A DNA stretch of 39,464 bases, from contig MEXP01000003.1 in assembly GCA_001773725.1 (NCBI GenBank), positions 26,781 to 66,244 on the forward strand. The letters are read 5' to 3'. Below, in pieces: positions 1-39,464 of this stretch. Under the pieces are notes generated by a model that was not told the DNA's origin, ran no database searches, and saw nothing but the letters and a program-made list of their open reading frames with translations. Position 1 is the first letter of the stretch. Every line of letters starts with the position of its first letter. The position numbers and the translations under genes were made by a program. This DNA comes from Candidatus Amesbacteria bacterium RIFCSPLOWO2_01_FULL_49_25. GTDB lineage: Bacteria; Patescibacteriota; Microgenomatia; CAZETR01; Amesbacteraceae.

Positions 1-2
1 CA

Positions 3-428
3 CAAAAATTCGAAGCTGGTACACTCCCACTGGCAGAAATTGTCGGTTTGGGAGCAGCCGTCGATTATTTACAAAAAATCGGCATGGTCAATGTTCGGCG
101 GCACGAAGAGGACCTCACTAATTACGCCCTGGCAAAATTTAAGAAATTAAAGAACATCGTAACTCTTTACGGGCCAACCACACATCGTGCAGGAATTATT
201 ACCTTCAACGTTAATGGAATCCACGCTCACGACGCTGCGCAAGTTTTAGATGAATACGGAATCTGCGTCCGTTCCGGACAGCATTGCGCAACCCCGGCAA
301 TTACCAGATTCGGTGTCCCTGCTATGGTCCGAGCTAGTTTTTACATTTACAACACCAAGTCTGATATCGACTATTTAATTTCCAAAATTCCCGAAGTATA
401 TGACCGACTACACAGAGATAATTCTTGA
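3..428 (+). CDS. sufS: Cysteine desulfurase SufS-like, C-terminal part (5' end outside window)
   Basis: Frame open from the window edge (QKFEAGTLPLAEIVGLGAAVDYLQKIG...); contains the SufS/CsdA catalytic-loop motif VRSGQHCATP; next gene is sufU-like. Confidence 0.93.
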   Translation, partial: QKFEAGTLPLAEIVGLGAAVDYLQKIGMVNVRRHEEDLTNYALAKFKKLKNIVTLYGPTTHRAGIITFNVNGIHAHDAAQVLDEYGICVRSGQHCATPAITRFGVPAMVRASFYIYNTKSDIDYLISKIPEVYDRLHRDNS

Positions 429-720
429 CCATTACCGCCGCCCCCGCCATCAGGGGATTTTGCCATCACCATGTCTTTCGGCCACGGTTTCAAATTCATC
501 CTGCGGTGATTCATTGACTGTTTATTACCGGATAAAATCTGGCAAAGTCACCGATTTTAAATGGCAAGGGGTTGGCTGTGCGATTTCTCAAGCCGCCGCC
601 AGTATTGTGTCCGATAAAATCATAGGAAAGCCAATTTTTTCCGTCCGCCCCTTACGTGTTAATCCAGCCCGGGCGGCATGCGCATCATTAGTTATCAAAG
701 CCATCCTCGATGCATGCTAG
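400..720 (+). CDS. sufU: SufU/IscU-like Fe-S scaffold or sulfur-acceptor protein, short form (106 aa)
   Basis: N-terminal YTEIILDHYRRPRHQG, SSCGDSLTVYYRI, GVGCAISQAAASI and terminal RAACASLV match the three-Cys plus Asp pattern of SufU/NifU-N; overlaps the sufS end. Confidence 0.88.
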   Translation: MTDYTEIILDHYRRPRHQGILPSPCLSATVSNSSCGDSLTVYYRIKSGKVTDFKWQGVGCAISQAAASIVSDKIIGKPIFSVRPLRVNPARAACASLVIKAILDAC

Positions 721-1285
721 AGTAATTTTTCTAAAAAGATTATCCAAAAACTATTGGCTCTTACAGCTTACTAAACCGGAAGGGCTTAATTTTAAGGCCG
801 GCCAGTATATCAGTCTTAAAGTTCACCCCGACGGTCACCGTCGCTCCTATTCACTCTCCGATCCTCCATCTTCATCTCACATGAATCTCCTCGCAGACGT
901 TTCCCCCATGGGTCTCGGTTCAAAATATATTTTATCTCTTCATCCCGGATCCCTTGTCGATTTTATTGGCCCCCTGGGTAAATTCATCAAAACTTCAGAT
1001 GGCTTGTTTCTTGCGGGGGGCAGCGGAATAGCTCCTTTCTTATCTATGCGGGCTGGCCCCATTCTCTGGTCCTTGCACCGTAAATCTGAAGTTTTCGACA
1101 CAGGTCTCAATCCTTTAATTTTTTATACTCGCGATTTTCTCACCCAATACCTCAAATCAATCCAAGACCTAAAAAATTATCATATCTATCTTTGTGGGAG
1201 CCGCCCTTATGTCTCCGGCATGACAAAATTACTTATTTCCCTTGGTGTTATTTCCACTCAACTTCACGCCGAAAAATTCGTCTGA
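710..1285 (+). CDS. FAD/NAD(P)-binding oxidoreductase (ferredoxin reductase-like), 191 aa
   Basis: RSYSLSDPPSS (flavin-binding RxYS), LAGGSGIAPFLSM (NAD-binding) and IYLCGSRPYVSGM motifs of the FNR superfamily. Confidence 0.85.
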   Translation: MHARVIFLKRLSKNYWLLQLTKPEGLNFKAGQYISLKVHPDGHRRSYSLSDPPSSSHMNLLADVSPMGLGSKYILSLHPGSLVDFIGPLGKFIKTSDGLFLAGGSGIAPFLSMRAGPILWSLHRKSEVFDTGLNPLIFYTRDFLTQYLKSIQDLKNYHIYLCGSRPYVSGMTKLLISLGVISTQLHAEKFV

Positions 1286-1287
1286 TG

Positions 1288-1305
1288 TGTTAATATTTTG
1301 CTGTG
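1288..1305 (+). promoter_or_regulatory. Extended -10 element 6 nt before a GTG start (leaderless-type promoter)
   Basis: TGT-TAATAT-tttgct-GTG. Confidence 0.55.
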
Positions 1306-1572
1306 AAATATACGCCCGGGTCGGGCAAGTTGCCTAAAAAAACCAGATATCAAGTCAAAGTTATTGCCAGCAAGTGCATTGGAGCGGCATCATGCGCGGC
1401 TGTGGCCGCCATGACCTTCCGTCTTTCCAACTTAAACAGCAAACAACTGGCGGAAATTATCGACCAGGACGGCAACGTGGACGAAGAAAAGCTCTTAGCA
1501 GCTCAAAGTTGTCCCACTTTGGCAATAGAAGTCTATGACACCAAAACTCACAAAAAAATCTGGCCCAAGTAA
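1303..1572 (+). CDS. Small ferredoxin with three cysteines (GTG start)
   Basis: CIGAASC...SCPTLAIEV: C-x5-C...CP pattern of monocluster ferredoxins; no fourth Cys. Confidence 0.8.
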   Translation: MKYTPGSGKLPKKTRYQVKVIASKCIGAASCAAVAAMTFRLSNLNSKQLAEIIDQDGNVDEEKLLAAQSCPTLAIEVYDTKTHKKIWPK

Positions 1573-1861
1573 AATAACGGTGATGACTACCCTCCGCCAG
1601 ATCATGGATCCCGAATTGCATATCAACATAGCCGACTTGGGTCTAATCTACGGCGTGGATATCTCTCCTACTACAGTTACTGTTACATTTACACTGACTT
1701 CCCCCGGATGCATTTTGGCCGGCACTATCCATAAACTTATTGAAAAGGCAGTTAAAAAAGTGAGTGGAGTAAAGGAAGTCAAGTTGGAATTGGTTTGGGA
1801 TCCAGCCTGGACCTCAGACAAAATCGCGCCGAAATACCGTGCCGAATTTGGCTTCGATTAA
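1535..1861 (+). CDS. sufT: MIP18/DUF59 family protein (SufT/PaaD-like metal-sulfur assembly factor)
   Basis: TTLRQIMDPELHINIADLGLIYGV...SPGCILAG...VWDPAWTSDKI is diagnostic of the DUF59 family. True start may be downstream of 1535 (e.g. the Met of VMTTLRQ). Confidence 0.88.
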   Translation: MTPKLTKKSGPSKITVMTTLRQIMDPELHINIADLGLIYGVDISPTTVTVTFTLTSPGCILAGTIHKLIEKAVKKVSGVKEVKLELVWDPAWTSDKIAPKYRAEFGFD

Positions 1862-3103
1862 TTAAAGCCCCCAATACCACCCCCCCAATTTTTTTGAGTT
1901 CCACATTCTGGGCACATCGACCACTACCGGCCTTCCTTTAAACATTCTTTTGATCATGTTTTCGCCCCACTCCCCATATTCTTTATGGGCAACTCCCAGT
2001 AGAACCGCATCTACTTTGCTATGAGGAATTTTATTGTTTTCGGGCATATACGGGTCGTGTTCAATTACTCTTTTAACGCTTTTTTTCAGGTTGTCAGACA
2101 CCTCCCTCATTTTGGAGTTTCTAAAATCCGGTACATTTTCTTTAAATGTCAGCCCCAAGACTAGAACCGTTGACCTACTTGGTATTTTCCCGGTTTCTAC
2201 CAATCCGTTGATTACCGCATTTTTCACTTGTTCCACCATGTGTTCATTCACCCGTCTGGCATCATCTATTAACTGGAAATAATAATTCACTTCCTTAGCT
2301 TTAGTTGATAAATAATAAGGATCCACGCCAATGCAATGCCCTCCGACGAGACCCGGCTTAAATCTTAAAAAATTCCATTTTGTCCCAGCTGCCTCCAGAA
2401 CTTCGTGGGTATCAATCCCCAGTTTGTGAAACAAAATTGAAAGCTCATTCATAAAAGCTATGTTTATATCCCTTTGGGCGTTTTCAATAACCTTAGCCGC
2501 TTCAGCCACTTTCAACGAACTTACAGGTACAACATTGGCCTTAGTCACAACCAACTTATACAAATTTGCCGCCCTCTTTAAAGTTTTGGCATCGTTCGCA
2601 CCAACCACTTTATTAATCGATTCCAGTCTATGCTCCCTGTCTCCGGGGTTAATTCTTTCCGGGGAGTAGGCTACTCCAAAATCTTTGCCCACTTTGAGAC
2701 CCGATTCCTTTTCCAAAATTGGGATACAAATTTCTTCTGTTGCTCCGGGGTTAACAGTTGATTCATAGGTCACCATTGCACCCCTTTTTAAGTGTCTCCC
2801 AACAATTTCACTTGCCGCGATCAGCGGGGAAAAATCAGGCTGTTTTTGCGAATTTACCGGTGTAGGTACGGCTACAACAAACACTTCAACGTTTCTCAAA
2901 TCTTTTGGATCGTATGTATATTGAACCGTTTGTAAATCTTTAATGTCCCCACCCTCATTAGTGTCGTCAATTCCTTTTTTCAGCTTATTAATCTTGTTCT
3001 TGTTAATATCAAATCCAATTACCTCTTTTCCCACTTTCGCAAACCCCACCGCCAGCGGCAATCCCACATAACCCATTCCAATAACAGCCAATTGTCGCCT
3101 CAT
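1862..3103 (-). CDS. Nucleotide-sugar (UDP-HexNAc/UDP-glucose type) 6-dehydrogenase
   Basis: MRRQLAVIGMGYVGLPLAVGFAKVGKEVIGFDIN (Rossmann), VGGHCIGVDPYYL catalytic Cys motif, GLTFKENVPDFRNSK; start set at the internal Met of the listed ORF. Confidence 0.92.
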   Translation of the reverse strand: MRRQLAVIGMGYVGLPLAVGFAKVGKEVIGFDINKNKINKLKKGIDDTNEGGDIKDLQTVQYTYDPKDLRNVEVFVVAVPTPVNSQKQPDFSPLIAASEIVGRHLKRGAMVTYESTVNPGATEEICIPILEKESGLKVGKDFGVAYSPERINPGDREHRLESINKVVGANDAKTLKRAANLYKLVVTKANVVPVSSLKVAEAAKVIENAQRDINIAFMNELSILFHKLGIDTHEVLEAAGTKWNFLRFKPGLVGGHCIGVDPYYLSTKAKEVNYYFQLIDDARRVNEHMVEQVKNAVINGLVETGKIPSRSTVLVLGLTFKENVPDFRNSKMREVSDNLKKSVKRVIEHDPYMPENNKIPHSKVDAVLLGVAHKEYGEWGENMIKRMFKGRPVVVDVPRMWNSKKLGGWYWGL

Positions 3104-3125
3104 TTTCTGGTATAGTATACACGCA
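3104..3125. promoter_or_regulatory. 22-bp divergent promoter region with overlapping -10 boxes on both strands
   Basis: GTATAGTATAC: TATAGT (+, 3111-3116) and TATACT (-, 3119-3114) between divergent starts at 3103 and 3126. Confidence 0.5.
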
Positions 3126-4193
3126 ATGGTCAACAAGGGGACAATCCTGCTTCTCCTTATTGTTTTTTACCAGCTTATCTCCCTTCTCCCTCAATTATCT
3201 GTCCGTTACGACACTCTATATTGGGAGAGTCAGTTTTCTCGCTCCCAATTAATTTACGGAGGCAAAGCCGAAGTCAAACTGTCCGATTACGACCTCTATT
3301 CGATCGTAGGTTACAAGTATTGGCGCGGCGATGATCCTATGCGTCTACACCCGGAAGTTCCCCCCCTCGGTAAGCAAATTATCGGCTTGAGCATTATTTT
3401 GTTTCAAAATCCTGCGGTTATAAATGTTTTTCTTGGGTTCTCCGTTTTGGTTATTTTCTATCTTATTTCCCGTCAAATCTCTCTTTCTCCTTTTGTTTCT
3501 AGTTTGGGAGTTTTTCTCATCTCCCTCGACCCGCTTTTCCGTGAATCTATTACTACCGCAAACCTCGATATAATTCAACTGTTTTTTTTGTCTCTTTCTT
3601 TATTATCGTTTCTCATCGCCCACCGTCACGCCAGCTTGTTCGCTCTCACCTCCATTGCCATTGGTTTAATTATGACAGTTAAATTTTATTTAACCGGCCT
3701 GTTTCTCTTGTGGATCTATTTGGGATATTTATTCTTCCGCCAAGACTTTCAATTATTCAAAAAGTTTATTTACTCACTCCCTTATGTTCTCTTGGGCTAT
3801 GTCTTGCCTTATGCACCCTCACTGATCGCCAATCCGGACATAATCAGTTTTTTGCGCTTCCAACGTTGGTTAACCTCCTGGTGGGCCGGTAATGCTCGCG
3901 CCCCATGGGGAGGTATATTTCATATTCTCATTACCGGGCGCTGGTATACCTGGTGGGAAGGTAGAGGGATAGTTCCAATTCCCCAATGGACCTTGGCATG
4001 GCCAATTTTTTCAGTCATAGGCCTAGCTTCGATTTTCAAATATATAAACTTTCGTCGCCATCCAGTCGGAGTAATCTGGCTATGGACCGCAGGCTATCTG
4101 CTATTATTATCTCTCACCTCGGCTTTTCCTCGATATCTCCTCTTAATTGTCCCCTTCACGATCATTTTGACCCTTCGGCTCGTACATGATTAG
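3126..4193 (+). CDS. Multi-pass membrane GT-C/PMT-like glycosyltransferase
   Basis: Many hydrophobic helices, early acidic loop (YKYWRGDDPMRLHPEVPPLGKQIIG) and second conserved loop typical of dolichyl-P-mannose-protein-mannosyltransferase-like proteins. Confidence 0.7.
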   Translation: MVNKGTILLLLIVFYQLISLLPQLSVRYDTLYWESQFSRSQLIYGGKAEVKLSDYDLYSIVGYKYWRGDDPMRLHPEVPPLGKQIIGLSIILFQNPAVINVFLGFSVLVIFYLISRQISLSPFVSSLGVFLISLDPLFRESITTANLDIIQLFFLSLSLLSFLIAHRHASLFALTSIAIGLIMTVKFYLTGLFLLWIYLGYLFFRQDFQLFKKFIYSLPYVLLGYVLPYAPSLIANPDIISFLRFQRWLTSWWAGNARAPWGGIFHILITGRWYTWWEGRGIVPIPQWTLAWPIFSVIGLASIFKYINFRRHPVGVIWLWTAGYLLLLSLTSAFPRYLLLIVPFTIILTLRLVHD

Positions 4194-5793
4194 AATAGTT
4201 ACGCTGTTTCTCTTTTTATTCATCATTTCTCCGGCCGTCGTCTCTGCCGCTGATCGAAATTTTGTAACTTTAGTAATCCCTGTCAGGGGTCGGGAATATT
4301 GGCGCCAAAGTAAAGACATATCCCAGTTAGAATTCATAAAAACTGCCGTTGAATCCTCCCGCCACCCATCCACCTGGCTGATTCAATACGACGCGCTTAC
4401 AGATAATCAAATCGTTAGTAGCCTCAATTCAATTTCCTCGGCCATAGAACTCGGCCTCTTTTTAGAAGTTACTCGCAACTTAGCCTTGGATAGCTTTGTC
4501 AACTACCCTTGGGAGACCGAAAAATGGGAACGGGCGGACAAGATTTTCCTCTCCGGCTATAGTCCTCAAGACCGCTTTAAACTTATCGATACAGCATTCA
4601 ACAGGTTTAAAAATAAATTCGGTTTTTATCCAGCCAGTGTCGGTTCCTGGTATATCGATTCCCGATCACTGGCTTATATTCATGATCAATATCATGTTCA
4701 AGCTGTTTTGGGCGTTTCGGATCAATACCTGACGGATGGTTATCAGTTGTGGGGCCAGTACGTTGGCGAGCCGTATTACCCCAGCTTAAACAGTTCCCTC
4801 GAGCCCGCCTCAGACCCCCGGAACAAAATTGACATAGTTAAGGTTCAGTGGGCCTCCCGCGAACCCTTGCTCTCATATGGTGCGGGGGTCAAGTTCTCAA
4901 ATTTCAGCGTTCAGGTCAACGATTACGCTCGCTACCACAATCTGGACCAAAAATATCTGGATCGCCTTATCCGTATCTATACTACCGACCTAACTATTCC
5001 CCTGGCCCAAATCACTTTAGGTGTGGAAGTAGGGGAGCTGGAGGAAAAATTCCTGCCCCAGTTTAAAGATCAGCTTCAAGCTGTTTCTCGCTTGGGTTTG
5101 CAAGCGGTTACGATGTCGAAATTTGCTTCTGAGTATCAAAAAATCTATCCGGATACTTCTCCGTCAATGACCATCACCTCCGCCATTGATAACCGAGCCA
5201 TCACTTGGTATCAGTCTCCTCTTTATCGGTCTGCGGTTCTGACCGAAAACGGTCAAAGTCGTTTGGTCGATTTGAGATATTACCATTCCAGTCGCTTCTA
5301 CGACAACGATTGGACCCAAGCCGACTCCCGTCAAAATCTCTACCGGGTCGTTCCAGCTGTGATCGATCAGATTGGGTTGGGCAACTACCAACCCGCCGAC
5401 TTTCCTATTTCTCCTCCCCCCCCGATTCACGACTATTTACCGGTCAAAATATCGTCTATAGATAAACTCAAACAGGCCCTTTATAAACTTGTCCCCGATA
5501 TCCGGACCAGTAAGCTAAACGGCCGTTGGATCATCGGACTGACTGTAAGCCCCGAAAAACTCTGCCTAATGAAATGCACCACTTTCAGATACCCCACCCT
5601 GGAAGCCTTTTTGGGCCTGCGGCGTTTTCTTCGTCCCGATATGAAAATCTACGCCGCCTGGCAGGACACGCTTCCCAATCCACTACCCGGGGAGTTGGTT
5701 ATCAAAAATTCACTATACGGCATAGAAAATCTTGCTACGGAACTTTCCATGCCCAAACTCTTCGAAAATAGTCTCTACCAGATTTCCCGATAG
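4186..5793 (+). CDS. Secreted protein, possible polysaccharide-deacetylase/GH57-like barrel
   Basis: Signal peptide (MIRIVTLFLFLFIISPAVVSAADR); segments TWLIQYDAL, ELGLFLEV and RFKNKFGFYPASVGSWYIDS resemble NodB/GH57-type barrels. Family assignment tentative. Confidence 0.5.
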   Translation: MIRIVTLFLFLFIISPAVVSAADRNFVTLVIPVRGREYWRQSKDISQLEFIKTAVESSRHPSTWLIQYDALTDNQIVSSLNSISSAIELGLFLEVTRNLALDSFVNYPWETEKWERADKIFLSGYSPQDRFKLIDTAFNRFKNKFGFYPASVGSWYIDSRSLAYIHDQYHVQAVLGVSDQYLTDGYQLWGQYVGEPYYPSLNSSLEPASDPRNKIDIVKVQWASREPLLSYGAGVKFSNFSVQVNDYARYHNLDQKYLDRLIRIYTTDLTIPLAQITLGVEVGELEEKFLPQFKDQLQAVSRLGLQAVTMSKFASEYQKIYPDTSPSMTITSAIDNRAITWYQSPLYRSAVLTENGQSRLVDLRYYHSSRFYDNDWTQADSRQNLYRVVPAVIDQIGLGNYQPADFPISPPPPIHDYLPVKISSIDKLKQALYKLVPDIRTSKLNGRWIIGLTVSPEKLCLMKCTTFRYPTLEAFLGLRRFLRPDMKIYAAWQDTLPNPLPGELVIKNSLYGIENLATELSMPKLFENSLYQISR

Positions 5794-5809
5794 TTTATAC
5801 TTAAAAAGA

Positions 5810-7090
5810 ATGAAAAATACTCTTACTCGGCTCTACAATTTGGGTCAGTCCAAAACCGCTAAGAACACCTATATTCTCTTTACTGGCAATGTTCTTGATG
5901 CTTTTTTCGGTTTTCTCTTCATAGTCCTCATCGTCCGAAACGGGCTTTTATCCACCTCCGACTTCGGCATTTTTTCTGCTATCGCCAATTTTGTCATCAT
6001 TGTCTATTCCCTTCTGGATATTGGTATCGGTGGCACCCTCATCAACTTTATTTCATTTCACCACTCCCAAGGCGACGAAACAACGGCCCATAAATATTTT
6101 CAGGCCGGTCTGTTCCTGCGCTTCGGCGCCTCCTTGCTGATTTCGCTTGCCGTTATGGTCTTTTCCTGGCTAATCGGTCCGCGCCTTTTTCTTACTGGCG
6201 AGCTCCAGCCGGTAATTCTCGCCGGCTTGGCTATCCTCACCCTCTCCCTGATCGACGTCTTCGTTTACTCCTTCCAAGCCTATCAAAAATTCATGCTTGC
6301 CGCCCTGGCTTCACTAACTTTTACCACCGTCCGACTGTTTTTTTTGATTTCATTTATGACCTTGGGCCTCACCTTGTCGCTGACTACTGCTATGGCCATG
6401 GTTGCCCTGGCCCCGCTATTGGGTATAGTCCTTTCAGCCTATTATTTCAGGTCTTTTTTTAGCCTCAGGTTACCGGATAAACATATAATCAAGTCTTTAC
6501 TGTCTTTCAGCGGCTGGATGGGGGTCACTCGAATTTTTTCCTCAATTACTGGACGATTGGATGTCCAGCAAATGCTGCTTTTGGCCGGCCCAACAGCTAC
6601 TGGTACATACTCAGTAGCCGCCCGTATCGCCACTTTTTACTCTATCATAATTGGCAGTTTTACTGCCGTTCTGGCTCCCAAATTTGCCGCCGGCCAGCCA
6701 CTATCTCAACTCCAGCCTTTTGTAAAAAAAGCCTTGTTAGTAATTTCTGGGTTGATCGCCGCCATGGTTCTGGGAATTATTATCGCTAGGCCTTTTATCA
6801 TTCTCCTCTTCGGTCAAAGATCGTCAGCTTCCATCTTGCCATTCCAGGCTTTAACCGTGGCGTTCATACCCTTTGTAGCTAGTACTCTGGCCACAACCAT
6901 CATCATTTATAATCTCAAAAAGCCCAAGGTTCTGGGTTTGCTCACTGTCATGCAGCTGGCCTGTGTCTTCTTAGGGAATTTGCTATTCATTCCCCGATTT
7001 GGCAGTATCGGTCCAGCCATCACCTTGGGTATTACTAACCTGCTCGTTCTAATCATCAGCTCTAGCTACGTTCTTTCCAAATGGCGCTAA
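5810..7090 (+). CDS. Wzx-like flippase / polysaccharide biosynthesis membrane protein (MATE/MVF type)
   Basis: About 12-14 hydrophobic helices; N-terminal [46 protein letters not shown] typical of O-antigen flippases; start set at the ATG after a -10-like box. Confidence 0.85.
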
Positions 7091-8292
7091 AAATTGCAGT
7101 TATCGGTGCAGGATTTGCCGGACTAGGAACCGCTTATTACTTATCAAAAACCGGCCACCAAGTAACCGTCTTTGAAAAAGATAGTCAGCCCGGGGGCTTA
7201 GCGGTTGGTTTCAAAAACTCCAAGTGGTCTTGGCCCTTGGAGAAACACTACCATCACTTATTCACCTCAGACACCGCCATTAAAAGTTTGGCCGATGAAA
7301 TCAGCCACCCCATCGACTTTTACCGTCCCAAAACCTCGACTTTTATAGACGACCAAATTGCCCAGCTAGATTCGCCATTTAGTCTACTCAAATTTCCTCA
7401 GCTATCACTTCCCGACCGCCTGCGTACAGCATTTGGGCTGGCTCTCATGCGTTTTAACCCGGTATATAAACCCTTTGAATGGTTTACCGCCAAAAAATAC
7501 ATTACTACCCTTATGGGTCAAGCCAGCTGGCAAAAACTCTGGGAGCCCTTGTTTATAGGAAAATTCCATGATTACGCAGATCAAATATCCGCCGTCTGGT
7601 TTTATGGCCGGATTAGACCTCGTTCTGCCTCTCTCGGCTACCCCCGTGGCGGCTTTCTTTCTCTAGCCGAATCAATACAATCAGCCGCTAAAAAAAACGG
7701 CGCTAATTTTATTTATAACAAGTCGATCAATAACATATCAGAACTCAGTAAATTTGACAAAATAGTTTGCACACTTCCAACGGCTCTATTTTCCAAAATT
7801 TCCGGCTTGCACTATCCGCCCCTGCCCGGTCTTGGTGCAGTCAATCTTGTCTTGGCTCTCAAAAAACAATTTCTAACAGACGGCACCTACTGGCTCAACA
7901 TCAACGACAGAAATATACCTTTCGTCTGTGTTACCGAGCACACTAATTTTATAGATCCGTCCCACTATGCCGGCGACCACCTGGTTTATGTTGGCAACTA
8001 TCTTCCAAAAGAACACAAATATTACACTTATTCCAACACCAAGCTACTCGAAGAATTTCTTCCGTTCTTACAGCGTATCAACCCAAACTTTGAAAAATCA
8101 TGGATTAGCCGGTCATGGCTTTGGACCACTCCTTTCGCTCAACCGGTTGTTCTTCTAAATCATTATGTCCCCCCCCTCACCACTTCAATTCCCAATGTCT
8201 ATCTAGTCAATATCCAACAAGTATATCCTTGGGACCGGGGAACAAATGGTGCCATCGAGCTGAGCCGTAAAGTAACGGAGCTGATATGTTAA
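7081..8292 (+). CDS. FAD-dependent oxidoreductase (UDP-galactopyranose mutase / protoporphyrinogen-oxidase-like)
   Basis: N-terminal [38 protein letters not shown] dinucleotide-binding motif; C-terminal [27 protein letters not shown]. Confidence 0.82.
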
Positions 8293-9113
8293 AAATAATT
8301 GCCCACTGCATGGTGAAAAACGAAGAGAGGTTTATTTGGTACGCCTTAAATTCCGTTCTGGACTTTGTAGATAAAATTATGGTCTGGGATACTGGCTCAT
8401 CGGACAAAACAGTTCCCATTATTCAACTCTTAAAATCCCCAAAAATCGAGTTTAAAGAAGTAGGATCTGTGGACATCCACTCGTTCACTGCCGTTCGTCA
8501 ACAGATGCTCGAAGTCACACCGGGAGAGTTCACCTGGCTAATGATATTAGACGGTGACGAGATTTGGCCGCAGTCTTCCATCAAGTCCACAGTCCAATAT
8601 TGCCGTCTCCATCCCGACTGCGAATCAGTCGTTGTTCGAACCCGAAACCTGGTGGGAGATATATATCACAGCCTTCCTGAGTCCACTGGTCATTATCATT
8701 TAACCGGCCGGGTTGGCCACCTCAGCCTTCGCTTTCTAAATCTCAAAGCCATTCCCGGTCTTCATGTAGCCAGACCTCACGGTCAGCAAGGCTACTTCGA
8801 CCAAAACAACCAGCTAGTCCAAGAGCATAAAGCCCCAAATACTAAATTTCTGGACATCTTCTATCATCACGCCACCCACCTAAACCGCTCTTCCATGAGC
8901 CTCAAGGTCCCCAAGCGTCAGCTCAAATACAAGCTCAGCCTCGGTGCTAAGTTACCTTTATCCGAAATACCATCAATCTTTTTCATTCCCCACCCCCAAG
9001 TAGTCCCTGATGCTACCCTCCCCGCCCCCATATCTTATTGGATAAAGTCCGTAACTCTTTCCCCTCTCAAACTCATTAAGAGTACCCTCGCACTCCCTCA
9101 CCAGGGGTATTAA
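8286..9113 (+). CDS. Glycosyltransferase family 2-like
   Basis: [38 protein letters not shown]... and ILDGDEIW (DxD-like). Confidence 0.8.
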
Positions 9114-9801
9114 AATCATCGCTACTCCAGGCATACCTTAGCAAACACCATATGGCTTTCAACCCATCTCGCCAACTAATTTTTTTCCCTTCGGCATAAC
9201 TTCTCCCCGAGTAAGAAATCCCCACTTCGTAAATTCTGCACCCCATCTTGGCAACTTTTACGGTAAATTCGGGTTCAAAGCCGAATCTCTTCTCTCTGAT
9301 ATCCAATTTCTTTGCCACATCTTTTGAAAACGCCTTATAACAAGTTTCCATGTCCGTTAAGTTCAGATTAGTAAGTACGTTCGTCAAAAGCGTCAATATC
9401 AAATTTCCCACATAGTGCCAAAAATACATCACCCGATGTGGTCTGGCGCTTAATAACCTGGACCCAAATACCACATCAGCTCGCCCTTTAGTAATTGGTT
9501 CCAACAGCAATTTATATTCCTGCGGATCATACTCCAAGTCGGCATCCTGAATAACTACTACGTCCCCCGCGGCCATCTTCAAAGCGTCTCTAATCGCAGC
9601 ACCCTTTCCTTCATTCTTTCTCTTATCAATTATTCTCAAATTTTTGATTTTTAAACCACGAACCTTGCTTCCGGTTCCATCCATCGAACCATCGTTTACG
9701 ACTATAATTTCTTTTTTTATCTTTACTTTCGCCACCCTTCGGATTATCTCCTCCACGGTCCTTTCCTCGTTGTACACTGGTATAATTACAGACAGTTTCA
9801 T
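9076..9801 (-). CDS. GT2 glycosyltransferase, dolichol/polyprenol-phosphate mannosyltransferase (DPM1)-like
   Basis: MKLSVIIPVYNEERTVEEIIRRV...VNDGSMDGT...KNEGKGAAIRDAL...QDADLEYDPQEY...VFGSRLL. Confidence 0.9.
   Translation of the reverse strand: MKLSVIIPVYNEERTVEEIIRRVAKVKIKKEIIVVNDGSMDGTGSKVRGLKIKNLRIIDKRKNEGKGAAIRDALKMAAGDVVVIQDADLEYDPQEYKLLLEPITKGRADVVFGSRLLSARPHRVMYFWHYVGNLILTLLTNVLTNLNLTDMETCYKAFSKDVAKKLDIREKRFGFEPEFTVKVAKMGCRIYEVGISYSGRSYAEGKKISWRDGLKAIWCLLRYAWSSDDFNTPGEGVRGYS
9778..9786 (+). promoter_or_regulatory. Extended -10 (TGGTATAAT) upstream of the GT4 gene at 9804, inside the divergent gene
   Basis: TGG at 9778-9780 followed by TATAAT at 9781-9786; 17 nt before ATG 9804. 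Confidence 0.5.
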
Positions 9802-9803
9802 AA

Positions 9804-10709
9804 ATGGTCAAAGTCGCAATCTTAAGTCAATATTGGGGCCAAGTATACCGCGGTGCCGAGGTTTTTGCCCAGGAACTTTCCACTCGTCTTCCCGCCAAAA
9901 TTTACAAAAACGCCTCGGCCAAGCTTGATCCGACTACTCAAGTGATTATTTCCACCAACGGTCGGCTGGACGTATATCTCGCCAAAGCCTGGTGCCTGGC
10001 ACATCATGCCAAGTTAATCGTCTCCGCCCAATCTGGCCCCGGCTTGGACGACCGCCTCAATTTATACGCCTTTCCCGACACCTTCGTTGCCCTTACCGGC
10101 AATCAGGTAGCCTGGGCCAAAAAAATCAACCCCTTCGTCAAAACGACCATTATTCCCAACGGAGTAGATTTGGCCAAATTTTCTCCACCTATTTCTCGCA
10201 AACGGTCCTTAACCATTTTAAATGTTGCCGCTCTCGAACCCGGCAAGCGCCAGGAATTGTTAATCCGCGCGGCCGCTAAAATAAAAAACTGCTCCTTAAT
10301 TTTGGTTGGAAAGGGGAGTAAATATGATTATCTCAATTCACTTGGCCAACAATTTCTCCCCAGCAGGTTCAAGATTCTTGATTACCCTCATGATCACATG
10401 CCAGCCATTTATCAAAAAGCGACTATTTTTTCTTATCCTACAGTTCCTTGGGAATCTTTTGGCATAGTCTTGCTTGAAGCCATGGCCGCCGGTTTGCCTG
10501 TGGTAGCCACAAATGATCCTATCCGTCGCGAAATCATCGGCGATGCCGGCATTCTTGTGGACCCCCAGGACACCGAGCAGTACTCACAAGCCTTGCAAAA
10601 GGCTCTATCATCAAATTGGGGAGACAAACCTCGCCGTCAAGCTGAGAAATTTTCCTGGGATAGCGTTGCTCAAAAATATGATCGACTTGTCCGTAGCTAT
10701 TATCGCTAG
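9804..10709 (+). CDS. Glycosyltransferase family 4
   Basis: IIPNGVDLAKF, LNVAALEPGKRQELLIRAA, PWESFGIVLLEAMAAGLPVVATNDPIRREIIG. Confidence 0.92.
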   Translation: MVKVAILSQYWGQVYRGAEVFAQELSTRLPAKIYKNASAKLDPTTQVIISTNGRLDVYLAKAWCLAHHAKLIVSAQSGPGLDDRLNLYAFPDTFVALTGNQVAWAKKINPFVKTTIIPNGVDLAKFSPPISRKRSLTILNVAALEPGKRQELLIRAAAKIKNCSLILVGKGSKYDYLNSLGQQFLPSRFKILDYPHDHMPAIYQKATIFSYPTVPWESFGIVLLEAMAAGLPVVATNDPIRREIIGDAGILVDPQDTEQYSQALQKALSSNWGDKPRRQAEKFSWDSVAQKYDRLVRSYYR

Positions 10710-11331
10710 AGATCGGGCCAGCATTCTACCCCAATGTCTGAACACAGCCAGAAAATTATCTGACGACGTGGTAATTATTACGAATGCCGACCACAATTTT
10801 GTCAATTATTCAGACCAAAAAGCCTTTGCCACTACCAGGTGCAAATACGATTGGATTCTGTCTCTAGACTCCGACGAGTATCTCTCTCCCGAGTTGATTC
10901 AGGAAATCAAACGACTCGATTTCTCTTACACCGCTTATTCCATTCCCCGGCTGAATTACATATTTGGTAAACCGATTTATCACACAAATTGGGAACCCTC
11001 CAGCGACACTCATGTTTGGTTGTACAACAAGACAAAAGCTCGTTGGGTCGGCGAAGTCCACGAAGAAGTCGAGGTAAACGGCCAGATTGGGAAACTAAGA
11101 AATTACAAAATTCATCGAAATTATCAATCTGTCGAAGAGTTTTTAATCAAGATGAACGGATACACATCGCTGGAGTCAAACTTTATCAATCCAGCTTACG
11201 ACTTTCTTCGTCGTTTTGTGTGGCATCTCGGATTTCTGGACGGCTGGCATGGGTTGTTTTTAAGTTATCTTATGATGATTTACCATACAACAACTTGGGT
11301 AAAACTATGGCAAAAGAAAAACTTTTCTTAA
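10678..11331 (+). CDS. Glycosyltransferase family 2, WaaE/KdtX-like
   Basis: MIDLSVAIIARDRASILPQCLNTARKLSDDVVII...WILSLDSDEYLSPEL...WVGEVHEEVEVNG...IHRNYQSVEEFLIKMNGYTSLES. Confidence 0.85.
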   Translation: MIDLSVAIIARDRASILPQCLNTARKLSDDVVIITNADHNFVNYSDQKAFATTRCKYDWILSLDSDEYLSPELIQEIKRLDFSYTAYSIPRLNYIFGKPIYHTNWEPSSDTHVWLYNKTKARWVGEVHEEVEVNGQIGKLRNYKIHRNYQSVEEFLIKMNGYTSLESNFINPAYDFLRRFVWHLGFLDGWHGLFLSYLMMIYHTTTWVKLWQKKNFS

Positions 11332-12671
11332 TTTTCGTTCTTGTTTTTGGACTTGGTCTTAGGTTAATTAATCTCAATCAAAGTTTCTGGTTGGACGAAA
11401 CTTCACAAGCCCACCTCTCTTCTTTGTCTCTATTTCAAATCTGGTCAGGTAGGGGAGGGGATTTCCACCCACCTCTGTTTTATTTTTTAGCCCATTTCTG
11501 GATGCAATTTAGCCGCTCGGAAACATGGCTCCGTCTCCTCCCTGTCTCATTTGGTGCTGCCAATATATACGTCGTATATATTTTCGCCAGAAAGCACTTT
11601 TCACAAGGGTTACTTACATCCTTTTTGTTTGCTATTGCACCGTTTCATATCTACTACTCTCAGGAATTCCGTTCCTACTCCCTCCTCTGCCTTTTGGGCA
11701 CCCTAGCTATGTACTTTCTTCTCTCCAAAAAATTCTCCTCATTAGCCCTAACGAACCTTCTCCTTTTGTATACGCATTATTCATCTGTATTTCTACTACT
11801 ATCTCAAGTTGTATATTTGGTTATATATGAAAGAAAATCGCTATCCAAATACACAATTCAAAATTTACTATTCATACTTCTCTATTTACCCTGGTTACCC
11901 CAGTTTCTGAGCCAGCTCAAAGCCGGCACCTCCATCGACGTTTACCTTCCTGGCTGGCGTGACGTTTTGAGTATTTCCCCGCTCAAGGCACTCCCCGTCT
12001 TGATCTTTAAACTGGTAGCCGGGCGCATCACTATCTTATCTCGCCCTCTTTATGGAATTTATATTGCTTTTGTGTTTGGAGTAGTTTTTGCGGCTCTGTA
12101 TTTAGCCAAAAGTTTACATAAACGCTTCCTTTTCGTTTGGATATTCGTTCCGGTTTTTACCATGATGGCCGTCTCACTTTTTCTCCCTCAAACCCAGCCA
12201 TTTAGGTTAATCTATGTTCTTCCGGCCTTAGTATTTCTCTTCTCCTCCGCTATCTCGAGATACCCCAAAATGTTTCTGACTTTCTTTTTCTACATTTTCA
12301 TTTTTGGCAGTCTGCTTTACTTTACCCGACCGCGTTTACAAAGAGAACAATGGCGCCAAGCCATAACCTTTCTTCAGTCGCAAAACCTTCCGGTTCTTGT
12401 CAAATTTGCTGATAAATTTGCTCCTTTTTATTGGTACTCTCCCTCTCTCGCTATTACCCCGGTTATCTCTTCATACCCCGCGAAACCGGACCAAGTTGCC
12501 AATATCTTGTCCCAAATTACTTCACCCCAGGTGTTATTACTGCAATATTTGACCGATCTTACAGACCCTGATCGTCAAGTAGACATAAATTTGCAGGGCT
12601 TGGGTTACCAAAACACACGCACTTACAACTTCGAAGGTGTCGGTTTTATTGAAAAATATCAGCGCCCATGA
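11307..12671 (+). CDS. GT39/ArnT-like membrane glycosyltransferase
   Basis: LGLRLINLNQSFWLDETSQAHLSSLSL...GGDFHPPLFYFLAHFWMQF...RLLPVSFGAANIYVVYIFARK; start at ATG 11307 inside the listed ORF. Confidence 0.87.
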   Translation: MAKEKLFLIFVLVFGLGLRLINLNQSFWLDETSQAHLSSLSLFQIWSGRGGDFHPPLFYFLAHFWMQFSRSETWLRLLPVSFGAANIYVVYIFARKHFSQGLLTSFLFAIAPFHIYYSQEFRSYSLLCLLGTLAMYFLLSKKFSSLALTNLLLLYTHYSSVFLLLSQVVYLVIYERKSLSKYTIQNLLFILLYLPWLPQFLSQLKAGTSIDVYLPGWRDVLSISPLKALPVLIFKLVAGRITILSRPLYGIYIAFVFGVVFAALYLAKSLHKRFLFVWIFVPVFTMMAVSLFLPQTQPFRLIYVLPALVFLFSSAISRYPKMFLTFFFYIFIFGSLLYFTRPRLQREQWRQAITFLQSQNLPVLVKFADKFAPFYWYSPSLAITPVISSYPAKPDQVANILSQITSPQVLLLQYLTDLTDPDRQVDINLQGLGYQNTRTYNFEGVGFIEKYQRP

Positions 12672-13939
12672 TTATATTTACAATTCTCATTCACTTACTT
12701 GTCCTCTGGTCTTTAAAGTTTTATTCTTATCCCGAGTTCTATATTTACCCCTATCTCAAATCGTTAAGTTGGCAGCCGTATTCTCAAATAATTGACCATC
12801 ATTTTCCGGGTCTTTTTTTACTGCCCATAAATTTTCGCTCATTAGGCCTTACTGATCCGATTTCATTCAAACTACTTCTTTTGATCACTGTCGTCGTTCA
12901 ATCTGTCCTAATTTTTAAAATTACTCGCTCTCGCATGGCTGTGGCACTATTTGCTGTCTGGCAGCCCTTTTTTGCGGGCAACCATCTCTGGGTTGATACA
13001 TTCTTGTCCCTCTTCATCCTATCTGCTTTTTATCTCTTCAGTTCGGGAAGCTTCTGGTTAGCCGGTCTTGTCCTCGGGGTGGGCGTAATCTTCAAACAAA
13101 GTCTAATTATACCTATCGCATTTATCAGCCTATTATTAATAGTTCATCGAACCGTTCGGGTATTTGAGTTTACCATACTTGCTTTCCTGCCCCTATTGGC
13201 GCTTCTCGTGGGTTATTCTTACTCCGGAATTCTTCCTGATTTTTGGTACTGGACAATTACTTTCAACTCGATTTATCCGCGGTTGGCCGGTCTTTGGCCC
13301 CGCACCCCGGATCTTATTAAGCTAGCTCTGCCTTCTGCTTTACTTCTAATTGCCCTCTACCGATCGCGGCAAAGTCGTTTGGTTAAAAACGCAGCCATGT
13401 GGCTAATCTTCTCATCGACAGGTGTCTTTCCCCGATTTAATTTTATTCATCTTCAACCCATAGTTCCTTTTTTGGCCATTATCCTCAGCCGGATAAGCCA
13501 TCGCCCCCTTCGAACCGGAGTCTTATTAGTTAGCTTGCTCTGGTCGGGTTATTTTCTCTCACGCCAACTTGGTCCGACAAATTATGCATTCTTTGATGCT
13601 CAAACCCTAAACATATCCTCCAAGTTGACTCAACTGACACAAAAAGGGGAACCCGTGTTTATTCTCGGTGCTCAACCCCACATCTACGTTCTTTCTCAAA
13701 CTGTTCCCGCCGGATCTCTGTTCTCATTCTCTCTTCCCTGGCTTATGCCTCAAGTTCAAGATCGGCTTTTAGCCAATCTTGTCCTTCGTCCTCCGCACTA
13801 CGCCTTAGTAGACACTGCCAGTTCGGTAGATGGCCGCCCTCTCAGCGAGTACGCTCCCCGCCTGCTAAACTATATTCAATCGGATTATTTGCCAATTTAT
13901 AGGTCAGGTTCCCTGGTTTTATATGAAAGTCGGAATTGA
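12668..13939 (+). CDS. Multi-pass membrane protein, GT-C-type glycosyltransferase-like
   Basis: Multiple TM helices, ends in a soluble extracytoplasmic segment similar in layout to the adjacent GT39-like protein; ATGA overlap with the upstream gene. Confidence 0.6.
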   Translation: MIIFTILIHLLVLWSLKFYSYPEFYIYPYLKSLSWQPYSQIIDHHFPGLFLLPINFRSLGLTDPISFKLLLLITVVVQSVLIFKITRSRMAVALFAVWQPFFAGNHLWVDTFLSLFILSAFYLFSSGSFWLAGLVLGVGVIFKQSLIIPIAFISLLLIVHRTVRVFEFTILAFLPLLALLVGYSYSGILPDFWYWTITFNSIYPRLAGLWPRTPDLIKLALPSALLLIALYRSRQSRLVKNAAMWLIFSSTGVFPRFNFIHLQPIVPFLAIILSRISHRPLRTGVLLVSLLWSGYFLSRQLGPTNYAFFDAQTLNISSKLTQLTQKGEPVFILGAQPHIYVLSQTVPAGSLFSFSLPWLMPQVQDRLLANLVLRPPHYALVDTASSVDGRPLSEYAPRLLNYIQSDYLPIYRSGSLVLYESRN

Positions 13940-14939
13940 CGTTTCTCAAAGCATCTACGGCACCGGTGTATCAGACTACACAATTGACTTGGTTAGTCAC
14001 CTTCCCCAATCCGCCCTTTTCGGGTATTCATTACGTCGCCAGTCAGATTTGCGCCGGCTTTTCCCGACTTCCAAAATCTATCCTTTTCCCCCAGTTGCCA
14101 TGCATTACTTGTGGAATAAATTACATATTCTTACACCAGAAACTCTCATTGGTCCCATCGATGTCTATCATTCCTCTGATTGGGCCCAAGCCCCTTCTGG
14201 CGCTAAAAAAGTGACCACAGTTCACGATCTGGCCCCGTTTTTGTATTCTCAAGAAACTTCTTCTCAAATTATTTCGGTTCACACCGCCCGAATGAAATGG
14301 GTAGTCAAAGAATGCGACGCCATCATTTGCGTTTCCCGAAATACGGAATCGGATTTGCACCACCTTTTTCCCTCCACAGTCTCTCGCACCATAGTCATCC
14401 CCGAAGCCCTCCCTTCCCGCTTTCTTCTCAAGCCTGCTAGCTATAAGATGAAAGCTAAAAGTTATCTGCTGGCAATCGGCACTCGTCAACCTAGAAAAAA
14501 CATTCTCCGCCTCATCTCGGCCTTCTTAAAGTATAGTCCAACCGAAAAATTAGTCATCATCGGCGAAAATTCTCTATCTCTGTCTCAGCCTTCTATTACC
14601 TTCACTGGGTATGTGTCTGATCAAAGTTTAGTAAACTATTTAGCAAACGCAGTCTGCTTTATCTATCCTTCGATTTACGAGGGCTTCGGTTTGCCAATCT
14701 TAGGCGCTTTTCATCATAAAATCCCCGTCGCATGCTCCGATATTCCGGTCTTTCATGAAACTGCCGGTACCGCCGCCCTTTATTTCGACCCCCTCTCCGA
14801 AAAATCTATCGCCGCCGGTATTTCAGACGCAATTAATAGTAAAACTAAGTTGGTAAAACTCGGCACCCGGCAATTAAACAAATATAGTTGGCAAAAAACC
14901 GCCGAGGAAACCATGAAAGTATATCAATCATTATGCTAA
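13923..14939 (+). CDS. Glycosyltransferase family 4
   Basis: MKVGIDVSQSIYGTGVSDYTIDLV, VTTVHDLAPFLY, IYPSIYEGFGLPILGAFHHKIPVACSDIPVFHE. Confidence 0.9.
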   Translation: MKVGIDVSQSIYGTGVSDYTIDLVSHLPQSALFGYSLRRQSDLRRLFPTSKIYPFPPVAMHYLWNKLHILTPETLIGPIDVYHSSDWAQAPSGAKKVTTVHDLAPFLYSQETSSQIISVHTARMKWVVKECDAIICVSRNTESDLHHLFPSTVSRTIVIPEALPSRFLLKPASYKMKAKSYLLAIGTRQPRKNILRLISAFLKYSPTEKLVIIGENSLSLSQPSITFTGYVSDQSLVNYLANAVCFIYPSIYEGFGLPILGAFHHKIPVACSDIPVFHETAGTAALYFDPLSEKSIAAGISDAINSKTKLVKLGTRQLNKYSWQKTAEETMKVYQSLC

Positions 14940-16033
14940 TCGGAATTGATGCCAATGAGGCCAATTTGACTCGCAACAGAGTGGGGATTAACCAATACAC
15001 TTTCGGCTTACTGCATGCTCTTTACCATCTCAAATCCTCACACAAATTCGTCATTTATCTCAAGACTCCACTCCTGGAGGATTTACCCGAAGCCAAACCA
15101 TATTGGCAATACCGGGTGATTCCGTTCTCCAAACTCTGGACTCAAACCCGCCTGCCATTTGATCTATATACCCACCACCCCAAACCAGACGTTTTTTTCA
15201 GTCTGACCCACTATGCTCCCCGCTGGTCACCTACCCCTACCGTCGTGGCCATTATGGATTTGGGATTTTTACAAACTCCCGAGCAGTTTACGGCTCGTGA
15301 CTTTAATCAATTAAAGTATTGGACCGAGTATTCGGTCAAACAAGCAGCTCGTATCATCACCATCTCCGAACACTCCAAAAAAGATATTATTTCGGCCTAT
15401 CACATCAACCCCGCCAGCATTACAGTTACATATCCCGGTTATGACCAAAAATTATTTAAGCCTACCCACAATCCAGAAGTGCTCAAGAAGTACAAAATAA
15501 CCGAGCCATATTTTTTATTTCTAAGTAGTCTCAAACCCAGTAAAAACGTGGAAGGCCTAATTCACGTCTTCTCCAAGCTAAAAGCTAACAACTATCAGCT
15601 AGTCATCTCCGGCAAAAAAGCCTGGCTTTATGACCAGATATTTGCTGAGGTTAAAAAATTGAAACTTGAAAACCGTGTTATTTTTACCGGCTTCGTTGAA
15701 GAAACCGAAGTTCCCGTTCTCATGACCCACGCCGAGGCCTTCGTTATGCCCAGTTTTTACGAGGGTTTTGGCATCCCGGTTTTGGAAGCCATGGCCTGCG
15801 GCACACCCGTCGTCATTTCCAAAGTTGCTTCCCTTCCCGAGGTCGCCGGCCCCGCCGGGATATATGTGAATCCACATGATTCAGGATCCATAGCCTCCGG
15901 CTTGCAAACCGCCATCGGTCCCAAGCGCTCCGACTTTATCAAGCTCGGTTTAAACCAAGCCCAAAAGTTCTCCTGGTCAGTCTGCGCCTTCCAAACACTG
16001 AAAGTTTTAGAAATGTGCGTTTTGCACTCCTAG
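14933..16033 (+). CDS. Glycosyltransferase family 4
   Basis: MLIGIDANEANLTRNRVGINQYTFGLL, SKKDIISAYHINPASITVTYPGYD, MPSFYEGFGIPVLEAMACGTPVVISKVASLPEVAG. Confidence 0.92.
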   Translation: MLIGIDANEANLTRNRVGINQYTFGLLHALYHLKSSHKFVIYLKTPLLEDLPEAKPYWQYRVIPFSKLWTQTRLPFDLYTHHPKPDVFFSLTHYAPRWSPTPTVVAIMDLGFLQTPEQFTARDFNQLKYWTEYSVKQAARIITISEHSKKDIISAYHINPASITVTYPGYDQKLFKPTHNPEVLKKYKITEPYFLFLSSLKPSKNVEGLIHVFSKLKANNYQLVISGKKAWLYDQIFAEVKKLKLENRVIFTGFVEETEVPVLMTHAEAFVMPSFYEGFGIPVLEAMACGTPVVISKVASLPEVAGPAGIYVNPHDSGSIASGLQTAIGPKRSDFIKLGLNQAQKFSWSVCAFQTLKVLEMCVLHS

Positions 16034-16522
16034 ATCTCTTAACAAATCTATAATCTCTCCGTGAGTTACGATTCCGACTTTAAATTCAGGCCCAATTTTC
16101 GGCTTCAAAGAAGAGACATCGCAAGTCTCGACACAAACTAGCTCCAACCCCGAATTTGCAGGCAATCCCGGGTATAATCTGCATATTTTCCAGTACCAGT
16201 ATATATCTCCACGACCAAAGACACTGGCCCACTGATTTTCTGGCCCAATAGTTGCCCATTGAACTTCATAAGCCCGCAGTCTCCTAAACGACCACTTTTC
16301 CATCAAATCCATATCTGCTTGTGACAAGGGAACCATCCGTCTTGGTAATAAGCCTGCACAGCCGTTTTCCAAAATTCGGTCCAGAGTTTCTTTTAAATGA
16401 GCCAATTCCTCAATTTCGGCGTCAGTCTTGTAGAGAGGATGAGTCCGGTTGGGTAATCTGAGTAAACCCTCTTCAAAGCTTCTCGGCCCTACACCAAACT
16501 CTAACACCGGTGAATCGATCAT
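16007..16522 (-). CDS. Hypothetical protein (unknown family)
   Basis: Uninterrupted ORF, coding-like composition, TGCTATCAT -10-like box 8 nt before ATG 16522; no recognised domain. Confidence 0.6.
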   Translation of the reverse strand: MIDSPVLEFGVGPRSFEEGLLRLPNRTHPLYKTDAEIEELAHLKETLDRILENGCAGLLPRRMVPLSQADMDLMEKWSFRRLRAYEVQWATIGPENQWASVFGRGDIYWYWKICRLYPGLPANSGLELVCVETCDVSSLKPKIGPEFKVGIVTHGEIIDLLRDLGVQNAHF

Positions 16523-16593
16523 TAGTCGGAATGATAGCACATTAAATTGCCAATGGATTCGAAATGGATTAAGATTTAGCTTGAATCCAAAGT

Positions 16594-17229
16594 ATGTATT
16601 CCGAAAACATTCATTTTTCCCGCGCGGGTATCAAATTCACCGACAAGCACGGAAGGGAATTGAGCGTAAATGAGGCCTTTTCCAAAGCTTTCGTCCGTTT
16701 CCACAACTGGCTTGCCGACTTTGGTCTGATGCTGGTACATTTGATCAACGACAATATTCCCTCCCATTCGCTTCGCAATGCAGTTTTTCGATTAGCCGGC
16801 GGACAAATTGGCAATTCGGTTGTTCACATGAGCGCTCGTTTCTTTTCCCCTTCAGGGATCAAAATAGGGGACGACACGATTGTAGGATATAGGGCTTTTT
16901 TAGACGGCCGGGATAAACTGGTCATCGGCAGCCATGTCGACATTGCCTCGGAAGTGATGATTTATAACTCCGAGCACAATCTAGACTCTCAAGATTTTCA
17001 TGCCGCACAATCGCCAGTAGAAATAGGCGACTACGTCTTCATTGGCCCAAGAGTCATTATTCTACCCGGTGTAAAAGTCGGAAAAGGCGCAGTAATCGCC
17101 GCCGGTGCAGTTGTTACCAAAGACGTTCCTGAATTCGCCATCGTTGGCGGCGTCCCCGCCAAAATTATTGGTGAAAGGGAAAACAAGGATCCTCACTACA
17201 AACTCGGTCGCGCCCGTCTCTTTCAGTAA
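16594..17229 (+). CDS. Left-handed beta-helix (hexapeptide) acyltransferase, WcaF/maltose O-acetyltransferase-like
   Basis: Hexapeptide repeats IGDDTIVGYRAFLDGRDKLVIGSHVDIAS, VFIGPRVIILPGVKVGKGAVIAAGAVVTKDVPEFAIVGGVPAKIIGER. Confidence 0.93.
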   Translation: MYSENIHFSRAGIKFTDKHGRELSVNEAFSKAFVRFHNWLADFGLMLVHLINDNIPSHSLRNAVFRLAGGQIGNSVVHMSARFFSPSGIKIGDDTIVGYRAFLDGRDKLVIGSHVDIASEVMIYNSEHNLDSQDFHAAQSPVEIGDYVFIGPRVIILPGVKVGKGAVIAAGAVVTKDVPEFAIVGGVPAKIIGERENKDPHYKLGRARLFQ

Positions 17230-17708
17230 TGAAAATTGTCGCTTTTCTACTTTGCATCTTTGCCGCTTTGTACCTCGTCTGGCCAACACCCGGTTTCCCC
17301 CCACCTCCACCCGATTCTTTTATTTCAAATGAACCCGCCGACACCGAAAGTATCTACCGGACCGCATTTTATTCCAACCTTTCCCGGGCGGAAGTTATCA
17401 ACTACTACAAAAGCCAGTGGCATTGGCCGTTTATCCGTCTCAATCACCCGCCGGAATTTTCTTTTGAATTTATACGTGATCAGACCAGGAGCAGCTGGCT
17501 GGAAGAGCTCATCCACCCCTGGAAGGATTCCCTTTATATCAACGGTTTTTACCCCACTACCCCCCAGGAGCAATTCAACTTCAATGGTCATCATTACATT
17601 AGCAAAATCACTTTACATTATTTTCCCTCATCTCCAATTACCCGTCTTACCATTTTGGCTCTGACCACAATCTCTATCTACTGGTTAGCCCGTGAATATG
17701 CTAGCTAA
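17229..17708 (+). CDS. Hypothetical protein, N-terminal and C-terminal membrane anchors
   Basis: 159 aa, hydrophobic N-terminus and C-terminus flanking a soluble Trp/Tyr-rich centre; TAATG coupling to the upstream gene. Confidence 0.6.
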   Translation: MKIVAFLLCIFAALYLVWPTPGFPPPPPDSFISNEPADTESIYRTAFYSNLSRAEVINYYKSQWHWPFIRLNHPPEFSFEFIRDQTRSSWLEELIHPWKDSLYINGFYPTTPQEQFNFNGHHYISKITLHYFPSSPITRLTILALTTISIYWLAREYAS

Positions 17709-18969
17709 ACTAATTGCTCTGCTTTTAATCGTCATACCCCTTTACCCCAAGTTCCCCATCCTTAGTGTTTCCGGAACTTTTGTTTCCGTACGTCTCGAAG
17801 ATTTTCTAATCGCCATCGTTTTTCTGATTTACATTGTAAAAAAACCATCTTTTCCATCCCCAGTTCACAAGTCATTGCTACTTTACTTGTTTATTGGTTT
17901 TACATCCGCTTTCTCGGCTATTGTTTTAACCAAGTCTGTTACCCTAAATCTCGGCATATTGCATCTCTTCCGTCGCTTAGAATACATGTCCTTGTTTTTT
18001 GTAGCTTTCTCATTTCTTAGGTCGTTGTCTCAAATTCCTTTTCTAATCCGCACCATCTTGATTACATCTTTACTGGTTGCTATTTATGGCTTGGGTCAGC
18101 AGTTTCTTAGTTTTCCTGTCATAACTACTACCAATAGTGAGTTTTCCAAAGGCCTGGCCCTCACCTTAGGTCCCAACGCCCGCATTAATTCTACTTTCGC
18201 CGGCCACTATGATTTGGCCGCCTACACAGTTTTTCCTCTTCTTTTAATCATTGGACTTTTTGCTTTACCCGCCACAAAAAAAAAGCCAATTTTGCTGATT
18301 GTCGGCGCGTTGGTATATTGGACTCTGCTCTTGTCTGCTTCCCGCGTTACCTTTGCCGCCTTTTATCTCACGACTGCAATTTTTGTTTGGATCATCGGCA
18401 AAAGAGTCTGGATTATCCCTCTAGTTCTTTTAGCCGTACTTAGCGTTTTGTTCTCTCCCCAATTGGCCGGTCGTTACCGGCAATTAATTGTTGATCAATT
18501 TTTATCATATGTTCCGGTAGCCCATGCTCAAACCGCCGTGGATCAGCAGACTCCCGATGCGCTGAAAGCTCCCCAGGCTCCTGAAGACCGCTCATTCAAC
18601 ATCCGCCTCAAGGCCGAATGGCCCAGGGCCGTTAGAGCATTTCTCAAAAACCCTGTACTTGGAACCGGATACTCTTCGGTAGGTTTAGCCACCGACAACG
18701 ACTATCTGCGCTCCCTCGCCGAATCCGGAATTCTGGGCCTGCTGGCCTTTCTCCTTATTATCATCCGTTTTTTCAAAACCTCACTACCTCATATAATTAA
18801 CTTTCATCTCACTCTTGAATCAATTTTTATTCTTTCCGCCACCTTGGCGCTTTTCAGCCTGCTTCTCAATGCTCTATTTATCGACGTTTTCGAAGCATCC
18901 AAAATAGCTTTGTTAACTTGGCTCACTCTCGGCCTTGCCGAAAAGACTAAAATCCTCATCAAATCATGA
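17698..18969 (+). CDS. O-antigen ligase/polymerase-like (Wzy_C family) membrane protein
   Basis: Polytopic; NIRLKAEWPRAVRAFLKNPVLGTGYSSVGLATDNDYLRSLAESGILGLLAFLLII is the typical Wzy_C/WaaL signature region. Confidence 0.85.
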   Translation: MLAKLIALLLIVIPLYPKFPILSVSGTFVSVRLEDFLIAIVFLIYIVKKPSFPSPVHKSLLLYLFIGFTSAFSAIVLTKSVTLNLGILHLFRRLEYMSLFFVAFSFLRSLSQIPFLIRTILITSLLVAIYGLGQQFLSFPVITTTNSEFSKGLALTLGPNARINSTFAGHYDLAAYTVFPLLLIIGLFALPATKKKPILLIVGALVYWTLLLSASRVTFAAFYLTTAIFVWIIGKRVWIIPLVLLAVLSVLFSPQLAGRYRQLIVDQFLSYVPVAHAQTAVDQQTPDALKAPQAPEDRSFNIRLKAEWPRAVRAFLKNPVLGTGYSSVGLATDNDYLRSLAESGILGLLAFLLIIIRFFKTSLPHIINFHLTLESIFILSATLALFSLLLNALFIDVFEASKIALLTWLTLGLAEKTKILIKS

Positions 18970-20351
18970 AACCAAAATATCAATATCTCTTATTAGTGAC
19001 AATCCTGATCTTGGGTTTTACAGTTCGATTGTACAAAATCCAAAACCCCGTTGCCGATTGGCACAGCTGGCGCCAGGCGGACACAGCCTCCGTCACCAGA
19101 AACTTTGTCAAGTTTGGAGTCGATCTCTTGCACCCCAGATTTGACGATTTTTCCGATGTTTCCGGAAAAGGCCTATTCAACCCCGAAGGCTATCGCTTCG
19201 TGGAATTCCCGATCTTTAATCTAATTCATTATTCATTCTTCTTACTTCCCCTTGGTGGTTCACTAGAACTCTGGGGCCGGTTAACATCAGTTTTTGCGGC
19301 CTTAACTTCCGGATCTTTGCTATTTTTCATTGTCCGCCGCCGAACGAATCCCACAATCGGGCTGTTATCTGCCTTTTTCTATCTGCTACTGCCTTTCAAC
19401 ATTTATTTTACTCGGGTGATCTTGCCCGATCCGCTCATGGTCACACTTTTCTTGGCTTCTCTCAATTTCAATGACCTAAAGCGCAATTATCTTACTCTGC
19501 TCTTCGGCTCACTGGCAATTCTCGTCAAACCAGTCGCCATTTTCTTTTTACTACCGGTTTATCTAACTAATTTCTGGCTCGGATTGATTATGCTTCTGCC
19601 ATTTACAGCCTGGCGTCTCTGGTCTCACCTTTATCCCATGGGTATCCCCGGCAGTCTGTGGCTATTAAATGGTGACCACATTCGTTTCCGACCGGCCTTT
19701 TTCCGCTGGATATTCGGCGAACGCATAGCCGTGCTTATTCTTGGTAAATGGGGCCTCTGGCCATTTCTCAATGGCGCCTTCTCAACATTTGGGGCCTTTG
19801 GTGTTTGGACTATTTCGGCCCTATTGTACTTATTTACTTTTGCTACCGGCAACGTCCGGCACGACTATTATCAAATCCCAATAATCCCCATAGTTTCCAT
19901 TTTACTTGCCTTGGGATCTTGGCATCTTTGGCACATCAAAACTCGAACCTGGCTAAATCGTCTGGTTTTGATTTTCTCATTGGTAATTATGTTTGGGGTC
20001 TCTTGGTACGACGTCAAGGGTTTGTACCAGATCAACAATGGCTCAATTCTTATGGCTGGCGAAGCCGTCGACCGCCTCCTTCCCCAAGACTCCTTAATAG
20101 TTGCTCCATACAACGGCGACACTGCTTTCCTTTACCAAACTAAGCGCCGTGGGTTTACCCATTTGCCTCTGCCAATCAAGGACCTCAAAGATCGGTACAA
20201 CATCCAATACTATGTTTCAACGACTTACGATTCAGATACCCGCGCCATTATGGATCAATACACAATATTGGAAGAAAAACCCGAATACGTCATCATTAAA
20301 CTCGACGAGCAACCCGACTACTGGCAAAGAAAAATGCAGCAAAATCCATGA
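18966..20351 (+). CDS. GT39/ArnT-like membrane glycosyltransferase
   Basis: FTVRLYKIQNPVADWHSWRQADTASVTRNFVKFGVDLLHPRFDD...FPIFNLIHY; multiple TM helices, C-terminal soluble domain. Confidence 0.85.
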   Translation: MKPKYQYLLLVTILILGFTVRLYKIQNPVADWHSWRQADTASVTRNFVKFGVDLLHPRFDDFSDVSGKGLFNPEGYRFVEFPIFNLIHYSFFLLPLGGSLELWGRLTSVFAALTSGSLLFFIVRRRTNPTIGLLSAFFYLLLPFNIYFTRVILPDPLMVTLFLASLNFNDLKRNYLTLLFGSLAILVKPVAIFFLLPVYLTNFWLGLIMLLPFTAWRLWSHLYPMGIPGSLWLLNGDHIRFRPAFFRWIFGERIAVLILGKWGLWPFLNGAFSTFGAFGVWTISALLYLFTFATGNVRHDYYQIPIIPIVSILLALGSWHLWHIKTRTWLNRLVLIFSLVIMFGVSWYDVKGLYQINNGSILMAGEAVDRLLPQDSLIVAPYNGDTAFLYQTKRRGFTHLPLPIKDLKDRYNIQYYVSTTYDSDTRAIMDQYTILEEKPEYVIIKLDEQPDYWQRKMQQNP

Positions 20352-21550
20352 AGATCCTCATGCTCCTGCCGTACTTGCCGTATCCGCCTTCAGAAGGTGG
20401 TCAAGTCCGTTCCTACAAGCTGATCAAACTTCTTTCTCATCACCACGACATTACTCTAGTTTGTTTCTCCCGCCAGCATAATACTCCGGACCAAATAGAT
20501 CATATGAAACAATTTTGCAAAAAGGTAATCGTAATAGAACGGGGAAAGACCTGGACGTTTTCTAACATTCTTCGCACCGGCTTTTCACCTTATCCGTTCC
20601 TGGTTTCAATTTACTACTCTCCAAACATTCGCAACATCCTGTCCAATGAACTAAAAGAAAATTACGATTTGATCCATGCCGAAATGTCCTACACTCTGCC
20701 CTATTTACCTCATCACAACCTCCCCATCATTTTAGTCGAGCAGACAATCATGTCTCGCATTTTTGCCCACCAGGCCAAGACCGACAAACGCTGGTGGTTC
20801 AAACCCTTCATGTGGATTGATATTGCAAAAATGCGCTACTGGGAAAAATATTACTGGCGCAAGGTGCAAAAAGTAGTCGCCGTATCTCAGGAAGACGCGG
20901 CGCAGATAGAAAATATGGTGCCGGGAATCAAAGCCGACGTCGTTCCCAACGGGGTAGGGGAAGACGTGTCAAATTTACCTAAAAAAATCCATTACAACCA
21001 TTCCCTGCTTTATATGGGAAATTACAAATGGATCCAGAATTGGGACGCAGCCGAATTGTTGGCCAAAAAAGTCTTCCCGATAATTAAAAGGGCAATTCCG
21101 GACTCCAAGTTGGTGATAGCCGGTCAGTTTCCCACTCATGAAGTCAAATCCTTGGCCAATTCCAATTTAGACATTCAAGTATTGGAGCTCAAAGATAATG
21201 ATTTTGCAGGTGTCGTGAATGCCTACCTAAAAGCCGGGTTATTTGTCGCCCCCATGTACGCCCCCGGTGGGACAAGGTTAAAAATCCTAGCCGCAATGGC
21301 CGCCATGGTGCCAGTCGTAACTACTTCTATCGGGGCAGAAGGTTACGGCGCCGTTAATGGTAAGTCAATTATTATCGGTGGTGACCCCGAGGACGTGGCC
21401 GCCAAATCCATAAGTGTTTTGAAGAACAGAAAAATCTACACTTATCTGGCCGAAGAGGCCCGTAAATTGGTTGATACCAAATTTACCTGGGAGCCGATTG
21501 CCAAAAAGTTGGAGTCAATTTATGAAGACCTTGTCCATCATTATTCTTAG
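20348..21550 (+). CDS. Glycosyltransferase family 4
   Basis: MKILMLLPYLPYPPSEGGQVRSYKLIKLLS, VSQEDAAQI, VVPNGVGEDV, FVAPMYAPGGTRLKILAAMAAMVPVVTTSIGAEGY. Confidence 0.92.
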   Translation: MKILMLLPYLPYPPSEGGQVRSYKLIKLLSHHHDITLVCFSRQHNTPDQIDHMKQFCKKVIVIERGKTWTFSNILRTGFSPYPFLVSIYYSPNIRNILSNELKENYDLIHAEMSYTLPYLPHHNLPIILVEQTIMSRIFAHQAKTDKRWWFKPFMWIDIAKMRYWEKYYWRKVQKVVAVSQEDAAQIENMVPGIKADVVPNGVGEDVSNLPKKIHYNHSLLYMGNYKWIQNWDAAELLAKKVFPIIKRAIPDSKLVIAGQFPTHEVKSLANSNLDIQVLELKDNDFAGVVNAYLKAGLFVAPMYAPGGTRLKILAAMAAMVPVVTTSIGAEGYGAVNGKSIIIGGDPEDVAAKSISVLKNRKIYTYLAEEARKLVDTKFTWEPIAKKLESIYEDLVHHYS

Positions 21551-22343
21551 CTACAACGTCAAAAAACTCCTTCTTGACTGCCTGAAATCGATACCGAAGA
21601 ACACCGATTGGGAAGTAATCGTCGTGGACAACGCTTCATCGGATGATTCTGTAGTCGCCGTGAAAAAACATTTCCCTGATATTACGATCGTTACAAACGG
21701 GGAAAATTTAGGTTTCGCAAAAGCAAATAACATCACTATTAAACAATCGACCGGAAAGTTTGTTTTGCTCTTAAATCCGGATACAGTTATTTATCCTAAA
21801 TCAATTGAGACCGTCCTAGATTACATTAAAAGCCATCCCAAAGTCGGTGCCGCCACCTGCCGGGTGGAACTCCCCGATGGCACACTGGATTACTCCTGCC
21901 ACCGCGGCTTTCCCACCCCCTGGAATTCATTAATGCACTTTTTAAAACTGCGGTCGTCCTATTCCACAAAAGATATACCTGACACTATTCACGAAATCGA
22001 TGCTCTCACTGGCGCCTTCGCCATGATCCGGCGAACTGCCGGTGATCAAGTTGGCTGGCTGGACGAGGATTACTTTTGGAATGGCGAGGACATCGATTTC
22101 TGCTACAAGCTCAAAGAATCCGGTTGGAAAGTCGTGTATATTCCAGACGTCAAAATAACTCATTTCAAAGGCGCATCGTCTAAGGCCACCCCCCAGACCC
22201 GTCGCAAATGGGCCCTCAACTCGACCCAGGTTATGGAACTGTTTTACAAAAAACGACTGGCTCAGAAATATCCATTTTTTGTGAATTGGCTAGTGTACTT
22301 AGGAATAGGGATTTTGAAATTTATTAGGTTAATTAAAAATTAG
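21522..22343 (+). CDS. Glycosyltransferase family 2 (rhamnosyltransferase-like)
   Basis: MKTLSIIILSYNVKKLLLDCLKSI...VVDNASSDDS...NGENLGFAKANN...LLLNPDTVI...LTGAFAMIRR...DEDYFWNGEDIDFCYKL. Confidence 0.93.
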   Translation: MKTLSIIILSYNVKKLLLDCLKSIPKNTDWEVIVVDNASSDDSVVAVKKHFPDITIVTNGENLGFAKANNITIKQSTGKFVLLLNPDTVIYPKSIETVLDYIKSHPKVGAATCRVELPDGTLDYSCHRGFPTPWNSLMHFLKLRSSYSTKDIPDTIHEIDALTGAFAMIRRTAGDQVGWLDEDYFWNGEDIDFCYKLKESGWKVVYIPDVKITHFKGASSKATPQTRRKWALNSTQVMELFYKKRLAQKYPFFVNWLVYLGIGILKFIRLIKN

Positions 22344-22360
22344 AATAATTAGGTCAATTT

Positions 22361-22894
22361 ATGAAGGTCATTTGCATTGATGCCAGATTTTGGGGAATTA
22401 AAGACACGGGGATTGGTCGTTATACCGAAAACCTTATCGATCACTTGCCTTTCGACCAAAATGTTAAATTGGTTCTTTTGGTTTCACCCCAAACTGCTCT
22501 CGAGCCCAAACTCACAAGATATTCCAAATACATTATTTATCATCACCCCTATACTCTCAGATCATTAATCGAAACCCATCTGGCACTTTTTAAGATTAAT
22601 CCGAATCTATTCCACGCTACAAATTTATCGGTCCCCGTCTTATGGCCTGGAAAAATTGTGGTCACCATCCACGATCTGATCAAGCATTATTCCCGCGGTC
22701 TTGCCAATACCACCCGCCACCCCGCCGTTTACTGGTTCAAATATCTTGAATACTTAATCCTGGTTCGTCTGGCTATTCTTCGAGCCTCTCATATCATCGT
22801 TCCCGCAAATTACTGGAAGGAAATATTAATCAAAAAATATCATCTTCATCCCGAAAGGATAAGCGTGACTTATGAAGGAGCTTTCAATGACTAA
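22361..22894 (+). CDS. Glycosyltransferase family 4, N-terminal domain only (first half of a split GT4)
   Basis: MKVICIDARFWGIKDTGIGRYTENLIDHL...VVTIHDLIKHY...ASHIIVPANYWKEILIKKYHLHPERISVTYEGAFND*; ends where the inter-domain linker normally lies. Confidence 0.85.
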   Translation: MKVICIDARFWGIKDTGIGRYTENLIDHLPFDQNVKLVLLVSPQTALEPKLTRYSKYIIYHHPYTLRSLIETHLALFKINPNLFHATNLSVPVLWPGKIVVTIHDLIKHYSRGLANTTRHPAVYWFKYLEYLILVRLAILRASHIIVPANYWKEILIKKYHLHPERISVTYEGAFND

Positions 22895-23393
22895 ACCGTT
22901 TTTGGTCTACACCGGAAATCTTTACCCCCATAAAAATGTTGACATTCTTGTTCTAGCAGTTGAAAAATTGAAAATTAATCTGGCTATTGTTTGTGCCCGA
23001 TCAGTTTTCGAGAAACGGCTGCCCGCCTCACCATACGCACACTATCTTGGACGCCTTTCCGATCCGGAATTAATAAATCTCTATCACAACGCCCTGGCTT
23101 TTGTATTCCCTTCATTAATCGAGGGATTTGGTTTACCCGGTTTGGAAGCCATGTCCACGGGTCTCCCCGTCATCGCCGCTCGCGCGTCGTGTCTTCCTGA
23201 AATTTACGGAGAAGCAGCCCTCTACTTCGATCCTTACATCGTTAACGATCTTGTCGCCAAGATTCAGTCTATTTTGTCCGACCCGAAATTAAGGAAATCG
23301 CTTATAGCAAAAGGTTACAGGCAGGCCCAGAAGTATTCATGGGCTAAAATGGCAAATGAAACATGGCAGATATACCAAAAAGAGTTGCATTAG
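22887..23393 (+). CDS. Glycosyltransferase family 4, C-terminal domain only (second half of a split GT4)
   Basis: MTKPFLVYTGNLYPHKNVDILVLAVEKL...FVFPSLIEGFGLPGLEAMSTGLPVIAARASCLPEIYGEAALYFDP; ATGACTAA overlap with the preceding half, AAGGAG 6 nt upstream. Confidence 0.85.
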   Translation: MTKPFLVYTGNLYPHKNVDILVLAVEKLKINLAIVCARSVFEKRLPASPYAHYLGRLSDPELINLYHNALAFVFPSLIEGFGLPGLEAMSTGLPVIAARASCLPEIYGEAALYFDPYIVNDLVAKIQSILSDPKLRKSLIAKGYRQAQKYSWAKMANETWQIYQKELH

Positions 23394-24454
23394 TTTACGA
23401 CCGGGTAAATAAATGGGGTGGAGCTGAACGCGTACTCTTGGCCCTTCATGAAATTTTTCCCCAGGCCCCGCTTTATACTGCAGTTTATAACCCTGAAACT
23501 GCCCAATGGGCAAAAGTGTTTCCACAAGTTATCTCTTCGTTTCTACAATACTTTCCCAAAGCGAAATCTCATCACGAGCTCTACCCCTGGCTCACCCCCC
23601 TAGCTTTTGAGTCGCTCAATCTTGATCAGTACGAAGCCGTTATTTCAATAACATCAGCCGACGCAAAAGGGGTTATTACGAAGCCTTCTACTTTTCACCT
23701 TTGCTACTGTCTCACCCCCACCCGTTATTTATGGAGCCATCAAGATTATTACAAATCTCAAACATCATCCATCCTTCACCCGATTTTTAGTTATTTAAAG
23801 TCTTGGGATTTAATCGCTTCCCGACGGCCCGATACCTATATCACCATTTCCCAAACCGTCCAAAACCGGGTTTCTTCCTACTATCATCAACCATCCAGCA
23901 TCGTCTACCCCCCTGTAGATGTTGACCGGTTTACTCCTACTGCCGGAGGAGAATATTTTTTGTCTGTCGGCAGGATGGTCGGGTATAAACAACCGGAAAC
24001 ACTAGTCAATCTTTTTAATGAGCTAAATCTGCCCTTGATCATGATCGGTGCAGGCAATCAGAAAAATAGGCTTCGGCCTAAGCCCAACATAAAATTATTG
24101 GGGTTCGCTTCTGAAACCGAACTTGTCAGCCTTTTTCAAAACGCCAAAGCTTTAATTTCGGTTCATGAAGAAGATTTCGGGATCGTCTACGCCGAGGCCC
24201 AGGCGGCAGGAAAGCCGGTTCTTGCACTCAATGCCGGGGGGGTTAAAGAAGTTATTACTCACGATCAAACTGGATATTTAGCCAAAGATCTGGACGATTT
24301 AAAATCCGCAATAATCAATTTTGACCACCGACAATTCAACCATCTTGCCATCAAACAGTCAGCCGATCGTTTTTCTAAAGAGCGATTTAAGTCTGAATTT
24401 GTTAAAGTATTTAGACAAGAATGGATCCGTTACAATCACACCTATTCGTCCTGA
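23363..24454 (+). CDS. Glycosyltransferase family 4 (WbaZ-like mannosyltransferase type)
   Basis: RVALVYDRVNKWGGAERVLLALHEIFPQAPLYTAVYN...CYCLTPTRYLWSHQDYY...VYPPVDVDRF...EDFGIVYAEAQAAGKPVLALNAGGVKEVI. Confidence 0.92.
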   Translation: MADIPKRVALVYDRVNKWGGAERVLLALHEIFPQAPLYTAVYNPETAQWAKVFPQVISSFLQYFPKAKSHHELYPWLTPLAFESLNLDQYEAVISITSADAKGVITKPSTFHLCYCLTPTRYLWSHQDYYKSQTSSILHPIFSYLKSWDLIASRRPDTYITISQTVQNRVSSYYHQPSSIVYPPVDVDRFTPTAGGEYFLSVGRMVGYKQPETLVNLFNELNLPLIMIGAGNQKNRLRPKPNIKLLGFASETELVSLFQNAKALISVHEEDFGIVYAEAQAAGKPVLALNAGGVKEVITHDQTGYLAKDLDDLKSAIINFDHRQFNHLAIKQSADRFSKERFKSEFVKVFRQEWIRYNHTYSS

Positions 24455-25497
24455 TATTAGCCGGCGGAGGTGGAACTCGTCTCTGGCCATATTCTCGCGA
24501 AGATTCCCCCAAACAGTTTGCCAAACTCTTTGAAGGCAAGTCGCTTTATGGATTAACTTTATCAAGAGCCAAAAAGCTTACTTCCGCATCCCGAATATTT
24601 ATTTCTACCTCCGCTAAATACGCCGATATTGTTCGTAAAAACTCTCCCGGGATAGCCCACGAAAACATCATACCCGAACCCCTGCGTCGCGACACCGCCA
24701 TGGCCCACGGGCTCGGAGCATTGTACATTCATCATCGCGATCCAGCGGCTGTAATTATAAACTTAGCCTCTGACCACCTCATATCTCCGGTTTCAACTTT
24801 TGTTCAGCAAATGAAATCGGCAGCTCAAATAGCCAGTGATACTGGCCAATATGTCACAGTTGGTATCCCCCCCCGCTTTCCCCACACCGGAATGGGCCAC
24901 ATCAAATTCAAAGGTCAGATTGGCCTGAAGTTCGTGGAGAAACCCAAATTATCATTGGCCCAAAAATACACGGCCAGCGGCCAATATCTCTGGAATGCCA
25001 ATTTATACGTCTATCGAGCAAAGTTGTACTTGGACCTCTTAAAAAAACACGCGCCAAAAACTTACGCCATGTTTCCCAAAATCGCCTCAGCTATCGGCAC
25101 TGATCGCGAAAAACAAGTAATATCTCTGGCTTTTCAAATGGCCCCCTCTATTTCCATAGATTACGCCGTATCCGAAAAAATTAATAAGTTCGTTTGTGTC
25201 ATAGGAAAATTTAACTGGACCGACGTCGGCGACTGGCAGGAAGTGTGGGAAAACTTACCCCAAGACGTACTCGGAAACGTTATTTCGGGCCCCCATGGCC
25301 GTGGTCAATATATTGGCATAGATTCCCAAAACAACCTTCTCTTTTTAGACAAACAGCTGGTAGCTACAGCTGGGGTCAAAAATATGGTCATAGTGGACAC
25401 GCCGGATGCAATACTAATCTGTCCTAGAAACGACTCCCAAGCAGTCAAAAAAATTGTCCAGACCCTTAAAGAACAAGAGTTGGTAAAATATCTATAA
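24421..25497 (+). CDS. manC: Mannose-1-phosphate guanylyltransferase (monofunctional)
   Basis: VLILAGGGGTRLWPYSREDSPKQF, FVEKPKL, LWNANLYVYRA, GKFNWTDVGDWQEVWE; no C-terminal PMI domain. Confidence 0.94.
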   Translation: MDPLQSHLFVLILAGGGGTRLWPYSREDSPKQFAKLFEGKSLYGLTLSRAKKLTSASRIFISTSAKYADIVRKNSPGIAHENIIPEPLRRDTAMAHGLGALYIHHRDPAAVIINLASDHLISPVSTFVQQMKSAAQIASDTGQYVTVGIPPRFPHTGMGHIKFKGQIGLKFVEKPKLSLAQKYTASGQYLWNANLYVYRAKLYLDLLKKHAPKTYAMFPKIASAIGTDREKQVISLAFQMAPSISIDYAVSEKINKFVCVIGKFNWTDVGDWQEVWENLPQDVLGNVISGPHGRGQYIGIDSQNNLLFLDKQLVATAGVKNMVIVDTPDAILICPRNDSQAVKKIVQTLKEQELVKYL

Positions 25498-26156
25498 TGT
25501 CGTACCCCGACTTCAAACGACTCATGGATATTTTTTTGAGCATAACTCTGGGGGCATTTTTTTCCCCCTTCTGTCTCATTACCGCGCTTGCCATTAAACT
25601 TGAATCACCCGAAGGACCGATTTTTGCTGACCAACCCCTGCGAGCAGGAAAAGAAGGAAAGCTCTTCAGGCATCTCAAATTCCGTTCAATGATCCCAAAC
25701 GCGCACCTGTTGATGCAAACAGACCCCAAATTTAAATCTCTTTACGAAGAATACAAAAGCAATAGTTACAAGGTTCGCAACGATCCCAGAATAACCAAAG
25801 TAGGAAAATTTATCCGCAAGTATTCCATCGACGAGGTCCCCCAATTTATCAACGTTTTAAAGGGCGAGATGAGTATAATCGGTCCGCGACCCTATTTCCC
25901 TGACGAGCTTGAAGAGCAGCAGCGGAAATATCCCTACACTAAGGAATATGTCAAAGACACACTTACGGTTCGACCGGGCATTACCGGCCAATGGCAAGTT
26001 ACTGGCCGCAGTGAAATAAACTTCGACAAGAGGATCGAACTGGATGCCAAATATGCCAAAATTATTTCCAATTCCTTTATCAAGGCCCTGTGGTATGATT
26101 TAAAAATCCTTTTTAAAACTCCGTTTGCCATGTTATCTGCCAAAGGAGCCGTCTAG
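25497..26156 (+). CDS. Undecaprenyl-phosphate sugar phosphotransferase (bacterial sugar transferase, WbaP/RfbP C-domain type)
   Basis: FKRLMDIFLSITLGAFFSPFCLITALAIKLESPEGPIFADQPLRAGKEGKLFRHLKFRSM...SIDEVPQFINVLKGEMSIIGPRPYFPDE...VRPGITGQWQVTGRSEINFDKRIELDAKY. Confidence 0.95.
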   Translation: MSYPDFKRLMDIFLSITLGAFFSPFCLITALAIKLESPEGPIFADQPLRAGKEGKLFRHLKFRSMIPNAHLLMQTDPKFKSLYEEYKSNSYKVRNDPRITKVGKFIRKYSIDEVPQFINVLKGEMSIIGPRPYFPDELEEQQRKYPYTKEYVKDTLTVRPGITGQWQVTGRSEINFDKRIELDAKYAKIISNSFIKALWYDLKILFKTPFAMLSAKGAV

Positions 26157-26159
26157 CTT

Positions 26160-28100
26160 ATGTCAGAAAGCTCTCTCGTTCACAGCCTCGGGGATTTGTC
26201 ACTTCAAAATCCGCCCCGGACCAAAACCATATTATGGATTATCTCACTAACGGCTATAGCCATAACCATCTTTTCCTATTTTATATTTTATCTCCCCGTA
26301 CGGAATTTATTCACCTCAGCACGTTCTCTCCAGGCTGAAGCGGCTCGCATCCCCGAATACTTAAAAAATCAAGACTTAGGTGGAGCCCAAAATCAGCTTG
26401 GCCAGGTTAAATCTCGCATTGATGAAACTAAGCGTCGCTTAACCGCTTTCTCTTGGACCAAAGTGATTCCTTACTTTGGGAACTATTACCGCGACGGTCT
26501 GCATGGACTAGTCGCCGCCGAGGAGCTTGTTTCGGCAGGCGAGCTGGGCATACAAGCCATAGCTCCTTATGCCGATGTTATCGGCCTTAAAGGCATATCA
26601 GGAACAGGCGATGGAGCCAAAACTGCTCAAGATAGAATTAACTTGATTTTGGAAACTATAGAGAAAATTTCTCCTCAATTAGATCAAATCGGTGCCCACT
26701 TAAGCACTGCCAAAAAGGAAGCCGACCAAATTGACCCCAATCGTTATCCCAAGACTCTTAAAGGAACTCCCCTTCGAGCCCAAATATCGTCGAGTATCAA
26801 CTTACTCGATCAAGCTTCGTCCCTAATCAATGACGCCCAGCCTTTCATCGAATCCGCACCCTATATTCTTGGTATGGAAAAACCCCGTAAGTATCTGGTC
26901 ATATTCCAAAACGACGCCGAACTTCGTCCCACGGGTGGATTCATGACCGCTTATGCCGTCATCTCGGTAGACAAAGGCAAGATAAACATCATGCAGTCAG
27001 ACGATATATACTCTCTCGATGCTAAATTTCCGGGGAAAATTGAGGCCCCCGAGGCCATCAAAAAATACTTGCCCAAAGTTCCCTACTGGTATATCCGCGA
27101 TCAGAACCTATCCCCCGATTTCAAAGTCTCCATGGACACTTTCTTCCCGAACTATCTAAAGACAAAATCCCCGGCCGTAGACGGAATCATCTCGCTGGAC
27201 ACACAGGTTTTGGTTGATCTTCTTAAAATTACCGGGCCCATCGGTGTGTCGGGTTTTGGCAATTACTCAGCCGAGGAGGATAAACGCTGCAATTGTCCGC
27301 AAGTTTTCTATGAATTGGAAAAATTTGCCGATGTGGAAGGCCCTGTAGTTTGGGATTCGATATCTGGCCAGATCATTGTCAAACCTAAAAACTATGGAGA
27401 ACGTAAATCCTTTATTGGCCCCATGATGTACTCGGTGCTCACTAACGTCATGGCCCAGCCAAAAAGTAAAATGGTCGATCTCTTCAATACCACTATGTCC
27501 TTGCTCCAGGCCAAACACATCCAATTCTATTTTACCGAATCTCAGATCCAGTCCGCGGTCGAAGCCTTCAATTTGGCCGGGAGAATCAGAGATTTTGATG
27601 GCGACTACTTGTTGGTCGTAGACACCAACTTTGCCGGGGCTAAAACCAACGCTTGGGTAACCTATACTGCTGACCAAAAGATTGATGTTTCTTCAGATGG
27701 CACGATAACAAAAACTTTAACTCTAACATACAAAAACCCCCAAGCTTATTTTGAAGATAAGGAAACCAAGCTCCGGCTTAACGGCCTCTTTAGAGACTGG
27801 CTCAGAGTGTATGTGCCCAAAGGCAGCAAATTGATTGAAGCCAAGGGATTCGAGACAGGCCAAACAACAGGTGAGGACTTGGGCAAAACAGTGTTTGAGG
27901 GCTTCTTCACCCTCACACCGCTAAATGTCAAAACCGTCACTTTCAAATACGAACTACCGTTCAAAGTTAAGTCCCCATACAAGCTCTTAATTCAAAAGCA
28001 AGGCGGCTCCAAATCCTTCCCCTACAACATCATTATAAACGGCAGTCAAAATCCCGAATTTCTCCTCTCTTCAGACAAAGAGCTATCATTACCATACTGA
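26160..28100 (+). CDS. DUF4012 domain-containing membrane-anchored protein
   Basis: N-terminal TM, then PRKYLVIFQNDAELRPTGGFMTAYAVISVDKGKI (hallmark of DUF4012), large extracytoplasmic domain. Confidence 0.85.
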   Translation: MSESSLVHSLGDLSLQNPPRTKTILWIISLTAIAITIFSYFIFYLPVRNLFTSARSLQAEAARIPEYLKNQDLGGAQNQLGQVKSRIDETKRRLTAFSWTKVIPYFGNYYRDGLHGLVAAEELVSAGELGIQAIAPYADVIGLKGISGTGDGAKTAQDRINLILETIEKISPQLDQIGAHLSTAKKEADQIDPNRYPKTLKGTPLRAQISSSINLLDQASSLINDAQPFIESAPYILGMEKPRKYLVIFQNDAELRPTGGFMTAYAVISVDKGKINIMQSDDIYSLDAKFPGKIEAPEAIKKYLPKVPYWYIRDQNLSPDFKVSMDTFFPNYLKTKSPAVDGIISLDTQVLVDLLKITGPIGVSGFGNYSAEEDKRCNCPQVFYELEKFADVEGPVVWDSISGQIIVKPKNYGERKSFIGPMMYSVLTNVMAQPKSKMVDLFNTTMSLLQAKHIQFYFTESQIQSAVEAFNLAGRIRDFDGDYLLVVDTNFAGAKTNAWVTYTADQKIDVSSDGTITKTLTLTYKNPQAYFEDKETKLRLNGLFRDWLRVYVPKGSKLIEAKGFETGQTTGEDLGKTVFEGFFTLTPLNVKTVTFKYELPFKVKSPYKLLIQKQGGSKSFPYNIIINGSQNPEFLLSSDKELSLPY

Positions 28101-28645
28101 TGCATTCATATACCGACGAGGGAGTAGTCATCAAGCGTTTCAACTATGGTGAAGCCAATAAACTTCTCACTCTATTCACCAGAAATCACGGCAAGGTAAC
28201 AATCAAAGCGATTGGCCTTCGTCGCTCTACTTCCAAAAGAGTCGGGTTACTAGAACTTTTTAACCACATCAAATTTCATGCGGTTTTTGGTCGAGGAGAG
28301 ATAGATACTTTGACCGAAGTCCAGCTCATCGAATCCCACCCCTACTGGCGCAAGCACCTCGGCCGAGTAACTTTGGCCTATCAAATGGCCGAAGTTATCG
28401 ACAAACTCACTCCCGATCACCAACCACACCCCGAAATTTTTGAAGTCCTAAAAAGTTCTTTTTTGGAAATTGGAAATTTAAAAATTGATTGGAAATTAAA
28501 AATTGAAAATTGGAAATTGCAGATATTGCAGGAACTTGGTTACTGGTCAAGGGACAAGGGTTTTCCTGGCGACATTGACAAATACATAGAAGAGTTAATA
28601 AACCGCCCCCTCCATTCCCCCAAACTTCTATCGAAACTTAAATAA
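28100..28645 (+). CDS. recO: DNA repair protein RecO
   Basis: MHSYTDEGVVIKRFNYGEANKLLTLFTRNHGKVTIKAIGLRRSTSKRVGLLELFNHIKFHAVFGRGEIDTLTEVQLIESH matches the RecO N-terminal OB fold. Confidence 0.92.
   Translation: MHSYTDEGVVIKRFNYGEANKLLTLFTRNHGKVTIKAIGLRRSTSKRVGLLELFNHIKFHAVFGRGEIDTLTEVQLIESHPYWRKHLGRVTLAYQMAEVIDKLTPDHQPHPEIFEVLKSSFLEIGNLKIDWKLKIENWKLQILQELGYWSRDKGFPGDIDKYIEELINRPLHSPKLLSKLK
28462..28518 (+). repeat. Intragenic A+T-rich imperfect repeat (TTGGAAATT x4 with AAAAATTGA spacers)
   Basis: TTGGAAATT at 28463, 28470, 28489 and 28510; encodes LEIGNLKIDWKLKIENWKL in recO. Confidence 0.85.
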
Positions 28646-28651
28646 TTCCCA

Positions 28652-28669
28652 TGATAGAATTCCCCCATG
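28652..28669 (+). promoter_or_regulatory. Extended -10 element 6 nt before ATG (leaderless-type promoter)
   Basis: TGA-TAGAAT-tccccc-ATG. Confidence 0.6.
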
Positions 28670-29554
28670 TCTGAATTCGGCAGTTATTTAAGAAAAAAAT
28701 TCGACTTTGGTGCCTCCACCGACGTCGTGGGCTTAACTGGAAATCCAGAACACGCTTTTCAGTACTGGGCTGGGGCAACCAATGGCGAATTCAACGTTGG
28801 GCTGGAATGCATTGCATTCAGTCATGCCATGCACAAGATCACAAGTCACCGCCAGCTTCCACTCAACATCGCCGGTTTCCACGGTCGCATCGGAACTCCC
28901 AAAAATCGAAACCACCGCGGAATCTCCGACAACGTCAAAGTCTCAGTCTTGCAAAATCTCATCGTCCCCACATCTGATTTGATTACTCAGGCTCTCCGTC
29001 AAGCCAATAAGTTCGGGCAAAATTATTATGTACTTGTCCATAATTTAGAAATGGCCGCTCTTCCTGCCCATTCCAGGTCCCAGGGAGTAAAGCTTCTCCC
29101 CGAAAATGATGTAGAGGTGGGCTCGTTTCAAGAAGTTAAAAACCAAAAGTTGACCGCAGATGGGGCCGTGTTGGATGTCGTCCATATGGCCAAAGAGAAA
29201 TCAAATGCAACGGGCCAGCAGTTTAACTGGGCGACAGACTACTCCCAGATCATCCAAGCAGTCGAGGAACTGCAGCCTGACATCATTCATGTGTCAATCG
29301 GGGCTGATAAGTCAGATTCCCTGCCCAAAAACGTCCCTGAAGAGTTTTTTATTAGCCTGGGAGTAGTAGCCAGCGGTCTCCAGGCCTTTGTCCTTTTGGA
29401 ATGCCAGTGGGGTGCCACCCTGGGATCGGCCGGTTGCCTGCCCCACCGCACTCCCTGGATGCGCAAGCATGCATCAGATTGGGTAAAACGCTTTACCTCC
29501 CTCGGCCTCCTCTCCAAACGCTCCCTGGTAGCATACAGCCTACCGGATCGCTAA
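28667..29554 (+). CDS. Hypothetical protein, possibly TIM-barrel-like
   Basis: 295 aa ORF preceded by TGATAGAAT-N6-ATG; alternating beta/alpha pattern (PLNIAGFHGRIGT, YYVLVHNLEMAAL, DIIHVSIGAD) but no family recognised with confidence. Confidence 0.6.
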   Translation: MSEFGSYLRKKFDFGASTDVVGLTGNPEHAFQYWAGATNGEFNVGLECIAFSHAMHKITSHRQLPLNIAGFHGRIGTPKNRNHRGISDNVKVSVLQNLIVPTSDLITQALRQANKFGQNYYVLVHNLEMAALPAHSRSQGVKLLPENDVEVGSFQEVKNQKLTADGAVLDVVHMAKEKSNATGQQFNWATDYSQIIQAVEELQPDIIHVSIGADKSDSLPKNVPEEFFISLGVVASGLQAFVLLECQWGATLGSAGCLPHRTPWMRKHASDWVKRFTSLGLLSKRSLVAYSLPDR

Positions 29555-29955
29555 CTCACTCCTTTAACCTTTAGCTCAAAGGCCGCATCCTCAACAGCCC
29601 GGACTAGCAACTGTTCTTTGATTTCAGACAGCTCTGTCGATCCTACAAAACCAGCTCTCGTAAGCACTTCGGTTAACAGCATAACAGTTACCCTGCCTAT
29701 TTCCATTACGTATCCCCCGTTGCTCTTGATCTTGTCAACTAGTTGATTGTGGCCCATAACCATTTCTTGAAAGTACATTTGGTCGAACTCATTCTCAGCC
29801 TCCCCCATCAACGCCTCCTTCACATCTTCCGGAATTTTATAGCCCAAACCAGTATATGCCAATGCCATTACTTCCGCATAAGTAGGACTTCCTAGTTGGT
29901 CAACGAAAACTTTAGCTTCAAGCGGTTTGCCCAGGAATTTTTCTCTAGCAGCCAT
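29551..29955 (-). CDS. Hypothetical protein
   Basis: 134 aa ORF with a near-consensus promoter TTGACA-N16-TATAAT ending 6 nt before its ATG; no recognised domain. Confidence 0.62.
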   Translation of the reverse strand: MAAREKFLGKPLEAKVFVDQLGSPTYAEVMALAYTGLGYKIPEDVKEALMGEAENEFDQMYFQEMVMGHNQLVDKIKSNGGYVMEIGRVTVMLLTEVLTRAGFVGSTELSEIKEQLLVRAVEDAAFELKVKGVS

Positions 29956-29989
29956 ACGCCAATTATAGGTCGGATTCCCCTGGTGTCAA
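29953..29989 (-). promoter_or_regulatory. Near-consensus promoter TTGACA-N16-TATAAT-N6-ATG
   Basis: Minus strand: TTGACA at 29989-29984, TATAAT at 29967-29962, ATG at 29955-29953. Confidence 0.7.
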
Positions 29990-29993
29990 ATTC

Positions 29994-30011
29994 TGATAGA
30001 ATAGACCTATG
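29994..30011 (+). promoter_or_regulatory. Extended -10 element 6 nt before the glyQS ATG (leaderless-type promoter)
   Basis: TGA-TAGAAT-agacct-ATG. Confidence 0.6.
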
Positions 30012-31256
30012 GACCTCATGGAAAAAATCGTCAGTTTATGCAAGAGAAGGGGATTTGTCTACCCCGGCTCCGAAATCTACGGCGGGATACAAGGGTTTTG
30101 GGATTATGGCCCCCTGGGAGTCGAGTTGAAAAACAACATTAAAAAGCTTTGGTGGAAATCGATGGTGCACGAGCGGGACGACGTGGTCGGTTTGGACGCA
30201 GCCATTATCATGAATCCGTCCGTTTGGGAGGCCTCCGGGCACACCCAGGCTTTCACCGATCCCCTAGTTGAATGCAAAAGCTGCCACCACCGCTTCCGGG
30301 TTGATGAAGTGAGTGAAAAATGTCCGGATTGCGGGGGACCGTTCACAGAGCCAAAAACTTTTAACTTGCTCACCGAAGTATATCTGGGAAGTACCGAACC
30401 CAAACAAAAGGCCTATTTAAGAGGAGAAATTACTCAGGGAGTTTTTATAAATTTTAAGAATATAGTGGACTCTTCCCGTGTCGAAATCCCTTTCGGTATT
30501 GCCCAAATCGGCAAGGCGTTCAGAAACGAAATTACCCCCGGAAACTTCAATTTCAGAAGTCGAGAGTTCGAACAAATGGAATTGGAGTTTTTCGTCAAGC
30601 CGGAAGAAGCAGAAGGCCAAAAATGGCTCGACTATTGGAAGCAACAAAGACTAGATTGGTACCTCGGTTTTGGAATTAATAAAGACAATTTGAGGCTTCG
30701 CGAACACGCCCCAGACGAACGCGCCCACTACGCCAGATTGGCCTTTGACATCGAATACAACTCGCCCTTCGGCTGGAAAGAGTTTGAAGGCATCCATCAT
30801 CGTGGCAACTGGGATTTGTCTCGCCACAAGGTTACCTACCAAAATTACACCCCTTGGGTCATCGAAACTTCAGGTGGAGTAGATAGAGCCGCTCTATTTT
30901 TCCTTATTGACTCCTATTCTGAAGTAGGGGATAGAGTCATTTTAAAGCTCCACCCCCAGCTTGCTCCTTACAAAGTCGCCGTTTTCCCACTCGTTGCCAA
31001 CAAACCGGACCTAGCCAAAAAAGCCAGGGAAATTTATCTTCAACTTAAACTTAAACTGCCAACTGTTTGGGACGATCGGGGAAATATCGGCAAGCGCTAT
31101 TATACCCAGGACGAAATCGGCACTCCCTGGTGCGTTACGGTAGACTATCAAACTCTGGAAGACGGCACTGTAACCGTTCGTGATCGCGACACCGCCCAGC
31201 AAGAGCGCGTTTCAGTCACCCAACTTGACTCTTATTTCTCCAAAAAGTTAAAGTAG
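30009..31256 (+). CDS. glyQS: Glycyl-tRNA synthetase (class II, single-chain alpha2 type)
   Basis: MDLMEKIVSLCKRRGFVYPGSEIYGGIQGFWDYGPLGVELKNNIKKLWWKSMV...CKSCHHRF...CPDCGGPF...IGKAFRNEITPGNFNFRSREFEQMELEFF; C-terminal anticodon-binding domain. Confidence 0.97.
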   Translation: MDLMEKIVSLCKRRGFVYPGSEIYGGIQGFWDYGPLGVELKNNIKKLWWKSMVHERDDVVGLDAAIIMNPSVWEASGHTQAFTDPLVECKSCHHRFRVDEVSEKCPDCGGPFTEPKTFNLLTEVYLGSTEPKQKAYLRGEITQGVFINFKNIVDSSRVEIPFGIAQIGKAFRNEITPGNFNFRSREFEQMELEFFVKPEEAEGQKWLDYWKQQRLDWYLGFGINKDNLRLREHAPDERAHYARLAFDIEYNSPFGWKEFEGIHHRGNWDLSRHKVTYQNYTPWVIETSGGVDRAALFFLIDSYSEVGDRVILKLHPQLAPYKVAVFPLVANKPDLAKKAREIYLQLKLKLPTVWDDRGNIGKRYYTQDEIGTPWCVTVDYQTLEDGTVTVRDRDTAQQERVSVTQLDSYFSKKLK

Positions 31257-31260
31257 TTAA

Positions 31261-31761
31261 ATGCCCAAAAATTATCTCATCGGTGCCGGGATTTTGGTTG
31301 TCGTCTTAATAATTTTCGGCTTCATTTTTAAATCATCGTTCTTAAGTCGCAAATCCACCCCCACTCCAACACCCACTTTAGGCTTTGCCCAACAACTTCC
31401 AGCAGAAAAACAGCCCAAAGTCTCATTGGAATTCTCCCCAGACGCTCATTATGTCACAGTCAACATCACCAACATTTTCTCAGACCAGCTCGAATACAAC
31501 CTAATTTACGACGCCACTGTCAAAGGCAATAAGATCCAAACCGGTGTCAACGCCTCGGCTAAGCTTGACGGCAAATCCGAATATTCATATAAACAGCTTC
31601 TTGGCTCTGAATCATCCGGCAAATTTACTTATCACTCCAAGATCGAAAACGCTGTCATGGAACTAACTCTACGCGACTCTGCCAACCGCTCCATTTTCAC
31701 CGCCTCCTATCCCTTCACCGTCTCCCTGGGCGAATCCATCTCTCTTCAGCCCTCTAACTAA
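31261..31761 (+). CDS. Hypothetical membrane-anchored protein
   Basis: N-terminal TM, TPTPTPTLG linker, beta-rich extracytoplasmic domain; 4 nt after glyQS. Confidence 0.65.
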   Translation: MPKNYLIGAGILVVVLIIFGFIFKSSFLSRKSTPTPTPTLGFAQQLPAEKQPKVSLEFSPDAHYVTVNITNIFSDQLEYNLIYDATVKGNKIQTGVNASAKLDGKSEYSYKQLLGSESSGKFTYHSKIENAVMELTLRDSANRSIFTASYPFTVSLGESISLQPSN

Positions 31762-31811
31762 CTTATACCCTTTTCTTCTCCAGTCCTTCCCCTCTTCGTA
31801 TTATCTTTGTC

Positions 31812-31840
31812 TTGACAGTCATGTGAAAACATATCATAGT
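31812..31840 (+). promoter_or_regulatory. Putative sigma70-type promoter of the dcw cluster
   Basis: TTGACA at 31812-31817, 17-nt spacer, CATAGT at 31835-31840; the -10 overlaps the first MraZ-box-like repeat. Confidence 0.5.
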
Positions 31841-31867
31841 GGTACGTAGTGGTAAAAGGTGGTAAAT
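31838..31867 (+). promoter_or_regulatory. Three tandem MraZ-box-like direct repeats, 10-bp period
   Basis: AGTGGTACGT / AGTGGTAAAA / GGTGGTAAAT immediately upstream of mraZ. Confidence 0.8.
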
Positions 31868-31875
31868 TATGAAAT

Positions 31876-32298
31876 ATGTTTATTGGCCAATATGAACACT
31901 CACTCGAAGCCAAGGGTCGCCTTTCTATACCGAAAAAATTCCGTTCCCAACTTGAAAGTGGTGCCGTCCTAAGCCAAGGTTTAGACGGCTGCTTGTTTCT
32001 CTATCCCAAAGCCGCCTGGGAACAGCTCGTTACCAAATTATCACAGTTGCCGCTTACCCACTCTGATGCTCGCGGATTTACCCGGGCGCTGTCTTACGGC
32101 GCCTCAGAGGTCGATATCGACTCTCTCGGGAGGATTTTAGTCCCGGATTATCTGCGCCAATTTGCCGGAATTACTAGCCACTGCATAGTAGCTGGTGCCA
32201 TCGATCGCATCGAGATCTGGGACAAGTCCAGATTTGCAGCCTACACCTCCCAAGTTAATTCAAAAAGAGAAGAAATAGCAGAAAAACTTGAGCTGTAA
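31876..32298 (+). CDS. mraZ: Transcriptional regulator MraZ
   Basis: MFIGQYEHSLEAKGRLSIPKKFRSQL...DGCLFLYP...ASEVDIDSLGRILVPDYLRQFAGI...IEIWDKSRF. Confidence 0.97.
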   Translation: MFIGQYEHSLEAKGRLSIPKKFRSQLESGAVLSQGLDGCLFLYPKAAWEQLVTKLSQLPLTHSDARGFTRALSYGASEVDIDSLGRILVPDYLRQFAGITSHCIVAGAIDRIEIWDKSRFAAYTSQVNSKREEIAEKLEL

Positions 32299-32301
32299 GC
32301 C

Positions 32302-33099
32302 ATGCAGAGCATGCATTACCATAACCCAGTACTTTTACAAGAAGCCGTCGCGTTTTTAGCAGTCATTCACGGATCCAAATACATTGACTGCACTCTGGGC
32401 GGTGGAGGCCATACGGCTGAAATTATTCGCCTTGGAGGAATTGTCCTCGGACTAGACCAGGATCCTGAAGCTCTCTCAGCCTGCCCTGATCTTCAGGGTC
32501 TTACCAAAGTCCGATCAAATTTTTCCCATCTTACCGAAGTGGCCGGTCGCTACGGGTTTAGTCCCGTCTCGGGCATACTTATCGACCTTGGACTTTCCCA
32601 GCACCAAATAGACTCGTCCCACAGAGGATTTTCCTTTCAAAAAAACGGGCCTCTGGACATGCGTATGGATCCAGATTTACCTCACACCGCGGCAACTTTG
32701 ATTAATCAATTATCTACAAACCAGTTAACCAGAATTTTTAAAGATTTTGGTGAAATACCAGTGGCCAAACATCTGTCTCAAAAAATTGTTTCACAAAGAC
32801 CTTTAACCACCACCCAGGATCTTCTAAAGATCGCGGGAAAGTGGTCACAGCAGGCATTTCAGGCCCTGCGCATGGCTGTCAATGACGAACTAGGCGCATT
32901 AAATTCTGTCCTACCTCAAGCGTATGAACTGCTCAGTCCCTCCGGCCGATTGGTAGTTATCAGTTTTCACTCACTTGAAGACCGGATAGTAAAAATCGAG
33001 TTCAAAAGACTCTTTGAGCAAAAGTCGGTTACTTTACTAAACCTTAAACCGCTTTTTGGGGAAAAATCGGCCAAACTTCGCGCGTATGTTAAAAACTAA
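32302..33099 (+). CDS. rsmH: 16S rRNA (cytosine(1402)-N4)-methyltransferase RsmH
   Basis: MHYHNPVLLQEAV...DCTLGGGGHTAEI...LGLDQDPEAL...GILIDLGLSQHQID...GFSFQKNGPLDMRMD...VISFHSLEDRIVK. Confidence 0.97.
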   Translation: MQSMHYHNPVLLQEAVAFLAVIHGSKYIDCTLGGGGHTAEIIRLGGIVLGLDQDPEALSACPDLQGLTKVRSNFSHLTEVAGRYGFSPVSGILIDLGLSQHQIDSSHRGFSFQKNGPLDMRMDPDLPHTAATLINQLSTNQLTRIFKDFGEIPVAKHLSQKIVSQRPLTTTQDLLKIAGKWSQQAFQALRMAVNDELGALNSVLPQAYELLSPSGRLVVISFHSLEDRIVKIEFKRLFEQKSVTLLNLKPLFGEKSAKLRAYVKN

Positions 33100-33364
33100 A
33101 CAAGTAATACTATCGTTGCTCATTCTCAATCTTCAGATTGTTGCTATCCAGTTTTTCCTCTCATCAAAGTATTCACAGTCCGGGAATCGGTTGTCGTCAA
33201 CTTCATCCAAATTAGAACAGGTAAAGTTGGAAAACCAACAGCTTAAAATGCAGGTTTATTCTCTCTCGTCGATTTCCCGAATTTACAGGTTGGCTCTGTC
33301 GTCTGGTTACCAGCCAGCAATTACTTTGACTCTGAATCCTCCTCAGGTAGCCTTGGCTCCATGA
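33086..33364 (+). CDS. ftsL: FtsL-like divisome protein
   Basis: Small single-TM protein with coiled-coil (SSKLEQVKLENQQLKMQVYSLSS) between rsmH and the ftsI-like gene; assignment mostly by synteny. Confidence 0.65.
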   Translation: MLKTKQVILSLLILNLQIVAIQFFLSSKYSQSGNRLSSTSSKLEQVKLENQQLKMQVYSLSSISRIYRLALSSGYQPAITLTLNPPQVALAP

Positions 33365-35052
33365 ATGCGAGGTATTCGTTCCTGATAATAATCTTTTGGA
33401 CTTTTGGACTGTTGATACTTGGCCGGTTATTTTATTGGCAGGTGGTCAAAGCCGACGAGTTGCAGGAACAAGCGTCTCGCCAGCAATCAACTTGGCTGGA
33501 AATTCCCAGTCCCCGGGGGGAAATATTAGCACAAGATGGTTATCCCTTGGTAACCAACGAGGACCGGTATTTACTGTACGTAAACCCCCGCCAGCTAGCA
33601 TCAAAATCAACCGTTATTGACCAAATCGCAAACTGGCTTTCCGCGTCAGACAGTGCCCGTCTTGAACTTTCGCGATCCCTGCAAACCGATCTCCTCTGGT
33701 ACGTTATTGCGCATCAAGTCTCATTCTCCGAAAAAACAGCCCTCCAAAAGCTTGATATTCCCGGACTCGGATTTGAACCTGAGCCCGGAAGAGTATATCC
33801 CGAAGGTAGTTCTAGTGCGCACATCACGGGGTTCGTAGGCAAAAATGAGTCAGGCTCATTCCTGGGTTATTTCGGGTTAGAAGGTTATTACGATCGAGAA
33901 CTTTCAGGCCATCCCGGACGGTTTTATCAGGAACACGATGCCTTCAACCGCCCAATTCTGATAGGTTCACAATTTCGTCAATCTCCCCGCCCTGGTCATA
34001 GTCTAATGACCTCCATCGACCGCACTGTTCAATTCACAATTTCCCAGGCCCTTTCAGAAGGAATCTCGCGTTATCAAGCCGAAGGAGGAACGATTACGGT
34101 CATGGACCCCAAAACCGGACTAATTTCGGGTATGGTTGCCCATCCCGGATACGACCCATCAACTTATAATGACTTCACTCAAGATCTCTACAAAAATCCA
34201 GTCATTTCGGATTCGTACGAGCCGGGAAGTATATTCAAAGTCCTTGTCATGGCTTCAGCTCTGGATGCCAAAGTTGTCAAAGCCGACACTATTTGTTCTA
34301 TTTGTACAGGTCCGGTAATCATCGGCGACGCTGCTATCAGAAGCTGGAACGACAAATATTATCCCAACTCTACCGCAAGAGATATCATTCTCCACTCCGA
34401 CAACGTGGGCATGGTTTTCGTAAGTCGGCTTTTAGGTAAGTCAAGGACACTAGACTACATTCGCCGATTCGGAATCGGCAGCAAGACCGGCATAGATCTT
34501 CAGGAAGAAGATGTAACACCCATGCGCCCCAACGATAAGTGGTATGAAATAGACTGGGCCACGACCTCATTTGGTCAGGGCATTGCCGTCACGCCCATGC
34601 AAATGGTTAGAGCCGTGGGAGCAATTGCCAATGGGGGGAAATTAGTTACTCCCAGGGTTGTAACCAAAATCCAGGGAGACGATATTAATAAAATTATCCC
34701 TCTGGATCCTCCCGCCAATATAATTTCCCCAGAATCAGCGGCCTTGATCACCCAGATGATGGTGAACGGTGTAAATAACGGAGAGGTCAGATACTACAAA
34801 CCCAAAGGCTATCTTATAGCCGGAAAAACAGGCACTGCCCAAATTCCCATATCCGGGCATTACGATCCCGACAAAGTTATTGCCTCATTTATTGGATTCG
34901 CCCCCGCAGATAATCCGAAATTTGTAATGTTAGTCACCTTAAACAACCCCAAACCCTCCCCCTGGGGCAGTACTACCGCCGCCCCATTGTGGATGTCTGT
35001 AGCCAAAAAGCTGTTTGCCTACTACAAAATTCCTTCTTCAATTCACAATTAG
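33361..35052 (+). CDS. ftsI: Class B penicillin-binding protein (FtsI/PBP2-like)
   Basis: N-terminal TM, SYEPGSIFKVLV (SxxK), HSDNVGM (SxN), AGKTGTAQ (KTG). Confidence 0.94.
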   Translation: MNARYSFLIIIFWTFGLLILGRLFYWQVVKADELQEQASRQQSTWLEIPSPRGEILAQDGYPLVTNEDRYLLYVNPRQLASKSTVIDQIANWLSASDSARLELSRSLQTDLLWYVIAHQVSFSEKTALQKLDIPGLGFEPEPGRVYPEGSSSAHITGFVGKNESGSFLGYFGLEGYYDRELSGHPGRFYQEHDAFNRPILIGSQFRQSPRPGHSLMTSIDRTVQFTISQALSEGISRYQAEGGTITVMDPKTGLISGMVAHPGYDPSTYNDFTQDLYKNPVISDSYEPGSIFKVLVMASALDAKVVKADTICSICTGPVIIGDAAIRSWNDKYYPNSTARDIILHSDNVGMVFVSRLLGKSRTLDYIRRFGIGSKTGIDLQEEDVTPMRPNDKWYEIDWATTSFGQGIAVTPMQMVRAVGAIANGGKLVTPRVVTKIQGDDINKIIPLDPPANIISPESAALITQMMVNGVNNGEVRYYKPKGYLIAGKTGTAQIPISGHYDPDKVIASFIGFAPADNPKFVMLVTLNNPKPSPWGSTTAAPLWMSVAKKLFAYYKIPSSIHN

Positions 35053-35058
35053 TATAAT
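35053..35058 (+). promoter_or_regulatory. Consensus -10 box (TATAAT) just after the ftsI stop, upstream of dgkA
   Basis: TATAAT at 35053-35058, 11 nt before ATG 35070; no clear -35. Confidence 0.35.
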
Positions 35059-35069
35059 AAGTACAGGTT

Positions 35070-35426
35070 ATGATAAAACGACACACCATATCTTTTTACC
35101 ACGCATTTTCCGGTCTCGTATATTCATTCAGAACTCAGCCCAACTTCGCAGTTCATCTCTTTGTTTCCATCCTGGCGATTTTTGCAGGAGTATATTTGCG
35201 CATAAATTCATTTGAATGGTTAATAATAACCATGACAATTTTCGTCGGTTTGGTAATAGAACTAATAAATACAGCTATCGAATCAACAGTCGACTTAATT
35301 ACCAAAGAATTTCACCCCATTGCAAAAATAGCCAAAGATACATCTGCCGCGGCCATGCTCGTCTATGCTTTTGGCGCAATTATTGTCGCGTTAATGATTT
35401 TCTTACCCAAATGGCCCTATATCTAG
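35070..35426 (+). CDS. dgkA: Diacylglycerol/undecaprenol kinase
   Basis: SFYHAFSGLVYSFRTQPNFAVHLFVSI...VIELINTAIESTVDLIT...AKDTSAAAMLVYAFGAIIVALMIF. Confidence 0.95.
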   Translation: MIKRHTISFYHAFSGLVYSFRTQPNFAVHLFVSILAIFAGVYLRINSFEWLIITMTIFVGLVIELINTAIESTVDLITKEFHPIAKIAKDTSAAAMLVYAFGAIIVALMIFLPKWPYI

Positions 35427-36445
35427 GCATTCTTTTATTCTCGTTTACCATCTCCGCCATCGCCGTCGTTCCTTTCATCGACCTTCTATACCGCATCCAT
35501 TTTTTACACCAGCCCGAGCGCTCAGGTCTCACTAAAGAAGATTCAGCTGCCTCAAAAACCCTTCACCGCCTTCATCGCTGGAAGGGTGGAACGCCAGTTG
35601 GGGGCGGGATGTTGATTATTTTTTTAGTCAGCATTATTTATTTATTCTTGTTTCCCCTTCTTTCCCGCTTTGGCGTCTACATCAAATCCAGTTTTTCCAT
35701 CAAACAGGAGTTAAATGTCATCTTTTTTTCATTTATTTCCTTCGGTATTCTGGGTCTTTATGACGATCTAATCAAGATTTTTCCGCATCGGCCGCAATTT
35801 CTCCCTCTATCTTCTCGGCTCAAACGAACATTTCAGCTTGTGCTGTCTTTCATATGTTCAGTGTTGATACATCAAGGTCTGGGGGTATCTTTGCTCTACG
35901 TCCCATTCTTTGGTCCACTCCAGTTAGGATGGCTATACCCTTTAGTATCCACAATAATAATCTTCATATTTTCCACAGCCGTTGACTTTTCCGATGGCCT
36001 GGACGGACTAGCTTCAGGGTTACTGTTCATATGTTTAACGGCATTCTGGGTAGTCTCACTATCTGCTGTAGACACTCCCATATCGGTGTTCATTGCTCTT
36101 TGGCTGGGCAGCTTATTGGCTTTCTTGTACTTCAATGTATTTCCCGCTCGTCTCTGGCTGGGTAACGCCGGGTCAATCTCTTTCGGAGCCACTCTGGCAG
36201 TAATCGCCCTTATCCTTGGCAAATCGGCAGCCCTTATAGTCATCGGAGGATTGTTCCTCATGGACTATTTCAGTTCCATCCTCCAGTTTTTATCAGTAAA
36301 ATTATGGCATCATCGACTTTTTTCTATCACCCCGCTCCATCATCTATTACAAATAAGAGGCTGGCCCGAGCCCAAAATCGTAATGCGGTCTTGGCTCCTG
36401 GGCCTTATGCTTGCAGTCGCCGGACTCTGGCTTGGGCTTAAATGA
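35411..36445 (+). CDS. mraY: Phospho-N-acetylmuramoyl-pentapeptide-transferase MraY
   Basis: Polytopic; GTPVGGGMLI, LYDDLIKI, TAVDFSDGLDGLASGL, LWLGNAGSISFGATLAVIAL; start at ATG 35411 overlapping the dgkA end. Confidence 0.93.
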   Translation: MALYLGILLFSFTISAIAVVPFIDLLYRIHFLHQPERSGLTKEDSAASKTLHRLHRWKGGTPVGGGMLIIFLVSIIYLFLFPLLSRFGVYIKSSFSIKQELNVIFFSFISFGILGLYDDLIKIFPHRPQFLPLSSRLKRTFQLVLSFICSVLIHQGLGVSLLYVPFFGPLQLGWLYPLVSTIIIFIFSTAVDFSDGLDGLASGLLFICLTAFWVVSLSAVDTPISVFIALWLGSLLAFLYFNVFPARLWLGNAGSISFGATLAVIALILGKSAALIVIGGLFLMDYFSSILQFLSVKLWHHRLFSITPLHHLLQIRGWPEPKIVMRSWLLGLMLAVAGLWLGLK

Positions 36446-37506
36446 AACTCTACCATTTGATATCTCTACTAATTTTCTCCCTCAGCTGTTTCGGTCTTCT
36501 TATGGTTTCCAGCGCGTCAGTTGTAATAGCCAATCGGGATTTTGGTGATAAGTGGTATTACGCCAAGCGTCAATCACTTTGGCTGGGTTTAGGCACAATC
36601 GCCTTTCTCATCTCGGTCAGAATTCCCCTGGACTTTCTTGACAAAAATTCAACCGTCCTTTTTTTGACATCCATCGCCTTCCTAGTTCTCGTTCTCATGC
36701 CAGGCTTAGGTTCCACTCGGTGGGGAGCAAGTCGCTGGATCAACCTGGGGATATTATCTTTTCAGCCGGCAGAAGCGGCCAAACTCACCTTGTGTCTTTA
36801 CCTCTCCAGCCTATTAAAAAAACCTCACGCCAAGTTCCGAGCTTTCATTACAGTTCTAGCATCTGTATGCTTGCTGGTTGCCTTCGAACCCGACCTCGGA
36901 ACTTCCCTGGTCTTGGCCTCAATAGGCTTGTGTATTTACATTTCCACTGGAAGAAAAATGCTCTCTCTGGTAATTCCTCTGGTTCTGTCCACTGCCCTAG
37001 TTACTCTATTCATTTTGGTTTCTCCTTATCGTAGGAATCGGGTCAAAACCTTCTTCGATTTTACCCATGATCCCCTGGGAGCATCCTATCAAATTCGACA
37101 ATCACTCTTAGGGTTGGGTTCCGGAGGGATATTTGGCCGGGGATTGGGTCAATCTCGACAGAAATATGAATTCTTGCCTGAGACTCCCACAGATTCAATA
37201 TTATCGGTAATAGGGGAGGAGTTGGGTTTAGTGGGAACGGCCTCTCTAGCTATTGCCATACTTTGGCTAATAACTCTCGGATTCAAAACCGCTTCCAAAA
37301 CCTCAAATCCATTTGCTTCAAGTCTGGCTTCAGGGGTATCATCGTGGATTGGTGTCCAGTCATTTTTAAATATGGGCTCGTTAACCGCATTAGTTCCCTT
37401 AACTGGTGTCCCCTTGCCCTTCATATCCTACGGCGGTTCTTCGCTTGTGATTTTGTTGTTTTCCGCAGGCATATTAGTCAACATTGCCAAGAATCCGAAG
37501 AACTAG
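36442..37506 (+). CDS. ftsW: FtsW/RodA/SpoVE family lipid II polymerase
   Basis: LGSTRWGASRWINLGILSFQPAEAAKL, VAFEPDLGTSLVL, GASYQIRQSLLGLGSGGIFGRGLGQSRQKYEFLPETPTDSILSVIGEELGLVG, PFISYGGSSL. Confidence 0.96.
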   Translation: MKLYHLISLLIFSLSCFGLLMVSSASVVIANRDFGDKWYYAKRQSLWLGLGTIAFLISVRIPLDFLDKNSTVLFLTSIAFLVLVLMPGLGSTRWGASRWINLGILSFQPAEAAKLTLCLYLSSLLKKPHAKFRAFITVLASVCLLVAFEPDLGTSLVLASIGLCIYISTGRKMLSLVIPLVLSTALVTLFILVSPYRRNRVKTFFDFTHDPLGASYQIRQSLLGLGSGGIFGRGLGQSRQKYEFLPETPTDSILSVIGEELGLVGTASLAIAILWLITLGFKTASKTSNPFASSLASGVSSWIGVQSFLNMGSLTALVPLTGVPLPFISYGGSSLVILLFSAGILVNIAKNPKN

Positions 37507-37507
37507 T

Positions 37508-38563
37508 ATGCCAAAGCTGATTTTTACCGGGGGCCATCACACCAGCTCTTTAGAAGTTGCCTTACAACTCAAGAGCCAGGGTGTGGATGTAGTTTGGTTC
37601 GGGCACCGGCATTCACATTGGGGGGACAAATCGAATACCGCAGAATATCATGATATTACCTCTTCCGGACTAAAATTTAGGGACCTCAGGGCCGGAAAAT
37701 TTTATCGCACCTACCACCCCCTCAAACTTATCCGCATCCCGCTAGGGTTCCTTCAATCATTTTTTCTTTTACTCAGAGAGAGACCCGATGGAATTGTGTC
37801 TTTTGGGGGTTATCTTGCAGTTCCTGTCGTCATCACTGGCTGGCTTTTAGCTATCCCCAGTATCACTCATGAACAAACAGTGGCCGCCAGCTGGTCCAAC
37901 AGGCTCATTTCTTTTTTTGTCAAAAAAATTGCCCTCACTTGGCCCCAAAGCACCAAATATTACCCCGAGGGTAAAACTGCAGTCGTCGGTCTTCCCCTCA
38001 GAAAAGAAATTTTAGAAATAAGAAAAAGGCCCCAGCTGAGTAAACGCAACCACACAGTTTACGTCACCGGAGGCAAACAGGGTTCGCACATCATAAATGA
38101 AACAATCTTCTCTGCGCTATCCCAGCTTCAAAAAAAATACACAGTTATCCACCAAACCGGGAGATCCTCTTTGTTTCCAGACTATCAAAAAGCACTTTCC
38201 ATAAGTTCCCGGCGGTACATCCCCTTTGCTTATGATAATTCAAAAGGACTCGCCGCTCTAGAGAAGGCTAGTGTTGTTGTCAGCCGAGCCGGGGCTCACA
38301 TCACTTATGAACTAGCAGTCCTGGGAAAAAAGTCTGTTCTAGTTCCGATTTCTTGGGCCTCACACAACGAACAATTATTAAACGCTCAAGTTTTACATTC
38401 GGCCGGTCTCGCTGTTATCTTGCCTCAGTCGGAACTTTCTCCTGCGTCCTTACAAACGGCTATCGATCAAGCCTTACAACTTTCCGGTCAGCCCCTTGCT
38501 CTTCCTCTCGATGCCACTCAAAAATTAACTGCCCTTATTCATGAAGCCTTCAAGTTGAAATGA
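37508..38563 (+). CDS. murG: UDP-GlcNAc--lipid I GlcNAc transferase MurG (divergent)
   Basis: IVSFGGYLAVPVVITGWLLAIPSITHEQTVAASWSNR, TGGKQGSHIIN, SRAGAHITYELAVLGKKSVLVPISWASHNEQLLNA. Confidence 0.9.
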   Translation: MPKLIFTGGHHTSSLEVALQLKSQGVDVVWFGHRHSHWGDKSNTAEYHDITSSGLKFRDLRAGKFYRTYHPLKLIRIPLGFLQSFFLLLRERPDGIVSFGGYLAVPVVITGWLLAIPSITHEQTVAASWSNRLISFFVKKIALTWPQSTKYYPEGKTAVVGLPLRKEILEIRKRPQLSKRNHTVYVTGGKQGSHIINETIFSALSQLQKKYTVIHQTGRSSLFPDYQKALSISSRRYIPFAYDNSKGLAALEKASVVVSRAGAHITYELAVLGKKSVLVPISWASHNEQLLNAQVLHSAGLAVILPQSELSPASLQTAIDQALQLSGQPLALPLDATQKLTALIHEAFKLK

Positions 38564-39171
38564 GGTTTGTTTTATTAGTTTGCCTACTGTTTGGTTCCCT
38601 AATATTTCTTTTCTTTAAGGTAACTCCCGCCAAACCTGTCAGATGTGATACTCAATTCGGCCCATGTCCCGACAAATATCAACAAGCCTCCATTACCCAG
38701 ATTTCTTCATTTCCGGAGGTCAAGTCTGTCTCGCTTTCTCGTAATTGGCTTCTTTGGCAAACCATCACTGTTCAACTCCGCCAGCCGCAAATTGCCATAT
38801 CAACAACTTCTTTAGGCGATTCACTGGGGTTGATTGATGAAACTGGTGAAATGTTTGCCACTTCTTCCGGCTCATCATTGCCCTTACTAAAAATCGATTC
38901 TCCCTGGTCAAACAGTAATCCCAAGTTTATCTCCGCAGTTTCGGCTCTCAATTCCATTGGCAAATTTTTTCCGTCTCAAGTTCAGTCCGAGTTTTGGGGA
39001 TCTTACTTGGTAGTGTATACTCCAGACAGCCGGCAAATTATTATCGACCCGCAAAAACCCAAATCTAGCTGGTACCCTTCTTTACAATCTATTTTGTCCA
39101 GAAGTAAAATAGAAGCTAAATCACCCAAAAAAATTGATTTGCGCTTTTCCCAGCCAATAGTTATTTATTAA
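38560..39171 (+). CDS. ftsQ: FtsQ/DivIB-like POTRA-domain divisome protein
   Basis: N-terminal TM, small POTRA-like region (ISSFPEVKSVSLSRNWLLWQTITVQLRQPQIAI), placed between murG and ftsA. Confidence 0.7.
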   Translation: MRFVLLVCLLFGSLIFLFFKVTPAKPVRCDTQFGPCPDKYQQASITQISSFPEVKSVSLSRNWLLWQTITVQLRQPQIAISTTSLGDSLGLIDETGEMFATSSGSSLPLLKIDSPWSNSNPKFISAVSALNSIGKFFPSQVQSEFWGSYLVVYTPDSRQIIIDPQKPKSSWYPSLQSILSRSKIEAKSPKKIDLRFSQPIVIY

Positions 39172-39173
39172 TC

Positions 39174-39464
39174 ATGGCCAAACATAAACTTATTTCTGCA
39201 GTAGATATCGGGACATCCAAAATAACCACTCTTATAGGCCAATTAAGAGACGAAGATGACCAGAAGATTCACATTATTGGCGTTTCCAGTCTTCCATCCA
39301 AAGGATTACGCAAGGGGCAGATAGTAAATATCGAAGAAGCCGTCGAGGTCATCACCAGCAGCGTCGAGGCCGCCGAACGCATGGCCGGTTTCAACATCGC
39401 CAAAGTTTGGGTAAGTGTTGGCGGGGCCCACATTGGTTCTCAAAACAGCCACGGTGTCGTGGCC
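39174..39464 (+). CDS. ftsA: Cell division protein FtsA (N-terminal part, runs off window)
   Basis: MAKHKLISAVDIGTSKITTLIGQLRDEDDQKIHIIGVSSLPSKGLRKGQIVNIEEAVEVITSSVEAAERMAGFNIAKVWVSVGGAHIGS. Confidence 0.95.
   Translation, partial: MAKHKLISAVDIGTSKITTLIGQLRDEDDQKIHIIGVSSLPSKGLRKGQIVNIEEAVEVITSSVEAAERMAGFNIAKVWVSVGGAHIGSQNSHGVVA

Follow-up and report, generated by a model that had tools for sequence, protein, structure and literature searches.

The dcw operon of Candidatus Amesbacteria bacterium RIFCSPLOWO2_01_FULL_49_25 lies within a stretch of 39,464 nucleotides of contig MEXP01000003.1, here called the window, and begins with mraZ, followed in order by rsmH, ftsI, dgkA, a mraY-like gene, ftsW, and a murG-like gene (Table 1). 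The dcw cluster thus includes a diacylglycerol kinase gene, flanked by ftsI and the mraY-like gene. The mraZ product is intact, matches MraZ homologues of solved structure in the PDB (E ~1e-20), and keeps the residues that are invariant from Amesbacteria to E. coli, including K13, R15, and R86. Its nearest named relatives are found in Candidatus Amesbacteria and in a related Microgenomates genome, with 64-84% MraZ identity.

Table 1. Features of the mraZ promoter region and the dcw operon (window coordinates)
Feature	Position	Strand	Basis or remark
-35 hexamer TTGACA, mraZ/dcw promoter	31812..31817	+	TTGACA/G and 17-nt spacer in 13/13 family members
GTGAAAA element, -35/-10 spacer	31823..31829	+	12/13 family members; also rpmA/L27-parB promoters
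-10 hexamer CATAGT, 17 nt after -35	31835..31840	+	NATAGT in 13/13 family members
MraZ box 1 AGTGGTACGT (putative)	31838..31847	+	conserved phased repeat
MraZ box 2 AGTGGTAAAA (putative), ~ +1 to +10	31848..31857	+	conserved phased repeat
MraZ box 3 GGTGGTAAAT (putative), ~ +11 to +20	31858..31867	+	conserved phased repeat
mraZ, putative regulator, 140 aa, two MraZ domains	31876..32298	+	PF02381 E=2.3e-34, two stretches
rsmH (mraW), operon gene 2	32302..33099	+	PF01795 1.4e-67
ftsI, penicillin-binding protein	33361..35052	+	PF00905 4.3e-68
dgkA, diacylglycerol kinase gene	35070-35426		PF01219 6.2e-33
ftsW	36442..37506	+	PF01098 6.9e-98
murG-like glycosyltransferase	37484..38563	+	PF04101 1.3e-27, PF03033 2.6e-14

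The open reading frame preceding mraZ stops at position 31761, so that the promoter and three direct repeats with a GTGG core (31838-31867) fall within a 114-bp gap. The original prediction was of three back-to-back repeats upstream of mraZ with exact 10-bp phasing, and both the spacing (exactly 10 bp) and the positions agree with it; its further claim that the first repeat overlaps a -10 hexamer, CATAGT, situated 17 nt after TTGACA is borne out by the coordinates and by all 13 promoters of the family, the last three bases of the hexamer being the start of box 1. The numbering of the boxes up to +20 rests on a predicted transcription start at +1. The repeats had also been said to reach the mraZ translation start region, and box 3 is indeed near the ATG (31876-31878) but ends 8 nt upstream of it, without overlap. 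Two other features are present in this region: an 8-bp inverted repeat (AAACATAT/ATATGTTT) at 31827-31834 and 31874-31881, and an additional ATG 7 nt upstream of the mraZ start, which opens an 8-codon out-of-frame reading frame (31869-31895) overlapping that start. The position of this extra ATG suits the SD-like box 3, and a similar one is present in only three relatives (L032-L034).

The promoter architecture is strictly maintained in the Amesbacteria family. All 13 promoters have TTGAC(A/G), 17 nt, and NATAGT, with box 1 beginning at the AGT of the -10, and all have three exactly phased boxes (shuffled expectation 0.00), separated by GTGG-to-GTGG distances of 10 and 20. Among 37 complete boxes the GTGG core is found in every one, followed by T in 36 and then by A in all 37; box bases 8-10 and the promoter spacer are variable in the same alignment. 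The third box is weaker (AATGG) and abuts the ATG in two members (L042 and L043). When ten family genomes were searched with the strict pattern, nine gave exactly one match, each beside mraZ, and in the tenth (G001), whose third box is AATGG, the array is matched by a relaxed pattern. Another genome of the family, G010, is 99% complete with no detectable mraZ or rsmH and no box array; the first part of the dcw cluster may have been lost there. In the closest relative (L032) the -35 hexamer lies within a perfect 10-bp inverted repeat, CGCGTTGACA-AAGTA-TGTCAACGCG, located roughly 30 to 6 nt before box 1.

The array is also unique in the genome. Three successive copies of RGTGGTAN3 match the window once, with three mismatches allowed in the 27-base pattern (0 expected from 100 dinucleotide shuffles), and three copies of the looser RGTGGN5 match the whole 958-kb genome once, at the mraZ promoter, with no triple array elsewhere. 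A two-box search of the same genome finds three further places (C19, C20, and C27). The shortness of the units explains why Tandem Repeats Finder makes no call at the array and why a general repeat search recovered just two copies out of three.

Phased arrays precede mraZ in other Microgenomates, other CPR, Lachnospiraceae, Elusimicrobia, and E. coli, and the original expectation that the repeats would be conserved upstream of mraZ orthologues is therefore upheld both within the family and in other CPR and non-CPR phyla. At least three phased boxes are present in 19 of 30 other CPR sequences (shuffled 0.02) and in 42 of 61 non-CPR sequences (shuffled 0.00), the latter being mostly from Lachnospiraceae and other Clostridia and recovered in one similarity search, so that relatives of the query are over-represented among them. 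In other Microgenomates, the spacing from one GTGG to another upstream of mraZ has peaks at 10 and 20; in other CPR the peaks are at 10, 20/21, 30/31, and 40/41, as they are in the 61 non-CPR sequences. In all three sets the shuffled expectation at such spacings does not exceed about 0.5; outside the family, the peaks fit a helical repeat of 10.3-10.5 bp. In these other lineages the boxes are often 30-150 nt from the start codon. The arrangement is not universal, as a strictly 10-bp-phased RRTGG pair is absent within 180 bp of the mraZ start in 6 of 17 other Microgenomates and in 11 of 33 other mraZ-bearing CPR genomes. The pooled core is (A)AAGTGG. A lineage-specific box, RGTGGTANNN, had been proposed, and this stands in part: T and A after GTGG are preferred in the family (95% and 92%, versus 48% and 24% in the non-CPR set), whereas the AAGTGG core is general. 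On these base counts the TA is a family-level preference and not a new box.

The phased boxes co-occur with mraZ. The strict triple array was found in none of 12 genomes lacking mraZ, and in 9 of 12 mraZ-bearing genomes by the same search – a count that is not a rate, since several of the latter were picked knowing that they had arrays. Eight of the nine matches were placed at mraZ, and the ninth (G139) was counted without placement. Upstream of rsmH in seven readable mraZ-less genomes there is no phased array.

Sites of this kind have precedents. Eraso et al. (2014) reportedly described MraZ boxes upstream of E. coli mraZ, and the repeats that we read directly from the sequence there (agtgggaaattgtggggcaaagtggg) are, as in the window, of the RGTGG type, in 10-bp phase, and just after a TTGACA promoter; the E. 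coli boxes read GTGGG, however, and apparently follow a separate -10, whereas box 1 of the window is fused to its -10. In Mollicutes the MraZ site has been defined experimentally as (AAAGTGKN3)3 (Fisunov et al. 2016, as cited in PMC5282649 and PMC8475190). As the site is given in these citing papers, it shares with the window three direct repeats, 10-bp spacing, an A-rich lead, a GTG[G/T] core, and a location in the dcw promoter before mraZ, and the pooled (A)AAGTGG core equals it (PMC5282649); compared with the same quoted form, the window family differs in preferring TA after GTGG and in that the -10 takes its last three bases from box 1. A single occurrence of the motif in the M. genitalium chromosome is reported (PMC8475190), and the array is likewise single in the window genome. 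The site of the C-protein HsdC of M. gallisepticum, (GTGTTAN5)2, similarly consists of direct repeats with a GTG core overlapping a promoter (PMC5282649), but these are spaced by 11 bp and serve another regulator, and no such gene adjoins the window promoter.

We conclude that the repeats are very probably the operator through which MraZ acts on the dcw operon of this Amesbacteria-like Microgenomates (CPR) bacterium, with homologues pointing to binding and geometry to repression. By analogy, the MraZ encoded in the window most likely binds boxes 1-3, and adjacent subunits of an oligomeric MraZ would engage one AGTGG core apiece, the cores lying one helical turn apart along a single face of the DNA. 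MraZ bound in this manner would cover the region from the -10 to about +20 and exclude RNA polymerase, and occupancy would lead to negative feedback on mraZ-rsmH-ftsI-ftsW-murG. Polymerase blocking and negative feedback are expected from the fusion of box 1 to the -10 and from the location of boxes 2 and 3 over approximately +1 to +20; the mechanism draws on this placement and on work with E. coli and mycoplasmas, and none of the sources consulted reports binding by, or expression effects of, a CPR MraZ.

An operator overlapping a -10 or a transcription start normally blocks polymerase, and the boxes here lie over the -10 and downstream, across the expected start, in a promoter whose perfect TTGACA -35 gives no obvious need for an activator. 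We thus regard it as improbable that they bind MraZ as an activator or dual regulator instead of a plain repressor, although MraZ can act positively on dcw expression in Neisseria elongata, where deletion of mraZ lowers that expression and overexpression raises it (PMC9395523).

Boxes 2 and 3 are inside the predicted 5′ UTR, and box 3 of the window has an anti-SD pairing energy of -8.7 kcal/mol, as might be anticipated if the repeats worked in RNA – as a translation signal or in RNA-level control – or as a second, extended -10, and not as a DNA operator. This is very unlikely. The original suggestion that box 3 is an extended -10 (TGnTAAATT) or a degenerate SD fails in the relatives, which have TAAATC, TAAACC, or TAAAAC in place of TAAATT and pair with the anti-SD at only -3.7 to -4.1 kcal/mol; moreover, box 3 can lie as far as 9 nt from the ATG or directly abut it, the boxes of other lineages are often 30-150 nt away from the start codon, box 1 is over the -10 and hence outside the RNA, and Rfam gives no match. 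That the repeats are functionless and alike merely through close kinship is scarcely credible, for although MraZ of the closest relative is 84% identical, the aligned promoters retain AGTGGTA but differ in their spacer and flanking bases, and phyla that are unrelated show the same 10-bp arrays, which contradicts this reading.

The promoters have a further shared element in GTGAAAA, which is located 3-6 nt downstream of TTGACA in 12 of the 13 family mraZ promoters and is absent from that of the closest relative (L032). The combination TTGACA-N3-6-GTGAAAA is common to the mraZ/dcw and rpmA(L27)-parB promoters across the family (at the latter, e.g. G000:C11:6828-6843, minus strand, L172), and in Microgenomates at large it precedes rpmA (L27, often then parB), mraZ, and a greA-like gene; in 59 genomes it is several times commoner than a reversed control. 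The L27 promoters that we read contain no MraZ boxes. GTGAAAA is possibly a second operator or a clade-specific promoter element. A bolder proposal, which we make tentatively and consider rather unlikely, is that the Microgenomates dcw promoter has two inputs: in addition to the MraZ boxes joined to the -10, GTGAAAA – shared with the L27-ParB promoter and some other growth genes – would be either the site of an undescribed second factor or a clade-specific promoter element, and would co-time division, segregation, and ribosome synthesis.

Regulatory sites are almost uncharacterised in CPR bacteria, because few of these can be grown. Close relatives and distant bacteria, E. coli among them, have the same kind of site upstream of mraZ, which indicates that a switch of known type is at work in a group of bacteria that has been little studied; the system is of a kind already known and not new. 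One experimentally defined operator type can be placed by sequence across many CPR lineages, which supports the view that MraZ and its box are an old regulator-operator pair.
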